The notes beneath the pieces are model-generated. The model saw only the letters and a program-made list of their open reading frames with translations, searched no databases and was not told the DNA's origin. A stretch of 64,000 bases of DNA, from NCBI GenBank assembly GCA_903837345.1, contig CAILUG010000054.1, forward strand, positions 62,001-126,000, read 5' to 3'. This document shows positions 1 through 64,000 of this stretch, one piece after another. Within the stretch, counting starts at the first letter, position 1, and each line of letters starts with the position of its first letter. The translations under genes and the position numbers were made by a program. Source of the DNA: an uncultured Gammaproteobacteria bacterium. Lineage in GTDB: Bacteria > Pseudomonadota > Gammaproteobacteria > Pseudomonadales > Pseudohongiellaceae.

Positions 1-15
1 GCTGCAATGCGGCTG

Positions 16-1230
16 TTATTTCTTGAAAACGAGACTGACGTTGTTGTTGCCGAAAGCAAAGGAATTGCTCATCGCACAAGACAGTTTGGCGGCGAGCGGG
101 GCCGAGAAGTTGATGTTCAAACTGAATTCGTCATCCAGTTTTTTGAAGGGAGTGATGGTTTGGGTTTGCATGGCTTTAACGGTATAGACCGCTTCGAGCG
201 CCCCGGCAGCACCCAGCAAATGACCGGTAAGTTGCTTGGTGGGGGTCATGTGAATCGCAGAAAGCCTGTCACCGAATATCAGTTTCATTGCATTGAATTC
301 GGCCACATCATTGAGCTTGGTACCGGTACCGTGCGGATTGATCAGATCAATCTCGCCGGCGCCGATGTTGGCATCTTCCAGCGCAAGCTGCATGGCAAGT
401 GCTGAATCGCTGCCATCGGGGATAGGCATTACCATGTGATAGCCACCGCCGGTTGAACCGAAGCCGGCCAGTTCCGCGTAGATTTTGGCGCCGCGGGCTT
501 TGGCAGCGGATTCTTTTTCCAGCAACAACATGGCGGCACCTTCGCCAAGCACAAAACCATCACGGTCATGGGCAAAGGGACGACTGGAATTTTCAGGGTC
601 ATCGTTGTTGTTGGACATGGCTCGCAGGCGATCGAAACCCGCCACCATCAGTGGTGTGATAGTGGCTTCGACACCGCCGGTAAGCACCGCATCAACCCGC
701 CCGCTTCTGATCATGTCGAGCGCTATGCCGATGGCATTGGCGCTGGAGGAGCAGGCAGTGGCTATGGTGTGTTGCTGGCCTATAAATCCCCATTTGATCG
801 CAATCTGGTTGACAATGGAGTTGGGCTCGATAAAGGGCACGGTCATCGGGTTGACCCGGGATGGCCCTGACTTGATCAAGCGGGTAAGTGCATCTTCGGT
901 GTAGTACATGCCACCGAGGCCGGTTCCCAGTGAAATACCTATGCGGCGCTTGTCGATCCCCGAGTTTTCCAGCCCTGCGTCCCTGACCAGTTCAGCAGCA
1001 GCGGCCATGGCAAACTGGGTATTCAGCGAAAGATTGGCAACCGAATAGCCCAGCAGGGTCGACATATTGGTCTTGATCTCTGCAGCGATCTGGGTTCTGT
1101 ATTCAGCAGGATCAAAGCGGAAAATGCGTGCGATGCCCGATTTGGCCTGCAGCAGGTTTTCCCAGAATTCATCGAGGTTGTCACCCAGTGCAGAAATGGC
1201 ACTCAACCCGGTAATAACCACTTTTTCCAT
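16..1230 (-). CDS. Beta-ketoacyl-ACP synthase (KAS II/FabF-like)
   Basis: A 404-residue condensing enzyme of the thiolase fold, predicted to join an acyl primer to malonyl-ACP by decarboxylative Claisen condensation. The Cys-His-His set is visible: Cys160 in TACSSS, His300 in NPHGTGT and His337 in LTGHLLGAAG, with the usual lysine at 332. Length matches FabF. It is complete, with an ATG start at 1230 and its stop 15 bases from the window edge. It is not beside acpP or fabG here, and a multidrug-type export operon diverges from it, so a specialised lipid or polyketide role is as likely as housekeeping fatty acid synthesis. Genes beyond the left edge would decide this. Confidence 0.9.
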   Translation of the reverse strand: MEKVVITGLSAISALGDNLDEFWENLLQAKSGIARIFRFDPAEYRTQIAAEIKTNMSTLLGYSVANLSLNTQFAMAAAAELVRDAGLENSGIDKRRIGISLGTGLGGMYYTEDALTRLIKSGPSRVNPMTVPFIEPNSIVNQIAIKWGFIGQQHTIATACSSSANAIGIALDMIRSGRVDAVLTGGVEATITPLMVAGFDRLRAMSNNNDDPENSSRPFAHDRDGFVLGEGAAMLLLEKESAAKARGAKIYAELAGFGSTGGGYHMVMPIPDGSDSALAMQLALEDANIGAGEIDLINPHGTGTKLNDVAEFNAMKLIFGDRLSAIHMTPTKQLTGHLLGAAGALEAVYTVKAMQTQTITPFKKLDDEFSLNINFSAPLAAKLSCAMSNSFAFGNNNVSLVFKK

Positions 1231-1513
1231 ATTGCACTCGCCGTAACTATCAGCTTCAGGAACCAGGCATTTCCATCGCCCAAGGAGGGTGATTCAAGAC
1301 TTCCAAACAATCCCTTTCAGCACCGGTTTCTCTACTGCAGATAAACGGTGTAAGGTGCTCATCTTGCACGGAAAAATACCTGCCGTGAACCAGTATTTTC
1401 TCCACGCGCCCTCCACAAAACCTCAATCATTACGCAAGCAACGGCACCCATAATAGGCTGGCTGTAGGTGGGATGATTTACCCCTTGTTTTCTGCGGAAC
1501 CCTTTGTGGGCTA

Positions 1514-2932
1514 ATGAAAAATACAACCGCTGACAAATGGCATACACACTTGATGCTCGCGCTGGCTCTATGCGGATGCGGGCTGGCGGGCTGTGCACTG
1601 ATCAAAACTCCAGTACCTGGATTGCCCAAGTCTGTGCCCGAACAGTGGGCACACCCGCTTGCGCAAGAAGCCAATGCCATCAAACCCGATCTTTACAGCT
1701 GGTGGACTGCTTTTGCCGATCCGCAGCTGAACGAACTGGTCAAACTCGCAATCAGACAAAACCTCACCATTGCCCAGGCCCAGGACCGCATCCGTCGTGC
1801 ACGCATCCAGCTGGGCCATGCCGGCGACCAGTTTCTGCCACAACTGCATGCCCACGCCCAACCCAATGAAGCCATATCTGCACGAGACACCTATTTTCAA
1901 TACGGGCTGGATGCCACCTGGGAGATCAGCCTGTTCGGCCGCAAGGAAAGCGTGATGAAACTGGCACGGGCTCAAATAGCCGCAAACGAAGCAGAAGCCC
2001 AGGCAACACAAGTTTCGGTTGTGGCCGAGGTAGTACGCAGTTACATCGAGCTGCGCACCAGCCAACAGCAACAACAACTGCTGGAGCAGCAAGCCCAGTT
2101 GACCCAGGCAAGGGTTCGCTTGCTGGGTATACGCCAGCAACTGGGCATCGGTGACGCGCAAGAGCTGGCCACAGCCAACGGCGATACTCTGCTGGTAAAA
2201 ATAAATTTGAGCAAAAGCCGGCAAATGGCCGAATCAGCAGCACAACGTTTGGCGCTGCTGCTTGGACAACCTGCTGCGCCGGCTGAATGGCAAAACACGG
2301 CAGCACAACCGCAACTCGGCAGTTATGGCTTTGACCAGCTTCCGGCCGACATGGTGCGTACCCGCCCCGAGATCAAGGCGGCTGAAGCCGCTGTTTTGCA
2401 GGCAACCGGTGACTTGGGTGTGGCAAAAGCCGAGGTTTATCCCTATCTGTCACTGGGCACTGCCTACCTCTACTCAGCCAATATAACCAACAATTATTCG
2501 CTTGATGGTGCCTCTCATTCCACTCCATTGATAGGTCCCACCATTGATGTACCGCTGCTGGACTGGGGACGGCGTCGTGCTGCAGTAAGGGTACAACGCG
2601 CGGCGCTGGATGCCTCGCTGCTTGCATATCGCGAGTCGGTGCTTGAAGCCCTGGCTGAAGTTGAAACCGCCTTGTCATCGTTGCAGGCGCAACAGCAAAT
2701 CCTGGCTACCACACAAACCAACACTACCCTCCGTGAACGTGAGCTCACCCGTATCCAGCGCATGCAACAACTTGGTTTTGCCAGTGAGCTCGACGCCATC
2801 AATGGCAAGCAGCAAAACGTTGAAGCTGCGCTGAGCTTGCTGGAAGCACATGCCAGTCACGACCTTGCCTTTGTAGCCCTCTACAAATCACTGGGCGGCG
2901 CACCGCTACCGGAAGACGGGGGACAACACTGA
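1514..2932 (+). CDS. TolC/NodT-type outer-membrane efflux lipoprotein
   Basis: A 472-residue outer-membrane factor. The N-terminus has a signal peptide ending in a lipobox (LAGC, then ALIKTP), as in the NodT/OprM branch, followed by two OEP repeats. Each repeat is rich in long alpha-helices that would build the periplasmic tunnel. The role is the outer-membrane exit duct of a tripartite exporter. It is first in an operon whose next three genes supply permease, ATPase and membrane-fusion protein. Its stop overlaps the next start (TGATG), so translation is probably coupled. The 283-base gap to the divergent ketosynthase should hold both promoters. Confidence 0.9.
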   Translation: MKNTTADKWHTHLMLALALCGCGLAGCALIKTPVPGLPKSVPEQWAHPLAQEANAIKPDLYSWWTAFADPQLNELVKLAIRQNLTIAQAQDRIRRARIQLGHAGDQFLPQLHAHAQPNEAISARDTYFQYGLDATWEISLFGRKESVMKLARAQIAANEAEAQATQVSVVAEVVRSYIELRTSQQQQQLLEQQAQLTQARVRLLGIRQQLGIGDAQELATANGDTLLVKINLSKSRQMAESAAQRLALLLGQPAAPAEWQNTAAQPQLGSYGFDQLPADMVRTRPEIKAAEAAVLQATGDLGVAKAEVYPYLSLGTAYLYSANITNNYSLDGASHSTPLIGPTIDVPLLDWGRRRAAVRVQRAALDASLLAYRESVLEALAEVETALSSLQAQQQILATTQTNTTLRERELTRIQRMQQLGFASELDAINGKQQNVEAALSLLEAHASHDLAFVALYKSLGGAPLPEDGGQH

Positions 2933-4062
2933 TGGTCTCGCTGGCGCGCAAAAGCCTGATGCGTGAATGGCCGCGCTATTTGCCGGCGATTCTGGCCATC
3001 TGTTTTGCCGGAGTTTTGCTGTTCATGCAGGCGGCACTGGTACTGGGCATCTTCGGCAGCGCAGCAGTTTATGTGACCACATCTTCATCGGATTTGTGGG
3101 TGGGCTACCCTGGCACCCAGAGCGTCAACCTCGGCCGCTCAATCAACGCTGATGTGGAATACCTGTTGCGTATGGATGGCAACATCACCGCAGTGGAACC
3201 CTTGCAATGGGTGGATGCGGATTGGCGCAGCCCGCAAACCAGTGGCGGCGTGTCTGTATATGTGATCGGCATCAATCCCAACCAGGACGGGCTTGTTTTT
3301 GACCAGGTGCTTGATGCCAATGTGCGCCAGTTATTGCATGAACCCGGCGCAGTTATCGTTGACCGTGCCGATCTTGGCCAACTGGGTGTTGAAACCGGCA
3401 ATTGGGCGTTGATCGACGGCAAATCGGTACATGTGGTTGCTACTGCCAGTGGCCTGCGCCCGCTCGGCGGCGTGAATATCATCAGTTCCCTTGATACTGC
3501 CCGTCAGCTTACGGCGGGTCGCGACAAAACCCGTGCGACCTACTGGGTAGCCAAACTGGACGACCCCAAAAATGCCGACATTGTGCGCAAACAACTTTTG
3601 AGCAAGCCTTCGTTTGGGTCCTACGAAATATGGACTGCCAGCGAGTTCGCTCTGCGTTCGCAGTTTTACTGGATGGGGGATACCGGCGCGGGTGTGGCAG
3701 TGTTGTTCATGGCGGCCATAGTTTTGCTGGTAGGCCTGGTAGTAGCCAGCCAGGCGCTTATGGCAGTTGTCATCAGCTCCGCCCGTGAATACGCCACGCT
3801 TAACGCGCTGGGAGCAGGCATGGCCGCTCTGCGCCGTGTGGTACTGGAACAGGCTGCATGGATAGGCAGTATAGGTCTGGTATTCAGCATCGGCGTCAGC
3901 ACACTGCTGCTCTCGATTGCCCATTCAAGGGATATTCCGGTTTCGATAACGTACCAGATGATCCTGGTGTGGGTCGGTGTCGTGCTGGGCATAGCGCTGC
4001 TTTCCGGCCTGTTTGCAATGCGCGGCTTGTTGCGCGCCGACCCCGCGTTGCTGCTGAGGTGA
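2932..4062 (+). CDS. ABC exporter permease, DevC/FtsX type
   Basis: A 376-residue inner-membrane permease with MacB/FtsX topology: one N-terminal membrane helix (about residues 14-38), a large periplasmic domain (about 40-245), then three C-terminal helices. The DLWVG and GTQSV motifs after the first helix resemble the DevC branch, which in cyanobacteria exports heterocyst glycolipids together with DevA, DevB and a TolC protein. It is encoded between the outer-membrane factor and its ATPase with only two bases to the next gene. The substrate is unknown. The DevC-type assignment is my reading of the motif and gene order, not a database result. Confidence 0.85.
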   Translation: MVSLARKSLMREWPRYLPAILAICFAGVLLFMQAALVLGIFGSAAVYVTTSSSDLWVGYPGTQSVNLGRSINADVEYLLRMDGNITAVEPLQWVDADWRSPQTSGGVSVYVIGINPNQDGLVFDQVLDANVRQLLHEPGAVIVDRADLGQLGVETGNWALIDGKSVHVVATASGLRPLGGVNIISSLDTARQLTAGRDKTRATYWVAKLDDPKNADIVRKQLLSKPSFGSYEIWTASEFALRSQFYWMGDTGAGVAVLFMAAIVLLVGLVVASQALMAVVISSAREYATLNALGAGMAALRRVVLEQAAWIGSIGLVFSIGVSTLLLSIAHSRDIPVSITYQMILVWVGVVLGIALLSGLFAMRGLLRADPALLLR

Positions 4063-4064
4063 AC

Positions 4065-4829
4065 ATGAATCTCCAGCAACAATCCGGAACAGCAGTACCT
4101 GCGCTCTCTGCTTCAGGCATCAGCAAATCCTTCGTGTCAGGCCTGGTAAGAATCCAGGTGCTGAACCATCTCTCCTTGAACGTGATGCCGGCCGAACTGA
4201 CCCTGATTGCGGGACCTTCCGGCTGTGGCAAAAGCACATTACTGTCAATTTTGAGCGGCCTGCAATACAGCGATGGCGGCAAAGTGGTTGCACTGGGGGA
4301 AGACCTGACCGGGGCCAGCGTGAGTGAACTGGAACACTTCCGGCTCAAGCATACGGGATTTGTATTCCAGGGTTTCAACCTGTTCACGGCGCTTACAGCA
4401 ATTGAACAGGTGGAATTGCCGCTCAATTATCTGGGCATTGGCAAACGCGAGGCGCGCGAACGTTCAATTGAAGCCCTGCGTGAAGTCGACATGTTCCATC
4501 GTGCCAACCAGTTCCCGGCAGAACTTTCCGGTGGTGAAAAGCAGCGTGTTGCCATTGCCCGCGCTCTCGCCAAAAAACCGCAATTGCTTTTCGCTGACGA
4601 GCCTACCAGTGCACTTGATGCCAGCAGCGGCTCAACGGTGATCAACCTGCTGCACAAAATTGCGCGCGAACACCAGACCACGGTGCTGTGCGTAAGTCAT
4701 GACCCTCGCCTGATCCAGCATGCTGATCGTGTACTGGCCATGGAAGACGGCGAAATCCGCCGGGATTGGCGCACCGAAAGCGACTTTGACATCAATGAAC
4801 ATCTTCACGCCACAAAAGGGATCCACTAG
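4065..4829 (+). CDS. ABC exporter ATP-binding protein (LolD/DevA type)
   Basis: A 254-residue nucleotide-binding subunit. Walker A is GPSGCGKST, the Q-loop lies in VFQGFNL, the signature is LSGGEKQR, Walker B is [12 protein letters not shown] and the H-loop histidine is in CVSHD. I chose the ATG at 4065 because it follows the permease stop by two bases and gives the normal family length; the reading frame stays open further upstream but only inside the permease gene. It should power the permease encoded immediately before it. Confidence 0.93.
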
Positions 4830-4831
4830 CC

Positions 4832-5710
4832 ATGCGCCTGATTGTGACATTGCTGGGTGTACTTTTGCTGGGCAGCTTGATGGCTTGTTCGGACTCGCGT
4901 GTGCCCAGCGTCAAAAAAGATTCATCCCTTGCCGCCATAGCACGCGGCAAGATTGATATTGAAGGCGGCTTGCTGAACATCACTGTGCCGGAAGAAGGGA
5001 TTGTCAGCGAGATAAATGTGAAAGTCGGTGACAACATCAAGGCTGGTGATGTATTGGCCAAATTCAACAGCGAACAGGAATCACTCGCACTGGAACTGGC
5101 CATTGCCCAAATCAACCATTCGCAACTGGAACTGGATGCACTGAAAATCCGCCTGAAAAATTCGGAACAGCTGGCTGAGCGCTGGCAGACCGCAGCCAAA
5201 GAAGGTGCCGCACAGCAAGCACAGGCGGATGAAGCACAACAAAATCTCCAGCAATTGCATGCCGAAATCAACAGCACAAAATCAACTCTTGAAATGGCAA
5301 ATATCAAACGCAAGCAAGCACAACATGCACTTTCACTGCGCACTCTCCGTGCTCCTCAGGATGCAGTAGTGGCAAAAGTTGCGGCACAGGCAGGCATCTC
5401 TGCCAATAGCAGCACTCCGTCATTTGTCTTGCTGCCCGCCAAACCGGTGATCGTGCGGGCCGAGATCAACGAAAGTTTCATTGGCCAGATCCAGAAAGGC
5501 TCGGCAGCTTCAGTGTCTTTTGAAGCTACTCCCCAGACTGCGCAGCTTGAAGCCCATGTTGTTTATATCGGCAAAATGCTGGAGGCGGGTCATTGGGGTG
5601 ACGAGCAGCAGCAAACCAGCAGGGTCGTTGAATGCATTCTTGAATTCGATCAGCCCCAACACTATTTAATTGGTCAGAATGTAATGGTGAAATTTCATGC
5701 AGAACATTGA
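4832..5710 (+). CDS. HlyD-family membrane-fusion lipoprotein
   Basis: A 292-residue periplasmic adaptor linking the inner-membrane ABC pump to the outer-membrane factor. It has a lipoprotein signal with lipobox LMAC, a split biotinyl-lipoyl-like domain (about residues 45-75 and 175-200), a helical hairpin between the halves (about 80-165), and a beta-barrel segment near the C-terminus. It lies two bases after the ATPase gene, completing a four-gene tripartite ABC exporter. The last 14 bases overlap the next gene in another frame, which suggests translational coupling. Confidence 0.88.
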   Translation: MRLIVTLLGVLLLGSLMACSDSRVPSVKKDSSLAAIARGKIDIEGGLLNITVPEEGIVSEINVKVGDNIKAGDVLAKFNSEQESLALELAIAQINHSQLELDALKIRLKNSEQLAERWQTAAKEGAAQQAQADEAQQNLQQLHAEINSTKSTLEMANIKRKQAQHALSLRTLRAPQDAVVAKVAAQAGISANSSTPSFVLLPAKPVIVRAEINESFIGQIQKGSAASVSFEATPQTAQLEAHVVYIGKMLEAGHWGDEQQQTSRVVECILEFDQPQHYLIGQNVMVKFHAEH

Positions 5711-6422
5711 TGCAAGCGTTGAGTATTTCGAACCGTTGACACAGGTGGACGATGACAAGCCGTGGGTGATTCTGTGTGATTTCGATGGCACCATCAGCCT
5801 GCAGGATGTTACTGACAGCCTGCTCACAAAGTTTGGCCAAAGCGGCCACGAACAGCTGGAAGAAGCCTGGCTCAACGGAGAAATCGGCTCACGTGAATGC
5901 ATGGCAGGCCAAATAGCTTTGGTTGATGCCAGCAAAGCCGAACTGGACAAGGCCTTGTCAGCCATCAGGATCGACCCTGCCTTCAGAATCTTTGTCAAAA
6001 AAGCCACCCAGTTGGGCATACAAGTCAAAATACTCAGTGACGGTCTCGACTACGCCATCAGACATATCCTGAAACCGCATGGCCTTGATCATTTGCCGGT
6101 TTATGCCAACCGTCTGGTCCAGGTTGGCGAACGCAGCTGGAAACTGGAGTTTCCCAATGCCTCATCGAATTGCCTGAAAGCCAGTGGCAACTGCAAATGC
6201 GCCAGGGCTGCCCTTTACCAGAATGACAATCACCAGGTGTTGTTTGTAGGTGATGGCAGTTCGGATTTTTGTGTATCCGGCAAAGTGGATTTCGTGCTGG
6301 CCAAGGACAAATTGATAAAACATTGCCAGCAGCACGATCTTGCGCACCTGCCCATCAGCGGCTTTGCCGAAGCGCTGAATTTCATCAACGAAAACATTTT
6401 CAACCCCGAAACCATTGTTTAA
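5697..6422 (+). CDS. HAD-superfamily phosphatase, MtnX/SerB-like
   Basis: A 241-residue HAD hydrolase. Motif I is CDFDGT (Asp28 nucleophile, Asp30 acid/base), motif II is the serine of ILSDG, and motif IV is GDGSSDF. The long helical cap directly after motif I resembles MtnX and phosphoserine phosphatase. The likely reaction is hydrolysis of a small phosphomonoester, but no methionine-salvage genes are nearby, so the MtnX substrate is not implied. It overlaps the adaptor gene by 14 bases and belongs to the exporter operon, which suggests it dephosphorylates an intermediate of the exported compound. Confidence 0.82.
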   Translation: MQNIDASVEYFEPLTQVDDDKPWVILCDFDGTISLQDVTDSLLTKFGQSGHEQLEEAWLNGEIGSRECMAGQIALVDASKAELDKALSAIRIDPAFRIFVKKATQLGIQVKILSDGLDYAIRHILKPHGLDHLPVYANRLVQVGERSWKLEFPNASSNCLKASGNCKCARAALYQNDNHQVLFVGDGSSDFCVSGKVDFVLAKDKLIKHCQQHDLAHLPISGFAEALNFINENIFNPETIV

Positions 6423-6445
6423 TTTCCAGAGAAGACACCACAGCA

Positions 6446-7324
6446 ATGATCCAGAATACAGAGTACTTTTTGAAAGGTGGCCGCGCCGGTGTGTTGTTGA
6501 TACACGGACTTACCGGCACGCCCACGGAAATGCGCCTGGTCGCCCGCGGCCTGCACAAGGCCGGCTTCACGGTGTACGGCATGCAGCTCGCCGGCCACTG
6601 TGGCGATGTCAACGATTTGCTGAAAACCACGTGGCAGGATTGGTACAAGAGTGTTGAAGTGGCCGCCGACAAGCTTGGCAAATCAGTAGACCACATGTTT
6701 GTGGCCGGATTGTCGATGGGAGCCGTGCTCGCACTGAGACTCGCCACCGAGCAACCGGAACGGGTGGCAGGCGTCGGTGTTTATGGTCCCACTTTCAAAT
6801 ACGATGGCTGGACCATGCCGTTTTTTGCACGCCATCTTTCATTTTTGCTTCAGTGGTTGCGTCCAATCAAGAATTTGTTCAACAACCGGATGTTTCATGA
6901 ACAAGCACCGTACGGCATCAAGGACGAACGTTTGCGGGAAATGATCGTGAACAGCATGTACAGTGGCGACAGTGCCGCAGCCGGCCTGCCAGGCAACCCC
7001 TGGCCCTCGGTTGCTGAAATGCTGACCTTGTCCAAAAAAGTGAAACGCAAACTGCACAAAGTGACAGCTCCCTGCCTGATGGTGCACGCTGCCAATGACG
7101 ACATTGCGCACATTGAAAATTCCCGCCTGGTGGCTCGCAGTGTAAATGGTCCGACTCACCTGGTTGAGCTGCACAACTCCTATCACATGGTCACCATCGA
7201 CCGTGAACACCGCACACTTATCAACGAGACTGTCGGCTATTTCAGGAGCATTCTGGAAAAGCGGGTGGTTGAACAGGAAGATGAGGTCTACTCACAGCAA
7301 ACAGTACAGATGGCGACTGGCTGA
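6446..7324 (+). CDS. Alpha/beta hydrolase, carboxylesterase/lipase-like
   Basis: A 292-residue serine hydrolase resembling the Est30/monoacylglycerol-lipase group. The oxyanion-hole HGLTG is near residue 20, the nucleophile elbow is GLSMG, the probable acid is in NDDIA and the catalytic histidine is in SYHMV. I preferred the ATG at 6446 over an upstream extension because the family fold begins there and the extension lies in the preceding gene. No signal peptide is visible, so it is cytoplasmic. It ends with TGATG overlapping the next gene. It could act as an esterase or thioesterase releasing a product from an acyl carrier, which is inference. Confidence 0.83.
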   Translation: MIQNTEYFLKGGRAGVLLIHGLTGTPTEMRLVARGLHKAGFTVYGMQLAGHCGDVNDLLKTTWQDWYKSVEVAADKLGKSVDHMFVAGLSMGAVLALRLATEQPERVAGVGVYGPTFKYDGWTMPFFARHLSFLLQWLRPIKNLFNNRMFHEQAPYGIKDERLREMIVNSMYSGDSAAAGLPGNPWPSVAEMLTLSKKVKRKLHKVTAPCLMVHAANDDIAHIENSRLVARSVNGPTHLVELHNSYHMVTIDREHRTLINETVGYFRSILEKRVVEQEDEVYSQQTVQMATG

Positions 7325-7683
7325 TGTCCGCTGCCATAACTTTGCTGTGGCTGATTAACATCGCATTGGACACCCTTGGCCAGATATCCTTCAAACAAGG
7401 CGCAGTAGCGCCAAATGATGCAGCAGGAATCCGTTTCTGGCTTAACACCCTGAACAACAACTGGATAAGAACCGGGATTGCCTGTTACGTCGTTGAATTC
7501 CTGGTGTGGCTCGCCTTTCTCTCGCTGGTACCACTGTCTGAAGGTGTGGCACTGGCTTCCATCAACATCGTGACGGTAATGATTGCCGGGCGCATCTTCC
7601 TGAAGGAACCGCTTACCAGGCTGCGGCTGCTGGGGATTGCGCTTGTTGCCTCCGGCGTGGCGGTCGTGGGATTAAGCACATGA
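7324..7683 (+). CDS. Small DMT/EamA-type four-helix transporter, subunit 1
   Basis: A 119-residue membrane protein with four predicted helices, like half-size drug/metabolite transporters (SMR, ArnE/ArnF). The first helix carries a charged LDTLGQ segment and the third an SEGVALASIN-like turn typical of EamA repeats. Its start overlaps the hydrolase stop and its end overlaps the next gene by ATGA. Two adjacent half-transporters suggest an antiparallel heterodimer, as in ArnE/ArnF, moving an amphipathic or lipid-linked molecule across the inner membrane. Confidence 0.8.
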   Translation: MSAAITLLWLINIALDTLGQISFKQGAVAPNDAAGIRFWLNTLNNNWIRTGIACYVVEFLVWLAFLSLVPLSEGVALASINIVTVMIAGRIFLKEPLTRLRLLGIALVASGVAVVGLST

Positions 7684-8069
7684 AAAAGTTTTTCTTTATC
7701 GGCTTCGGCGTGTTGATGACCTTCGACACATTGGCACAGATTTGTTTCAAATATACCGCCAACAATGCATTGCCGTTTGAAATGAGCACCGACTGGATAA
7801 TCCGGCTATTCCTGCATCCCTGGATTTACGGCTCGATCATCGGTTATATAGGGACTTACTTTACCTGGCTGACCCTGCTGAAACGATTGTCGATTGGCGC
7901 ATCCTTTGCTGCTTCCCACATGGAAGTAGTAAGTGTAATGCTGGTCTCAGTCTGGATTTTTGATGAACCGTTGACCTTGCCGAAACTTGCAGGGGCAATC
8001 CTGATTCTGGCCGGGATCATGTGCCTCGCCTTTGCTGAAGAGAAACTGGCCCACTCAAAACCTGTCTGA
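7680..8069 (+). CDS. Small DMT/EamA-type four-helix transporter, subunit 2
   Basis: A 129-residue four-helix protein homologous to its upstream neighbour: it shares the TFDTLAQI(C)FK helix 1 motif with DTLGQISFK in subunit 1. It overlaps that gene by four bases (ATGA), so the two are almost certainly made together. It is the last gene of the plus-strand operon. Its stop lies seven bases from the stop of the converging ureohydrolase gene, and no terminator hairpin is visible between them, so transcripts from the two sides probably overlap. Confidence 0.8.
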   Translation: MKKFFFIGFGVLMTFDTLAQICFKYTANNALPFEMSTDWIIRLFLHPWIYGSIIGYIGTYFTWLTLLKRLSIGASFAASHMEVVSVMLVSVWIFDEPLTLPKLAGAILILAGIMCLAFAEEKLAHSKPV

Positions 8070-8076
8070 CGCAAAA

Positions 8077-8946
8077 CTAAACGGAATTTTCGGCAATCCG
8101 GGCTATCAAGCGTGCATTCAAGGCCTGGTGGTCATGTTGCCACTCAAGCAGCCGAGCAGCCGGAATTCCGGTTTGGCCATCCAGCGCACTTAATTTCCGT
8201 TTCCACCAGGTGGTATACAGCCAGCTGGAAACATCACCGGTGATGTCACTGCCGATGATATTGCCCTTCAATGATCTGATGACACTGACGAGGTGGGATT
8301 CAAGCATCCTGCCCTGGTCCCAGTTGGTGGCAACCGCGTCCGCTGAAAGCACATCCTTGTCGATGGTCAAATAGGTAGGCATCGCAGTTTGGGTGGAAAT
8401 AAAACTTTCAATCAACTCATCCGGATTGTCGAAACGACGGAACGACTTTTTCAACCCGAACCAGGACGCCCAGCGCACATCCACGTCTGTGCACCAGTAA
8501 GTCACTTTGCCTGAGAGCAGCGGCCGCCAATATTGCTGCCAGGCCGAGGACAGTGAAATATCCGGCGATGTCACACCCAGCACGTGCACATGAGAGACAT
8601 AGGGCAACAACGCCACTTGCCGCACCCACGAACCACAGTGGATGCCAAAGGGAAAGCGCATGTTGTCGGGATGGTTGTCAAACAACACTACTTGAAAGGG
8701 GCCACGGGACTGGCATCGCTGGACCAATGGCCAGGTAAGATGATGGAAATCACCGCTGCCCAGCAATACAGTGCCATGCTCTGCCGGCATCCGCTGTTGC
8801 AACAACCTGACCAGGCTTTGGAAATTCTTCAGTGAACAGCCAAAACGGATTTTTTCCTGCCAGTCCTGCAACGGAATTTCTGTCGCACCGGCAACTGTTC
8901 CAAGGGAACCATCAAAATCCAGAATCACAGGCGCAGAGTTGGTCAT
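8077..8946 (-). CDS. Arginase/agmatinase-family ureohydrolase
   Basis: A 289-residue member of the arginase-deacetylase fold. Metal-site motifs are all present in variant form: GSGDFHH (in place of GGDHS), FDNHPDN (in place of DAHxD) and LTIDKDVLS (in place of SxDxDxxDP). The binuclear manganese ligands therefore appear intact. Predicted chemistry is hydrolysis of a guanidino or amidino group, releasing urea or a related product; the substrate is not clear. It starts eight bases after the acyltransferase gene ends, in a minus-strand trio with an aminotransferase. The divergent motifs suggest a specialised subfamily rather than SpeB or RocF. Confidence 0.78.
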   Translation of the reverse strand: MTNSAPVILDFDGSLGTVAGATEIPLQDWQEKIRFGCSLKNFQSLVRLLQQRMPAEHGTVLLGSGDFHHLTWPLVQRCQSRGPFQVVLFDNHPDNMRFPFGIHCGSWVRQVALLPYVSHVHVLGVTSPDISLSSAWQQYWRPLLSGKVTYWCTDVDVRWASWFGLKKSFRRFDNPDELIESFISTQTAMPTYLTIDKDVLSADAVATNWDQGRMLESHLVSVIRSLKGNIIGSDITGDVSSWLYTTWWKRKLSALDGQTGIPAARLLEWQHDHQALNARLIARIAENSV

Positions 8947-8954
8947 GCCTTGGC

Positions 8955-10034
8955 TCAGTGCGGACTGCTGATGATCCTGGTATCGCGTTCAAACAATGCC
9001 TTGAACGGTTTAAGCATGTTACGAACCAAAGGATTCCGCACATGCACTGCGTGACTGGTGAAAGTGAATTGAGCTCCCAGTGATTTTTTGACTTCAGGAT
9101 CTGTCCAGCCAGCCACGTAATAAGCCAGCTTGTGATCAAGCGCATACTGCAGATTCACAAACCAGCTTATAAAATACAGATTATGCTCCCGGGCAGCCGG
9201 ATATTTGAACCCGACAAACTTGTCGATCAGCTTGTTGCCCATCACAAAGCAGATGTTATAGCCAATCAGCTCGCCGGCATGCCGGTAGAGCATCACAACT
9301 CCGCCATTTCTCCGGTCCCTCAAAACTGATTTGAAAAATTCAGACGTAAGAATGTCGAAATGGATGTCACTTTGCTCAAAGACATTCAAATACAACCGGT
9401 AGAATTCCGCGACAATTGCATCTTCATTGAAGCAATCATCTCCTATGGCTACGACACTGATCGCGAGATTTTCCCTGGCTTTCAATTTGCGGCGCAGACT
9501 CTTGCGGGTCCCTTTTGACAGCCGTTCCAGATATTCCTCAATAGAGGAAAAGTCGATTGGCACCCATGCCAGTGCCTGTCCTTCCACCATGACAAACCCT
9601 GCTTGCTGGGCAGCCGCAATTGCTGCTGCTGCCCTCTGGTTTTCCTCAGGGCTGAGCAAAGGGGAAGCCTGCGGCAAATCCTTGATGATCAGAAACGAAT
9701 ACTTGTCGGCCAGGGAACGCTTGATATTGCCGATCCAGGTTTGGGCGGGGATATCCGAGGGGACCAGGACATATTCGGAAACCGTCGTCCCTACAAAACC
9801 CGTGTAGGGCTTCAGCCACTCACCCCACCAATTGAACAAAGGCAGACGCGCAATATTGCGGTAGACGCCCGGCTGTACCGTAGTCAGCAAATCGAATTCG
9901 GTAGAAAAAACCGGCGTGGAATCAGCCAGGGTCCAGGCGAGAAAGTCTTGTGGCGGATAGCGCTCAAAAGCATCCACCAACGCATCGGGTTCAAGCTGAT
10001 TCATGTACCGCATTGTCTGCATGGGAAATAACAT
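8955..10034 (-). CDS. FemAB/GNAT-like N-acyltransferase
   Basis: A 359-residue protein resembling the peptidoglycan-bridge (FemAB-like) GNAT acyltransferases. A basic helix with GTRKSLRRKLK near residue 175 and the C-terminal segment with AGWTDPEVKKSLGAQF fit this group. No signal peptide is present. It would transfer an acyl or aminoacyl group to an amine. The gene lies between the aminotransferase and ureohydrolase genes on the same strand. The ATG at 10034 is used; an in-frame ATG at 10022 is also possible since neither has a strong ribosome-binding site. Confidence 0.7.
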   Translation of the reverse strand: MLFPMQTMRYMNQLEPDALVDAFERYPPQDFLAWTLADSTPVFSTEFDLLTTVQPGVYRNIARLPLFNWWGEWLKPYTGFVGTTVSEYVLVPSDIPAQTWIGNIKRSLADKYSFLIIKDLPQASPLLSPEENQRAAAAIAAAQQAGFVMVEGQALAWVPIDFSSIEEYLERLSKGTRKSLRRKLKARENLAISVVAIGDDCFNEDAIVAEFYRLYLNVFEQSDIHFDILTSEFFKSVLRDRRNGGVVMLYRHAGELIGYNICFVMGNKLIDKFVGFKYPAAREHNLYFISWFVNLQYALDHKLAYYVAGWTDPEVKKSLGAQFTFTSHAVHVRNPLVRNMLKPFKALFERDTRIISSPH

Positions 10035-10090
10035 ACCACACGGTAAAAAATTATGGGAGAAATCTCCACACCCGGTTCTGACCAGTCATT

Positions 10091-10122
10091 CTGGAACCCT
10101 GGGTGGAAAATGCCGGTTCCAG
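10091..10122 (-). other. Hairpin between aminotransferase and acyltransferase genes
   Basis: Perfect 8-base inverted repeat CTGGAACC / GGTTCCAG with a 16-base loop, in the 131-base gap of the minus-strand trio. No T-run follows it on the minus strand, so it looks more like an RNA processing or stability element than a full terminator. Confidence 0.35.
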
Positions 10123-10165
10123 GGAAAAAGACTGTTTCAAACGGGGATGTGGATTGCCTGATTGC

Positions 10166-11542
10166 CTACATTTCCTTTTTGGCACGCGTCAGCAACTGGT
10201 CCAGCAGCGCAAGCCCCTGGTCGATTTCCGCTGACGATATAAGCAGTGAAGGCGCAAAGGTGATGACGTTTTTGTAGTAGCCACCGACATCCAGCACCAG
10301 ACCCATTTTCTTGCCCTGCCAGTCCAGATCTCCTGACAACCCGATGTTCATCATCTTGTCGAGCAATTCGCGATTGGGAGTGAAACCGTCCTCTGTGCAG
10401 ATTTCTGCGCGCAGAGCCAAACCCAGGCCATCCACATCACCTATTTCCTTGTGACGTTTCTGCAGGTCCTTGAGGCCCTCCAGGAAATGTGCGCCCTTGC
10501 CCATCACCATGGCTTCGTAATCGGTTTCCTGGGTCATCTTCATGACTTCCAGCCCGAGCGCAGTACCCAGCGGATTGGAAGCAAAGGTAGAGTGAGTGGA
10601 GCCCGGCGGGAATATCTTCGGATTGATCAGTTCTTCGCGTGCCCACAGTCCGCCCAGCGGATTGAGGCCGTTGGTCAGGGCCTTGGCAAACACCAGGACA
10701 TCCGGTTTAATGCCGAAGTGCTCAATCGACCAGAGCTTGCCGGTGCGATAGAAGCCCATCTGGATTTCATCAACCACCAGCAGGATGCCGTAGTCATCCA
10801 GCACTTTCTTGAGACCGGTAAAGAAATTGCGCGGAGGCACCACGTAGCCGCCGGTGCCCTGGATCGGCTCGATATAGAACGCGGCATATTCAGCCTGTTT
10901 GGCCTTGGGATCCCAGACGCCGTTGTATTCGGTTTCAAACAGGCGGGCAAAATCCTTCACACACCACTCGCCGTATTCATCTGCCGTCATGCCTTTGGGT
11001 CGACGAAACGGGTAAGGAAAGGGAACGAAGTGGGCGCGGTCGCCAAAATGGCCGTAACGACGACGATAGCGATAGCTGGAGGTAATTGCTGACGCACCAA
11101 GAGTGCGTCCGTGATAACCGCCTTCAAACGCGAACATCAGGCTTTTGCCGTTGCAGGCATTGCGCACGATTTTGAGTGAATCTTCGATTGATTGTGACCC
11201 GCCAACGTTGAAATGCACGCGCCCGTCCATGCCGAATTTTTTCTTGGCATCCTGGGCGATCATTTTGGCGAGTTCGATTTTGGTAGGGTGCAGATACTGG
11301 CTGGCCACCTGCGGCAGGATGTCCAGCTGTTTTTTTACGACATTGTTCAATCGTTCATTGCGATAACCGAAATTGACTGCTGAATACCACATTTGCAGAT
11401 CAAGAAATGCCGTTCCTTTGGCGTCGTACAGGTAGCTGCCTTCAGCTCCGGTAAAAATTTTTGGGGGATCGGCATAGTGAACCGTATCGCCAAACGAACA
11501 ATACAAGGCCTCATCCGCCAATAATTGGGACTCATTGATCAT
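10166..11542 (-). CDS. PLP-dependent class III aminotransferase
   Basis: A 458-residue fold-type I aminotransferase of the omega-amino acid/diamine group (GABA, diaminobutyrate and ornithine aminotransferases are relatives). Visible signatures are EGGYHGRT, the cofactor-ring aspartate in VVDEIQMGF and the Schiff-base lysine in FAKALTNG. I chose the ATG at 11542 because a GAGG lies five bases upstream. It leads the minus-strand trio with an acyltransferase and a ureohydrolase, so it probably installs or removes an amine on the cluster's small molecule. The substrate cannot be read from sequence. Confidence 0.88.
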   Translation of the reverse strand: MINESQLLADEALYCSFGDTVHYADPPKIFTGAEGSYLYDAKGTAFLDLQMWYSAVNFGYRNERLNNVVKKQLDILPQVASQYLHPTKIELAKMIAQDAKKKFGMDGRVHFNVGGSQSIEDSLKIVRNACNGKSLMFAFEGGYHGRTLGASAITSSYRYRRRYGHFGDRAHFVPFPYPFRRPKGMTADEYGEWCVKDFARLFETEYNGVWDPKAKQAEYAAFYIEPIQGTGGYVVPPRNFFTGLKKVLDDYGILLVVDEIQMGFYRTGKLWSIEHFGIKPDVLVFAKALTNGLNPLGGLWAREELINPKIFPPGSTHSTFASNPLGTALGLEVMKMTQETDYEAMVMGKGAHFLEGLKDLQKRHKEIGDVDGLGLALRAEICTEDGFTPNRELLDKMMNIGLSGDLDWQGKKMGLVLDVGGYYKNVITFAPSLLISSAEIDQGLALLDQLLTRAKKEM

Positions 11543-11765
11543 GCTTACCTCAGCTCCTGACACCCAGACCATACCTGCATGCTGAAACCATTGCTGTTCC
11601 AGTCGGGGCGTAATGATGCCTTGGCAACATTGATTCTTGGTTGAGGCAATGTGGACTGAGTGTGGAGAGGGTCTGTGCTGCGCTCTGCAGGGCCAGCAAC
11701 CCGACTTGCATGCCGGACAAAAGTAATGTTGACTGGCACAGCATCATCAGCTTCGGAGCCAGCCA

Positions 11766-12026
11766 ATGAAAAGCGCTATCCTGATAGCAGCACTGCTCAG
11801 TACAGTCTTGTCGGGTTGCTCCAAACCTGCGCCACCCCCTGCTGCGCCGGTAGCGGCGGGCCAGCCAGCTACCGCCAGACAGGCGATCCCCACTATTACC
11901 AAGGATAACCAGGGGATACTCACTGATACCCAGCGCGACGGCTTGAATGGGGCCAATCAGGTGTCAGATGTTTTGCAAAAAGCGGAAGAAGAGCGTCAGA
12001 AAAAAATGAAAGAACAGGGATTGTGA
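11766..12026 (+). CDS. Small proline/alanine-rich lipoprotein, unknown function
   Basis: An 86-residue protein with a clear lipoprotein signal (hydrophobic stretch, lipobox LSGC at about residues 15-18), then a proline/alanine linker and a charged C-terminal helix ending in lysine- and glutamate-rich residues. GGAG lies upstream of the ATG. It stands alone between minus-strand genes. I do not recognise a family. Confidence 0.65.
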   Translation: MKSAILIAALLSTVLSGCSKPAPPPAAPVAAGQPATARQAIPTITKDNQGILTDTQRDGLNGANQVSDVLQKAEEERQKKMKEQGL

Positions 12027-12068
12027 GCCAGACGCATTGCTTCACTTGTGATTCAGTCCGGTCTGGTA

Positions 12069-12830
12069 CTACTGTCTGCCCTGCCAGCCTACTACATCTG
12101 AAAACTTCACTGTGCCTCCGAAAATATCCAGCGCACTGCCGATCGTCAAATCAACACGTCCGCTGCCAAGCAGTTTGACGCGATCCAGATCGGCAAGCTG
12201 GTGCACGCCGCCGGCATAAGTGACAGGACACGGACTGTGCTCCCCCAGCAAAGCAATCAGCTCCTCCTGGATGCCCTGCTTCAATCCCTCTACATCAACC
12301 CCATGCACCAGGAATTCCGCACAACTGCCAGCAAGTCTGGCGAGCAACGGCGCATCCACACATTCATCGGTGAAATGTTGCCAGCGATCAGTGACAACAT
12401 AAAATTTTCCGTCGCGTGAGCGGCAGCTGAGATCCAGCACCAATCGTTGTTTGCCAACTGCCTTGACCAGTGTTGCCAATTTGTCGTGATCAATACGACC
12501 TTCTGCAAATACAAACGAAGTGACAATGACGTGGCTGGCTCCGGCTTCGAGAAACATTCCGGCGTTTCCGGGATTGATGCCGCCACCGTATTGCATGCCT
12601 CCAGGCCACGCGCGCAACGCTGACAGAGCCGCCTCTTCATTGCCCGAGCCGAGCGCAATCACATGGCCACCGGACAACCCGGCATCGCGATAAAGCCGGG
12701 AGTAATACTCCGGAATGTTGCCACTGGTGAAATTGGTTTGCAGTGCAGCCTGATTCTGCTCGTTGAGAGAACCGCCAACTATCTGCACCACCTTGCCGTG
12801 GTGCAGATCGATGCAGGGTCGAAAGCGCAC
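12069..12830 (-). CDS. hisA: HisA, eukaryotic-type ProFAR isomerase
   Basis: A 253-residue TIM-barrel enzyme for the fourth step of histidine biosynthesis: isomerisation of ProFAR to PRFAR. The opening RPCIDLHHGKVVQIVGG and the pattern LGSGNEEAA, YGGGIN and TYAGGVH match the fungal/plant HIS6 branch rather than the usual bacterial HisA, where the catalytic aspartate sits in an AIDL/PAIDL start. Start is GTG at 12830, three bases after the stop of the metallo-hydrolase gene. No other his gene is nearby, so it is detached from any his operon. This form occurs sporadically in bacteria and implies old lateral transfer. Confidence 0.85.
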   Translation of the reverse strand: MRFRPCIDLHHGKVVQIVGGSLNEQNQAALQTNFTSGNIPEYYSRLYRDAGLSGGHVIALGSGNEEAALSALRAWPGGMQYGGGINPGNAGMFLEAGASHVIVTSFVFAEGRIDHDKLATLVKAVGKQRLVLDLSCRSRDGKFYVVTDRWQHFTDECVDAPLLARLAGSCAEFLVHGVDVEGLKQGIQEELIALLGEHSPCPVTYAGGVHQLADLDRVKLLGSGRVDLTIGSALDIFGGTVKFSDVVGWQGRQ

Positions 12831-12833
12831 CGG

Positions 12834-13781
12834 CTATTTCTTCGATTTCAGTTCGTTGTACATCCCTTCCACCAGCACGGTGTTGGTGACACTGCCGGCC
12901 GACCAGCGCGCATCAAACTCGGTGGACGGTTTGTCCGCCTGCACCTGCTCCAGTGTCTTGCCGGCCTTGATGCCGGCCTGGATGCGGTCGCGTATGGTGA
13001 CGAGCATCTTCAGTTGGGCCTGGACATCGCTGCGTTTGCTGACGTCGCCATGGCCTGGCACGAACAGCGTTTTGTCATCGGACATGTCGATCATCTGCTG
13101 ATATACCGCCATGATGCCGAGCACGCTACCGTTGGCCATGGCATCTGCGCGCGGATAACTGACGGTGCGGAACACATCACCGGTCATGATCACGTTGAGA
13201 TCCTTGAACTGCACCATGGAATCGCCATCGGTATGCGATGGCTGCACATGGAATACGTGGATGTCATGACCATTGAAGTGGAAATCCATAGCGTTTTCGT
13301 AAGTAATCACCGGCAAGCTCATGCGTTGTTCGGCAGTGAGCGCCTTGCCGGGATCGTTGTTGGTGAGACCCCCAGCCAGACGTTTGCGCAGATTCTCGTG
13401 CGCAACAATGACAGCGCCACCCTTCGCGAAATTCAGGTTACCGCCGACGTGATCGCCGTGGTAATGGGTGTTGACGATGTAGCGGACAGGCTTGTTGCTG
13501 ATCGCCTTGACGGCAGCAGTGATCTTGTCCGACAGCGGTGCATACTGGTCGTCGACCATGAATACGCCATCATCGCCGGTCAACACGCCGATTTGACCAC
13601 CGGAGCCTTCAAGGTAGTAAAATCCTTCAGCCAGCTTGTTGGTCTTGATCTCGACCTTGCTGAAATCCTGCGGCGGCTGGGCCAGCAGCACTCCGGCACC
13701 CAACAAACCTGCGATCAAAAGTGCTGGCTTGAACAAACGGGCAAGTGTGTTGGTTTGTCTGTTTTTTAACATGATTTTCAT
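12834..13781 (-). CDS. Exported MBL-fold metallo-hydrolase (paralogue A)
   Basis: A 315-residue protein with an N-terminal signal/anchor helix (about residues 14-34) and a metallo-beta-lactamase fold. Zinc ligands are visible in HYHGDHVGG, in the HTDGDS segment, in MTGDVF and in the C-terminal GHGD. The substrate is unknown. It shares layout and a C-terminal LEQVQA-KP motif with the MBL protein at 37030-38040, so the two are paralogues. GGGGGA lies eight bases before the ATG. hisA follows after three bases on the same strand. Confidence 0.82.
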   Translation of the reverse strand: MKIMLKNRQTNTLARLFKPALLIAGLLGAGVLLAQPPQDFSKVEIKTNKLAEGFYYLEGSGGQIGVLTGDDGVFMVDDQYAPLSDKITAAVKAISNKPVRYIVNTHYHGDHVGGNLNFAKGGAVIVAHENLRKRLAGGLTNNDPGKALTAEQRMSLPVITYENAMDFHFNGHDIHVFHVQPSHTDGDSMVQFKDLNVIMTGDVFRTVSYPRADAMANGSVLGIMAVYQQMIDMSDDKTLFVPGHGDVSKRSDVQAQLKMLVTIRDRIQAGIKAGKTLEQVQADKPSTEFDARWSAGSVTNTVLVEGMYNELKSKK

Positions 13782-14197
13782 AGCAGATTCCCCCTGTCAG
13801 AACAGCGTAGCAGCATACACCAAGCCTGCCGGGACGCCCACGTGGTCCGGGCCGGTTCGAGGTTGAACCTCTTGTTTCCAGCTACCGCCAATACTTGCGC
13901 AACCTTTTTAAAATATTCATTTGAATTGCCGGTTGGTGCATGGCAGACTGGCCCTAACCCTGCTGAAAGCACAGTGACACAACGCGGCAGGTCTACTACG
14001 GTGAAATTGAACCTTCGTATCGAGGCGCATTCTGAACAGGATGAATCCCCTCCGGTGCTGAACCGGACCCGCCAAAGAGTGCCGCTGGGCAGCAAGCCTG
14101 CCAGGAGGTTACTCGTCACCCACTGAATCCCAGACAACACCCCCCGACGCTTTTCCGAATTGCAGTCTTTCCGTAACTATGGGTGGAGGTAGTTTCC
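13782..14197. other. Long intergenic leader before phoH
   Basis: A 416-base stretch between the divergent metallo-hydrolase and phoH genes. I find no coding sequence or known riboswitch. It contains a short hairpin (GAGGTTGAACCTC near 13859), an AT-rich patch near 13905-13925 that could hold a promoter, and two copies of AAGCCTGCC (near 13823 and 14094). The length allows a structured leader for phoH, but I cannot define one. Confidence 0.35.
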
Positions 14198-15022
14198 ATG
14201 GCGAAACGAGCACAGATTCAACGACAGGCACGCAGCAGCAACGACTTTGACAACCGCTTGGGCCAGACCCCAAGGCGCGAAAAGGAAACCCGCAACAAGA
14301 AGCAGAAATACCGGCAGTACGAAACCGACACCAACGTTGTCGACCTTTCCAGTCACAGTGCCCAGCTCGCAACCGCCTATGCGCCGCGCCGGACCAAAGT
14401 ACCGCTCTCTCCGCAAACACCCGCCCAACAGCTTTATATCAACGCCATTCGCAACCATTGTCTGACTTTTGGCATCGGCCCGGCTGGTACCGGCAAATCC
14501 TACTGTGCCGGAGCACTCGCGGCAGAAGCGCTGGAATCCGGCCGGATCGAACGCATCATACTCACCCGCCCTGCGGTGGAGGCCGGCGAACAACTCGGCT
14601 TTCTGCCAGGCGAAGTGGAAAACAAATATGCGGTTTATATCGATGCTTTCCGCGACATCCTCAATGAAAGACTGGGGGCTGGCGTGGTGGATTATTGCCT
14701 TCGTCATGGCCGTATCGTCGGTGCTCCGCTGGCCTACATGCGTGGCAAGACCTTCAGCAACAACACTTTCGTGATCCTGGATGAGGCCCAGAACACCACC
14801 CCGGCCCAGATGAAAATGTTCCTGACCCGTATCGGCGAACATGCCAAGGTGGTAATCAACGGCGACATCCGGCAGAGCGATTTGCGGGGTGCCAACGGAC
14901 TGGAAGACGCTGTCAGCAAGCTGCAAGGGCTGCCGGGGGTGCATGTGCATGCCTTCGACCGCGGCGATATTGTGCGTAGCGGACTCGTGCGACACATTCT
15001 GGATCGCTACGAACCGGGTTGA
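14198..15022 (+). CDS. phoH: PhoH-family ATPase
   Basis: A 274-residue PhoH-like P-loop protein. Walker A is GPAGTGKS near residue 97 and Walker B is FVILDEAQN; a conserved RPAVEAGEQLGFLPG segment lies between them. A basic, low-complexity N-terminus of about 60 residues precedes the ATPase core, as in PhoH proper as opposed to YbeZ. I chose ATG 14198 because GGAGG sits seven bases upstream; an in-frame GTG at 14183 would overlap that site. PhoH proteins are linked to phosphate starvation and RNA metabolism, but their exact role is unsettled. Confidence 0.88.
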   Translation: MAKRAQIQRQARSSNDFDNRLGQTPRREKETRNKKQKYRQYETDTNVVDLSSHSAQLATAYAPRRTKVPLSPQTPAQQLYINAIRNHCLTFGIGPAGTGKSYCAGALAAEALESGRIERIILTRPAVEAGEQLGFLPGEVENKYAVYIDAFRDILNERLGAGVVDYCLRHGRIVGAPLAYMRGKTFSNNTFVILDEAQNTTPAQMKMFLTRIGEHAKVVINGDIRQSDLRGANGLEDAVSKLQGLPGVHVHAFDRGDIVRSGLVRHILDRYEPG

Positions 15023-15028
15023 TTCCCC

Positions 15029-15059
15029 TATAATCGCCGCTTTCACAAGGGCGGCGATT
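15029..15059 (+). promoter_or_regulatory. TATAAT box overlapping a hairpin before xdhC
   Basis: A consensus -10 box TATAAT (15029-15034) merges into a perfect 9-base inverted repeat (AATCGCCGC at 15032-15040, GCGGCGATT at 15051-15059) ending two bases before the ATG at 15062. Transcription from this -10 would start inside or just after the left arm. No good -35 is seen. Confidence 0.45.
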
Positions 15060-15061
15060 CC

Positions 15062-16042
15062 ATGAACAGTCTCGACCAACAGGTACTCAATCAGCTTGCC
15101 GGCTGGCTCGAAGCCGGCAAGCACTGCTGGTTATGCACCATCACCGATACTTTCGGCTCTTCCCCGCGTCCGATCGGCTCACTGCTGGTGTGCAACGAAG
15201 ACGGCCTTCATTGCGGCTCACTCTCGGGCGGTTGCGTGGAAGACAATCTGCGCGCCAGTTTGTTCAAGGGCGAACTCGCCAAGGATGCCCCTGCCCATAT
15301 GCGTTATGGCGTGGCAGTGGAGGATGTGCTGAAACTGGGACTGCCGTGTGGCGGCAGCATGCAAGTGCTGATCGAACCGGTCGCCCCCGCCGAGGCGAGT
15401 TTTTACCGGACCCTTGCAGACAAAGTCAGTCGGCGCGAACTGGTGCAACGCGAAGTGAATATTCACACTGGCGATTGCAGCATGCGCGATATCGCGCGTT
15501 ATCACCCGTTACAACTGCAAGGCGAAACCTTGTTGCATTGCTACGGCCCGTCTTTCCAGCTGCTGCTGATCGGCGCCGTGCAGGTGGCCTGGTATCTGGC
15601 TGACATGGCACAGGCACTCGACTATGAGGTGGAAATCTGCGATCCCCGCAAAGAGCTGGTCGACAACTCGCCACCAGTGAAAGCCAAACTGCTGACCGCC
15701 ATGCCGGATGACTGGCTGCGCGGCAAGATTGTGGACCAGCAGACTGCGGTCATCGCCCTCTGTCACGATCCGCGCATCGACGACATGGCCCTGATGGAAG
15801 CACTCGAACGCGATGCGTTCTACATCGGCGCGATGGGCTCGGAACGCACTTCGTCCAAACGGCGTGAACGCCTGCTGGCGCTGGACATACCGGCCGAAAA
15901 AATCGACCGCCTGCATGCACCGGTAGGATTGGCACTCGGCAGCAAAACCCCGCCGGAAATTGCAATTGCCATCCTGGCTGAGCTCACCCAGTTGCGAGCT
16001 CGCCTGTCAGCAGGCAAAACCTGGGTATTGCACAGGCCATGA
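15062..16042 (+). CDS. XdhC/CoxI-family molybdenum-enzyme maturation factor
   Basis: A 326-residue XdhC-type protein. The N-terminal XdhC/CoxI domain has the GSSPRPIGS and SLSGGCVEDN motifs, and the C-terminal Rossmann-like domain has IGAMGSERT and GLALGSKTPPEIAIAI. Family members bind molybdenum cofactor and promote its sulfuration and insertion into xanthine dehydrogenase-type enzymes. It overlaps the next gene, a MocA-like transferase, by four bases, making a cofactor-finishing pair. The target hydroxylase is not in this window. Confidence 0.88.
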   Translation: MNSLDQQVLNQLAGWLEAGKHCWLCTITDTFGSSPRPIGSLLVCNEDGLHCGSLSGGCVEDNLRASLFKGELAKDAPAHMRYGVAVEDVLKLGLPCGGSMQVLIEPVAPAEASFYRTLADKVSRRELVQREVNIHTGDCSMRDIARYHPLQLQGETLLHCYGPSFQLLLIGAVQVAWYLADMAQALDYEVEICDPRKELVDNSPPVKAKLLTAMPDDWLRGKIVDQQTAVIALCHDPRIDDMALMEALERDAFYIGAMGSERTSSKRRERLLALDIPAEKIDRLHAPVGLALGSKTPPEIAIAILAELTQLRARLSAGKTWVLHRP

Positions 16043-16617
16043 TGCCGGGCCCGACAACAGTTCCCAATTCCCGCATCGGCTGCATCGTGCTGGCCGCAGG
16101 CAACAGCCGGCGTTTCGGTTCCGACAAGCGGCGCTATCTTTTGCCCTCAGGCACCAGCGTGCTGCAACAAACCCTGGCCAATCTGCTGCCGCTGTTTGAC
16201 CAACGTGTGCTGGTGCTGCGTCCGGACGACCAGGAGCTTGCGGCCCAATTTGCGAACGACTGGCAAATTGTAGTGGCTGCAGACGCCGCCAAGGGAATGG
16301 GCCACAGCCTGGCTGCAGCGATGCAGGCCACTACAGACTGGCAAGGCGCAGTGATCGCGCTGGCCGACATGCCTTGGGTGCTGCCGGCCACTGTGTGCCG
16401 TGTGCGGGATGCTCTGGGGCCTGGCAAACTGGTGGTACCGACCTATCAAGGCCAGCGTGGCAATCCTGTTGCTATTGGCAGGGATTATTTCGGGCGGTTG
16501 GCTGCCTTGCAGGGAGATAGTGGTGCGCGACAGTTGATGCAGGAGTTCGGTACGCACACGGTGAAACTGGAAATTGATGATCCCGGCCTGGTGCGGGATC
16601 TGGATGTTCTGCCTTGA
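16039..16617 (+). CDS. MocA-like molybdenum cofactor cytidylyltransferase
   Basis: A 192-residue MobA-like NTP transferase with the nucleotide-binding start IVLAAGNSRRFGSDKR, the metal-binding ALADMPWV motif and GQRGNPVAI downstream. It probably attaches CMP (or GMP) to molybdopterin; the neighbouring XdhC gene favours the MocA (cytidylyl) role used by xanthine dehydrogenase-type enzymes. Start ATG at 16039 overlaps the xdhC stop. Confidence 0.82.
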   Translation: MMPGPTTVPNSRIGCIVLAAGNSRRFGSDKRRYLLPSGTSVLQQTLANLLPLFDQRVLVLRPDDQELAAQFANDWQIVVAADAAKGMGHSLAAAMQATTDWQGAVIALADMPWVLPATVCRVRDALGPGKLVVPTYQGQRGNPVAIGRDYFGRLAALQGDSGARQLMQEFGTHTVKLEIDDPGLVRDLDVLP

Positions 16618-16627
16618 ACAGCCCGGC

Positions 16628-16840
16628 TCAGGGCATCCGGCCAAAACCCTTGCAGGAGGGGCAAACAATCTGGTGAGCCAACAGGCCACGTCCCTGACAT
16701 TGTGTGCACTGCCTCATGCGCGGCTGGTTCAGTATATCGATCATGGACTCCAGAACGGACCCGCTGAGTTCGCGACCAACAAATCCCTTGTGATGTGTCA
16801 TCCCTGTCTGGGTCCCGCAGGACATGGAAAAATGGCTCAT
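16628..16840 (-). CDS. Small zinc-ribbon protein, DnaJ-like cysteine motifs
   Basis: A 70-residue orphan. Two cysteine pairs, CTQCQGRG and CPSCKGFG, match the CxxCxGxG repeats of the DnaJ central zinc finger, spaced to bind one zinc. The N-terminal half is unlike anything I recognise. GGAAAG precedes the ATG by about six bases. The gene converges on the mocA-like gene with ten bases between stops. Paired motifs and a plausible ribosome site argue that it is real, but a functional guess beyond zinc binding is not justified. Confidence 0.6.
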   Translation of the reverse strand: MSHFSMSCGTQTGMTHHKGFVGRELSGSVLESMIDILNQPRMRQCTQCQGRGLLAHQIVCPSCKGFGRMP

Positions 16841-17111
16841 AATGCTTTCCAGACTTGGCTTCGTTGGAAAGGATTATAGGGAGGCGGTTCGAAGTCAAGC
16901 GTTATGCAGCTCACAGTTTCGGGCAGTAAGCCAAATCAGGGGGCATGCTCTTGGAAACTGCGGCATGCATCACAAAAGCCCGATTTTTCAGGGAAAAATG
17001 CTGGCCCTCAATATCATCCATGTGCCAGTTTTGATCGATTAAACCAAAGCCCCCCAGAGTCCTGGCAGTAAATTTGCCAGATCAACCGCAAAAAATCAGT
17101 GAAACAACCGC

Positions 17112-17268
17112 CATTTTCAACAAGCTCCCGCAGCGTTCGAAGCCATTCGCCCCGCTCCGCGCAATAAACCCTTCGGGGCAGCTGTTGCCAATTCATGCAA
17201 AGGCGCCCGCGGCGTTCGAAGCCACCCCAACACGATCAGCGCCAATTTCTACCCGGCAGAACAAGTTT
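17112..17268. repeat. Two copies of an ~80-bp intergenic repeat
   Basis: Two head-to-tail units, about 17112-17189 and 17190-17268. Each carries the core GCGTTCGAAGCCA, and the second begins AATTCATG. They are related to the three units at 41391-41630 (see there). The array lies directly beyond the ferredoxin terminator and upstream of a minus-strand gene. Confidence 0.7.
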
Positions 17269-17274
17269 CCAGAC

Positions 17275-17302
17275 ATAAAAAAAGCCCGGCAGAGCCGGGC
17301 TT
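17275..17302 (-). terminator. Rho-independent terminator after the ferredoxin gene
   Basis: Nine-base perfect stem AAGCCCGGC / GCCGGGCTT with a three-base loop, followed on the minus strand by a T-run (17275-17283). It lies about 120 bases past the ferredoxin stop. Confidence 0.85.
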
Positions 17303-17423
17303 CAAAGTAAAACTCAATCACAAACCTTACACAACTAAGGGGAGTAAACATGGGGAGAAGCCTTGTTTACACTACCTTTGAGCAGGGTTTGTTGCAGAAA
17401 GTTCCCCACGGCACAAAATAAAT

Positions 17424-17744
17424 TCAGAACTGGGATTCCGGCAGTCTCACCACCAACCCGCTGAGGCTCTCATTGACCACTATCTGGCAGCTGAGCCGGC
17501 TGTTGGGCTTGGGTTCCAGCACACATTCCAGCATATCCTTTTCCATCCCATCCGGCTTGGGCAGTTTGTCGAGCCAGGCAGGATCGACATAGCAGTGACA
17601 AGTAGCACAACTGCAGGAACCGCCACATTCGCCCACTATGCCGTCAATCATGTTGTCGACGGCTGCCTGCATGACCGAGGTGCCAGGCGCCACTTCGATT
17701 TCATAACTGGAACCATCGTGTTTTATGTAAGTCACCAACGCCAT
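17424..17744 (-). CDS. 2Fe-2S ferredoxin, adrenodoxin/P450 type
   Basis: A 106-residue plant/adrenodoxin-fold ferredoxin. Cluster cysteines are in GECGGSCSCATCHCY (three of four) and the distant one in RLSCQIV. The pattern fits the putidaredoxin/terpredoxin group that feeds electrons to cytochromes P450 and other oxygenases, rather than the Isc ferredoxin. ATG at 17744 gives the usual start ALVTYI. No P450 or reductase is adjacent, so its partner lies elsewhere. Confidence 0.88.
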   Translation of the reverse strand: MALVTYIKHDGSSYEIEVAPGTSVMQAAVDNMIDGIVGECGGSCSCATCHCYVDPAWLDKLPKPDGMEKDMLECVLEPKPNSRLSCQIVVNESLSGLVVRLPESQF

Positions 17745-17933
17745 GCCCAACCTCGTCTCGGATAAAATGCTGCCTGTAACCTGCAGAATCGCCCGGCATT
17801 ATACTCAAGGGCTGCAACAGTGGCAGACCCGTGTAATGTCCATTTTTCTTGAAGATTCGCATCTACCCATCACCAGTTCAACCCGCTATATTTCTGCGCG
17901 GCATCAACCACACCACCCCCAAAGGAACAATCC

Positions 17934-19037
17934 ATGAAAACACGTGCAGCCGTGGCCTTTGCCGCCGGCAAACCCCTCGAAATCTGCGAAGTGGACCTGC
18001 AAGGCCCGCAAGAAGGCGAAGTACTGGTGGAGCTGAAAGCCACCGGCATCTGCCACACTGACGCTTTTACCTTGAGCGGCGATGACCCGGAAGGTGCGTT
18101 CCCGGCGATTCTTGGCCATGAAGGCGCCGGCATCGTGGTGGACGTGGGTCCTGGCGTGAAATCACTGAAAAAAGGCGACCACGTAATCCCGCTCTATACC
18201 CCCGAATGCCGCAATTGCGATTACTGCCTGCATCCGCGCACCAACCTGTGCCAGGCCATCCGTTCCACCCAGGGCAAGGGCCTGATGCCCGATGGCACCA
18301 GCCGCTTCTCGCTGGACGGCAAACCGATCCTGCATTACATGGGCTGCTCAACATTCTCCAACTTCACGGTATTGCCGGAAATCGCACTCGCCAAAGTGCG
18401 TGAAGACGCCCCCTTCGACAAAATATGCTACATCGGCTGTGGCGTGACCACTGGCGTGGGCGCTGTGGTTTTCCAGGCCAAAGTTGAAATCGGCTCCACC
18501 GTGGCAGTATTCGGTCTGGGTGGCATTGGCTTGAACGTAATCCAGGGTGCCCGTCTGGCAGGTGCCAGCCGCATCATCGGTGTCGACCTCAACCCGGCGC
18601 GTGAAGCAATGGGCCGCCAGTTCGGCATGACCGACTTCGTCAACCCGAAAAACGTCGAGAACGTGGTCGACACCATCGTGCAGATGACCGGTGGCGTGGA
18701 TTACAGCTTCGAATGTATAGGCAACGTCAAAGTAATGCGTCAGGCACTGGAGTGCTGCCACAAAGGCTGGGGCCAGAGCTTCATCATCGGGGTGGCCGGT
18801 GCCGGTCAGGAAATCTCCACACGTCCGTTCCAGCTGGTGACCGGTCGTCACTGGCGCGGCACTGCGTTCGGTGGCGCGCGCGGCCGCACTGACGTGCCCA
18901 AAATCGTGGACTGGTACATGGAAAAACGCATTGCCATCGATCCGCTGATCACGCACACGATGCCGCTGGAAAAAATCAATGATGCTTTCCATCTGATGCA
19001 TGAGGGCAAGAGCATCCGGTCGGTGGTGTTGTACTGA
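17934..19037 (+). CDS. frmA: S-(hydroxymethyl)glutathione dehydrogenase (class III ADH)
   Basis: A 367-residue zinc alcohol dehydrogenase oxidising the glutathione adduct of formaldehyde to S-formylglutathione with NAD+. Catalytic zinc residues are in [15 protein letters not shown] and CGVTTG; structural-zinc cysteines are in [10 protein letters not shown] with the following cysteine in NLC. The NAD site is GLGGIGLNV. It is followed by a terminator and, 240 bases on, by the matching hydrolase frmB. No frmR-type repressor is visible nearby. Confidence 0.95.
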
Positions 19038-19056
19038 TCGGTATTGCTTGATAAGA

Positions 19057-19080
19057 GGGGTCACTTGTGGCCCCTTTTTT
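19057..19080 (+). terminator. Terminator after frmA
   Basis: Stem GGGGTCA / TGGCCCC (one T-G pair) with loop CTTG, followed by six T residues, 20 bases past the frmA stop. It separates frmA from frmB. Confidence 0.8.
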
Positions 19081-19108
19081 GTTGGTAATATTTATTGGAT
19101 CAGCGCAC

Positions 19109-19218
19109 AGCCCTGCGCCGTACAACTTTCGCCGACACGCTTCAAGTACATCCCTGTAAGCTCGGCTCCGGCCATCCATGGCCTCCGACGGTCGACGAAA
19201 GCTGCACGGCGCAGGGCT
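19109..19218 (-). repeat. 110-bp element with 28-bp inverted arms
   Basis: Left arm 19109-19136 and right arm 19191-19218 are complementary at 25 of 28 positions. All three differences become G-U pairs if the minus strand is transcribed, so a minus-strand RNA would form an unbroken 28-bp stem. The 54-base centre contains a second palindrome (GGCCATCCATGGCC, 19170-19183). It lies between the frmA terminator and frmB. No target-site duplication is evident. Confidence 0.75.
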
Positions 19219-19278
19219 TCGGACATCGGTTCGTAATTCGGTCATACATTTTCTGAAGTTATTGTTGAGGAATATTTC

Positions 19279-20130
19279 ATGAGTCTCGAACAAGTCAGTG
19301 CCAACAAGATGTTTGGCGGCAAGCAGCTCAAATTCAGGCACAAGAGCAGCTCGCTCGGCTGCGACATGGTGTTCTCGGTGTATTTGCCGCCGAATGCGCT
19401 GAACGGCAGCAAGGTGCCGGTGATTTACTGGTTGTCGGGACTGACCTGTACTGATGACAATTTTGTGCAGAAGGCCGGGGCCCAGCAATATGCAGCCGAG
19501 GCCGGAGTGGCAATCGTGTGCCCGGATACCAGTCCGCGTGGTGCCGATGTTCCTGGCGATCCGGACAAGGCCTGGGACTTCGGGCATGGCGCCGGTTTTT
19601 ATGTGAATGCCACGCAGGCCCCGTGGTCAACCCACTATCACATGTATGACTACGTGACGAAGGAACTGCCCTCAGTGCTCGAGCACAGCGAGCTGCCGCT
19701 CGACACCAGCAACTGTTCGATCATGGGCCACTCGATGGGTGGACATGGCGCGCTCACCATCGCACTGAAAAATCCCGGCATTTACAAAGCCGTGTCGGCG
19801 TTCTCACCGATCTGTTCACCGCTGAATTGCCCATGGGGCGAGAAAGCCCTGGGGCGTTACCTGGGGGCCAACAAGGCCGATTGGGAACAATACGATACCT
19901 GTGCATTGCTTGCGAAAGCGATGGAAAAATTGCCGATACTGGTGGATCAGGGCCAGGATGATGGCTTCCTCATCAACCAGCTAAAACCTGAATTGCTGCA
20001 GGCTGCTGCCCACGCAGCCAAACATCCGCTGACCTTGCGCCTGCATGCCGGCTATGATCACAGCTATTTCTTCATTGCGACGTTTATTGCTGACCACATT
20101 GCGCATCATGCCGATGCGTTGTGGAGCTGA
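19279..20130 (+). CDS. frmB: S-formylglutathione hydrolase
   Basis: A 283-residue esterase-D-type serine hydrolase converting S-formylglutathione to formate and glutathione, the step after frmA. Nucleophile motif is GHSMGGHG near residue 150, the acid is in DQGQDD and the histidine is in AGYDHSY. The GLTCTDDNF oxyanion segment is typical. Start ATG at 19279 follows a weak GAGG. A terminator and the inverted-repeat element lie between it and frmA, so the two may be transcribed separately. Confidence 0.94.
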   Translation: MSLEQVSANKMFGGKQLKFRHKSSSLGCDMVFSVYLPPNALNGSKVPVIYWLSGLTCTDDNFVQKAGAQQYAAEAGVAIVCPDTSPRGADVPGDPDKAWDFGHGAGFYVNATQAPWSTHYHMYDYVTKELPSVLEHSELPLDTSNCSIMGHSMGGHGALTIALKNPGIYKAVSAFSPICSPLNCPWGEKALGRYLGANKADWEQYDTCALLAKAMEKLPILVDQGQDDGFLINQLKPELLQAAAHAAKHPLTLRLHAGYDHSYFFIATFIADHIAHHADALWS

Positions 20131-20147
20131 ACGTAGCGCGAGCTTCC

Positions 20148-20927
20148 ATGCAAAAACTCAGACTGGCACTGGTACAACCCGATTTGGCCTGGCAAGCGGC
20201 AGAGACCAACCGGAATCTGCTGCAGTCTCTGCTTGAACCACTGCAACACAATACCGATCTGGTCATCCTGCCGGAAATGTTCACCAGCGCGTTCGCGGTC
20301 GGCAGTGGCGCCATCGCCGAACCACACCCCGGACCCACACTGGCGTGGATGCAGGAGATGGCACACAAGCTGGATGCTGCGGTAACCGGCAGTGTGGCAG
20401 TGATGGAAAACAACCAGCGCTACAACCGTCTCTATTTCGTCAAACCGGATGGCAGCAGCGGGTTCTACGACAAACGCCATCTGTTCCGCATGCTCGATGA
20501 ACACAAACGCTATGGCGCCGGCACCGGCAAACTGCTGGTGGAATGGCGCGGCTGGCGCATGCTGCCACTGGTCTGCTACGACCTGCGTTTCCCCGTGTGG
20601 AGCCGCCATACTGCCGCCGAACCTTATGATCTGCTGCTCTTTGTCGCCAACTGGCCAGCGGCACGACATCAGCATTGGCGCACTCTGCTGCAGGCACGAG
20701 CCATTGAGAACCTTTCATATGTTGCCGGGGTCAATCGCATCGGCCGCGACGGCAATAATCTTGACTACAACGGTCATAGTGCAGTGGTGTCGCCGTTGGG
20801 TGATGAACTGCTGCAGGCCGGCACAGCAGCCGGCGTGTACCAGTGCAGCATTGACAAGGAGATTTTGCAAAACTGGCGGCAGCAATTTCCGGCCTGGATG
20901 GATGCTGACAGCTTCAGCCTGGCCTGA
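20148..20927 (+). CDS. Omega-amidase, YafV-like nitrilase
   Basis: A 259-residue carbon-nitrogen hydrolase. The catalytic triad is visible: Glu in ILPEMF (near residue 42), Lys in YDKRHLF and Cys in VCYDLRF. YafV-type enzymes deamidate alpha-ketoglutaramate or ketosuccinamate, products of glutamine transamination. ATG at 20148 gives the standard QKLRLALVQ start. It lies 17 bases after frmB, probably co-transcribed. Confidence 0.88.
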   Translation: MQKLRLALVQPDLAWQAAETNRNLLQSLLEPLQHNTDLVILPEMFTSAFAVGSGAIAEPHPGPTLAWMQEMAHKLDAAVTGSVAVMENNQRYNRLYFVKPDGSSGFYDKRHLFRMLDEHKRYGAGTGKLLVEWRGWRMLPLVCYDLRFPVWSRHTAAEPYDLLLFVANWPAARHQHWRTLLQARAIENLSYVAGVNRIGRDGNNLDYNGHSAVVSPLGDELLQAGTAAGVYQCSIDKEILQNWRQQFPAWMDADSFSLA

Positions 20928-20957
20928 GCTCTCAGCAGCGTGCTGAGGCGTCGGTCG

Positions 20958-22211
20958 CTATGGTTTATGCCGGGGATGGCGTTGCTCCAGCCAGAGTGGT
21001 ACTTCCGCTTCCCGCATCGGAGCCGCTATGTAATTGCCCTGCAGCAGATCGCAGCCCAGTTTTTTCAGGTATTCGAGCGTTTCGGCATTTTCTATGCCTT
21101 CTGCCGTCACCATCAGCCCCAGACTATGTGCCAGATCGATGATCGATTTGATTACTGCGCGCGATTCGCTTGATGCAAACGCTGTCATCACGAATGATTT
21201 GTCTACCTTGATTTCGGAAAACGGCAAGCGTACCAGTTGCAGCATCGATGAATAGCCGGTGCCGAAATCGTCAATCGACAACCGGAAACCCTTCATGCGC
21301 AGCCGTGTCAGGATGCTGAGAGCAGCCACCGGATTCTGCATTGCGCTTGATTCCGTCAGTTCGAAAATCACCTGTCTGGGGTCTATCGTCCACGCCGCAC
21401 ACTGTTCGGACAAATGATCAAGCACTGCCGGATTATTCAGGGTCTTGGCGGAGATGTTGATGGAAAGATCCAGTTGGTCGGGGTGTTGCATGAAGTGCTG
21501 GAATACCGAGCCATGCAGTTTCTGTCTGGCAAACCAACCCAGTGCCTCATTCAGTACACTCGTGGTCAAACTGTCGACCAACCCGCTTGCCTCTGCCAAC
21601 GGGATGAACAGATCCGGCAGTATCAGTCCCTTGACCGGATGTTGCCAACGTACCAGCGCTTCAAACCCGGTCAGCACCAGTGAGTGGCTGTCCAGTTTGG
21701 GCTGGTAGACATTGAACAGTTCCTGGCGCTTGATCGCCAGCTGCAGTTCTCCGGCCACCAATGGCGCTTCCGGCTTCGGCTGAATGAAGGGGGGTTCCGG
21801 TTTTCTGGCTGTCTGCGATCCGATATTGGTTCCAGGCGGCACGTAACTGTCGAGCATAGACTTGAGAGTCACGGCATCGAAGGGCTTGGCCAACACTCCC
21901 AACACGTTGAGCCCCTGTTCACGAGCTGTCCTCATTGCCGCTTCCAGCACCCGCTTGCCTACACCGCTGGTAATGATGATCGCGCTCTGGCATTGCATTC
22001 GGGCCAGCTCCGCCATGATCTCCACGCCGTCCATATCCGGCATGATCAGATCGAGGGCGATGTAATCCGGCTGCCATTCGTTGTACTGACGGAAAAATTC
22101 ATTCGAAGTGATAGTCAGGCATGAATCGTAATTGGCGAAAGCAATGAGATTCTGGATGGTTTCACCAGTAAGCACATCATCATCGAGAACCAGTACTTTG
22201 CCACGAGACAT
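20958..22211 (-). CDS. Response regulator with EAL c-di-GMP phosphodiesterase domain
   Basis: About 417 residues: an N-terminal receiver domain (LVLDDD acidic pocket, phosphoacceptor Asp in LDLIMPDMDG) and a C-terminal EAL domain. The EAL domain keeps FEALVRW, the INIS metal-site asparagine region, FELTES, DDFGTGYSS, KVDKSF and AEGIEN, so it is probably an active c-di-GMP hydrolase controlled by phosphorylation. Start ATG at 22211 is preferred; a GTG at 22226 is possible. No histidine kinase is adjacent, making it an orphan regulator. Confidence 0.88.
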   Translation of the reverse strand: MSRGKVLVLDDDVLTGETIQNLIAFANYDSCLTITSNEFFRQYNEWQPDYIALDLIMPDMDGVEIMAELARMQCQSAIIITSGVGKRVLEAAMRTAREQGLNVLGVLAKPFDAVTLKSMLDSYVPPGTNIGSQTARKPEPPFIQPKPEAPLVAGELQLAIKRQELFNVYQPKLDSHSLVLTGFEALVRWQHPVKGLILPDLFIPLAEASGLVDSLTTSVLNEALGWFARQKLHGSVFQHFMQHPDQLDLSINISAKTLNNPAVLDHLSEQCAAWTIDPRQVIFELTESSAMQNPVAALSILTRLRMKGFRLSIDDFGTGYSSMLQLVRLPFSEIKVDKSFVMTAFASSESRAVIKSIIDLAHSLGLMVTAEGIENAETLEYLKKLGCDLLQGNYIAAPMREAEVPLWLEQRHPRHKP

Positions 22212-22503
22212 TGCCAGGATATCCACGATTGTCAGAGATTGATATCAACACCCATTTCCTGATTTGAAATGGCCAAGGTTTGCCTGTCAGGGATATTGAT
22301 CGTGAAATACGGCGAAACAGGGATGACACCCTTGTATCCGGATTTTGACCAGGACAGGGCCGATCTTAATTCAGATTCTGCCAATTGGAAATTCTGGACA
22401 AGCTGAAAGATCATGATAGCGTGATCGAGCTTGCATTATTTGCCATCAAACCCGATCCCGCAATTTCTGCCGGGCAAGACGTGATTGTTGTTACAATTCC
22501 CCC

Positions 22504-23415
22504 ATGACAATTCCCCGCGTTTTTCTGGTTGATGCCAGCATCTATATCTTTCGTGCCTGGCACATCTATGACACATCCATCACTGATCGTGACGGCAAGC
22601 CTGCCAACGCCGTGTTCGGCTTCAGTGATTTTCTCTATCAGTTGATCAGGCAAGCGCAGCCCAGACACATCGCCTGTGCTTTTGACGCCAGCCAGCGCCT
22701 TTCTTTCCGCAAGGAAATCTATCCCGACTACAAAGCCAACCGTGAGCCCGCACCGGAAGAGCTCAGACACCAGTTTGCGCTGTGCCGCGCATTTTGCCGG
22801 GCAGTAGGCATCGCCGGGTTTGACAGTGAACGCTATGAAGCAGATGACATCATCGGCTCACTGGCCAATCACTACCGGAAACTCGGTCATCCGATCACCG
22901 TGGTGAGTGCCGACAAGGACCTCACCCAACTGGTGGAGACCGAGCATGACCGCTGGTGGGATTTTGCCCGTGGTACCGTGCTGGATCAGCACGGCGTCAA
23001 GAAACAGTTCGGGGTTCGACCAGGACAAATCGCCGACATGCTGGCATTGTCAGGTGACAAGATCGACAACATTCCCGGCATCCCCGGTGTCGGTTATGCC
23101 ACCGCTGCCAAAATCCTGCAGAAATATGACAGCATCGAAAACATCATCGCCAACCACGACAAGATCGCAGCGATGAAATTCCGCGGAGCCGAGCGGATAC
23201 AGGCACTGGTCAGTGCCAATCGCCATCTGTTACCCCGCAACAAACAGCTGACGATGGTGGCAACCGATATGCTGTTTGCCACACCACCCCAGCTGCACTG
23301 GCAAGGTATCGATACTGATGCCTTCAATGCCTGCAGTGAGCAGCTGGGCTTCAAGGGACTTATGCAGCAGCGCTGGCTCAACCTGGTTGTTGCCGACCCT
23401 GTTGCGCAGCAATAA
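22504..23415 (+). CDS. 5'-3' exonuclease, Pol I N-terminal/ExoIX-like
   Basis: A 303-residue FEN-type nuclease. Acidic metal ligands appear in FLVDAS, CAFDAS, YEADDIIG and SADKDLTQL, and the helix-three-turn-helix is in IPGIPGVGYATA. It corresponds to the stand-alone exonuclease domain rather than the full DNA polymerase I, as in Xni/YpcP-type proteins. Start ATG at 22504 has no strong ribosome site. It should act on 5' flaps or RNA primers. Confidence 0.88.
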   Translation: MTIPRVFLVDASIYIFRAWHIYDTSITDRDGKPANAVFGFSDFLYQLIRQAQPRHIACAFDASQRLSFRKEIYPDYKANREPAPEELRHQFALCRAFCRAVGIAGFDSERYEADDIIGSLANHYRKLGHPITVVSADKDLTQLVETEHDRWWDFARGTVLDQHGVKKQFGVRPGQIADMLALSGDKIDNIPGIPGVGYATAAKILQKYDSIENIIANHDKIAAMKFRGAERIQALVSANRHLLPRNKQLTMVATDMLFATPPQLHWQGIDTDAFNACSEQLGFKGLMQQRWLNLVVADPVAQQ

Positions 23416-23488
23416 CGGCACGTCAAAACCACGACAAGCAGTGTCGGAGCGGGTATAGTCGCGCCGCTTCCTGAACTGCCGGCCCACT

Positions 23489-24679
23489 ATGGATCATTCC
23501 GCCCCTTCAGCCTCCCTGCGCGCCTCGCTGCCGCTGCCGTTGATGGCCGCGATTGCGGCATTGCCACCACTGGCGGTGGACCTGTATCTGCCCGCGTTTC
23601 CGCAGATTGCCGATGATTTCGCAACGAGCATCAGCGTCATCCAGAATTCACTCAGTATTTTTCTGGTGGGTTTTGGCTGCGGCATGCTGTTGTTCGGCCC
23701 CTATGCTGACCGCTACGGCCGCCGGCCACTGGCGCTGTTCGGACTGGCCGGCTTCGGCCTGGCCAGCCTGGTGCTGGTGCTGAGCAAGGATCCGGGATGG
23801 TTCCTGCTGTTCCGTCTGATACAAGGGTTTCTCGGCAGTGCCGCCACAGTGACGATTCCGGCAATGATTCGCGATACCCATGGCAAGGACACCGCCAAGG
23901 GCATGTCGACGGTGACGATGATCATGCTGGTGGCACCGTTGATAGCCCCCCTGATTGGTTCGTGGATTCTGGCGGTGGCACCGTGGCAAGGCTTGTTCGT
24001 GTTTGTGGCGTTCTATGCACTGACCTTGATGTTGCTCACGTGGCGTTTCCTGCCCGAGACCAGACCGGCCATCCTGGTGCCGACGCAGCAGTCGCCGCTG
24101 CGCAATTACCAGATCATTTTCAGCAATCACCGCATCTACTGGGATTTGCTTACCTATATCCTGCTGGCTCTGGCCTTCTTTGTTTATCTGACTTCGGTGT
24201 CGTTTATCTACATCAGCTGGTTCGGGGTCAGCGAGACCCGATTTGGCTATCTGTTCGCATGTTCGGCTGCTGCCTTGATCATTGCCAACTACACCAACCG
24301 GCAACTGGTTTCCCGTGTTGGTTCGCGTCGCATGTTGCAGCGGGCACTGGTTGGCGGTGCAGGATTTACCCTGTTGCTACTGGTGCTGATGGTGTTGGGT
24401 GGCGGGCTCTGGCTCACCGTGCTGGATTTTTTCTTCATCGTCGGCTGTCTCGGCATAGCCTGGGTCAATGCTGATTCACTGGTGATCATGGAATTCCCGC
24501 AACAGGCCGGTTCTGCCACTGCGGTGATCGGCACCTTGCGTTTTGGATTCGGCGCGCTGGCCGGCCCGTTGCTGGCCGTGACCTACACCGGCACACCGAT
24601 GCCGGTCGCCATCCTGATGGTGCTGTGTCTGGCGGGTGCCGGCGCCATCCAGTTGCTGCGCGCCCGGCACCACGCCTGA
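23489..24679 (+). CDS. MFS drug exporter, Bcr/CflA type
   Basis: A 396-residue, 12-helix transporter of the drug:H+ antiporter group. The first helix has the Bcr/CflA motif AVDLYLPAFPQIA; the helix 2-3 loop has GPYADRYGRRPL (motif A) and the helix 5 region resembles motif C (LVAPLIAPLIGS). Likely an exporter of drugs, dipeptides or sulfonamides. It is 73 bases after the exonuclease gene and converges on the next minus-strand gene with three bases between stops. Confidence 0.9.
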   Translation: MDHSAPSASLRASLPLPLMAAIAALPPLAVDLYLPAFPQIADDFATSISVIQNSLSIFLVGFGCGMLLFGPYADRYGRRPLALFGLAGFGLASLVLVLSKDPGWFLLFRLIQGFLGSAATVTIPAMIRDTHGKDTAKGMSTVTMIMLVAPLIAPLIGSWILAVAPWQGLFVFVAFYALTLMLLTWRFLPETRPAILVPTQQSPLRNYQIIFSNHRIYWDLLTYILLALAFFVYLTSVSFIYISWFGVSETRFGYLFACSAAALIIANYTNRQLVSRVGSRRMLQRALVGGAGFTLLLLVLMVLGGGLWLTVLDFFFIVGCLGIAWVNADSLVIMEFPQQAGSATAVIGTLRFGFGALAGPLLAVTYTGTPMPVAILMVLCLAGAGAIQLLRARHHA

Positions 24680-24682
24680 AGA

Positions 24683-25300
24683 TCAATAGCCGATGGTGAA
24701 ACGGGCTTGCGGATGTTTGGCCTGTTCCAATTCGTCCACCATCGCGATCGCGTAATCATCGTAGGAAATCTTGCTGACACCGGCGGCATCCTTCACCACC
24801 ACTTCACCGCCGAGGCGGAACTTGCCGGTGCGCTCGCCCGGGCCGATTTGCACGGCAGGCGAGAAGAAAGTCCAGTCGAAATCCTTCACTTCCTTCAACA
24901 GCCCCAGAGAGCGAATGCCTTCCAGCACCGGCCCTTTCCACGCGTCCGGCAGCTGGATGGTGTCTATCACTTTCGGGCCACCGGGCTCGGTTTGCAGTGA
25001 AGCGGCACCGCCCACCATCAGAAACCGTTTGACGCCGGATGCGCGTACGGAAGCAATCAACTGTTCCGCCTGGCCAGGAATGAAACTGGCAGCACTGATG
25101 ATCACATCATGACCTTTCAGCACCTGCGCCATCGCTTGCGGATTGGTGAAATCACCCGTGGCAGTCTTCATGCCCGCTACGCTGATTTTTTCCGGGTTGC
25201 GCGCGATACCTGTAACAGTGTGGCCACGCTGCAGCAGCTCCGCTGCTATCTTGCTGCCGATCTTGCCGCTCGCGCCTATCAATGCCACTTTCTTGCCCAT
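24683..25300 (-). CDS. NAD(P)-binding oxidoreductase, YwnB/BVR-B type
   Basis: A 205-residue Rossmann protein of the atypical SDR group, with the dinucleotide motif IGASGKIGSKIA at the start and an ARNPEK segment that selects NADP. A YDDYA stretch near the C-terminus is characteristic of the NmrA/BVR-B-like family. Substrate unknown. It precedes nothing obvious; nadE ends on its upstream side, 50 bases before its start relative to the shared strand. Confidence 0.82.
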   Translation of the reverse strand: MGKKVALIGASGKIGSKIAAELLQRGHTVTGIARNPEKISVAGMKTATGDFTNPQAMAQVLKGHDVIISAASFIPGQAEQLIASVRASGVKRFLMVGGAASLQTEPGGPKVIDTIQLPDAWKGPVLEGIRSLGLLKEVKDFDWTFFSPAVQIGPGERTGKFRLGGEVVVKDAAGVSKISYDDYAIAMVDELEQAKHPQARFTIGY

Positions 25301-25349
25301 AGTCCTGTCCTCTCAACCAGTAGTGTGTTGTTGGTGATCAAAATGGTGC

Positions 25350-27008
25350 TTATTCGCCCGGTTGCCAGCCGGAAGTGATCGGATAGCGGCGGTCACGACC
25401 AAAGCCGCGCTCACTGATCCGCACGCCCACCGGCGCCTGCCGCCGCTTGTATTCATTGCGATCCACCATGCGGATGACTTTTTCCACCACGGCCTGTTCA
25501 AAGCCCTGTTCGCAAATCGCCGCCATGCTTTGGTCCTTGTCGACATACAGTTCAAGGATGCGATCAAGCACCGGATACGGCGGCAGATTGTCCTCGTCCA
25601 CTTGCCCGGGCGCCAGCTCTGCGGAAGGAGCCCGCTCGATTACGCGCCGCGGGATCACCTCGCCCAGCGAATTGCGATATTCCGCCAAAGCATAGACCAG
25701 CATTTTGGGCACGTCTTTCAGCACATCGAAACCGCCGGCCATGTCGCCGTACAGCGTGGAATAACCAACAGCCATTTCGCTTTTGTTGCCGGTGGTCAGC
25801 ACCAACAGGCCATGCTTGTTGGAAATCGCCATCAGCAACACACCACGACAACGCGCCTGCAGGTTTTGTTCAGCCAGATCGGCGCTGGTACCGGCAAATT
25901 CATTCTGCAATCCCTGCACAAATGCGTGATACATCGGACTTATCGGGATCACACTGTAGTCCACATCCAGCAGACCAGCTTCGGTTGCGGCATCTTCCTC
26001 GCTCATTCTTGCGGTATAGTCGAACGGCATCATCACAGCTTTGACACGCTGCTTGCCGATTGCATCCACTGCCAGCGCCAGTGTCAATGCAGAATCAATA
26101 CCGCCGGACAGCCCAAGCACCACGCCTTTGAAACCGTTCTTGTTGACGTAGTCGTGCAACCCGAGCTTGAGTGCAGCATAAAGTTCGGCTTCCCGTTGCA
26201 GCAAATGCGCCTGTGCACCAGCTTGCACTGCAGCCTTGATGGCATTATACGTATTGACTGCAAACGATACAGTCACTGTCGGCACATCAGTGACGAACTG
26301 GGCCGCATGTACTTTCACACTGCCATCGGCAGCCAGTGCCATAGAAGCGCCGTCGAACACCAGCTCATCCTGGCCGCCCACCTGGTTGACGTAGACCAGC
26401 GGCAAGCCGGTCTCGGCAATGCGCTGGCGCATGCACTGCAGACGCTCTTCATATTTGCTGCGGCTGTAGGGTGAGCCATTGATGTTGATCACCAGGGCGG
26501 CGCCGGCATCCGCAGCCTGCTGCATCGGTTCAGGAAACCACAGATCCTCACAGATGGTAAACGCAACCGGCAAACCGTTGAACCCGAGCACCAACGGCTG
26601 GGTGCCCGCTTCAAAATAGCGCTTCTCGTCAAATACCTGGTAGTTGGGCAGACACTGCTTGCTGTAACGGCCGATGATGACACCAGCGCTGATCACGGCC
26701 AGCCGGTTATAGAGCTTGCCATCCACACGTTCCGGGTAACCAATGACCAGCGCAGTCGGCAAGCAGGCTGCGCACAACTGCTGCAGCGCCCGCTCAATGC
26801 GCACATCCAGGCTCTGGCGCAACAACAGATCTTCCGGAGGATAGGCTGTCAGTACCAGCTCAGGGAAAACCACCAGATCCACCGGAGCTTTGGCCAGCAG
26901 TTCACGTGCCGTTGCCAGCACCAGAGCGGTGTTGCCGGGGATGTCCCCTACTCGCGGATTGATCTGGGCCATGGCAACGGTAATTTGCCTGGTATTGGTT
27001 GCGCTCAT
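25350..27008 (-). CDS. nadE: Glutamine-dependent NAD+ synthetase
   Basis: A 552-residue two-domain enzyme making NAD+ from deamido-NAD+. The N-terminal nitrilase-like glutaminase keeps Glu in VFPELV, a YSKQCLPNY lysine and Cys in TICEDLW. The C-terminal synthetase keeps the PP-loop GLSGGIDSAL and GNKSE. I start it at ATG 27008, two codons inside a GTG-started extension. Length is typical for glutamine-dependent NadE, so ammonia is delivered in cis. Confidence 0.95.
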   Translation of the reverse strand: MSATNTRQITVAMAQINPRVGDIPGNTALVLATARELLAKAPVDLVVFPELVLTAYPPEDLLLRQSLDVRIERALQQLCAACLPTALVIGYPERVDGKLYNRLAVISAGVIIGRYSKQCLPNYQVFDEKRYFEAGTQPLVLGFNGLPVAFTICEDLWFPEPMQQAADAGAALVININGSPYSRSKYEERLQCMRQRIAETGLPLVYVNQVGGQDELVFDGASMALAADGSVKVHAAQFVTDVPTVTVSFAVNTYNAIKAAVQAGAQAHLLQREAELYAALKLGLHDYVNKNGFKGVVLGLSGGIDSALTLALAVDAIGKQRVKAVMMPFDYTARMSEEDAATEAGLLDVDYSVIPISPMYHAFVQGLQNEFAGTSADLAEQNLQARCRGVLLMAISNKHGLLVLTTGNKSEMAVGYSTLYGDMAGGFDVLKDVPKMLVYALAEYRNSLGEVIPRRVIERAPSAELAPGQVDEDNLPPYPVLDRILELYVDKDQSMAAICEQGFEQAVVEKVIRMVDRNEYKRRQAPVGVRISERGFGRDRRYPITSGWQPGE

Positions 27009-27087
27009 TGGCACCGGGGGACTGTCTCACTGCATCAAGGTACGTTATTGTCTGCGATTACGGGGTTGCTGGCAAAATGGTGTATAC

Positions 27088-27333
27088 ATGACTCGGCTAC
27101 TGACTTTACTGGCCATTGGTTATTTCGTCTGGCAGTTTGTCAAAAACTATCTCAACAAGCAGGAAATACGGCAGAAACGCCAGTCCGAAAACAACCGGCA
27201 ATCACCTTTGGCCATGGTCCAGTGCCAGTATTGCCGTGTTCATCTGCCCGAAAACGAAGCGGTTGCTGCGGGCAACAACTGGTTTTGCGGCAGTGAACAC
27301 AAAGCCCTTTGGCTCAAATCGCAGCAGGGATGA
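27088..27333 (+). CDS. Small membrane zinc-ribbon protein, PP0621 family
   Basis: An 81-residue protein: one N-terminal membrane helix (about residues 3-20), a basic stretch, then a CQYCRVHLPENEAV zinc-knuckle-like segment with a further cysteine in WFCGSEH. This is the PP0621-type family found next to pilS in many gammaproteobacteria. Its stop overlaps the pilS start (ATGA), so the two are probably translated together. Function unknown; the context suggests a tie to the PilS membrane sensor. Confidence 0.8.
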   Translation: MTRLLTLLAIGYFVWQFVKNYLNKQEIRQKRQSENNRQSPLAMVQCQYCRVHLPENEAVAAGNNWFCGSEHKALWLKSQQG

Positions 27334-28970
27334 GCATGGCAGCATGGTACGCAAACTATTTCCTGCAATTCACTGGTGAAACAGCCAGCCGCCAGCAGAA
27401 CCGGGGGGTCATCACTGTCTACAACCTGTACCGGCTGGTTCTGGCACTGATCCTGTTCATCAGTTACCAATACCGGAATACCGACACCTCCCCGCTGGGC
27501 TCGGTGGACGCAGAGCTGTTTGACCGCCTGGTAATCAGCTATGGCATTTTCAATCTTGTCACGTTGCTGATGCCGGCAAGGCTGCAAGAGACCATCAACG
27601 GCCAGCTGTATTTCGCATCGATAATTCTCGCAGACATCTTGGTGCTGGTAATGCTTTGTTATGCCAGTGGCGGTTACAGCAGCGGCATAACACCACTGCT
27701 GATCCTTCCCGTTGCCACCGGCAGCCTGCTGTTTGGTATCTGGCTCAGCACGTTTTTCGCTGCAGTCGCGTCCATTGCGCTTATCTACGGCGAGTTCTAC
27801 CACTTCCTGACCACGCCACAGGCAGAGGAATACTATGTACAGGCCGGCCTGCTTGGATTGCTGCTGTTCATCATTGCACTGAGCATCCAGACAGTGGGCG
27901 CGAGGATCCGCGAGAAAGACCTGATCAACCGGCGACAGGCCATCAGCATCCAGGCGCTGCAACAGATCAACGAACAGATCATCCAGCGCATGCAGACAGG
28001 CATCGTCGTGCTGGATCAGGAAGAAAAAATACTGCACTGCAATGATGCTGCCCGCAATTTTCTCGCCATGACTTCGGCAGAAACCACCAATCTTGCCGTA
28101 CCGAATGTCCTGCATGACCAATTGCAATCGTGGCTTCACCACCCGGAAAACCACCTTGTCAAATTCCGTGTGTCGAACCACAGTCCTGAACTACAGGCCA
28201 ATTTCACTTATTTGCAGACCGGCAACAGCGTCAACATCCTGGTCTTTCTTGAAAACTACAGTGAACTGAGCAGCCGGGCCCAGCACCTGAAGCTGATGTC
28301 GCTCGGCAGGCTGACTGCCAGCATTGCCCACGAAATCCGCAACCCGCTCGGCGCCATCAGTCACGCCGCCCAGTTGCTGAGCGAATCACCCAAGCTGCCG
28401 CCGGAAGAAGTGCGCCTGCTCAGCATCATCAATACCCACAGCAAGCGCATGAATGAAATAATCCAGAATGTGCTGGAATTGTCGAGAAACAAAGCTGCCG
28501 AAACCGAAAAAATCGAACTCGGAGTCTGGCTGCAGCGTTTTGCCGAACGACTGAAAGCCGCCTACAAATATCCGGTTCATTGCCAGGTAACGGTGCCGTC
28601 TGTTCCGCTGTGGATCCAGTTCAATCCGGGTCAGCTGGAACAGTTGCTGACCAATTTGTGTGACAACGGCCTCCGCTACAGCCAGAAGTCCACCGGCGAA
28701 GCCACCATTACCCTGGAACTCGGGCAGCATCCTGCCAATCTGGGCATATTGCTCGACGTCATTGATGAAGGCCCTGGCGTGGCAGATCAGGATGCAGAAC
28801 AGATATTCGAGCCGTTTTTCACCACCGAAAACAGCGGCACCGGCCTCGGCCTGTTTATATGCAAGGAATTGTGCGAAGCTAATCGGGCCCAGCTGTATTT
28901 CGAGAGAACCGCGGATGGGCGCAGTGCATTCAGGCTCAATTTTGGCCACCCTGACCGACAGCTTTTTTGA
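27330..28970 (+). CDS. pilS: Sensor histidine kinase PilS
   Basis: A 546-residue kinase. Six hydrophobic helices fill the first ~190 residues, followed by a PAS-like segment, the H-box IAHEIRNPLGAISHAA and the ATPase motifs (NLCDNGLRY, DEGPGV, GTGLGLF). In Pseudomonas PilS senses pilin in the membrane and phosphorylates PilR to drive pilA transcription. ATG 27330 is chosen because it overlaps the stop of the preceding gene. pilR follows 24 bases later. Confidence 0.93.
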   Translation: MSMAAWYANYFLQFTGETASRQQNRGVITVYNLYRLVLALILFISYQYRNTDTSPLGSVDAELFDRLVISYGIFNLVTLLMPARLQETINGQLYFASIILADILVLVMLCYASGGYSSGITPLLILPVATGSLLFGIWLSTFFAAVASIALIYGEFYHFLTTPQAEEYYVQAGLLGLLLFIIALSIQTVGARIREKDLINRRQAISIQALQQINEQIIQRMQTGIVVLDQEEKILHCNDAARNFLAMTSAETTNLAVPNVLHDQLQSWLHHPENHLVKFRVSNHSPELQANFTYLQTGNSVNILVFLENYSELSSRAQHLKLMSLGRLTASIAHEIRNPLGAISHAAQLLSESPKLPPEEVRLLSIINTHSKRMNEIIQNVLELSRNKAAETEKIELGVWLQRFAERLKAAYKYPVHCQVTVPSVPLWIQFNPGQLEQLLTNLCDNGLRYSQKSTGEATITLELGQHPANLGILLDVIDEGPGVADQDAEQIFEPFFTTENSGTGLGLFICKELCEANRAQLYFERTADGRSAFRLNFGHPDRQLF

Positions 28971-28994
28971 TTACTCCTGCCCGGCTCCCATCGC

Positions 28995-30371
28995 ATGCAG
29001 CAATCACCACAACCACGCGTACTCATTGTCGATGACGAACCGGACATCCGCGAATTGCTGGAGATCACGCTGGGCCGCATGAATATTTCCACGATGCCGG
29101 CGGGCGACCTTGCCACTGCCCGCAAACTGCTGGCCGATACCGAATTCGATTTCTGCCTCACTGACATGCGACTGCCGGATGGCAACGGTCTTGAACTGGT
29201 GGAAGAAATCCAGCGCAGCCATGACAAAATGCCGGTTGCCGTCATAACCGCATTCGGCAGCACGGAAACCGCCATATCAGCGCTCAAGGCCGGTGCCTTT
29301 GATTTCGTCTCCAAACCCGTTGATCTGCAAAAACTCCGCAACCTGGTGCAGAGTGCACTGCAACTTTCCCAGGCGGCTGTCCCCGCCGAAAAGCTGGCTT
29401 TTCCCGCTGATAACATCATTGGCAAGTCGCCTGCCATCCTGGCTCTCAAGCAGCAGATCAACAAGCTGGCACGCAGCCAGGCACCGGTGTGCATTGCCGG
29501 CGAATCCGGCTGCGGCAAGGAACTGGTGGCGCGTGCGATCCATGACTGCGGCCCGCGCAAGGAAAAGGAATTCGTGGCGATCAACTGTGGCGCCATTCCG
29601 GCAGAACTGATGGAAAGCGAATTTTTCGGCCACAAGAAAGGCAGCTTTACCGGAGCAGACCAGGACAAGATCGGTTTGTTCCAGCGGGCCCACGGCGGCA
29701 CCTTGTTCCTCGACGAGATTGGCGATCTGCCGCTGTTGATGCAGGTGAAGTTGCTGCGTGCAATCCAGGAAAAATCAATTCGACCGGTGGGATCCCACAC
29801 TGAAATTCCGGTGGATGTCCGCATCCTCAGCGCCACCCACAAGAATCTGGCGAAGGCAGTGGAAAACGGCCAGTTCCGCCAGGACCTGTTCTATCGCATC
29901 AATGTGATTGAATTGCAGGTGCCCCCGCTGCGCGAACGCCGGGAAGATCTGCCGTTGCTGGTTGATCACATCATGGCTGATCTGGCCAGGTCCCACGGCA
30001 GCCATGTCAGCGGTGTCAGTGCACAAGCCATGGCAGCGATGCAGCAATATGCCTTCCCCGGCAATGTGCGTGAACTCGAAAACATGCTGCAGAGAGCCTC
30101 TGCCCTCACCGATCACACGCAGATTGCGTTGCAGGATCTGCCGGAATTGTCCGATTTGTCTGCCAAAGCCGAATCTTCGGCTTTGCCTGAACTGCCCGGC
30201 ATGCTCGATGAAGGAGATTTTTCTCTCGACAAGCATCTGGAGACCATCGAACGCCAGGTGATCGAGAAAGCCTTGCAGGAAAGTCGCTGGAACCGCACAG
30301 CAGCGGCACGCAAACTCGGCATGAGTTTCCGCGTGTTCCGTTACCGCCTGAAAAAACTCAACATGGACTGA
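28995..30371 (+). CDS. pilR: NtrC-type response regulator PilR
   Basis: A 458-residue sigma54 activator: receiver domain with phosphoacceptor Asp in LTDMRLPDG, AAA+ domain with Walker A GESGCGKE, sigma54-contact loop GSFTGA (the serine form, as I recall for PilR), Walker B TLFLDEIG, and a C-terminal Fis-type helix-turn-helix (NRTAAARKLGMSFRVFR). It partners with PilS. The genes usually following pilR (minor pilins fimT, fimU, pilVWXY1E in Pseudomonas) are absent; ispH converges instead. Confidence 0.94.
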   Translation: MQQSPQPRVLIVDDEPDIRELLEITLGRMNISTMPAGDLATARKLLADTEFDFCLTDMRLPDGNGLELVEEIQRSHDKMPVAVITAFGSTETAISALKAGAFDFVSKPVDLQKLRNLVQSALQLSQAAVPAEKLAFPADNIIGKSPAILALKQQINKLARSQAPVCIAGESGCGKELVARAIHDCGPRKEKEFVAINCGAIPAELMESEFFGHKKGSFTGADQDKIGLFQRAHGGTLFLDEIGDLPLLMQVKLLRAIQEKSIRPVGSHTEIPVDVRILSATHKNLAKAVENGQFRQDLFYRINVIELQVPPLRERREDLPLLVDHIMADLARSHGSHVSGVSAQAMAAMQQYAFPGNVRELENMLQRASALTDHTQIALQDLPELSDLSAKAESSALPELPGMLDEGDFSLDKHLETIERQVIEKALQESRWNRTAAARKLGMSFRVFRYRLKKLNMD

Positions 30372-30413
30372 CGGCGTTGCTGGCGATGCATGCAGCCAAT
30401 GCCGGGAACAGCC

Positions 30414-31388
30414 TCAGGGGCGCAATTCCTTCGGCATCGAAAAAATCATGTGCTCTTCAACGCCCTGCATTTCCAGCGGTGCAGAACCGCCCAGATCTTC
30501 CAGCCTGGCGATTACCTGCCTGACCAGAATATCCGGGGCCGAGGCACCGGCAGTCACACCTACCCGACGCTTGCCGAGCAACCAGGCCGGATTGATCTGG
30601 TCTGCCGTATCAATCAGGTAAGCCTCGCATTTGCTGCGCTCGGCCAACTCGCGCAAACGGTTGGAATTTGAGCTGTTGGGTGACCCGACCACCAGCACCA
30701 GATCGGTCTCCAGCGCCAGTTGCTTGACGGCATCCTGGCGATTCTGGGTGGCATAACAGATGTCTTTCTTGCGCGGGCCTTTGACGGCGGGGAAACGCGC
30801 GATCAGGGCATCGATGATGCGGGAAGTATCATCCATCGAGAGTGTGGTCTGCGTGACATATGCCAGTTTGAGAGGATTTTTTACTGTCAGTCGCGCAACA
30901 TCGTCTTCGCCTTCCACCAGATAGATTTTGCCGCCATTGTGCTCGTCATACTGTCCCATCGTGCCTTCCACTTCCGGATGAAAGGCATGGCCGATCAGGA
31001 TGCATTCTTCGCCGACACGGCTGTAGCGTTGCACTTCCATATGGACTTTGGTTACCAGCGGACAGGTGGCATCAAACACCTTGAGCCCGAGCCGGTCTGC
31101 TTCTTCCTTGACTTCCCGCGCGACTCCATGGGCACTGAATACAACTATGGGTTCACGCTCGTTGACCAGCTGGTTTGGCACATCCCTGAGTTCATCGACA
31201 AAAATTGCCCCGCGCTGGCGCAGGCTTTCCACCACAAACTTGTTGTGCACCACTTCATGCCGCACATAGATCGGAGCACCAAACAGGTCCAGCGCCCGGT
31301 TGACGATGTCAATGGCACGGTCAACACCCGCGCAAAAACCGCGCGGATTGGCCAGCAGGATTGAGAACAAGTTCGACGGTACGGTCAT
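30414..31388 (-). CDS. ispH: 4-hydroxy-3-methylbut-2-enyl diphosphate reductase
   Basis: A 324-residue IspH (LytB), the last enzyme of the MEP isoprenoid pathway, making IPP and DMAPP with a 4Fe-4S cluster. The three cluster cysteines are in [22 protein letters not shown] and [10 protein letters not shown]. The active-site glutamate ([10 protein letters not shown] region) and histidines are conserved. It overlaps fkpB by four bases at its start and ends the murJ-ribF-lspA-fkpB-ispH string. Confidence 0.96.
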
Positions 31389-31975
31389 GATCGGGGCTCG
31401 ACGTTATGGATCGTTGCCGTGAAAACAATGTCGCGCCCGGCCAGCGGATGATTGAAATCGATTTCCACATATTGTTTGCCAATGCTGGTGACACGGCCCG
31501 CCTGCTTGTAGCCGCCGGCATCGGTAAACTCGATCATCAGATTCTCTGTCAGCGCCAGGTCAGGCGGAAACCGGAAATGCGGGAAGCGCTGCTGGTTGTC
31601 GGGATTTACAACTCCGAATGCTTCTGCTGCCGGAATCAGCGCCTCAATGGTATCGCCGGCTTTTTTCCCCAGCAGTACCCGCTCAAAGCCTGGCAGCATA
31701 TCGCCGCTACCAATAATCAAGCTGGCCGGACTGCTGTCAAAATTACTGTCTATCAACTGCTGGTCGGCCAGCTTGAGTGCAAAATGCAGTGTTACTTTTG
31801 ATCCAACGCCAACCGATCCAACGCCAACCGATCCAGCGCCAACCGATCCAGCGCCAACTGATCCGGGCTCGACCGCATCCGGCGACAAGACTGGCGCAGG
31901 CGCGGGCAGCTGCCGGTCCAGATCGCGTAATGCCAGCTTGTCGCCTGTTGCAGCCTTATTCACGCCGAACACCAC
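31385..31975 (-). CDS. fkpB: FKBP-type peptidyl-prolyl isomerase, FkpB/SlpA
   Basis: About 196 residues of an SlpA-type FKBP that isomerises proline bonds and includes an IF domain. The FKBP core begins at VTLHFALKL near residue 60, with [20 protein letters not shown], then FGVVNPD and the C-terminal FNHPLAG motif. It differs from the usual ~150-residue form by an N-terminal extension of about 58 residues that ends in four tandem five-residue repeats (GSVGA or GSVGV). The GTG at 31975 overlaps lspA by 20 bases; the true start is uncertain and an internal TTG at 31888 is possible. Confidence 0.9.
31801..31865. repeat. 15-bp in-frame tandem repeat in fkpB
   Basis: Four full 15-base units plus a partial one, period exact, each starting GATC (at 31801, 31816, 31831, 31846 and 31861). 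It encodes the [10 protein letters not shown] repeats of the FkpB linker. A unit gain or loss keeps the reading frame. Confidence 0.95.
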
Positions 31976-32468
31976 TCAAAAGTATTTCGAATGCCATCAA
32001 CACGGCACCACAGGATACAGCCGCATCAGCCACATTGAAGATTGCGAAGCGCCAATGACCGGCATAAACGCTGATGAAATCCACAACATACCCCGTCATC
32101 ACACGGTCATACAGATTGCCAAGTGCACCGCCCAGTATCAAAGCCAGCGCCGTCATCAGCAATTTCTGGTGCCTGGGCAGCCGCCACAGCCAGATGATCA
32201 GCACAGTGCTCATCAAGATGGAGATTCCTCCGAGAAACCAGCGCTGCCAACCGCCGGCTCCGTCGAGAAAACTGAAAGCTGCGCCCTGGTTGTAAGCCAG
32301 CAAAAAATCCAGACCAGGAAAAATATTCAGCGGCGTTCCCTGCTGCAAATACTGTATGCATAGCAGCTTGGTGTATTGATCAAGCATCACAATGCCGGCC
32401 ACCAGCAGCCACACAATCCAGAGCGGCATGGTTTTACGATTGATTGCCGTCCCCGTGTTGTCGGTCAT
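31956..32468 (-). CDS. lspA: Lipoprotein signal peptidase
   Basis: A 170-residue, four-helix inner-membrane aspartyl peptidase that cleaves prolipoproteins before the lipidated cysteine. Catalytic aspartates are in GNLYDRV...VDFI and FNVADAA, and helix 1 carries LDQYTK. It overlaps ribF upstream (four bases) and fkpB downstream (20 bases). In most gammaproteobacteria ileS lies between ribF and lspA; here it does not. Confidence 0.95.
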   Translation of the reverse strand: MTDNTGTAINRKTMPLWIVWLLVAGIVMLDQYTKLLCIQYLQQGTPLNIFPGLDFLLAYNQGAAFSFLDGAGGWQRWFLGGISILMSTVLIIWLWRLPRHQKLLMTALALILGGALGNLYDRVMTGYVVDFISVYAGHWRFAIFNVADAAVSCGAVLMAFEILLSGVRRE

Positions 32469-33397
32469 TTGCCCGCTCCGAAAAATTTTCTGGCATCCTG
32501 CACATCCAGCGCCATCTGTTGCTGCAATTGTGCAAGTGTGTCGTATTTATGTTCATTGCGCAGTTTATGCAGAAAGTTCACAGTGAGCACCGAGTCATAC
32601 AGATCACCTTCATAATCGAGCAGGAACACTTCCAGGGATGCCTGCTTTGCATCACTGACTGTAGGGTTATAGCCAATGCTGGCCACTCCTTGTCGCACCA
32701 CCCCGGCATCCACTACTTCCACTACAAATACCCCTGACAATGGCAGCTTGTTGCTGCCCATGTGCACATTGGCAGTGGGAAAACCAAGTTGGCGACCCAG
32801 TTTCTTGCCGGCAATGACTTTGCCGCTGATTGCATAAGGCCGCCCCAGGCACTCGCGCACCCGTTTGCAATCACCGCGCTCAAGGTAGTTGCGGACAAGT
32901 GTGCTGCTGATGCGCTCATCCTTGTCGAGACAATGCGGGACTGCTGTTACGGTAAATCCTGCGGCTTCCGACATCTGTTGCAAAGTGGCAATGCTGCCTT
33001 TGCGTTCATGACCGAAACGAAAATCCTCGCCTACCACGATAGCCTTCATGCCCAGCCCGACCAGCGTTTGCGAGACAAAATCCTCCGGCAATTTCCGGCT
33101 GGTTTCCTGGTCAAATCGCAGGCAATAGACTGCATCCATGCCAAAACCAGCAAGAAATGCCACCTTGTCATGGAAGGCATTGAGTCGGGCCGGTGCCGCA
33201 GCTCCAGCAAAAAATTCTTCGGGTTGCGGCTCACTCAGGATTACCAGTGACGGAATTTTCAGCTGTGCTGCTTCCAGTTTCAGCTGCCGCAGGATGAGCT
33301 GGTGCCCCAGATGCATGCCATCGTATTTGCCTATGGTTACGACACAACTGCCCAATGCAGTTCTGGCTGCTGTCACGGAATGGAAAACCTGGATCAT
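32465..33397 (-). CDS. ribF: Bifunctional riboflavin kinase/FAD synthetase
   Basis: A 310-residue enzyme making FMN and then FAD. The N-terminal nucleotidyltransferase has TIGKYDGMHLGHQ and the ISSTLVRNYL motif; the C-terminal kinase has GKKLGRQLGFPTAN and the SIGYNPTV region. Note the lysine in TIGKYDG where TIGNFDG is usual. ATG 33397 is used rather than a TTG five codons upstream. It runs directly into lspA with a four-base overlap. Confidence 0.95.
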   Translation of the reverse strand: MIQVFHSVTAARTALGSCVVTIGKYDGMHLGHQLILRQLKLEAAQLKIPSLVILSEPQPEEFFAGAAAPARLNAFHDKVAFLAGFGMDAVYCLRFDQETSRKLPEDFVSQTLVGLGMKAIVVGEDFRFGHERKGSIATLQQMSEAAGFTVTAVPHCLDKDERISSTLVRNYLERGDCKRVRECLGRPYAISGKVIAGKKLGRQLGFPTANVHMGSNKLPLSGVFVVEVVDAGVVRQGVASIGYNPTVSDAKQASLEVFLLDYEGDLYDSVLTVNFLHKLRNEHKYDTLAQLQQQMALDVQDARKFFGAGK

Positions 33398-33448
33398 GGG
33401 GCGGGACCGCAATTCAAACGGGCATTATACGGACTGATGCAACACAGG

Positions 33449-35032
33449 TCAGGCCCTGAAGTGTCTGGCGCGCAAGCCGCACAGCCACAAACTGGCAAAG
33501 TAGGCAGCGGCTCCGGCACAGCACAACCAGGCCAGATAAGCCACTCGCATCCAGTCATGCCAGGCCAGCCAGACGGAAGTGGGTCTTTGCAGCACTTGCA
33601 GCACAATCATCATCACTACCGTCCCGATGCCGATTCTGCCTATCACACCCCACCATTGCCTTGAAAACACCATGTTGCCGCGCGCCACCAGGCCATGCAG
33701 CAACAAGCCGGCATTGAGGAATGCCGACATGGACATTGCCAGCGCCAGTCCCACATGCTTCAACGGCACTATCAAGGCCAGATTGAACACCATATTCGCT
33801 ACTATCGAGATGACACCGATGCGGACTGGTGTGCTGGTGTCCTGGCGGGAAAAATAACCGGTTGCCAGGATCTTGATAGCCATGAATGCCACAAGTCCGA
33901 CACCCATCGCCCGCACACTGAGCGTGGTTGGCAACACCGAGCTGATGCCGAACTGGCCGCGCTGGTACAAGGTGATTACCATGGGTTCCGCCAGCTGCAC
34001 CAGTGCCACGCTGGCGGGCATGCCCACCAGCAAAACGGACCGCAAACCCCATTCAAGGGTATGCGAAAACCGCTCAGCTTCACTGGCACTGTGTATGCGT
34101 GAAAGTGCCGGCAGAATCACGGTGGCAATGGCAACTCCAAAAATCCCCAACGGCAATTGCAGCAAGCGATCCGAGTAGTACAACCAGCTCACACTGCCAT
34201 TGCCCTGGATCAGGGAGGCCAGCAATGTATTCAACATCAGGCTGATCTGCCCCACTGACACACTGAACATCACCGGCACCATCAGGCTGATGACTTTTTT
34301 CACTCCTTCGTTGTTCTTGCCAAGGCGCGGGCGCGGCAACAATCGCAAATGACCCAGAAACGGCAACTGGAACATGAACTGCAGCAGACCCGCCAACAAC
34401 ACTCCCCAGGCCAGCGCAACGGTCGGTTCATCAAAAAACGGCGCCATCAGCAAGGCGCTGCCAATCAGTGTGACATTCAGAATAATCGGCGTCAGCGCCG
34501 GCACTGCAAAATGGCCGTAACTGTTGAGAATGGCACCGGCAAAGCCGGTGAGTGAGATCAGCAGCAGATAAGGGAAGGTTATGCGCAGCATTTTCACCAG
34601 CAACGCAAATTTCACCGGATCATCGAGGAAACCCCAAGCGGACATTGCGGCTACCAGGGGCGATGCAACCACGCCGATGATGGTGACAATCAACAACACA
34701 GTGCCCAGATAGCCGGCAGTGTTGTCAATGAACTCCCTGACCTCTGCATGCGTGGTCTGCCTGCGCCTTTCCGACAGCACCGGTACAAAGGCCTGGGCGA
34801 AAGCCCCTTCAGCGAACAGTCGGCGCAGCAGATTGGGGATGCGGAAAGCCACAAAAAAAGCATCGGCGGCCGCGCTGTCACCGAACAGGGCAGCGAAAAT
34901 GGTTTCCCGCAACATGCCAAGCACGCGCGACAGCATGGTTGACCCCGAAGTAACAATCGAGGACCGTAGCAACCCGCTATTGTGGTAATGGGAGTGGTCG
35001 GATTCTGGGGGTGGAACCGGGGAAGAGACCAT
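33449..35032 (-). CDS. murJ: Lipid II flippase MurJ (MviN)
   Basis: A 527-residue MOP-superfamily membrane protein with about 14 helices, flipping the peptidoglycan precursor lipid II. Characteristic early motifs are LSRVLGMLRE, AADAFFVAFRIPNLLRRLFAEGAF split over two helices, and QLPLGIFGVAI later. ATG 35032 gives near-family length; the open frame extends 38 codons upstream but lacks family features. A GGCTTGC / GCAAGCC inverted repeat lies in the leader near 35085-35112. Confidence 0.93.
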   Translation of the reverse strand: MVSSPVPPPESDHSHYHNSGLLRSSIVTSGSTMLSRVLGMLRETIFAALFGDSAAADAFFVAFRIPNLLRRLFAEGAFAQAFVPVLSERRRQTTHAEVREFIDNTAGYLGTVLLIVTIIGVVASPLVAAMSAWGFLDDPVKFALLVKMLRITFPYLLLISLTGFAGAILNSYGHFAVPALTPIILNVTLIGSALLMAPFFDEPTVALAWGVLLAGLLQFMFQLPFLGHLRLLPRPRLGKNNEGVKKVISLMVPVMFSVSVGQISLMLNTLLASLIQGNGSVSWLYYSDRLLQLPLGIFGVAIATVILPALSRIHSASEAERFSHTLEWGLRSVLLVGMPASVALVQLAEPMVITLYQRGQFGISSVLPTTLSVRAMGVGLVAFMAIKILATGYFSRQDTSTPVRIGVISIVANMVFNLALIVPLKHVGLALAMSMSAFLNAGLLLHGLVARGNMVFSRQWWGVIGRIGIGTVVMMIVLQVLQRPTSVWLAWHDWMRVAYLAWLCCAGAAAYFASLWLCGLRARHFRA

Positions 35033-35222
35033 TACTTCGGGAAAAACCGAAAATTTTCCGCATGTTACCGGCACTCGGCCTGGCTTGCCACCCGCTGTAA
35101 CAGCAAGCCGGGCTTGACTTTTGGCCCTCCAAAAAGCATAGTGCACGCCTTTTTTCAGGCCGCTCAGGCAGTCTGGGAATCAATCAGTCATTACACATAA
35201 TCATTGAGTTCAGGAGTTTCCC

Positions 35223-35492
35223 TTGGCCAATACCGTACAAGCCCAGAAGCGTGCAAAACAGGCCGAAAAACGCCGTCAGCACAATGCCAGTTTCCGTTCC
35301 ATGGTTCGCACCTACCTGAAAAAGGTGATTGCAGCCATTGAAACCAAAGACTACGCCGCCGCCAGTGCTGCCTATGTCGAAGCAGTACCTGTTCTCGACC
35401 GCATGGCTGACAAAGGCATAATTCACAAAAACAAGGCTGCGCGTCATAAAAGCCGCCTGAATGCCTCTATTAAAGCCTTGCAGGCCGCCTGA
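35223..35492 (+). CDS. rpsT: 30S ribosomal protein S20
   Basis: An 89-residue S20, the 16S rRNA-binding helical bundle of the small subunit. [12 protein letters not shown] at the start and the [12 protein letters not shown] motif are diagnostic. The start codon is TTG at 35223, eight bases after AGGAG, as in E. coli, where the UUG start takes part in autoregulation. Its last codons are copied four more times downstream as a 23-base tandem array (separate entry). Confidence 0.96.
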
Positions 35493-35586
35493 TCAAAGCC
35501 TTGCAGGCCGCCTGATCAAAGCCTTGCAGGCCGCCTGATCAAAGCCTTGCAGGCCGCTTGATCAAAGCCCTGCAAGCTGGCTGAAT
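35472..35586. repeat. 23-bp tandem array at the 3' end of rpsT
   Basis: Five consecutive 23-base units beginning AAAGCC. The first comprises the last codons and stop of rpsT; units 2 and 3 are identical to it, unit 4 differs at one base, unit 5 is degenerate. The first four each end GATC (35491, 35514, 35537, 35560). Since 23 is not divisible by three, each copy is in a new frame. Confidence 0.95.
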
Positions 35587-35592
35587 ACCAAT

Positions 35593-35618
35593 AAAACCGG
35601 CCCCGTGCCGGTTTTTTG
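35593..35618 (+). terminator. rpsT terminator
   Basis: Nine-base stem AAAACCGGC / GCCGGTTTT with a five-base loop and continuing T-run, 100 bases past the rpsT stop and immediately after the tandem array. Confidence 0.88.
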
Positions 35619-35738
35619 TTGCCCGTTTTTTATGCAATCTGCCATCACCGGGTTAATCGGTTGCTTGCACCCGGCTGTAAAGACGGGCAGGCCCGGATAT
35701 ACTCCCTCCGTCTCTTTGACCGAGGGGGTCGATACACA

Positions 35739-36146
35739 ATGAAGATATTAAAAAAACTGGCAGTGACCGGTTTGGCGTGTGGCGGGCTGTTCATAACCTT
35801 TTCCGCAGCCCAAGCCCATCACTCGTTTTCAGCCAGCTACGATCTGGAAAAAAAAGTGGAAATCAAAGGCAAGCTGGTGCAGCTTAATTTCCGCAATCCG
35901 CACTCATCGGTGATGGTGATTGCACCTGACGAAAAAGGCGTTGAGCAACGCTGGGGCATCGAGTGGGGTGGAGCCACTGCGCTGGAACGCCAGGGCTTGA
36001 CCCGCGACTCTTTCAAGATAGGTGACGAAGTGATTGTGGTGGGCCAGCCCAGCCGCAATGCCGATGACCATCGCATGCGCATGCAAAGCATCCGGCGCAT
36101 ATCCGACAATTTCGGTTGGGGCCAGAAGGGCGAAAACTTCGATTGA
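35739..36146 (+). CDS. Exported DUF6152-family protein
   Basis: A 135-residue protein with a Sec signal peptide (about residues 1-27, cut near AQA-HHS). The mature part starts HHSFSASYD and has a small beta-rich domain with NPHSSV and GDEVIVVGQPSRN segments, as in DUF6152 proteins common in marine gammaproteobacteria. ATG 35739 is chosen for the signal peptide; the frame is open upstream without family features. It shares a terminator with, and converges on, an operon of three other exported proteins. Function unknown. Confidence 0.82.
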   Translation: MKILKKLAVTGLACGGLFITFSAAQAHHSFSASYDLEKKVEIKGKLVQLNFRNPHSSVMVIAPDEKGVEQRWGIEWGGATALERQGLTRDSFKIGDEVIVVGQPSRNADDHRMRMQSIRRISDNFGWGQKGENFD

Positions 36147-36230
36147 TATCGGGGAATGGCATTTGCGGTGTTCGCAGCAGAACTTCCTGCTGAGCGCTAA
36201 TCACCTGCAAGCCACATTGAAGTCAATACA

Positions 36231-36261
36231 TGAAAAAGCCGGGTTAGACCCGGCTTTTTCA
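36231..36261. terminator. Bidirectional terminator
   Basis: Fourteen-base perfect stem (TGAAAAAGCCGGGT and its complement) with loop TAG, A-run on one side and T-run on the other, serving both the DUF6152 gene and the converging operon that ends at 36278. Confidence 0.9.
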
Positions 36262-36277
36262 TGCTTATGCAATTCAA

Positions 36278-37033
36278 TCAATTTGCGGAGCAGTCACTCG
36301 GATCCCAAAGCTTGCCGGTGGCTTCGCGTTTGAAATTGGTGCTGGTCAGTACCGGCTGTGCCAGATTGGCCGGATCTTCCAGATTGGAAATGATGATCAG
36401 GTACTGGTCACCATTGTCTTCTTTCACCATCTCGTAATATTCAGTCAGCCTGGCACCCTCACCGTAAGGCACACCATTCTTGCGCACATAGCCTGGTGCC
36501 ATCTGGGTGGTAACAACCTCCAGCGAGCCATTCACCACCGGGCCAAACGGCCGCTCACTCTGCAGCTCCCAGCGTGCCTTGGAAACACCCTGCAGAGTGC
36601 CGGCTCCTGCTCCATCCTGGGCGGTGCCGAACTTGAACAAGCGCTTCTGTTTGCCGGCATCAGTTTCAACACTGAGCACATTGTCGCCAGCCCAGGTGAT
36701 GTGCAGGCGGGTCGGCTGACGCATCAGTCCACCGGCACCGTAGGCCTTGCAGACATTACCAGTGGCAATGTCCCTGGCAGGGTCCCATGCGTTGGCCAGT
36801 TTCTGGGCCGCCGTTGTGAGATTGATGCCAGGATAATCACCCGCCTTGGCAGTCAGCATGCGGTAACGCCAGTCTTCAGTGACCACCGCCACCCAGTAGC
36901 CGGTCAGATCATGGGGAGCCGCTGCCTTGGCGGTGGCCGGACCCTGCGGCGCCGGGGCTGGTGGTTGCGCCACAGCAATACCCGCATACAGTCCCAGCGC
37001 AATTGCGAATCGGTACAATTTCATCATGGTCAT
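36278..37033 (-). CDS. Exported protein of unknown family, third gene of MBL operon
   Basis: A 251-residue protein with a signal peptide (about residues 1-22), a proline/alanine linker and a mature domain opening LTGYWVAVVTEDWRYRM. This opening parallels LAGVWTGTYSEDWPDRF in the protein at 38040-38903, so the two mature domains may be distant relatives. Start overlaps the MBL gene stop by ATGA. It ends CSAN with a single late cysteine. I do not recognise a function. Confidence 0.72.
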   Translation of the reverse strand: MTMMKLYRFAIALGLYAGIAVAQPPAPAPQGPATAKAAAPHDLTGYWVAVVTEDWRYRMLTAKAGDYPGINLTTAAQKLANAWDPARDIATGNVCKAYGAGGLMRQPTRLHITWAGDNVLSVETDAGKQKRLFKFGTAQDGAGAGTLQGVSKARWELQSERPFGPVVNGSLEVVTTQMAPGYVRKNGVPYGEGARLTEYYEMVKEDNGDQYLIIISNLEDPANLAQPVLTSTNFKREATGKLWDPSDCSAN

Positions 37034-38040
37034 TTACCCTGGGGAGCGCTGAGGTTTTTGTAGGCCGCTTCCACAAACTGCCTGGTGGTCCAGAAACCGC
37101 TGCTGGATCCCCAACGCGGGTCATAGTCAGCCGTCGGCTTGGCGGCCTGCACCTGCTCCAGCGTCATGCCTTTCCTGATCAAGTCCTGGATACGATCACG
37201 GATGATCGTCAGCATCTCACGATAGTTGATCACATCACCTATATCACTCAGCCGGCCATGACCGGGAATCACCAGCGTGCCGCCATCCTGGCCATAAACC
37301 GGAATGATCAGATCGATGATGTTATTGGCGGCTGCGATGATGCCCTGGATGCTGCCGCCATTGGCGATATCGATGAACGGATACTGGTTGGACACATACA
37401 CATCGCCGGCAGCAATCACATCGGACTGCCGGAAATAAACAATGCTGTCACCATCGGTGTGGGCATTGGGTTCATGCATGATGCGAATGCCTTCACCGTT
37501 GAACCACAGATCCTTTTTCGGGGTGAAATAAGTCAAGGTAGGCAGCGCAGCTGAAGCTATGGCCGGCTGTCCCGCCGGAGGTGATGACATGTGCAACAGG
37601 GCATTCTCGTGCGCGATGATCTGGGCTCCGGCACCTGCATCGGAGATGTCGCCACCAACGTTGCCACCCGACACCGTCATACCGGCCGCTCTCAGATTGG
37701 CATTGCCGCCGACATGGTCGGCGTGATGATGGGTATCAATGATGTAGCGGATCGGGCCTTTGGAAAGCTCACGGATCTTGCCAAGAATCCGGTCTGACAA
37801 TTCCGCATATTGGGTATCAACAATCAAGACGCCATCGCTGCCGATTTGCACGGTGATGTTGCCGCCGGAACCCACCAGCATGTAGATGTTGTCGCGCACT
37901 TTCAGCGCTTCAATCTTCACTTTGGAAAAATCCTGTTGCTGGGCATGACTGCCACTCGCCAGCAACACACCCAATGCCACCAGCAAACCACGTTTGCAAA
38001 TTCCGGAAACAGATAAGGATTGCATCGTCTTCGTCTCCAT
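37030..38040 (-). CDS. Exported MBL-fold metallo-hydrolase (paralogue B)
   Basis: A 336-residue secreted metallo-beta-lactamase-fold protein: signal peptide (about 1-33), then zinc motifs THHHADHVGG, the histidine of EPNAHTDGDS, an aspartate in AAGDVY and the histidine of PGHGRLS. Its C-terminal LEQVQAAKP motif is shared with the MBL protein at 12834-13781. It sits in the middle of a translationally coupled three-gene operon (TAATG and ATGA overlaps). Substrate unknown; quinoprotein-relay SoxH-like or lactonase-like roles are possible. Confidence 0.82.
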   Translation of the reverse strand: METKTMQSLSVSGICKRGLLVALGVLLASGSHAQQQDFSKVKIEALKVRDNIYMLVGSGGNITVQIGSDGVLIVDTQYAELSDRILGKIRELSKGPIRYIIDTHHHADHVGGNANLRAAGMTVSGGNVGGDISDAGAGAQIIAHENALLHMSSPPAGQPAIASAALPTLTYFTPKKDLWFNGEGIRIMHEPNAHTDGDSIVYFRQSDVIAAGDVYVSNQYPFIDIANGGSIQGIIAAANNIIDLIIPVYGQDGGTLVIPGHGRLSDIGDVINYREMLTIIRDRIQDLIRKGMTLEQVQAAKPTADYDPRWGSSSGFWTTRQFVEAAYKNLSAPQGK

Positions 38041-38903
38041 TAACGTGGCGGGGGAACGGGCAGCGAACGGATCACCTTCATGTATTCCGGATACATGGTG
38101 GCGGCGCCGCCCATGGCTGCCTTGTAGGGAATACCATGGGTTTCAGCGAAGATTTTCACATCTTCATTGGTACCTGGCAGATGATGGGGGATGTAGCCGG
38201 GTGCACGCACCATTTCCACCACACTCTCACACGAATAGTTGGCCACCTGGTTGTCGACACTGTACTTGTAGTCGCGATTGCGGATGAACGGCTCCTCCAG
38301 ATAGACCGGATCATTCACCACTACCGTCCAGGTCAGGATGTCACCATGGCGGATGAAATGCTCGGTGACGCTGGCCTTGTCACTGCGGGCGGCACCATTG
38401 CGTCGCAACCAGCCTTCTTTCAGATGTGTGGTGTGTATAGTCAGCACCTGTCCGTCCCATTGGCCGGTGGAGAAGCCCATGGAAGTGTGTTGCGCGTACT
38501 CCGGCGGATGTTCACGCCCGTCCATCCAGATGGTGCGACGGGTTTGCCACGCAAAATGCTGCAGATGCAAAGCAATGAGTTTTTCGGTGACCGGATCGCG
38601 TTCTTCCCAGATACGGATATCGGCAAAACTGTTGGCGTAGTCGGAGGGATGCACGCGGCACTGGTATTCCGGCAACGCAATCAGCGAAGCACTCCAGCTC
38701 AAAGCCCGCATGCGATCGGCATCGTTGATCGGCAAACCGCCATAATCTCCCAATTCAGGGCCGGGGAAACGGTCAGGCCAGTCTTCGGAATAAGTGCCAG
38801 TCCATACACCGGCAAGATTTTTCTCTGCCAGGGCTGCAGATGTCAGCAGGCAGCCGAGAACTGCGGTCGCAAGCAACAGCACACCGCGGATGGGTGAATT
38901 CAT
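38040..38903 (-). CDS. Exported protein of unknown family, first gene of MBL operon
   Basis: A 287-residue protein with a signal peptide ending near AALA. The mature part opens LAGVWTGTYSEDW and includes a conserved-looking HTSMGFSTGQWDG and HLKEGWLRRNG stretch, which resembles lipocalin-like exported proteins found in clusters of marine gammaproteobacteria. ATG 38903 is chosen over a TTG eight codons upstream; AGGGGG lies upstream. Its stop overlaps the MBL start (TAATG). Confidence 0.72.
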   Translation of the reverse strand: MNSPIRGVLLLATAVLGCLLTSAALAEKNLAGVWTGTYSEDWPDRFPGPELGDYGGLPINDADRMRALSWSASLIALPEYQCRVHPSDYANSFADIRIWEERDPVTEKLIALHLQHFAWQTRRTIWMDGREHPPEYAQHTSMGFSTGQWDGQVLTIHTTHLKEGWLRRNGAARSDKASVTEHFIRHGDILTWTVVVNDPVYLEEPFIRNRDYKYSVDNQVANYSCESVVEMVRAPGYIPHHLPGTNEDVKIFAETHGIPYKAAMGGAATMYPEYMKVIRSLPVPPPR

Positions 38904-39056
38904 GGAGGGCCCCCTGATGACATGCAAATATTGTTATTGCAGGATTTGCACCCTGCTTTGCTATTGCAGGCAAACTTACCGGCTGCGCTTGCAGGCTGTC
39001 AACGCAACTGTACCGGCCCTGGGGAAATATATCGGAGTCAGCGAGTGCCGGGGTGG

Positions 39057-40178
39057 TTACAAAAGTGCCAGATTGTCGCGATGGATCAGCTCATGCTCAC
39101 CTTCGTAACCCAGAATGACGGTTATCTGCTCGCTTGGTTTGCCGAGAATAAGCGTGGTTTCTTCTGAATCGTAATTGACCAGCCCGTGTGCAATGGCCTT
39201 GCCGTTTTCATCGTGACATGCCACCAGATCGCCGCGCTTGAAATGGCCACTGACTGACTTCACTCCCACTGGCAGCAAACTCTTGCCGGAACCGGTCAGC
39301 ACCTTCACAGCGCCCCGGTCCAGCACCAGAATGCCGCACACTTGCAGATGGCTGGCCAGCCATTGCTTGCGGGCTGCTATCGGCTGTTTGTCAGGCAACA
39401 ACAAAGTCCCCAGCACTGCGCCACTCTGCAGTGCCACCAGCACGTCTGGCGAGCTGCCATGCACGATGCACGTGGCCGTGCCGGAACGTGAAGCCAGTCG
39501 GGCTGCCCTGATCTTGGTCACCATGCCGCCCTTGCCCAGCGCCCCGCCGCCACCCGCCACTGCCATCAGCATTTCATCATGACTGCTGGCTTCGCTGATC
39601 AGCCTGGCTTCGGCATTGCTGCGCGGATCGGCATCAAACACACCTTGCTGGTCTGTCAGAATCACCAATACATCGGCATTGATGAGGTTGGCCACCAGCG
39701 CAGCCAGCGTATCGTTGTCACCAAAACAGATTTCATCGGTAACTACGGTATCGTTTTCATTGATGACCGGAATCACCTTCATGTCCAGCAAGGCGCGCAG
39801 CGTTGAGCGCGCATTCAGGTAACGTTTGCGGTTGGACAGGTCGTCGTGGGTGAGCAGGATCTGGGCAGTGTGTTTGCCGAATTTCTTGAACTGGGATTCG
39901 TAGGCCTGGATCAGGCCCATCTGGCCTACCGCTGCTGCTGCCTGCTGTTCATGGATGGCAGTGGGTCGTCCAGGCAGGCCCAGCCGGCTGACGCCTTCTG
40001 CAACGGCTCCTGAAGAGACCAGCACCACATCCAGGCCCTGATCCTGCAATTGGCATATCTGCTTGCCCCAGCGGGCGATGCTGTCGAGGTTGAGCCCCCT
40101 GCCATTGTCTGTCAGCAGGGAACTGCCAATCTTGATCACCCAGGTACGAGCTGTCTTGAGAAGATCACGTTTGCCCAT
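39057..40178 (-). CDS. proB: Glutamate 5-kinase with PUA domain
   Basis: A 373-residue enzyme for the first step of proline synthesis, phosphorylating glutamate. The amino-acid kinase domain has [25 protein letters not shown] and GGMVTKI. The C-terminal PUA domain (about residues 275-365) is the usual one in proteobacterial ProB. It follows obgE by three bases. proA is not in the window. Confidence 0.95.
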
Positions 40179-40181
40179 CGT

Positions 40182-41375
<1,194 letters not shown>

Positions 41376-41390
41376 TCAAATCTATGCGTC

Positions 41391-41630
41391 AATTATGAAC
41401 GCGCCTGCGGCGTTCTAAGCCACTGCACAAGAACAGTGCCAATTACCAATCGGTAAATCTACTGCCAATTCATGAAAAAGCAGCGCCTGCGGCGTTCGAA
41501 GCCATCACACCAGAACCGCGCCAATTACCAATCGGTAAATCTACTGCCAATTCATGAAAAAGCAGCGCCCGCGGCGTTCGAAGCCACCACACCAGAACCG
41601 CGCCCATTTCTGCCCAGTAGCTCTGCAGCC
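41391..41630. repeat. Three-unit ~82-bp intergenic repeat array
   Basis: Units at 41391-41466 (76 bp), 41467-41548 (82 bp) and 41549-41630 (82 bp). Units 2 and 3 begin AATTCATGAAAAAGCAGCG, the core is GGCGTTCGAAGCCA, and units 1 and 2 share CCAATTACCAATCGGTAAAT. A fourth AATTCATGAAAAA lies at the left arm of the rpmA terminator (41631). Related to 17112-17268. No open frame in it looks real. Confidence 0.92.
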
Positions 41631-41633
41631 AAT

Positions 41634-41674
41634 TCATGAAAAAAAAAGCCCTGATATACAGGGCTTTTTTCATG
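41634..41674. terminator. rpmA terminator
   Basis: Stem AAAAAAGCCCTG / CAGGGCTTTTTT with loop ATATA, flanked by CATG on both sides. T-run on the minus strand serves rpmA. It shares its flanking word TTCATGAAAAA with the adjacent repeat units. Confidence 0.88.
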
Positions 41675-41686
41675 CTTGGGCTCGGT

Positions 41687-41959
41687 TTATGCGTTGGCAG
41701 CTTCAGCCGGCACAATGCTTACATACATGCGGGCACGCGGGCCTTTGAGCTGGAATTTCACTGCACCGGTGGCTTTGGCAAACAAGGTGTGATCCTTGCC
41801 CATGCCGACGTTTTCACCAGCATGGTATTTGGTACCGCGCTGACGGATGAGAATGTTGCCAGCCAGTACTACCTGGCCGCCGAAGCGTTTCACGCCAAGG
41901 CGTTTGGAATGGGAATCGCGGCCGTTACTGGTACTACCGCCTGCTTTCTTGTGAGCCAT
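41687..41959 (-). CDS. rpmA: 50S ribosomal protein L27
   Basis: A 90-residue L27. The start [15 protein letters not shown] is diagnostic; its N-terminus reaches the peptidyl-transferase centre. The [15 protein letters not shown] core is intact. It lies 65 bases after rplU on the same strand and is followed by a strong terminator. Confidence 0.97.
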
Positions 41960-42024
41960 TTTCTACTCCTGAACTTTCTTTGTTCTGCTACGCGTATTCT
42001 GCTTCGCGCAAACTGTGTCGCTGA

Positions 42025-42336
42025 TCAGGCACTGATGCCGGTGATTTTCACTTCCGTGAACCACTGTCTGTGGCCCTGCTGTTTACGATAGTGCTTGCGG
42101 CGACGGAATTTGATGATGGTTACCTTGTCAGCGCGGCCATGGCTGATGATCTCAGCTGTAACCTTGCTATTGGCAACAAAGGGAGCGCCGATTTTCACAT
42201 CCGCACCAGCTCCAACCATCAGTACTTTGTCAAAACTGATGCTGGCACCGGTCGCTTCTTCGATTTTGTCCAGCTTCAGCACTTCGCCTTCAACTACACG
42301 ATGCTGCTTGCCGCCACTTAAAATTACTGCGTACAT
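42025..42336 (-). CDS. rplU: 50S ribosomal protein L21
   Basis: A 103-residue L21, same length as E. coli. The start [17 protein letters not shown] and the [14 protein letters not shown] basic motif are diagnostic. ATG 42336 is the conventional start; the four-codon extension is spurious. Upstream lie 11-base tandem repeats with GATC sites. Confidence 0.97.
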
Positions 42337-42351
42337 AACCCGCTCCAATCC

Positions 42352-42475
42352 TGGCCTGATGGGCCTTTTATGGCCCTTTTGTGGCCAAACTATGGTCTGT
42401 CTATTGTCTTTAAATCGTCTTTCAATGATCGTTCAATGATCGTTCAATGATCGTTAAATGATCGTTAAATGATCA
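42352..42475. repeat. 11-bp tandem repeats upstream of rplU, GATC in each unit
   Basis: Five 11-base units at 42421-42475 (three TTCAATGATCG, then TTAAATGATCG and TTAAATGATCA), placing GATC at 42427, 42438, 42449, 42460 and 42471, one per helical turn. A second, weaker 11-base periodicity (ATGGCCCTTTT-like, 42359-42391) lies between it and rplU. On the minus strand the units read TTGAACGATCA, so each offers a -35-like TTGAAC facing rplU. Confidence 0.93.
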
Positions 42476-42702
42476 TTCACAGACCCCGTCCACCGAGCCC
42501 CGTGCGAAGGGCGGCGATTGTACGGAAATACCACCCGCCGGTGCAACCCTTGTTTTCATTGCCAGGAATTCCGTGCCAACGGGGCTCCCGGCCATCCAAA
42601 GGGTGTGAAGAAGCAGGCAGTTACGTTGAATTGGGGAGGTGCAGACAGTAGGATGCCGTCCTCTTCCCGGCGCCCGACCCCCAGACAGCCTAAAGGTAAC
42701 CC
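42476..42702. other. Leader region before ispB
   Basis: 227 bases with a perfect 9-base inverted repeat, GAGCCCCGT (42495-42503) and ACGGGGCTC (42579-42587), separated by 75 bases. No gene seen. AAAGG lies about six bases before the ispB ATG. Confidence 0.4.
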
Positions 42703-43668
42703 ATGGTCAAGCATATCCATGCCATTGTGGCGGATGATTTCGCTGCCCTTAACCGCAAAGTCGTAGCGGAGCTGCACTCCCGGGTGCCCCTGATCGAGAG
42801 CATCGGCCATTACATCATTGAAGCAGGCGGCAAACGCATGCGTCCCACCATGGCACTGCTATGTGCGAGAGCGCTGGGTTATCAAGGTGAGCGGCACATT
42901 GACCTTGCCACTGTCATCGAATTCCTGCACACCGCCACCTTGTTGCACGACGATGTGGTCGACATGTCGGAAATGCGGCGGGGCCGCCCCACTGCCAATG
43001 TGAAATGGGACAACCCTTCCAGCGTCCTGGTAGGTGACTTCATCTATTCACGCGCCTTCGAGCTGCTGGTGAACATAGGCAGCATGCCGATCATGGATGT
43101 GATGGCTTCCACCACCAACCGCATCTCCGAAGGGGAGGTTTTGCAGCTGTTCCACAAGAACAACCCCGATACTACCGAAGCCTCCTATCTGGAAGTGATA
43201 CGCAACAAGACAGCAATCCTGTTTGCCGCCGCCTGCAGCACGGCTGCCATCCTCGCAGGCGCATCCACGACCATACAGCAACAATTGCACAGCTTCGGGC
43301 TTGAAGTCGGCATGGCATTCCAGTTGATAGATGATGTGCTCGACTATGAGGGCACAGGTGCCGAACTCGGCAAGAATGTTGGCGACGATCTGGCGGAAGG
43401 CAAACCCACCATGCCTTTGATCTACATCCTTCAGCATGGCACGCCGGCCGAACGACAGCTGGTCACCGGGGCGATCCAGCATGGCGGCCTCGACCAACTT
43501 GAAGCAATCATCCGCATCGTGAAAAGTTCGGGCGCACTGACCTATACGCGTCAGCTGGCACAACAGCGCGTGGATTCAGCACTCGCAAACCTGGCGAGCT
43601 TGCCTGACTCTGCCTACCGGCACGGACTCGAACTGGTGGCGGATGCCGCCGTCAATCGCAGCAATTGA
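42703..43668 (+). CDS. ispB: Octaprenyl/polyprenyl diphosphate synthase
   Basis: A 321-residue trans-prenyltransferase building the ubiquinone side chain. First aspartate-rich motif LLHDDVVDMSEMRRG, second LIDDVLDYEG, plus GGKRMRP binding IPP. Divergent from rplU, the usual gammaproteobacterial place. Chain length cannot be read with certainty; the residues before the first DDxxD fit a long-chain enzyme. Confidence 0.94.
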   Translation: MVKHIHAIVADDFAALNRKVVAELHSRVPLIESIGHYIIEAGGKRMRPTMALLCARALGYQGERHIDLATVIEFLHTATLLHDDVVDMSEMRRGRPTANVKWDNPSSVLVGDFIYSRAFELLVNIGSMPIMDVMASTTNRISEGEVLQLFHKNNPDTTEASYLEVIRNKTAILFAAACSTAAILAGASTTIQQQLHSFGLEVGMAFQLIDDVLDYEGTGAELGKNVGDDLAEGKPTMPLIYILQHGTPAERQLVTGAIQHGGLDQLEAIIRIVKSSGALTYTRQLAQQRVDSALANLASLPDSAYRHGLELVADAAVNRSN

Positions 43669-43681
43669 GGCTGCTGCATCC

Positions 43682-44629
43682 ATGAAACGGGGGTGGCTGT
43701 TTGCAGTGCCGGCTTGTGTACTGCTGGCCCTTGCAGCCGTCTATGGCTACCTCTGGTACAGCGTGCGGCAAATGGTGCAAACCGGGCTGGAACAACTGGT
43801 TGCCAGCGGCCAGTTTGAGCAGGCAGCTTACGGACATCTCTGGCTCACACCCTCGGCAAGCATCCAGCTCTCGGATCTGCATCTCAGCAAACCTGGCGTT
43901 GACATCATCATTGACCATATACGGTCACGCGAGGCCGATTTCTTCCACGACCACCCCCGCTATCTGACCGTTGATATGGACACGATCCGGTTCCCGTCCG
44001 GTCTGCAGACAGTTGTTGCAGCTGACACAACTTTTCTGCCAGGCCTGGCAGGGTTGATGGCCCAGGACAACACCCTGCCCGTCCACGCAACACTTTCGTT
44101 CCGGTATGAACCTGCCAATGATGAACAAATCATGGTTGCAGGCACTATCAATATGCCTGGTTATTTCGAATTGCAAGGCAGAGGTGAAGCCCGCCAATTG
44201 CCAATGGCGGCAGTGACTGTACTGCTGGTGACACCACCTGCATTGGCAGCAGCCTCCGCAACCCGGTTACTGGCCCAGGCCTCCTGGCGGAGCGCGGAGT
44301 GGGTTCTGCATGACACGGGACTGGTGGACGCACAACTCAAAGCCATAGCAGCGTCCAGCGGCACCAATCCGGAAGAATTGCGGACATCGCTGATGACAGA
44401 ACTTGGCAATTATTACCTGCTGCTGCCCACCAATCTGCAAGCCATATCCAGGCCAATGCTTGGAGAACTTGCGGGATTCCTGCAAGGAGGACGCACACTG
44501 ACTATTGCGATCAATCCCGCTTTTGACGGCTCCTTTCTCGGCTTGCAGCAGGAGCTGATGGGGATGGCAGTATCGGGAAATTATGAAAAAGCCATGAATC
44601 TGCTGCAGCTGAAAATCACAACACAGTAA
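43682..44629 (+). CDS. Inner-membrane-anchored protein, unknown function
   Basis: A 315-residue protein with one N-terminal membrane helix (about residues 6-24) and a periplasmic domain resembling bacterial AsmA/DUF945-like proteins in its alternation of short beta segments. ATG 43682 is chosen so that the protein starts with a positively charged residue before the helix. It follows ispB by 13 bases, probably the same transcript. I do not recognise a family. Confidence 0.7.
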   Translation: MKRGWLFAVPACVLLALAAVYGYLWYSVRQMVQTGLEQLVASGQFEQAAYGHLWLTPSASIQLSDLHLSKPGVDIIIDHIRSREADFFHDHPRYLTVDMDTIRFPSGLQTVVAADTTFLPGLAGLMAQDNTLPVHATLSFRYEPANDEQIMVAGTINMPGYFELQGRGEARQLPMAAVTVLLVTPPALAAASATRLLAQASWRSAEWVLHDTGLVDAQLKAIAASSGTNPEELRTSLMTELGNYYLLLPTNLQAISRPMLGELAGFLQGGRTLTIAINPAFDGSFLGLQQELMGMAVSGNYEKAMNLLQLKITTQ

Positions 44630-44657
44630 GACGAAATCATGTCGCTGTTTCCGCCAC

Positions 44658-45851
44658 TCATTGCACCGGCTCTATCACCAGCAAGGCACCATTTTTCTCT
44701 TCAGTCAGCACATAGATCAGTCCGTCCGGGCCTTGCTGCACATCGCGCACACGCTGGTGCAGGTCTTCCAGCAGGCTTTCGCGTTTCTGTTCGCCGTCAC
44801 TGTTGAACTCGATGCGTTCAATGTGACCGGTGCCGGGGATGCGGCCGCGCATCAGGCCACCGACAAACAGGTTGTTTTTCCACTGCGGAAAACGCTGGCC
44901 GGTATAGAACATCATGCCGGTGGTGGCAATGGACGGCACCCAGAACACTTCCGGCAGCAACATGCCTTCCTTCACCGGTACTTTCACCAGCCGTGATCCG
45001 TCGTAATCGCGGCCAAAGGTCACCAGTGGCCAGCCATAATTGCCGCCTTTGCGGATGATGTTGATTTCATCCCCTCCTTGCGGACCATGCTCACTGGCCC
45101 ACAGCTCACCAGTCAGGGGGTTGTAGGCAATACCTTCGATGGCGCGGTGACCGATCGACCAGATCTCCGGCAAATATTCGGGGTTGCCGACGAAGGGATT
45201 GTCGGTCGGGATGGAACCGTCATCGTTGAATCTCAGCATTTTGCTGATGTCACTGTGCGGATTCTGCGGGTTTACCGGATCGCGCCGGAACGGGGATGAC
45301 ATGAACAGTTTGCCATCGGGCGCAAAGCGCAGGCGCGAGCCGAAGCCGCCCTTTACCGACGACCACGCATCTGCCACAAACAGGTCTTTTACTTCAGCAA
45401 GTGCTGTTTCTGTTTCATTCAGCCTGCCACGGCCCAGCGCCATCGTGGAGTAATAGTCCTCGCCCTTGGGAGGAGTGCCGGCTTTGACATAAGTGAAATA
45501 AACCAGCCTGTTGTGCACAAAATCCGGGTGCAACACCACATCCATCAGGCCGGCAGTGGCACCTTTGGCAACCTGGGGTATGCCGGTTACAGCATTGGCT
45601 TCCAGCTTGCCGCCGCGAATCAATCGCAAGGTACCCCCTGCTTCTGCCACCAGAATGTCACCCCCCGGCAGGAATGCCATGCCGAAGGCGTTTTTGATGC
45701 CGCTCACCACCACCGAGACCTTGATTTTCCCGGCGGGGGCATAGGTATCGAAAGTCCAGGGGCCTTGTCCCAGTGCATTTTGCTGGGCCTGTGCCGGCAT
45801 GAAGACAACCAGCAAAGCCAAAAACCAGAAGCTGCGACTGCTATGCTGCAT
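44658..45851 (-). CDS. PQQ-type soluble aldose dehydrogenase (YliI-like)
   Basis: A 397-residue secreted beta-propeller of the glucose/sorbosone dehydrogenase family, with a signal peptide (about 1-22). Motifs include GMAFLPGGDILVAE, DVVLHPDF, GSRLRFAPDGKLFM and EHGPQGGDEIN, matching E. coli YliI (aldose sugar dehydrogenase), which binds PQQ. It would oxidise free sugars in the periplasm. Its start overlaps the second PepSY gene's end by 11 bases. Confidence 0.9.
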   Translation of the reverse strand: MQHSSRSFWFLALLVVFMPAQAQQNALGQGPWTFDTYAPAGKIKVSVVVSGIKNAFGMAFLPGGDILVAEAGGTLRLIRGGKLEANAVTGIPQVAKGATAGLMDVVLHPDFVHNRLVYFTYVKAGTPPKGEDYYSTMALGRGRLNETETALAEVKDLFVADAWSSVKGGFGSRLRFAPDGKLFMSSPFRRDPVNPQNPHSDISKMLRFNDDGSIPTDNPFVGNPEYLPEIWSIGHRAIEGIAYNPLTGELWASEHGPQGGDEINIIRKGGNYGWPLVTFGRDYDGSRLVKVPVKEGMLLPEVFWVPSIATTGMMFYTGQRFPQWKNNLFVGGLMRGRIPGTGHIERIEFNSDGEQKRESLLEDLHQRVRDVQQGPDGLIYVLTEEKNGALLVIEPVQ

Positions 45852-47460
45852 GAGCTACATCCTTCGGAAGCTTTTTCCCGATCAGTTTGTTGGAAATAAA
45901 CACCAGATCTGTTTTCAGTCGGCGCACACCGGAATACAGCCCGAGCAAACTCGTGCCCAATCCGCCACTCAACAACACCAGCATGACAATGTCCCACAAC
46001 GGACGTTTGTGATACCAGAATGCGAAATCAAGACTGTGCAACCCGCTGTAAAGCCAGCGCTCCAGGCGGCTCCACTTGTGGATCACCGACAACAACCTGC
46101 CGCGTCCGGGATCCACATACACCCAGCTTTGGACAGGATCATCAAACTTGATGCGTAACACCGGCAACGGCAATTGATTGCCTCTGGAATAATAGTAATC
46201 GTCATAACCATCAAGCATTTCACTTTCGGTGACGTGGGCAGCAGCAATCGCTGAGCCCAACGTGGAGACCAGCTGTGCCGGCTCAAAGCCCGCGTGCTGC
46301 AGACCGGTCCGGGCATCCACTACCACCGCTGCTGCCTGCAACTGCCCATTGATGTTGTAAGGCTGATGCAGCCGGTCGCGTTTGCCGGTCACATCGGCAT
46401 CGTCAGGCACGAAGCCGGCAATGAAATAGGGTGCGCCCAGCACGCGGGAAAATTCCAGCCGTTTGACGGCGGACCCGGTAATCGACTGCAATTTCTGCGC
46501 ATCCGGCAGCGGGAATTCCTGCAATTTCAATTCTCCCCCGCTTAAAGTGCCAGGTGGAACTCTTATGCCCTCCGCTCTGGTCCAGGCCCATGGCTCCATT
46601 GAAACCAGGCCACTGAACACCCAGGTCAGTGTCACTACACCGAACAGCGAACCCAGCACATAGTGCCAACGCATCAAGCCGCGGTAGGGAATCGCCCGCC
46701 GCAATTCGAAAGGCCGCACTTTGCGAAACCGGGTAACAGCCAGACCCAAACCAAGCACAGCCATGATGCAACCCGCGCCTGACGACCACACCACCACTTT
46801 TGTCCACAGCGGCTGGTTGTCACGCAGGCTTTCAAAATACAGCCAGTGCGGAATGGTGCCGAGCCAGGCCATGGTGCGGCTTTTGCGCGTGGTAACAGTG
46901 CTTACCCGTGCTGCATTGGCAGACACATAAACTTCGGTGACCGCTTCGTCATCAACGATGAACTTGTAAAGCGGCAGATCACGACCAACGGTAAAGGTCC
47001 ATTGGTCAGTGTGATCCAGTGTCTGCTGGAAACGGAACTTTGCGGCGGGGATGGCCAGAAACCGGCTGGCAAGTTCAGCAGCCTCTTCCGGCGCAAGCGG
47101 CTGCATGATTTCGCCGGAGTCGGCATGCACGAAGGTGCTGCCGTAGCCAGGATCTCCCAGCTCGTAGACCGGGCGGCCAAGCACTGTCCGCAAAACTGCA
47201 GCAGGCGGCTCATACCCTGCCGCCACTGCTGCCTGTGCCGGAGTGATTCTGACTTGTGCAAGATCGAGCGGTTCAGCCGCCGCCATCTGCTGGTCGTCAG
47301 TGACTTTCGGCATGCCGCCGGTGTAGATCATGAAAAATCCCGATACAAACCACATCACGAAGAAAAGGCTCAGCGGGATGCCGATGTAGCGGTGACTCAG
47401 GATCAGAATTCCGGAAAAAATTCGCACTGGCGTATGTTGGGGGTCAGGTCTGACATTCAC
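45841..47460 (-). CDS. PepSY-domain membrane protein (larger)
   Basis: A 539-residue PepSY-associated transmembrane protein with four or five helices and two large periplasmic segments holding PepSY domains. Such proteins often pair with ferric-siderophore or other TonB receptors and are thought to reduce iron in the periplasm, but no receptor is present here. Start is GTG at 47460, 14 bases after the smaller PepSY gene. Confidence 0.82.
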   Translation of the reverse strand: MNVRPDPQHTPVRIFSGILILSHRYIGIPLSLFFVMWFVSGFFMIYTGGMPKVTDDQQMAAAEPLDLAQVRITPAQAAVAAGYEPPAAVLRTVLGRPVYELGDPGYGSTFVHADSGEIMQPLAPEEAAELASRFLAIPAAKFRFQQTLDHTDQWTFTVGRDLPLYKFIVDDEAVTEVYVSANAARVSTVTTRKSRTMAWLGTIPHWLYFESLRDNQPLWTKVVVWSSGAGCIMAVLGLGLAVTRFRKVRPFELRRAIPYRGLMRWHYVLGSLFGVVTLTWVFSGLVSMEPWAWTRAEGIRVPPGTLSGGELKLQEFPLPDAQKLQSITGSAVKRLEFSRVLGAPYFIAGFVPDDADVTGKRDRLHQPYNINGQLQAAAVVVDARTGLQHAGFEPAQLVSTLGSAIAAAHVTESEMLDGYDDYYYSRGNQLPLPVLRIKFDDPVQSWVYVDPGRGRLLSVIHKWSRLERWLYSGLHSLDFAFWYHKRPLWDIVMLVLLSGGLGTSLLGLYSGVRRLKTDLVFISNKLIGKKLPKDVAHAA

Positions 47461-47474
47461 TTTTCACGAGTGTA

Positions 47475-48383
47475 CTACAGTTTTTTCAGGACTCGCCGGT
47501 ACCAGATGATGAAGCCTGACATGTAAAGCAACGCCGGCACCAGTCCCAGTATCATCCACAGGATATTGGCCCACAGGGCATCGCGAAACCGGCCAAAGTG
47601 CATGCGGATCAGGAACAGCAGCCAGCTGTCTGGCCGCTCGCCGTCTTCCGGATTGTCGTCCAGCCAGTCCATGACGGCATCAAAAGGTTCCGGCCAGGCA
47701 AAATAGACCGAGGTAATTCCCCACACGAACAGCAGAAAAATTGCCCAGAAACCGGTAAAACTGTGCAATTGCCACCAGATCCCGCGCGAACTCTTGCTGC
47801 GGATCACCAGTCCTTGCTGCCAGCTGCGCTTGCCCTGCCACCAAAGGACGACACCAGTCACCAGCATGACCAGCATCAGCAGTCCGCCAAATCCGTTCAC
47901 TGTTTTGCCTGCCCTTCCCAGCAGCAGCTCATCATGCAAACTGACCAGCCATTCCATATCGGCCACCTGCCACGGATATGTGGGACCCAGATCGAGCCCT
48001 GAATACTGGTCGAAGTAGCGTGTCGACTCGATGCCGTTGTGCTCGAGTGCCACATAAGTAGCGCGTTTGCCTCTGGTCGCCGGCGCCACCCGCTTGACAG
48101 TGAAACCAGGATAGACCGAAGCAATTTTTTCAGCGAGCGCTGAACCTTCCAGCTTCTCACCCTGGGTTGAAACGACTTCATTTTGCACAAACCAGCGACT
48201 GAATTGCGGTCGCAGTACCACGGCGCTGCCGGTCAGGCTCAGCAACAGGATATAAAGTCCCAGCCCTATACCAAGCCACAAATGCACCTGGAACAGCAAG
48301 CGGCGCAACGGAAGCGTATGGGGGGCCTGCAGCCAGCGTTGCCAGCCGCGCATGCCTGACCCCGGTGCGGGCTCAGCTGACAT
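47475..48383 (-). CDS. PepSY-associated transmembrane protein (smaller)
   Basis: A 302-residue PepSY_TM protein: N-terminal helix with RRLLFQVHLWLGIGLGLY, a periplasmic PepSY segment, and C-terminal helices with SLHDELLLG and LHSFTGFWAIF heme- or metal-binding-like histidines. It pairs with the larger PepSY gene downstream. Its start overlaps the end of mreD by 11 bases, an unusual linkage. Confidence 0.82.
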   Translation of the reverse strand: MSAEPAPGSGMRGWQRWLQAPHTLPLRRLLFQVHLWLGIGLGLYILLLSLTGSAVVLRPQFSRWFVQNEVVSTQGEKLEGSALAEKIASVYPGFTVKRVAPATRGKRATYVALEHNGIESTRYFDQYSGLDLGPTYPWQVADMEWLVSLHDELLLGRAGKTVNGFGGLLMLVMLVTGVVLWWQGKRSWQQGLVIRSKSSRGIWWQLHSFTGFWAIFLLFVWGITSVYFAWPEPFDAVMDWLDDNPEDGERPDSWLLFLIRMHFGRFRDALWANILWMILGLVPALLYMSGFIIWYRRVLKKL

Positions 48384-48870
48384 GAAACGAGCGTCGGCAG
48401 AACCGCAAGCTGACGAAAACCATCGGCCACATCACCGCACTGGTGACCGAGGAAATGACAAATGAAAGATTGTCAGCGGTATTTTGGCCAGTGGCAGCCT
48501 TCACCCAGAATATGACCAGCTGGCCGGTCCCGATCAGCATCAGGATGGTGAGACTCTGCTGCAAAGGTGTGAACATTCGCAAGCGCTGGTAGAGTGTCAG
48601 CCCTATATAGGCTGTAATCGTCAGCACAGCCGCATGCAGTCCCAGCAGCGTGCCTTCCAGTACGTCTTCCAGCACGCCGACCAGCCAGGCTGTTACCAGG
48701 CCGACCCGGTGTGGCAACGCAATCACCCAATAAATCAGTGCGAGCGCAATCCAGTCCGGACGCCACAACTCCAGCCACACCGGTATCGGCACGATTGCCA
48801 GCACACCGGCAAACACCAGTGACAAAACGATGACCCACAGATTTCCTGACTTGCCGCCGATGTTGACCAT
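48373..48870 (-). CDS. mreD: Rod shape-determining protein MreD
   Basis: A 165-residue inner-membrane protein with five or six helices, part of the elongasome with MreB, MreC, RodA and PBP2. The RPDWIALALIYW and GLVTAWLVGVLEDVL motifs are typical. ATG 48870 overlaps the mreC stop (TGATG). In many gammaproteobacteria maf and rng follow; here PepSY genes do. Confidence 0.9.
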   Translation of the reverse strand: MVNIGGKSGNLWVIVLSLVFAGVLAIVPIPVWLELWRPDWIALALIYWVIALPHRVGLVTAWLVGVLEDVLEGTLLGLHAAVLTITAYIGLTLYQRLRMFTPLQQSLTILMLIGTGQLVIFWVKAATGQNTADNLSFVISSVTSAVMWPMVFVSLRFCRRSFHVS

Positions 48871-49742
48871 CACTGTCCGCCTTCAACATTGTGATGGGCA
48901 GGCTCATCAACTGCTGTACCGGCCGATACGCCAGCTTTTTGCGAGGCTGATTTGCCTTTCGATTCAGAAGAGCTGAACAGCAACAGCACATTGCGGCTGC
49001 GATCAAGTTGCGCAGTGGGTGTAACCCGGATGCTGGCAAAGGGCTGTCCCGGATCGTTTCTCACACTGGTTACCACTCCGACCGGATAACCGGCGGGCAG
49101 CCTTTGATCAAGTCCGGAAGTGACCAGCTCATCTCCAACCTGGATATCCGCTGTGGATGAGACGTTTTCCAGTGTCAGCTGATGCAGACTGTCGGAGGTG
49201 CCGGCGGCAATGGCGCGCACACCATTGCGATTCACCTGCACCGGCGTGTTATGGAGGGGATCGGTAATCAGCAGCACCCAGCTGGTCAGCGGCTCCACCT
49301 GCACTACCTGCCCCACCAGACCATGGGCATCCACCACCGGCTGTCCTATGAAAACTCCGTCGTTGCTGCCGCGGTTGATCACCACCCGCTTGGAAAACGG
49401 GTCGGGAGATTCATCCAGCAACTGGGCACGTACTGCAGCGTCATCAAAGACAGAGGAGGCTTTCAGCAATTCATTGAGTCGCTGGTTTTCAGCTTCAAGG
49501 TGATCCAGCTTCTGCAACCTGAACTGCAACATCAGCATTTCATCCTGCAATCGCTGGTTGTCGGCTACCAGCTCTTCGCGGGTTCTGAAAAAGGCATGGA
49601 AGGCATCTGCGGTTCGGGATGGCAGATCGGCCATCAGATGCAGGGGAGTGACCACGATGGCGATATAGAAACGCACACGCCCGAGATAGTCGAAGCGACT
49701 GTCGGCAAACATCAGGACCAGCGACAAAAGGGCCAGTCCCAC
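48870..49742 (-). CDS. mreC: Rod shape-determining protein MreC
   Basis: About 290 residues: an N-terminal membrane helix, a coiled coil (about residues 50-85) and a two-lobed beta domain with VVINRGSNDGVFIGQPVV and TSGLDQRLPAGYPVG motifs. It links MreB to PBP2. The annotated GTG at 49742 falls inside the membrane helix. The reading frame remains open upstream to 49817 and still looks like MreC (IKSLFAQ, then the hydrophobic run), but that stretch has no ATG, GTG or TTG; ATC at 49787 is the best-placed codon. Start is therefore unresolved. Confidence 0.85.
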   Translation of the reverse strand: MGLALLSLVLMFADSRFDYLGRVRFYIAIVVTPLHLMADLPSRTADAFHAFFRTREELVADNQRLQDEMLMLQFRLQKLDHLEAENQRLNELLKASSVFDDAAVRAQLLDESPDPFSKRVVINRGSNDGVFIGQPVVDAHGLVGQVVQVEPLTSWVLLITDPLHNTPVQVNRNGVRAIAAGTSDSLHQLTLENVSSTADIQVGDELVTSGLDQRLPAGYPVGVVTSVRNDPGQPFASIRVTPTAQLDRSRNVLLLFSSSESKGKSASQKAGVSAGTAVDEPAHHNVEGGQ

Positions 49743-49817
49743 CAGCTTGTAGCCCTGCGCATTGGATTGTGCAAATAGCGACTTGATGGTGACCTGCCCC
49801 GAGGCTTTACCCTCTTC

Positions 49818-50894
<1,077 letters not shown>

Positions 50895-50901
50895 CTATGA
50901 C

Positions 50902-50952
50902 TTGGCTGGACTTGGCTGGACTTGGCTAAATGGCGGAAAGTTCCGGTATAAT
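50902..50952 (+). promoter_or_regulatory. gatC promoter region with 10-bp repeat
   Basis: A -10 box TATAAT lies at 50947-50952, about 95 bases before gatC. Upstream, TTGGCT occurs three times at a 10-base period within CTTGGCTGGA repeats (50901-50927); the last could be a weak -35 with a long spacer. Confidence 0.5.
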
Positions 50953-51046
50953 TTGCACTTTTGTGGGATGCAACTGTAACAACCGCAGCGTGCACAGGGC
51001 AAGGAAATTCCTTGTTTGTGCCCACAGACCTTCTGGATCACCTCTC

Positions 51047-51334
51047 ATGGCTCTTGAACTCAAGGACATCGAAAATATCGCCCATCTGGCAAGGCTACAG
51101 CTGAGCCCCGCCGAGAAAAGCGAAGCACTCAGCAGTATTGCCAACATTCTGGCGATGATCGACCAGATGCAGGCGGTCGATACCACCGGCGTGGAGCCGC
51201 TGGCACATGGTTTTGATGCCTCGCAACGGCTGCGTGATGACGTGGTTACCGAAACCAGCCAGCGCGAACTGCTGCTCAAACTGGCACCCAGCACCGACCA
51301 GGGACTGTTCCTGGTGCCGAAGGTGCTGGAGTAA
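51047..51334 (+). CDS. gatC: Glu-tRNA(Gln)/Asp-tRNA(Asn) amidotransferase subunit C
   Basis: A 95-residue subunit bridging GatA and GatB. Motifs IAHLARL and VVTE are conserved. ATG 51047 gives normal length; the frame extends upstream without family similarity. The complex makes Gln-tRNA (or Asn-tRNA) from mischarged tRNA, implying the organism uses the indirect route. Confidence 0.94.
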
Positions 51335-51339
51335 GGGCC

Positions 51340-52824
51340 ATGGCAACCGAAAAGATGAACGATGCATTGAAACAAGGCGTTGCCGACCTCGCCCGCTCGC
51401 TTGCCCGCAAGGACTTCACCAGTGTTGAGCTCACCAGCGCCTATCTCGACCGCATAAACCGGCATAACCCCGACCTCAACGCCTATGTCACTGTCACCGG
51501 CGAGCAGGCATTGGCGCAGGCGGCAGCGGCGGACAAGGCGAGAGCCGGGGGAACCGCGCTTCCCTATGCCGGCATCCCCTTCGCCCACAAGGATATTTTC
51601 TGCACCAGTGGCGTTCGTACAGCCTGCGGTTCGCGCATGCTCGACAACTTTATCTCTCCCTATGATGCCACCGTCGTCGAAAAGATGAACAAGGCCGGCA
51701 TGGTGATGCTGGGCAAGACCAACATGGACGAGTTCGCGATGGGCTCTTCCACCGAAACCTCGTGGTATGGACCAACCCTTAACCCCTGGAACCGGGCCCT
51801 GGTGCCAGGCGGCTCATCCGGCGGCTCGGCTTCTGCTGTGGCTGCCCACCTGTGCCCGGCCGCTACCGCTACTGATACCGGTGGATCGATACGCCAACCC
51901 GCCTCATTCTGCGGCCTCACCGGCATCAAGCCCACCTACGGCCGGGTCTCGCGCTGGGGCATGATTGCTTTCGCCTCCAGCCTGGACCAGGCTGGCGTGC
52001 TGACCCGCAGTGCCGAAGATGCTGCGATCCTGATGCAGATGATGTCCGGCTTCGATCCGAAGGATTCCACCAGTGTTGATTTGCCGGTGCCGGATTACCT
52101 GGCGACACTCGACCAGCCACTGAAAGGGCTGCGCATCGGTTTGCCAAAACAGCACTTTGCCCAGGGCCTCAATCCGGAAGTGGAAAAACAGATTCGCGCT
52201 GCGCTCACCGAGTTCGAGAAACAAGGCGCCACCCTCAAGGAAATCAGCCTCGACAACAGCCACCTGTCAGTCTCTGCCTATTACGTGATTGCACCGGCTG
52301 AAGCTTCTGCCAACCTGTCACGTTATGACGGCGTGCGTTTCGGCTACCGCTGTGACAAACCGGCTGATCTGGAAGACATGTACAAACGCAGCCGCGCTGA
52401 AGGGTTTGGTGCAGAAGTAAAACGTCGCATCATGGTTGGCACTTATGCACTTTCGGCCGGTTATTACGACGCCTACTACATCAAGGCCCAGAAAGTGCGG
52501 CGCCTGATCAAGGACGACTTTGAAAGGGCATTCAGGGAAGTCGACGTGATCATGGGGCCAACCTCACCGCACACCGCGTTTCCGCTCGGCTCCAAGACCA
52601 AGGATCCGGTAACCATGTATCTGGAAGATATCTACACCATCGCCGTCAACCTGGCCGGCTTGCCTGGCTTGTCAGTGCCGGCCGGCATGGTGAACGGCTT
52701 GCCGGTTGGCCTGCAGATCGTCGGCCGCGATTTTTCCGAAGCCCAGCTTCTCAACCTTGCCCATCGCTTCCAGCAGGCGACAGATTGGCACACGCGCACG
52801 CCTGGCGTGGAAGGGAGCAACTGA
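51340..52824 (+). CDS. gatA: Glu/Asp-tRNA amidotransferase subunit A
   Basis: A 494-residue amidase-signature enzyme supplying ammonia from glutamine. The catalytic Ser-cisSer-Lys triad is visible in HKDIF (Lys), [14 protein letters not shown] and [11 protein letters not shown]. It starts five bases after gatC and ends two bases before gatB. Confidence 0.96.
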
Positions 52825-52826
52825 TC

Positions 52827-54260
52827 ATGGCATGGGAAACCGTCATCGGGCTGGAAGTACACGTTCAGCTCGCCACCAAATCCAAACTGTTCTCGGGTTC
52901 TGCCACTGCTTTCGGTGCTGAACCCAATACGCAAGCCAATATCTTCGATCTGGCATTGCCGGGCACATTGCCGGTCCTCAATGGCGAAGCGGTGCGCATG
53001 GCCGTGAAATTCGGTCTGGCAATAGGCGCCCATATCGGCAGGAAGTCGGTATTTGACCGCAAAAACTACTTCTATCCTGATTTGCCGAAAGGTTTCCAGA
53101 CCAGCCAGCTCGACTACCCGATCGTCGGCAAAGGCTCATTGCTCATCACACTCGACGACGGCAGTACCAGGACCATCGGAGTAACCCGCGCCCATCTGGA
53201 AGAAGATGCCGGCAAGTCGCTGCATGAGTTGTTCCCCAATGACACCGGCATCGACCTCAACCGGGCCGGCACACCACTGCTGGAAATCGTTTCCGAGCCG
53301 GAACTGCGCAGCGCAAAAGAAGCGGTCGCTTACCTGAAAAAACTGCATTCGCTGATACTTTATCTCGGCATTTCCGATGGCGACATGTCGCAGGGTTCGA
53401 TGCGGTGTGATGCCAACGTATCCGTGCGCCGGCAAGGTGACAGCAAGTTCGGAACGCGCACCGAGATCAAGAACATCAACTCGTTCCGCTTTGTGGAAAA
53501 AGCCATCCTGATCGAAGCCCGCCGCCAGATCGACATTATCGAAGACGGCGGCCGCATCATCCAGGAAACCCGCCTGTATGATCCCGACCGCAATGAAACC
53601 CGCTCGATGCGCAGCAAGGAAGTGGCCAACGATTACCGTTATTTCCCGGAACCTGACCTGTTGCCGGTGGTGGTGGACGAAAGTTTTATCGCTGCCGTCA
53701 AAGCCACTTTGCCGGAACTTCCCGACATCAAGAGCAAACGCTTCCAGAGCCAATATGGTCTCAGCAATTACGATGCCGAAGTGCTTTCTGCCGACCGTGC
53801 CACCGCCGACTTTTTTGAAGCTGTGCTGAAAGACTGCGATGATGCCAAACTTTCTGCCAACTGGGTGATGGGAGATCTGCAATCAGTACTGAACAAGGCA
53901 GAACTCGACATCAGCCACAGCCCCGTCAGTGCCAGCGCACTGGCTGGCCTGATCAGCCGCATCAAGGACAACACCATCTCCGGCAAAATCGCCAAAACCG
54001 TGTTCGAAGCGATGGTCAACGGCGAAGGCAGTGCCGACGCGATCATCACCAGCCAGGGCCTCAAACAGGTGACCGATAGCGGCGCCATCGAAAAGCTGAT
54101 TGATGGCATCATTGCCGCCAACCCGAAACAGGTGGAGCAATACCGCAGCGGCCAGGAGAAAGTATTTGCCTTCTTCGTCGGTCAGGTGATGAAAGAGAGC
54201 AAGGGCAAGGCCAATCCGGCGCAGGTCAATGACATCCTGCTCAACAAATTGAAGAAGTGA
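52827..54260 (+). CDS. gatB: Glu/Asp-tRNA amidotransferase subunit B
   Basis: A 477-residue subunit that binds and activates the mischarged tRNA. Diagnostic segments are [25 protein letters not shown] and [10 protein letters not shown], with the GatB/YqeY tail at the C-terminus. ATG 52827 follows gatA by two bases. It completes gatCAB. Confidence 0.96.
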
Positions 54261-54268
54261 AGTAACGA

Positions 54269-54583
54269 ATGAAAACCGAAAAGCTTACCGGTGCCGCGCG
54301 TACCCAACTGGCAGTCACCGACGAATGGTGGAGCGACGAACGCATCCAGTCCTTTCTCGGCATGCGTCCCGTGGACGGCGAAACCGCTGATTATCATGTT
54401 TTGCTGAAAGCCTATCGTGGCATGGTGCCGGAAGCGTTTGCCCGCTTTGTCGCGTTTTTTCTGGCAGCAGGCCGCAACATCAATGAACCCGGCCCTGGCG
54501 GCAAAACCATGCTCGGGCTGATCTCCGAACACCGGCATGGCACTGACTACGCCGAGATACTGAAAAACGCCGGCGCCCGGTAA
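54269..54583 (+). CDS. PA4642-family conserved protein
   Basis: A 104-residue soluble protein of the PA4642-like family of gammaproteobacteria, with DEWWSDERIQSFL and a GGKTMLGLISEHRH C-terminal motif. Function unknown. It lies eight bases after gatB and is probably co-transcribed. Confidence 0.8.
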   Translation: MKTEKLTGAARTQLAVTDEWWSDERIQSFLGMRPVDGETADYHVLLKAYRGMVPEAFARFVAFFLAAGRNINEPGPGGKTMLGLISEHRHGTDYAEILKNAGAR

Positions 54584-54621
54584 ACACCCAGCCCACCCTG
54601 AACAGGATCCAGGCAACCAGC

Positions 54622-54996
54622 ATGAAAATTCTCGCCGCCAACACGATCCTCTACTGCCGCAACTGGGAACAGAGCCGCCACTTCTACCGCGACGTACTGA
54701 AGCTCGACATCAGCTTCCAGAAGGATGAGTGGTTCATCGAGTTCAGTGTGAACGGCGCCGCGCATCTGAGCATTGCCGATGCCAAACGCTGCACTATTGC
54801 GCCGGGAGACGGGGTGGGAATCACGCTGTCATTCTTCGTGCAGGATCTGCAGGCAGTGCATGCACTGTTCAACGGGCACAATATTTCCACTACGGAAATC
54901 CGCGCCCAAGGCTGGCGGGCACCTTATTTCTACGTTCATGATCCTGAAGGAACCAGGATCGAATTCTGGACGCGGAATCCCAAACAAGCCGGTTGA
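54622..54996 (+). CDS. Glyoxalase/VOC-family protein
   Basis: A 124-residue vicinal-oxygen-chelate protein. Two beta-alpha-beta-beta-beta modules are seen, with TILYCRNWEQSRHFYRDVL at the start and YFYVHDPEGTRIEFW near the end (metal ligand Glu). Could be an antibiotic-resistance or metabolic VOC enzyme; substrate unknown. Confidence 0.82.
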   Translation: MKILAANTILYCRNWEQSRHFYRDVLKLDISFQKDEWFIEFSVNGAAHLSIADAKRCTIAPGDGVGITLSFFVQDLQAVHALFNGHNISTTEIRAQGWRAPYFYVHDPEGTRIEFWTRNPKQAG

Positions 54997-55034
54997 GCCG
55001 GCCATCAACTGCCCGGCTCGCCGCTGTTGCGAAT

Positions 55035-56396
55035 TTACCGGCGAGGTCTGCCGCGATCGCGCGAGCCGCCCCGGCCACCACTACCGCCACCACTGCCACC
55101 CCTGCGTCCACCTTCTACCGGCTCTGCCTTGAATTTGGTGGGCAACGTATACGGCGGCGGCGTTACCAGCATTTCCGGAGTCGGATGTTCACACGGCAAC
55201 TTCATGCCGATCTTGGCTTCTATGCCCGGCAGCAGAAAGGAATCATCTTCGCAGGCGAAACTGATCGAAGTGCCCAGCGCACCCGCACGGCCGGTGCGAC
55301 CGATGCGATGCACATAGTCTTCCGGCTCTTCCGGCAGCGTGAAATTTACTACATGGGATATATCTTCGATGTGCAAGCCGCGGCCGGCCACATCCGTTGC
55401 CACCAGCACCTGGATCTCGGCAGTACGGAATTCCTCGAGCGTGCGCACACGTTTGGGCTGGGAAACTTCACCTGACAACAGGCCGACACTGATGCCATTG
55501 CGATGCAGGTTGTCTGCCAGCTTGCGGGCCTGGTCACGACGATTGGTAAACACAATCACGCGTTCGCCTTCATCGCTTTTGATCAGGTTGTACAACAACG
55601 GGTATTTCTGGTCTGTAGTCACCAGGTAAACCACCTGCTTGACGTTGTCAGTGGTCTGGCGCGGCGAGGACACTTCCACCTTGATGGGATCCAGTGCCCA
55701 GCGTTCTGCCAGTGTCAGGATGTCACTAGTGAAAGTCGCACTGAACAGCATGGTCTGACGGCATTCCTTGCGTGGCGTCTGCGCGATGATCTGTCTTACT
55801 TGCGGTATGAAACCCATGTCGAGCATGCGATCGGCTTCATCGATCACCAGGATTTCCACCAACCCCAGCCACACGGCCTTGTTGCCCATGAAGTCGATCA
55901 GGCGGCCTGGTGTTGCCACCACAATGTCAACCACACCACGCTCCAGATCCTGCAGCTGTTTCTGGTAATCCATGCCTCCCACCAGCGTGATGATTTTCAG
56001 ATCGGTGTATTTGAGCAGCAGCCTGGCGTCCTTGGTGATCTGCATCACCAGTTCACGGGTTGGCGCGATGATCAATGCCCGCGGCTCGCCGATATAGCGT
56101 TCTTCATCCAGCGGATTGTTGAGCAGATCATTGATGATGGCAGTGAGAAAGGCAGCGGTTTTGCCGGTGCCGGTCTGCGCCTTGCCGGTGATATCGTGTC
56201 CTTGCAGCGTGATCGGGATGCTCTGGGCCTGGATCGGCGTGCAGTATTCAAAACCGAGATCATCAAAAGCTTTCAGCAATGGCTCCGGCAGGCTGAAATC
56301 GCGGAAGCGGACCGAGCTCATCGCATTGGGTGGAAGTATGACCGGGGCGCTCAGGTCTTCGGAAATTTGCGGGGTTGGGCTGTCGGATTGTTCCAT
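55035..56396 (-). CDS. rhlB: DEAD-box RNA helicase, RhlB-like
   Basis: A 453-residue helicase with Q motif, Walker [24 protein letters not shown] and [10 protein letters not shown]. The C-terminal tail is rich in Arg and Gly ([13 protein letters not shown] stretch), an RNA-binding feature of RhlB. A charged, proline-containing N-terminal extension of about 50 residues precedes the core. ATG 56396 is used. It may join the RNA degradosome. Confidence 0.88.
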
Positions 56397-56406
56397 TCTG
56401 GGGGTC

Positions 56407-56718
56407 TCAGCGTCGGCAACGATAGATGTTGTAGGTCTGTTCGCCGTTGGCGACAGGCCCGGTAGCAACAATCGCATCTCCGCGATCTGCGGCCCGGTTA
56501 CGGGCCAAGGTGAGCAACTCCTTTTGTACTTCCGCAGGCTGACGGTTTACCACCACTTTGCTTATGACAGAGACGGTAGTACTGCCGTTGGGCGTGCAAT
56601 TGCTGACTTCACTTGTCTGCAAAATTGCCACATTTTCTCCCTGCGGAGTCAATTTCACCCATTGTACGCTGCAGGCAGCCAGCCAGAGGCCAAGCATGAG
56701 CACACTGATAATACGCAT
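56407..56718 (-). CDS. DUF4156-like lipoprotein
   Basis: A 103-residue lipoprotein: lipobox LAAC near residue 15, then a compact beta-rich domain with [10 protein letters not shown], a conserved cysteine pair and TYNIYRC. This matches the DUF4156/YjeI-like family, distantly similar to RcsF. GAGGG lies upstream of the ATG at 56718. Function unknown. Confidence 0.78.
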
Positions 56719-56791
56719 AGATTTTCCCTCAATCCGATACTGTTTGACTGCTTGATTCCCGGACTTGTTCACTGGTTTGGCCGGCATTTTT

Positions 56792-57553
56792 TCAGTCTGC
56801 CAACGGCAGGTCAACATGACAAACCGGGCAATCCGCCCTTTTACGCAGCCGCAACTCGCGCCATTCCAGAGTGGCAGCATCCAGCAACAACAAGCGGCCA
56901 GCGAGCGTTTTGCCAATGCCGGTGAGCAGCTTGATGCATTCCAGTGCCTGCAGACTGCCGATCACACCAACCAGCGGCGCCAGTACGCCATTATGGGCGC
57001 AACTCAGATCAGCCTCTGCATCTTCCTCGTAAAGACAGCGATAACAGGGAGAATCACTCTGTCGCGGATCAAACACCGAAATCTGCGCTTCCATCCTTAT
57101 CGCCGCTGCCGATACCAGCGGAACCTTGCCGGCAAAACAGGCGGCATTCAGCGCGAAACGAATCGCGAAGTTGTCGGTGCAATCCAGTACTGCATTATGC
57201 GCCGCCACCAACGCGGTCAATTCCTCACCTTCCAGCTTGCGGTTGACAACATCGACTGCAACACCGGGATTCAGCGCCAGCAGGGCTGCACGCGCCGATT
57301 CCGTCTTGAACTGGCCGATGCTGGCAGTGTGGTGGGCAATTTGCCGCTGCAAATTGGAGAGCTCCACCCTGTCATGATCGACCAGCGTGAGATGACCTGT
57401 GCCAGCTGCCGCCAGATACATCGCGGCCGGACAACCGAGTCCGCCCAGACCCACAATCATGACACGGGCCGCCAGCAGTTTATCCTGCCCGGCCACTTCC
57501 ACCTGCGGCAACATCAACTGCCGGCTGTAGCGCAGCAATTGTTCGTCGTTCAT
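56792..57553 (-). CDS. moeB: Molybdopterin-synthase adenylyltransferase
   Basis: A 253-residue MoeB/ThiF/E1-like enzyme that adenylates the C-terminal glycine of MoaD. ATP motif GLGGLGCPAA, the DNFAIRFALN and zinc cysteines CYRCLYEED and CPVCHVD are present. It overlaps prmC by four bases; ThiF or HesA function is an alternative. Confidence 0.9.
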   Translation of the reverse strand: MNDEQLLRYSRQLMLPQVEVAGQDKLLAARVMIVGLGGLGCPAAMYLAAAGTGHLTLVDHDRVELSNLQRQIAHHTASIGQFKTESARAALLALNPGVAVDVVNRKLEGEELTALVAAHNAVLDCTDNFAIRFALNAACFAGKVPLVSAAAIRMEAQISVFDPRQSDSPCYRCLYEEDAEADLSCAHNGVLAPLVGVIGSLQALECIKLLTGIGKTLAGRLLLLDAATLEWRELRLRKRADCPVCHVDLPLAD

Positions 57554-58398
57554 GAATACTGCTCCATCCAGCGTCCCAGTGTAACCCTATCGCGCCCGCC
57601 ATGATCCTGTTTTGTCACAGTATCATGGTAGCCAAACTGCCCAAGCAGCGCGCGCACAGCCGCTGCCTGCTGCCAGCCATGCTCAAGCAACAAGCAGCCA
57701 CCACTGACCAGATGCTCGCGCGCCTGCGCTGCGATTTGTTGCAAATCAGCCATCCCGTTTTCACCCGCCACCAGTGCAGTGCGTGGTTCGAAGGCCAGAT
57801 CGGACTGCTCAAGATGGAGATCTGTCTTATCAATATAGGGTGGGTTACTGACAACCAGCTGGTATTTTACCGCTGGCAACGGCTCGAACCATGAACCACT
57901 GAACAGCTTCACATTCATGAGTCCGCCGGCCTGCAAATTCATGCTGGCTGTTTGCAGCGCAGCCTCACTCAGCTCGCTGGCGTGCACCTGCCAGTCAGGC
58001 CGTTCCAGTGCCAGTGCCAGTGCGATGGCGCCGGAACCCGTGCCAAGATCTGCCACCGGGCCAGGCAAACCTCGCCCAAGCTCGAGTGCCAGCTCCACCA
58101 GCAACTCGGTTTCCGGGCGCGGAATCAACACCGACGCATTCACCAGCAACTCCAGCTTCCAGAACGCGCGCTTGCCGGTGATATAGGCAATAGGCTCGCC
58201 GTGGCGGCGCCGATCCACCAACGCTTGCAAAGCGAGTAACTGGGCTGGCGTCAAAATCTGCTCGGGCCACGCATAGAGCCAACTGCGGGATTTGCCGAGC
58301 ACCTGCGCCAGCAGCAACTGTGCATCCAGCTCGGCACTGTCGCTTTGGCCCAACTGTGCAACAGCCTGGGCAAGTACCGTGCGCAGGGTGCTGGTCAT
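57550..58398 (-). CDS. prmC: Release-factor glutamine methyltransferase
   Basis: A 282-residue SAM enzyme methylating the GGQ glutamine of RF1 and RF2. Motif I is DLGTGSGAIAL; catalytic NPPYI follows VVSN. It overlaps prfA, its substrate gene, by one base. Confidence 0.95.
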   Translation of the reverse strand: MTSTLRTVLAQAVAQLGQSDSAELDAQLLLAQVLGKSRSWLYAWPEQILTPAQLLALQALVDRRRHGEPIAYITGKRAFWKLELLVNASVLIPRPETELLVELALELGRGLPGPVADLGTGSGAIALALALERPDWQVHASELSEAALQTASMNLQAGGLMNVKLFSGSWFEPLPAVKYQLVVSNPPYIDKTDLHLEQSDLAFEPRTALVAGENGMADLQQIAAQAREHLVSGGCLLLEHGWQQAAAVRALLGQFGYHDTVTKQDHGGRDRVTLGRWMEQYS

Positions 58399-59483
58399 TA
58401 CCTGGCCAGATCAGCAAGCTGGTCGGCCTGGTATTCGGCCAGCAGCGGCTGGATCAGGTCTTCCATGTTGCCGTTCATGATGTCGGCAATCTTGTACAAG
58501 GTGAGCTTGATACGATGATCGGTGACGCGGCCATCGGGATAATTGTAGGTGCGGATTTTTTCCGAACGGTCGCCGGAACCCACCAGATCGCGACGGGTGT
58601 CTGTCATTTCCTTTTTGCGCTCGGCATCAGCCACCGCCTGCAACTTTGCATGCAACAGCGACATCGCGCGTGCCCGGTTCTTGTGCTGCGAGCGTTCATC
58701 CTGGCATTCCACCACGATGCCACTCGGCAAGTGCGTGATGCGGATGGCGGAGTCGGTTTTGTTGACGTGCTGCCCCCCAGCACCACTGGCGCGAAATGTG
58801 TCGACCCGCAATTCACTCTTGTTCAGCTCGATCTCGGCCTGCTCAGCCTGCTCAGGCAGAATGGCAACAGTGCAGGCAGAGGTGTGTACCCTGCCCTGCG
58901 CTTCGGTTTCCGGCACCCGCTGCACCCGGTGGGCACCCGATTCGAACTTGAGCTTGCGGTAAACATTGTTGCCTTCGACTCGCGCAATGATCTCCTTGTA
59001 GCCACCATGATCACCGCGTCGCTCGCTGAGAATTTCCAGCTTCCAGCCTTGCGATTCAGCATAGCGGGAATACATGCGAAACAAGTCGCCCGAGAAAATG
59101 GCCGCTTCGTCGCCACCGGTGCCGGCGCGGATCTCAAGAAATACGTTGCAGGAATCGCGGGGATCTTTTGGCAACAGCAACTTCTGCAGCTCGTCTTCCA
59201 GCTCGGCGATGCGCCTGCCGTTGGCGGCGATTTCTTCGGCTGCCATCTGGCGCACATCGGCATCGACATCTTTCTGCATGTGTTCTGCTTCCTGCAGATT
59301 GCGCTGTGCCTGCTGCAGCTCGCGGAAACACTGCACCACCGGCTCCAGCTCGGCATATTCCTTCGAAAAAGCGCGGAATTTGTCCTGCACGGAGATGGTT
59401 TCGGCATCGCTGAGCATATGCTGCAATTCTTCATGCCGCTCGAGCAGGGATTCGAGCTTGGCCACTATCGAGGGATTCATCAT
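58398..59483 (-). CDS. prfA: Peptide chain release factor 1
   Basis: A 361-residue class-I release factor reading UAA and UAG. The catalytic GGQ is in [12 protein letters not shown] and the codon-recognition region lies near residue 190. It overlaps hemA by four bases. Confidence 0.97.
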
Positions 59484-60817
59484 TGTTGTTTGGCTGCAGC
59501 AGGGTCTGGCGGAGTTGCTGCCTCATTGCTGGCTTCCAGCTCGAACAACTGCTCGGCGAGATGAACAAGCTCGTGATGACCATCGGCGCTGGCTTTCTTC
59601 ATTTGCACACTGGGGGAATGGATCAGCTTGTTGGTAAGCAGGCGTGCGAGTTCTTTCACCACTTCGGCCGGATCGGCGCCGCGCTCAAGCGACTTCAATG
59701 CCTTGTCGAGCTCGGCATCACGCAGTTGTTCGGCCTTTTCACGAAAGTTGCGCAAAGTGGCAACGATGCCGAGGCCACGCTGTTTGCGCATGAACAATTC
59801 CACGCCTTTGTCGATGATCAGTTCGGCTTCCAGCGCCGCTTGCTGGCGGTTCTTGAGGCTGTCGTCGATCACTTCCCGCAAATCATCGACACTGTAGAGA
59901 TAGACGTCTTCCAGCTCGGCCACTTCCGGTTCGATATCGCGCGGCACGGCCAGATCAACCATGAAAATCGGCTTGTGCCTGCGCACCTTGAGAGCACGTT
60001 CCACCGCGCCCTTGCCAAGAATGGGCAACTGGCTGGCTGTGGAAGACACCACGATGTCGGTGTGTTCCAGCACTTCCGGAATATCAGACAGCAACACTTC
60101 CCTGACGCCGTATTTGCGGCTTAATTCCTGTGCATTGGTGAGGGTGCGGTTGGCCACCACAATGTTGGACACGCCGGCTTCCTTCAGATGTTGAACCACC
60201 AGTTCTATGGTCCGGCCTGCACCTATCATCAATGCATTGGCCTTGTGGATGTCAGAAAAAATCTGCTGGGCCAGCGTTACCGCAGCAAAAGCCACCGATA
60301 CCGGGCTCTCACCGATCGCTGTTTCGGTGCGCACCTGTTTGGCTACGGCGAATACTTCCTCAAACGTGCGATGCAAGGTGGTACCCAAAGTCGCCGCCTG
60401 CTGCGCCACGGCGTAGGCCGATTTGATCTGGCCAAGAATCTGCGGCTCACCCAGCACCATGGAGTCCAGCCCGCTCGCCACCCGCATCAGGTGACGCACC
60501 GCCTGTTCATTGCCATGCACGTAGAGCGCTGAATGCAACTCACTCTCATCCAGCCGGTGGTATTCACACAGCCACCGGGTAATGGCTTCCACAGTTTTTG
60601 CTTCATCTGTGGCAGTTTCATGGAGCGGCGACATCGTTTCCGGCACCCCATACAGCTCTGTGCGGTTGCAAGTGGACAAAATGGATACTTCTGCCAGCCC
60701 CGCCTTGCGGCAAGCCTGCTGCAAGGCGTCCTGCATGTGTTCGGGCGCAAAAGCCAGTTTCTCGCGCACGGCAACGGTGGCAGTGTTGTGATTGATGCCC
60801 AGCACCAGCAGTGACAT
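59480..60817 (-). CDS. hemA: Glutamyl-tRNA reductase
   Basis: A 445-residue enzyme starting tetrapyrrole synthesis. The active-site cysteine is in [11 protein letters not shown], the NADPH site in GAGRTIELV, and the C-terminal dimerisation helix is long. ATG 60817 gives the usual [11 protein letters not shown] start. It begins the hemA-prfA-prmC-moeB operon. Confidence 0.96.
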
Positions 60818-60907
60818 GAATGGGGAACCCGGGAAATGAGGCCGGCATTTTACTCGGGAAACTCTGATGAGCTCCACCGGCAATTGGCGGGGCGGTGATG
60901 GTATCGC

Positions 60908-60913
60908 TATACT
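60908..60913 (+). promoter_or_regulatory. Possible -10 box just before the TPR gene
   Basis: TATACT at 60908-60913 ends seven bases before the ATG at 60921, so a transcript from it would be nearly leaderless. No convincing -35. Confidence 0.3.
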
Positions 60914-60920
60914 CGCCGCC

Positions 60921-62789
60921 ATGTCCCGACCCCTTCACTTTGTTATCAAGGCCCTGCCCCCGTCCGGCAGGCCTGCTTCAGCACTTGCAATCCTGCTGGC
61001 TGCAGCCGCACTGCTTGCGCTGGCAGCTTGCTCAACGCCCGCTGTTTCCAGGGTTGCCAGCAAAGTTCCGGCTCCCGCCGTGGCACCCAGGCCAGTACAG
61101 GAAACCAAAGCGGCTGCCGCAGAAACCACCAAATACGGCAACTTCACCGAAGATCAGCTAAGCCGCTCCATTCTGGCGGAGCTGGCCGGCCAGCGCGGCC
61201 AGAATGAAATGGCGCTCAATGATTACGCAGCACTCGCCAGGGAAAGCAACAATGTCAGCATCATCCAGCGTGCAATGCGCATTGCGGCCTTCTCGCGCGA
61301 TCCCTATCTCGCCATTGAAATGGCTGAGCTGTGGCTGCTGCAGGAACCACAGGCAGTCGAAGCCAGACAAACCATTGCACTGGAACTGGTAAGCCTGTCG
61401 CGTTACCGCGATGCCTTCCGCCAGTTTGAAATCCTGCTGGCACAGGGTGAAGACGTGGATTTCCGGCTGCTGTCTGCCCGCATTGCCGCCACCTCCAGCA
61501 CTGGCACCCCGGTGCTGAGCGGACTCATTGATGACTATGAAGCCCTGCTGAAACGCTATCCTGACCATGAGTCACTGCGGCTCAGTCTCGCCCATTTGTA
61601 TCAGCTGGACAAACAGCCCAAGCCGGCGCTGGCCATCATTGAGCAGATGCTGAAACAGGTTGAGCGTCGTGATCATGACAACGCTCCACCGGCCAGCAAA
61701 CCGGCAGGCATCAACGGCGGCGATCTGGTGATGCTGCAAATCCAGCTGCTGGACAACATGGAAGACCACAACAACTCGCTCAAACAATTGCAGCAGGGCG
61801 TGCGCTCCTATCCCAACCACAAGGAACTGCGCTCCCTCTATGGTCGCAAACTGATCAACGACCACAAATATGCCGAGGCCAGGGAACAGTTTGCCGTTCT
61901 GGTGCAGCAGAACCCGGGCGACCATGAACTGCTCTATTCACTGGCACTCCTGAACATGGAAGTGAACCAGTTTGCGGAGGCGCAAAATTATTTGCAGCGA
62001 CTCGTGCAAAACGGCCAGAAACTCGATGATGCGCATTATTACCTGGGCTATATCGAAGGCCAGCAGAACCATCCCGACCGCGCCATTGAGCAATATCAGC
62101 TGGTGAAAGCCGGCAGCAACTTCCTGCAAGCCCTGCGCAACATGACCGAGCTGATGGTGCGCGCCAACCGTTATGACGAAATACACTCATTGCTGCAAAA
62201 CGTGCGCTTCCGCAAATCCGATCTCAACATTCCGCTGTTGAGCATGGAAGCCAATATCCTGATCGAAGAGAAGAAATACGATCTGGCCGGCTCTCTGCTC
62301 AATAATTCGGTAGGCGCCTTCCCCAACAATGTCGAGCTGTTGTTTCTGCGCTCGGTACTCAGCCAGGACACCAACGATCTGGTGCTGATGGAAAGCGATT
62401 TGCGCAAAATCATCCTGCTGGAGCCACAAAGCCCGGTGGCCTACAACAGCCTCGGCTACACACTCGCGGATCGCACCAATCGTTACCAGGAAGCCTACGA
62501 TCTGATCAAACATGCCACCGATCTGGCTCCCACCGATCCTGCCATCATGGACAGCCTGGGCTGGGTACAGTACAAGCTGGGGCTGCATCGTGAGGCGCGG
62601 GCAAATCTCGAAAAAGCCTACAAGCTCTACCCCGATGCGGAAGTTGCCGCACATCTGGGTGAAGTATTGTGGGTGATGGGCGACAAGGCGGCGGCCACCA
62701 AACTCTGGCGCACCGCTCTTTCCAGTCAGCCTGACAGCGCCTATGTACGCAATACCATGCAGCGGCTGAATCCCTCAGCCTCGTTCTGA
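60921..62789 (+). CDS. TPR-repeat lipoprotein upstream of lolB
   Basis: A 622-residue lipoprotein with lipobox LAAC near residue 38, an alanine-rich linker, then tetratricopeptide repeats through to the C-terminus. It matches the PA4667-type protein encoded next to lolB and ispE in Pseudomonas. Probably an outer-membrane-anchored scaffold; function unclear. ATG 60921 is used over an upstream extension. Confidence 0.88.
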
Positions 62790-62796
62790 GCCAACT

Positions 62797-63423
62797 GTGT
62801 CCAAACTCCTTGTACGCGTCAGTGCCCTCTTGTTGGGACTCACTCTGGCCGCCTGTTCCAGTCTTGAACCGGTGGCTCCAATCGGCAATACCGACTTCCA
62901 GACCAATGAGCGGGCGCTGCTTGCTCATCAAAACTGGACCTTGATCGGCAAACTCAGCGTAAGGCAGAGCCGGCAATCCGATACGGTTTCCATCAACTGG
63001 CTGCAACAATCCCGGCAATTTGACATTACCTTGCGAGGCGCTTTGGGTATCGGCAGTACCCGCGTCTTCGGTAATGACCATGGGCTGACCCTGCAAAAGT
63101 CAGGTGAACAACCGGTTACCTTGCCCAGCCTGGAAGCCTTGACCAGGGATTACCTCGATTTCGAATTTCCGGCGGCTTATCTGCTTTATTGGGTCAGGGG
63201 ATTGCCTGTTCCCGGCATACCAGCCACGACTGAATTCGATGCCAATTCACGCCTGGTCACCCTGTCCCAGCGTGACAACAAGGGCCGCCCCTGGCAATTG
63301 ACATTTGACAGCTACAGCCAGGTGCAGGATTCGGTGTTGCCGGGACTGATCAAGCTGAAAACAGCCGATATCCAGCTGACATTCAGGGTAACTGAATGGC
63401 AGTTCAATGCAGCGCAGCCATGA
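62797..63423 (+). CDS. lolB: Outer-membrane lipoprotein receptor LolB
   Basis: A 208-residue lipoprotein (lipobox LAAC) that accepts lipoproteins from LolA and inserts them into the outer membrane. NWTLIGKLSVR and WVRGLPVPG motifs are typical. Start is GTG at 62797. Its stop overlaps ispE by ATGA. Confidence 0.92.
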   Translation: MSKLLVRVSALLLGLTLAACSSLEPVAPIGNTDFQTNERALLAHQNWTLIGKLSVRQSRQSDTVSINWLQQSRQFDITLRGALGIGSTRVFGNDHGLTLQKSGEQPVTLPSLEALTRDYLDFEFPAAYLLYWVRGLPVPGIPATTEFDANSRLVTLSQRDNKGRPWQLTFDSYSQVQDSVLPGLIKLKTADIQLTFRVTEWQFNAAQP

Positions 63424-64000
63424 ACAAACTGCGGCTGCCAGCCCCTGCCAAACTCAACCTGTTCCTGCACATCACCGGCAGACGGGCCGATGGTTATCAC
63501 AACCTGGAAACCTTGTTTCAGCTGCTCGATTATGGCGATGAGCTCGAATTCGGGCAGGGGACCGGGACCGGCCTGAGCTTCAGCTGTTCGCGCCCCGAAT
63601 TGGGTGGCGACAACAACCTGGTATTGCAGGCGGCCCGCTTGCTGGTTCCGCATGCCACTACAAGCCCCGATTGTCATATCCACCTGTTCAAACGCCTGCC
63701 TGTCGGGGCCGGTCTGGGGGGTGGCAGTTCGGATGCCGCCACCACCTTGCTGGCCCTCAACCGGCTCTGGCAGTGCGGCTTGTCGCAGGAGGATTTGGAG
63801 CAGCTTGGTCTCGGCCTTGGGGCCGATATTCCGGTGTTCGTACACGGCTATAGCGCTTTTGCCAGCGGTGTCGGAGAAAAGCTTGTCAATCAAGCAGTTC
63901 CCGAGCGCTGGTATCTGGTATTGACCCCCGCCTGCGAGGTCGCAACCCGGGAAATTTTCTGTCATCCTGAATTGACAAGGAATAGCCCCTCCCTGACAAT
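63420..64000 (+). CDS. ispE: CDP-ME kinase, truncated by window edge
   Basis: N-terminal 193 residues of the MEP-pathway GHMP kinase. The opening LPAPAKLNLFLHITGRR and the ATP motif PVGAGLGGGSSDAAT are diagnostic. It runs off the right edge. ATG overlaps the lolB stop. Confidence 0.95.
   Translation, partial: MNKLRLPAPAKLNLFLHITGRRADGYHNLETLFQLLDYGDELEFGQGTGTGLSFSCSRPELGGDNNLVLQAARLLVPHATTSPDCHIHLFKRLPVGAGLGGGSSDAATTLLALNRLWQCGLSQEDLEQLGLGLGADIPVFVHGYSAFASGVGEKLVNQAVPERWYLVLTPACEVATREIFCHPELTRNSPSLT

Follow-up and report, generated by a model that had tools for sequence, protein, structure and literature searches.

Putative exported barrel and metallo-beta-lactamase-fold operon with a convergent DUF6152 gene between rpsT and proB in a Pseudohongiellaceae genome

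The window analysed, a stretch of 64,000 nucleotides from an uncultured member of the Pseudohongiellaceae (contig CAILUG010000054.1), contains four genes for putative secreted proteins between rpsT (35223-35492, plus strand) and proB (39057-40178, minus strand). A DUF6152 gene (35739-36146, plus strand; 135 aa; Pfam PF19649) is followed on the minus strand by P2 (36278-37033; 251 aa), a gene for a metallo-beta-lactamase-fold (MBL) protein (37030-38040; 336 aa; Pfam Lactamase_B), and P4 (38040-38903; 287 aa). P2 and P4 belong to an unnamed family of putative barrel proteins, here called 'EDW'. The operon starts with P4; P4 and MBL overlap by 1 base (TAATG) and MBL and P2 by 4 bases (ATGA), in agreement with the preliminary description of a coupled three-gene operon. 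The DUF6152 gene is convergent with this operon and lies outside it. All four open reading frames proposed earlier were found, and all four products look exported, judging by signal-peptide-like N-termini; signal peptides and mature N-termini were called by eye. The cassette genes are under strong purifying selection, with Ka/Ks of 0.04-0.10 against orthologues in two same-genus genomes, and on these values the reading frames are real and chance ORFs were ruled out. A promoter and terminator scan gave signals near background.

The cassette had been described as part of a conserved locus. Conservation is limited to the flanks, rpsT and proB: of 13 relatives examined, 8 have the two genes as direct neighbours with no cassette in between, which makes the cassette optional here. 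A second copy of the MBL gene had been placed at 12834; the gene there (12834-13781, minus strand) encodes a lone paralogue with 43% identity to the cassette MBL and with zinc motifs present. Neither P2 nor P4 lies alongside it, which rules out a second cassette at that position. A full second cassette was found on contig C56 of the same genome (identities of 45% for P2, 49% for MBL, and 48% for P4), and the whole source genome yielded 14 MBL-like matches.

The window MBL scored 43.9 bits with Lactamase_B (PF00753; gathering cut-off 22.7) and follows the two-zinc ligand pattern HxHxDH, H, D, H, with all seven ligands present in the alignment (H104, H106, D108, H109, H194, D213, and H261). Its Ka/Ks is about 0.07. 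The nearest named model is TIGR04559 (SoxH-related quinoprotein relay zinc metallohydrolase 2), and the protein shares with this and other MBL superfamily hydrolases the fold, the HxHxDH motif, and the seven ligands; however, its 80.7 bits fall short of the curated cut-off (280), which places it outside TIGR04559 by that model, and cassette MBLs differ from these hydrolases in being paired or fused with the barrel protein P4. Beta-lactamase identity was rejected: of 55 NCBIfam matches 25 were listed, and every class B model in that list was below its cut-off, the best, NF012229 (bla_class_B_core), giving 47.6 bits against a curated cut-off of 100. The single PDB sequence match at E<=1e-10 was 8d2z (E 7e-13), and a literature search with this code found nothing relevant. 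A plasmid search matched 127 records, all below 60% identity, of which the annotated ones among the 25 listed were MBL-fold hydrolases. Across the cassettes, all seven ligands are kept in 61 of the 109 non-redundant complete MBLs. Since zinc ligands are lost in the other 48, hydrolysis is not a function common to every cassette. The losses concentrate in fused and divergent lineages, and among fused complete MBLs the ligands are kept in 2/18 and lost in 16/18.

The motif noticed earlier in the two proteins of no known family is explained by homology, as P2 and P4 group in one profile family. E-D-W is at least 90% conserved in 50 P2 proteins; in 59 P4 proteins this holds for E-D and not for W. 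At E<=1, neither P2 nor P4 matched any model in Pfam or NCBIfam, a Pfam match was absent in 49/49 domain rows of the family, and the P4 profile had no sequence match in the PDB. The P4 structure was modelled (pLDDT 91.2) from an alignment of the window sequence with 72 of the 84 available locus rows. Mature residues 1-191 are predicted to form a calycin-like (FABP/lipocalin) beta-barrel, followed by a helical tail. The model matched FABP/CRBP/UnaG/NanoLuc-like structures with Z up to 8.3, a modest likeness (Z about 8, with TM by query length no higher than 0.34 among the 50 matches listed). It resembles lipid and retinoid binders, and a shared fold by itself reveals no ligand. The predicted topology resembles that of calycin-type barrels such as fatty-acid- and retinol-binding proteins, UnaG, NanoLuc, and avidins; unlike these, the P4 family is bacterial and exported-looking, it has one Cys that is invariant and another that is nearly so, the P4 model carries additional C-terminal helices, and identity to the matches listed is below 20%. 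A plasmid search with P4 returned three weak, partial matches.

The window DUF6152 protein scored 82.7 bits with PF19649 (gathering cut-off 27) and had no sequence match in the PDB. Its predicted mature part (35817-36143) begins with His-His. The model (pLDDT 90.4; below 50 for residues 1-3, the N-terminus being disordered in this metal-free model) matched the OB-fold proteins PriB and SSB, with a best Z of 9.3 over 81 residues; the five-stranded barrel with a helix between strands 3 and 4 that characterizes the OB fold was found in the predicted model alone. LPMO-, CopC-, and cupredoxin-like folds were absent among the matches listed, from which no exclusion follows. DUF6152 differs from PriB and SSB in looking exported and in its conserved His-His and NPH positions. 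His-His follows the predicted signal peptide in 40/40 source-genome copies and in 31/31 proteins from 29 diverse loci, and is preceded in both sets by Ala or Ser (40/40 and 31/31, read from sequence). A separate alignment (A2) has Ala before His-His in 19/21 proteins and Pro in 2/21, and the Pro makes cleavage doubtful in those two. All 40 source-genome copies also have a His at the NPH position. As DUF6152 is the N-terminal domain in 10/10 fusions with a barrel, its N-terminus stays free. Because the predicted mature protein starts with His-His, DUF6152 probably binds a metal ion, with copper or nickel as first guesses. A His predicted to begin the mature protein and a conserved internal His, a candidate pair for a histidine brace, liken it to N-terminal-histidine metalloproteins (CopC, LPMOs, DUF4198, and DUF6702; PMC12537917), a group including DUFs reported in that source to bind nickel and other metals; the predicted OB fold sets it apart, and '6152' is absent from the main text of that source. 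The literature searched contained no mention of DUF6152, PF19649, DUF6644, PF20349, or SCE4755. The window DUF6152 matched nothing in a plasmid search, though two plasmids carry annotated DUF6152 genes, and the search therefore misses divergent members.

The preliminary description had made its reading dependent on the genes occurring together in other genomes, and they do. P4 and MBL were found together in 108, and the full trio of P4, MBL, and P2 in 83, of 126 non-redundant loci from Gammaproteobacteria and Acidobacteriota; P4 is present in all of them by construction, since the loci were chosen through P4. Genes were tagged in relatives by homology over all ORFs, with thresholds differing between the two locus sets. 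The P4 search in relatives gave 73 match rows (2 in the source genome), of which 64, lying in 60 stretches, were used; from a wider contig scan with alignment A1 (21 of 25 representatives), the 80 top-ranking loci were retained, many of which lie on short contigs. Adjacent core pairs share a strand in 209/211 cases (duplicates counted), and P4 and MBL are fused into one chain in 20 loci. Distances between the proteins are correlated (r 0.86 for P4-MBL, 0.75 for P4-P2, and 0.71 for MBL-P2; permuted maximum 0.15). P4 stands without MBL or P2 in 9 of the 60 relatives' loci, and it is not cut off there. The P4-MBL-P2 module is thus conserved yet undescribed: no description of a barrel-MBL module or of this MBL context was found among the literature matches listed, and the earlier statement that the exported cassette has no assigned function still holds.

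Neighbouring proteins were scanned initially as 111 of 138, and later as 130 inner and 127 outer proteins chosen by distance, skipping 18 near-duplicate loci and with 25 families listed for each set. Genes for SnoaL, VOC, amidohydrolase, tannase, and carboxylesterase proteins adjoin the cassettes (SnoaL_2 9, Glyoxalase 6, Amidohydro_1 5, Tannase 4, and COesterase 4 among the inner proteins, counts that are inflated by related loci), and these families are absent among the 25 listed for the outer set, in which the lowest listed count is 2. Genes of degradative or redox function also occur among the outer neighbours (PQQ 5, aldehyde dehydrogenase 3, and SGL 3). The inner families listed are mostly catabolic, with no resistance family among these 25.

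The source genome (3.26 Mb) contains about 52 barrel domains and 40 DUF6152 domains, roughly 90 together. In total, 37 of the 40 DUF6152 domains are tied to a barrel (10 fused and 27 within 1 kb), as counted in stretches chosen around DUF6152 or P4 matches; a genome-wide barrel search added three further places outside those stretches (C62:23687, C10:41482, and the partial C60:52276). The cross-genome tally gives at least 16 DUF6152 domains for this genome, the genome-wide count being 40. In other genomes a count of 48 barrels likewise means at least 48, and two genomes have at least 71 DUF6152 domains. In five genera of the family, barrels number 5-29 and DUF6152 only 1-3.

The preliminary description suggested a periplasmic degradation or detoxification system. 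This fits the complete set of zinc ligands in the window MBL, the ligand-binding type of barrel, and the adjoining catabolic families, but the many cassette MBLs that have lost zinc ligands do not agree with it. Our tentative reading, which may be correct, is that the P4-MBL-P2 operon is an exported capture-and-hydrolyse module for a putative small hydrophobic molecule. The homologous barrels P4 and P2 would bind the molecule, the MBL protein would be held beside P4, sometimes within one chain, and its zinc site would hydrolyse an ester, lactone, or similar bond, the product then entering catabolism. DUF6152 would be a separate exported OB-fold protein that accompanies barrels genome-wide and is a convergent neighbour in the window cassette. 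It is possible, though not probable, that the module instead stores, carries, or senses the hydrophobic molecule, the MBL fold acting mainly as a ligand pocket or as a surface for a partner, with catalysis incidental and repeatedly lost. The pair does persist despite ligand loss in nearly half of the complete MBLs and most of the fused ones, and barrels without an adjoining MBL are far commoner, as the excess of barrel domains over MBL-like matches in the genome indicates. However, the window MBL and 61 others retain the full ligand set, the window MBL has a low Ka/Ks, and the losses cluster in fused and divergent lineages.

A role in metal handling or metal redox chemistry is unlikely: DUF6152 would be an N-terminal-His copper/nickel protein, the barrels would present a substrate or carry chelated metal, and the MBL would be accessory. 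The invariant His-His and NPH His of the source-genome copies, the free N-terminus in all fusions, and the known metal-binding N-terminal-His DUFs (PMC12537917) agree with this, but DUF6152 lies within the stretches of just 37/126 cassette loci, is not co-operonic in the window, is doubtfully cleaved in the Pro-bearing copies, and is scarce in the five barrel-bearing genera. Envelope detoxification of an environmental toxin or antibiotic, such as a lactone or beta-lactam-like compound, appears very improbable; MBL superfamily membership, an optional cassette at a fixed site, and its patchy distribution would suit it, whereas the subthreshold beta-lactamase models and the catabolic neighbour families, with no resistance family listed, speak against it. 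Beyond capture and hydrolysis in the operon itself, a broader scheme can be proposed with little confidence, in which DUF6152 (as an OB-fold N-terminal-His copper/nickel protein) and calycin-like barrels would make up a modular exported catalyst. The barrel would hold the hydrophobic substrate, and a partner (the metal OB domain, or MBL in the cassette) would attack it. Lineages would carry tens of copies, each suited to another substrate, while MBL proteins would have turned repeatedly into non-catalytic partners.

The cassette recurs patchily in Gammaproteobacteria and Acidobacteriota, with several copies per genome. Such frequent copying suggests that these expanded families probably bear on which organic molecules the carrier bacteria can use. 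The fusions, the pairing of partners, and the predicted free N-terminal His offer direct handles on ligand, metal, and activity. The genome-wide expansion of DUF6152 and barrels, the homology of P2 and P4, and the optionality of the cassette had all been missed in the preliminary description. A barrel-DUF6152 pair was also found on two alphaproteobacterial plasmids.

The cassette system is real and conserved, and no description of it was found in the literature searched. Its four genes were confirmed in the window where the preliminary description had placed them: DUF6152 (35739-36146) is read rightwards and P4 (38040-38903), MBL (37030-38040), and P2 (36278-37033) leftwards in that order, with the claimed TAATG and ATGA operon overlaps present within P4-MBL-P2. 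MBL is an exported-looking metallo-beta-lactamase-fold protein, and P2 and P4 are exported-looking proteins of an unnamed, putative barrel family, for which EDW serves as a convenience label. Compared with orthologues from two congeneric genomes, all four genes show Ka/Ks values of 0.04-0.10, which indicates that they are functional. The Pfam matches in the cassette were DUF6152 and Lactamase_B, and P2 and P4 had no Pfam match at E 1. The window MBL fell below the cut-off of every NCBIfam MBL model among the best 25 of 55 matches, and its sole PDB sequence match at E 1e-10 was 8d2z.

P4 was matched at E 1e-30 in 18 of 95 related genomes (source genome included), which belong to three genera of a single family, and in none of 36 genomes of other families. 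Five examined genomes of one genus carry 9-12 P4 copies each. Among 60 stretches fetched from relatives, P4 and MBL occurred together in 51, the P4-MBL-P2 trio in 49, and the trio with DUF6152 in 24; MBL or P2 was missing in 11, of which L122 and L175 sit at contig ends. A contig scan of genomes of 84,980 species, with the best 80 loci retained (labelled mostly Acidobacteriota and Gammaproteobacteria), gave P4 and MBL in 71/80, the trio in 47/80, and DUF6152 in 18/80. After duplicate removal, the 126 loci comprised 108 with P4 and MBL, 83 with the trio, 37 with DUF6152, and 20 with P4-MBL as a single ORF, so the cassette genes do co-occur elsewhere. Gene order varies (P4-MBL-P2, MBL-P2-P4, and P4-P2-MBL), and 209 of 211 adjacent core pairs lie on the same strand (duplicates counted). 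Over 75 unfused trio loci, distances correlated at 0.86 (P4-MBL), 0.75 (P4-P2), and 0.71 (MBL-P2), the highest of 999 permutations reaching 0.15; vertical descent adds to these correlations. Because many loci are paralogues inside one genome, the three genes also appear to be duplicated together. P4 stands without an adjacent MBL or P2 at loci L138, L141, L144, L145, L148, L149, L150, L152, and L155; the L145 stretch ends about 1.1 kb downstream of P4, and some neighbours are common to several of these loci.

A profile grown from P4 recruited P2 plus another 47 proteins encoded in the stretches fetched from the source genome (49 proteins in all), and P2 and P4 are assigned to one family by their sequences. 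In the EDW alignment (49 domain rows from 48 proteins, the very weak member L082_5926 excluded), C90, G151, and D206 are invariant and C233 nearly so; conservation of the two cysteines suggests a disulfide. The shared motif reported earlier proved real, E-D-W being at least 90% conserved across 50 P2 proteins and E-D across 59 P4 proteins. None of the 49 rows matched Pfam at E 0.01, and the P4 profile had no match among PDB sequences at E 1. EDW-type proteins are common in Acidobacteria, where they are not known to have been named. For the mature P4 model (73 sequences, pLDDT 91.2), UnaG (E 7e-4) ranked first among the Foldseek matches, followed by a tardigrade SAHS protein and by CRBP and FABP barrels. 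The VIA comparison of residues 1-191 gave Z 8.3 for NanoLuc and 8.0 for CRBP1 (116 residues, 3.3 Å), moderately supporting a calycin-type arrangement; a Z near 8 can arise from a widespread fold layout, and coverage of the C-terminal part is slight. The mature DUF6152 model (21 sequences, pLDDT 90.4) has a predicted OB fold, with the best Z of 9.3 to PriB.

The source genome contains 40 DUF6152 domains, all above the Pfam cut-off. DUF6152 was carried by 31 of 299 genomes sampled from the phylum (source genome included), mostly in one copy and in at most eight in the other genomes. Among 57 relatives, the three P4-bearing genera have between 18 and at least 71 copies, and five further genera of the same family have 1-3; outside the family, a single copy occurred in 1/21 genomes. 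EDW domains numbered 26 to at least 48 and 5-29 in these two groups of genera, respectively, with one weak match in 1/21 genomes outside the family. The link between EDW and DUF6152 is not strict, since genera with 1-3 DUF6152 copies have 5-29 EDW domains. The EDW profile gave 54 match rows in the source genome, or about 52 domains once two that had been split are merged. Ten of the 40 DUF6152 domains are fused to EDW, 27 lie less than 1 kb from one (in 26 cases on the same strand, the exception being the window copy), and three are apart. Of the 50 EDW domains contained in the stretches fetched from this genome, 44 have a DUF6152 less than 1 kb away. The pair is also found on Novosphingobium and Croceibacterium plasmids. 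On the latter (L302:4754-8953), two DUF6152 genes and an EDW gene are followed by a TonB-dependent receptor. DUF6644 protein pairs near DUF6152/EDW genes (L079:6311-7378 and L301:2828-3803), seen in the source genome and on a Novosphingobium plasmid, are a possible membrane partner. At L065:4208-9014, a 506-aa protein with two tandem EDW domains precedes DUF6152, an EDW protein, DUF6152, and a below-cut-off DUF6644 match.

The cassette is optional at its site between rpsT (35223-35492, +) and proB (39057-40178, -). proB was sought in 13 relatives and matched in 12. In eight of the 13 (G002, G003, and G009 of the same genus, G012, G019, G023, G013, and G014), rpsT directly adjoins proB; the site holds a cassette in G006 and a different gene in G010, G001 and G005 reach contig ends there, and G008 had no proB match. 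proB and obgE lie beside a cassette in G007 and five genomes of a second genus. The second complete cassette of the source genome is on contig C56, with DUF6152 on the same strand. Just left of the window cassette, 4.5 tandem 23-base units (35472-35574) repeat the rpsT 3' end including the stop, possibly an insertion scar or simple slippage; in the five related stretches checked, two 10-base words of the unit occur once or not at all.

The most likely function, proposed tentatively and at somewhat under even odds, is that the exported proteins capture small hydrophobic molecules and hydrolyse them. In counts inflated by related loci, the 130 nearest proteins of 70 cassette loci included SnoaL_2 (9), Glyoxalase/VOC (6), Amidohydro_1 (5), Tannase (4), COesterase (4), Abhydrolase_3 (4), and FAA_hydrolase (3), and the top 25 families of 127 outer proteins from 75 loci were led by PQQ (5), with Abhydrolase_3 at 2 and the other six absent. 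The single neighbours included a styrene-monooxygenase-type flavin reductase and an HpaB-like oxygenase, each scoring below its curated cut-off. At L132:5063-5689, upstream of a P4-MBL-P2-MBL cluster, lies a polysaccharide-monooxygenase-like protein that exceeds the SCE4755 cut-off; by eye, it has a His after its signal-like start, and proteins similar to it, the only one profile-scanned, are carried by L133, L134, and L136. The 111 neighbours of genome-wide DUF6152/EDW loci, an uncontrolled set, included Cytochrome_CBB3 (8), PQQ (6), SnoaL_4 (5), Lactamase_B (5), and Abhydrolase_3 (4).

A metal-centred role of the module is a serious rival, on which the DUF6152 N-terminus bears. In 40/40 copies of the source genome, a signal-peptide-like stretch ends in Ala/Ser directly followed by His-His, and each copy has another His at the NPH position (exact NPH in 37). 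Ala/Ser then His-His recurs in 31/31 proteins from 29 diverse loci and in 3/3 plasmid copies; in the 21-sequence alignment, His-His is invariant, with Pro preceding it in two. DUF6152 is the N-terminal domain in 10/10 EDW fusions, and its N-terminus therefore stays free. Metal binding was shown for N-terminal-His DUFs (PMC12537917), "6152" being absent from the main text of that paper; residues 1-3 are disordered in the metal-free model, so any preformed metal site is hypothetical. A role confined to binding is also a serious rival to capture and hydrolysis, and here the zinc site is relevant. All seven zinc ligands are present in the window MBL. Of 116 non-redundant cassette MBLs (window excluded), seven were incomplete at a ligand column; among the 109 scored, all seven ligands are kept in 61, six in one, and five or fewer in 47, and 2 of 18 complete fused P4-MBL proteins have an intact set. 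The losses, for example TSADADL vs THHHGDH, do not look like misalignment, being plain in the motif itself, and the MBL fold is thus used without its usual chemistry in some cassettes. The MBL domains of the 20 fused loci, such as L164, L170, L196, and L205, are for the most part apparent pseudo-hydrolases. One fused P4-MBL gene (L220) lies in a MAG labelled Bordetella parapertussis, an unexpected carrier and perhaps a misnamed bin.
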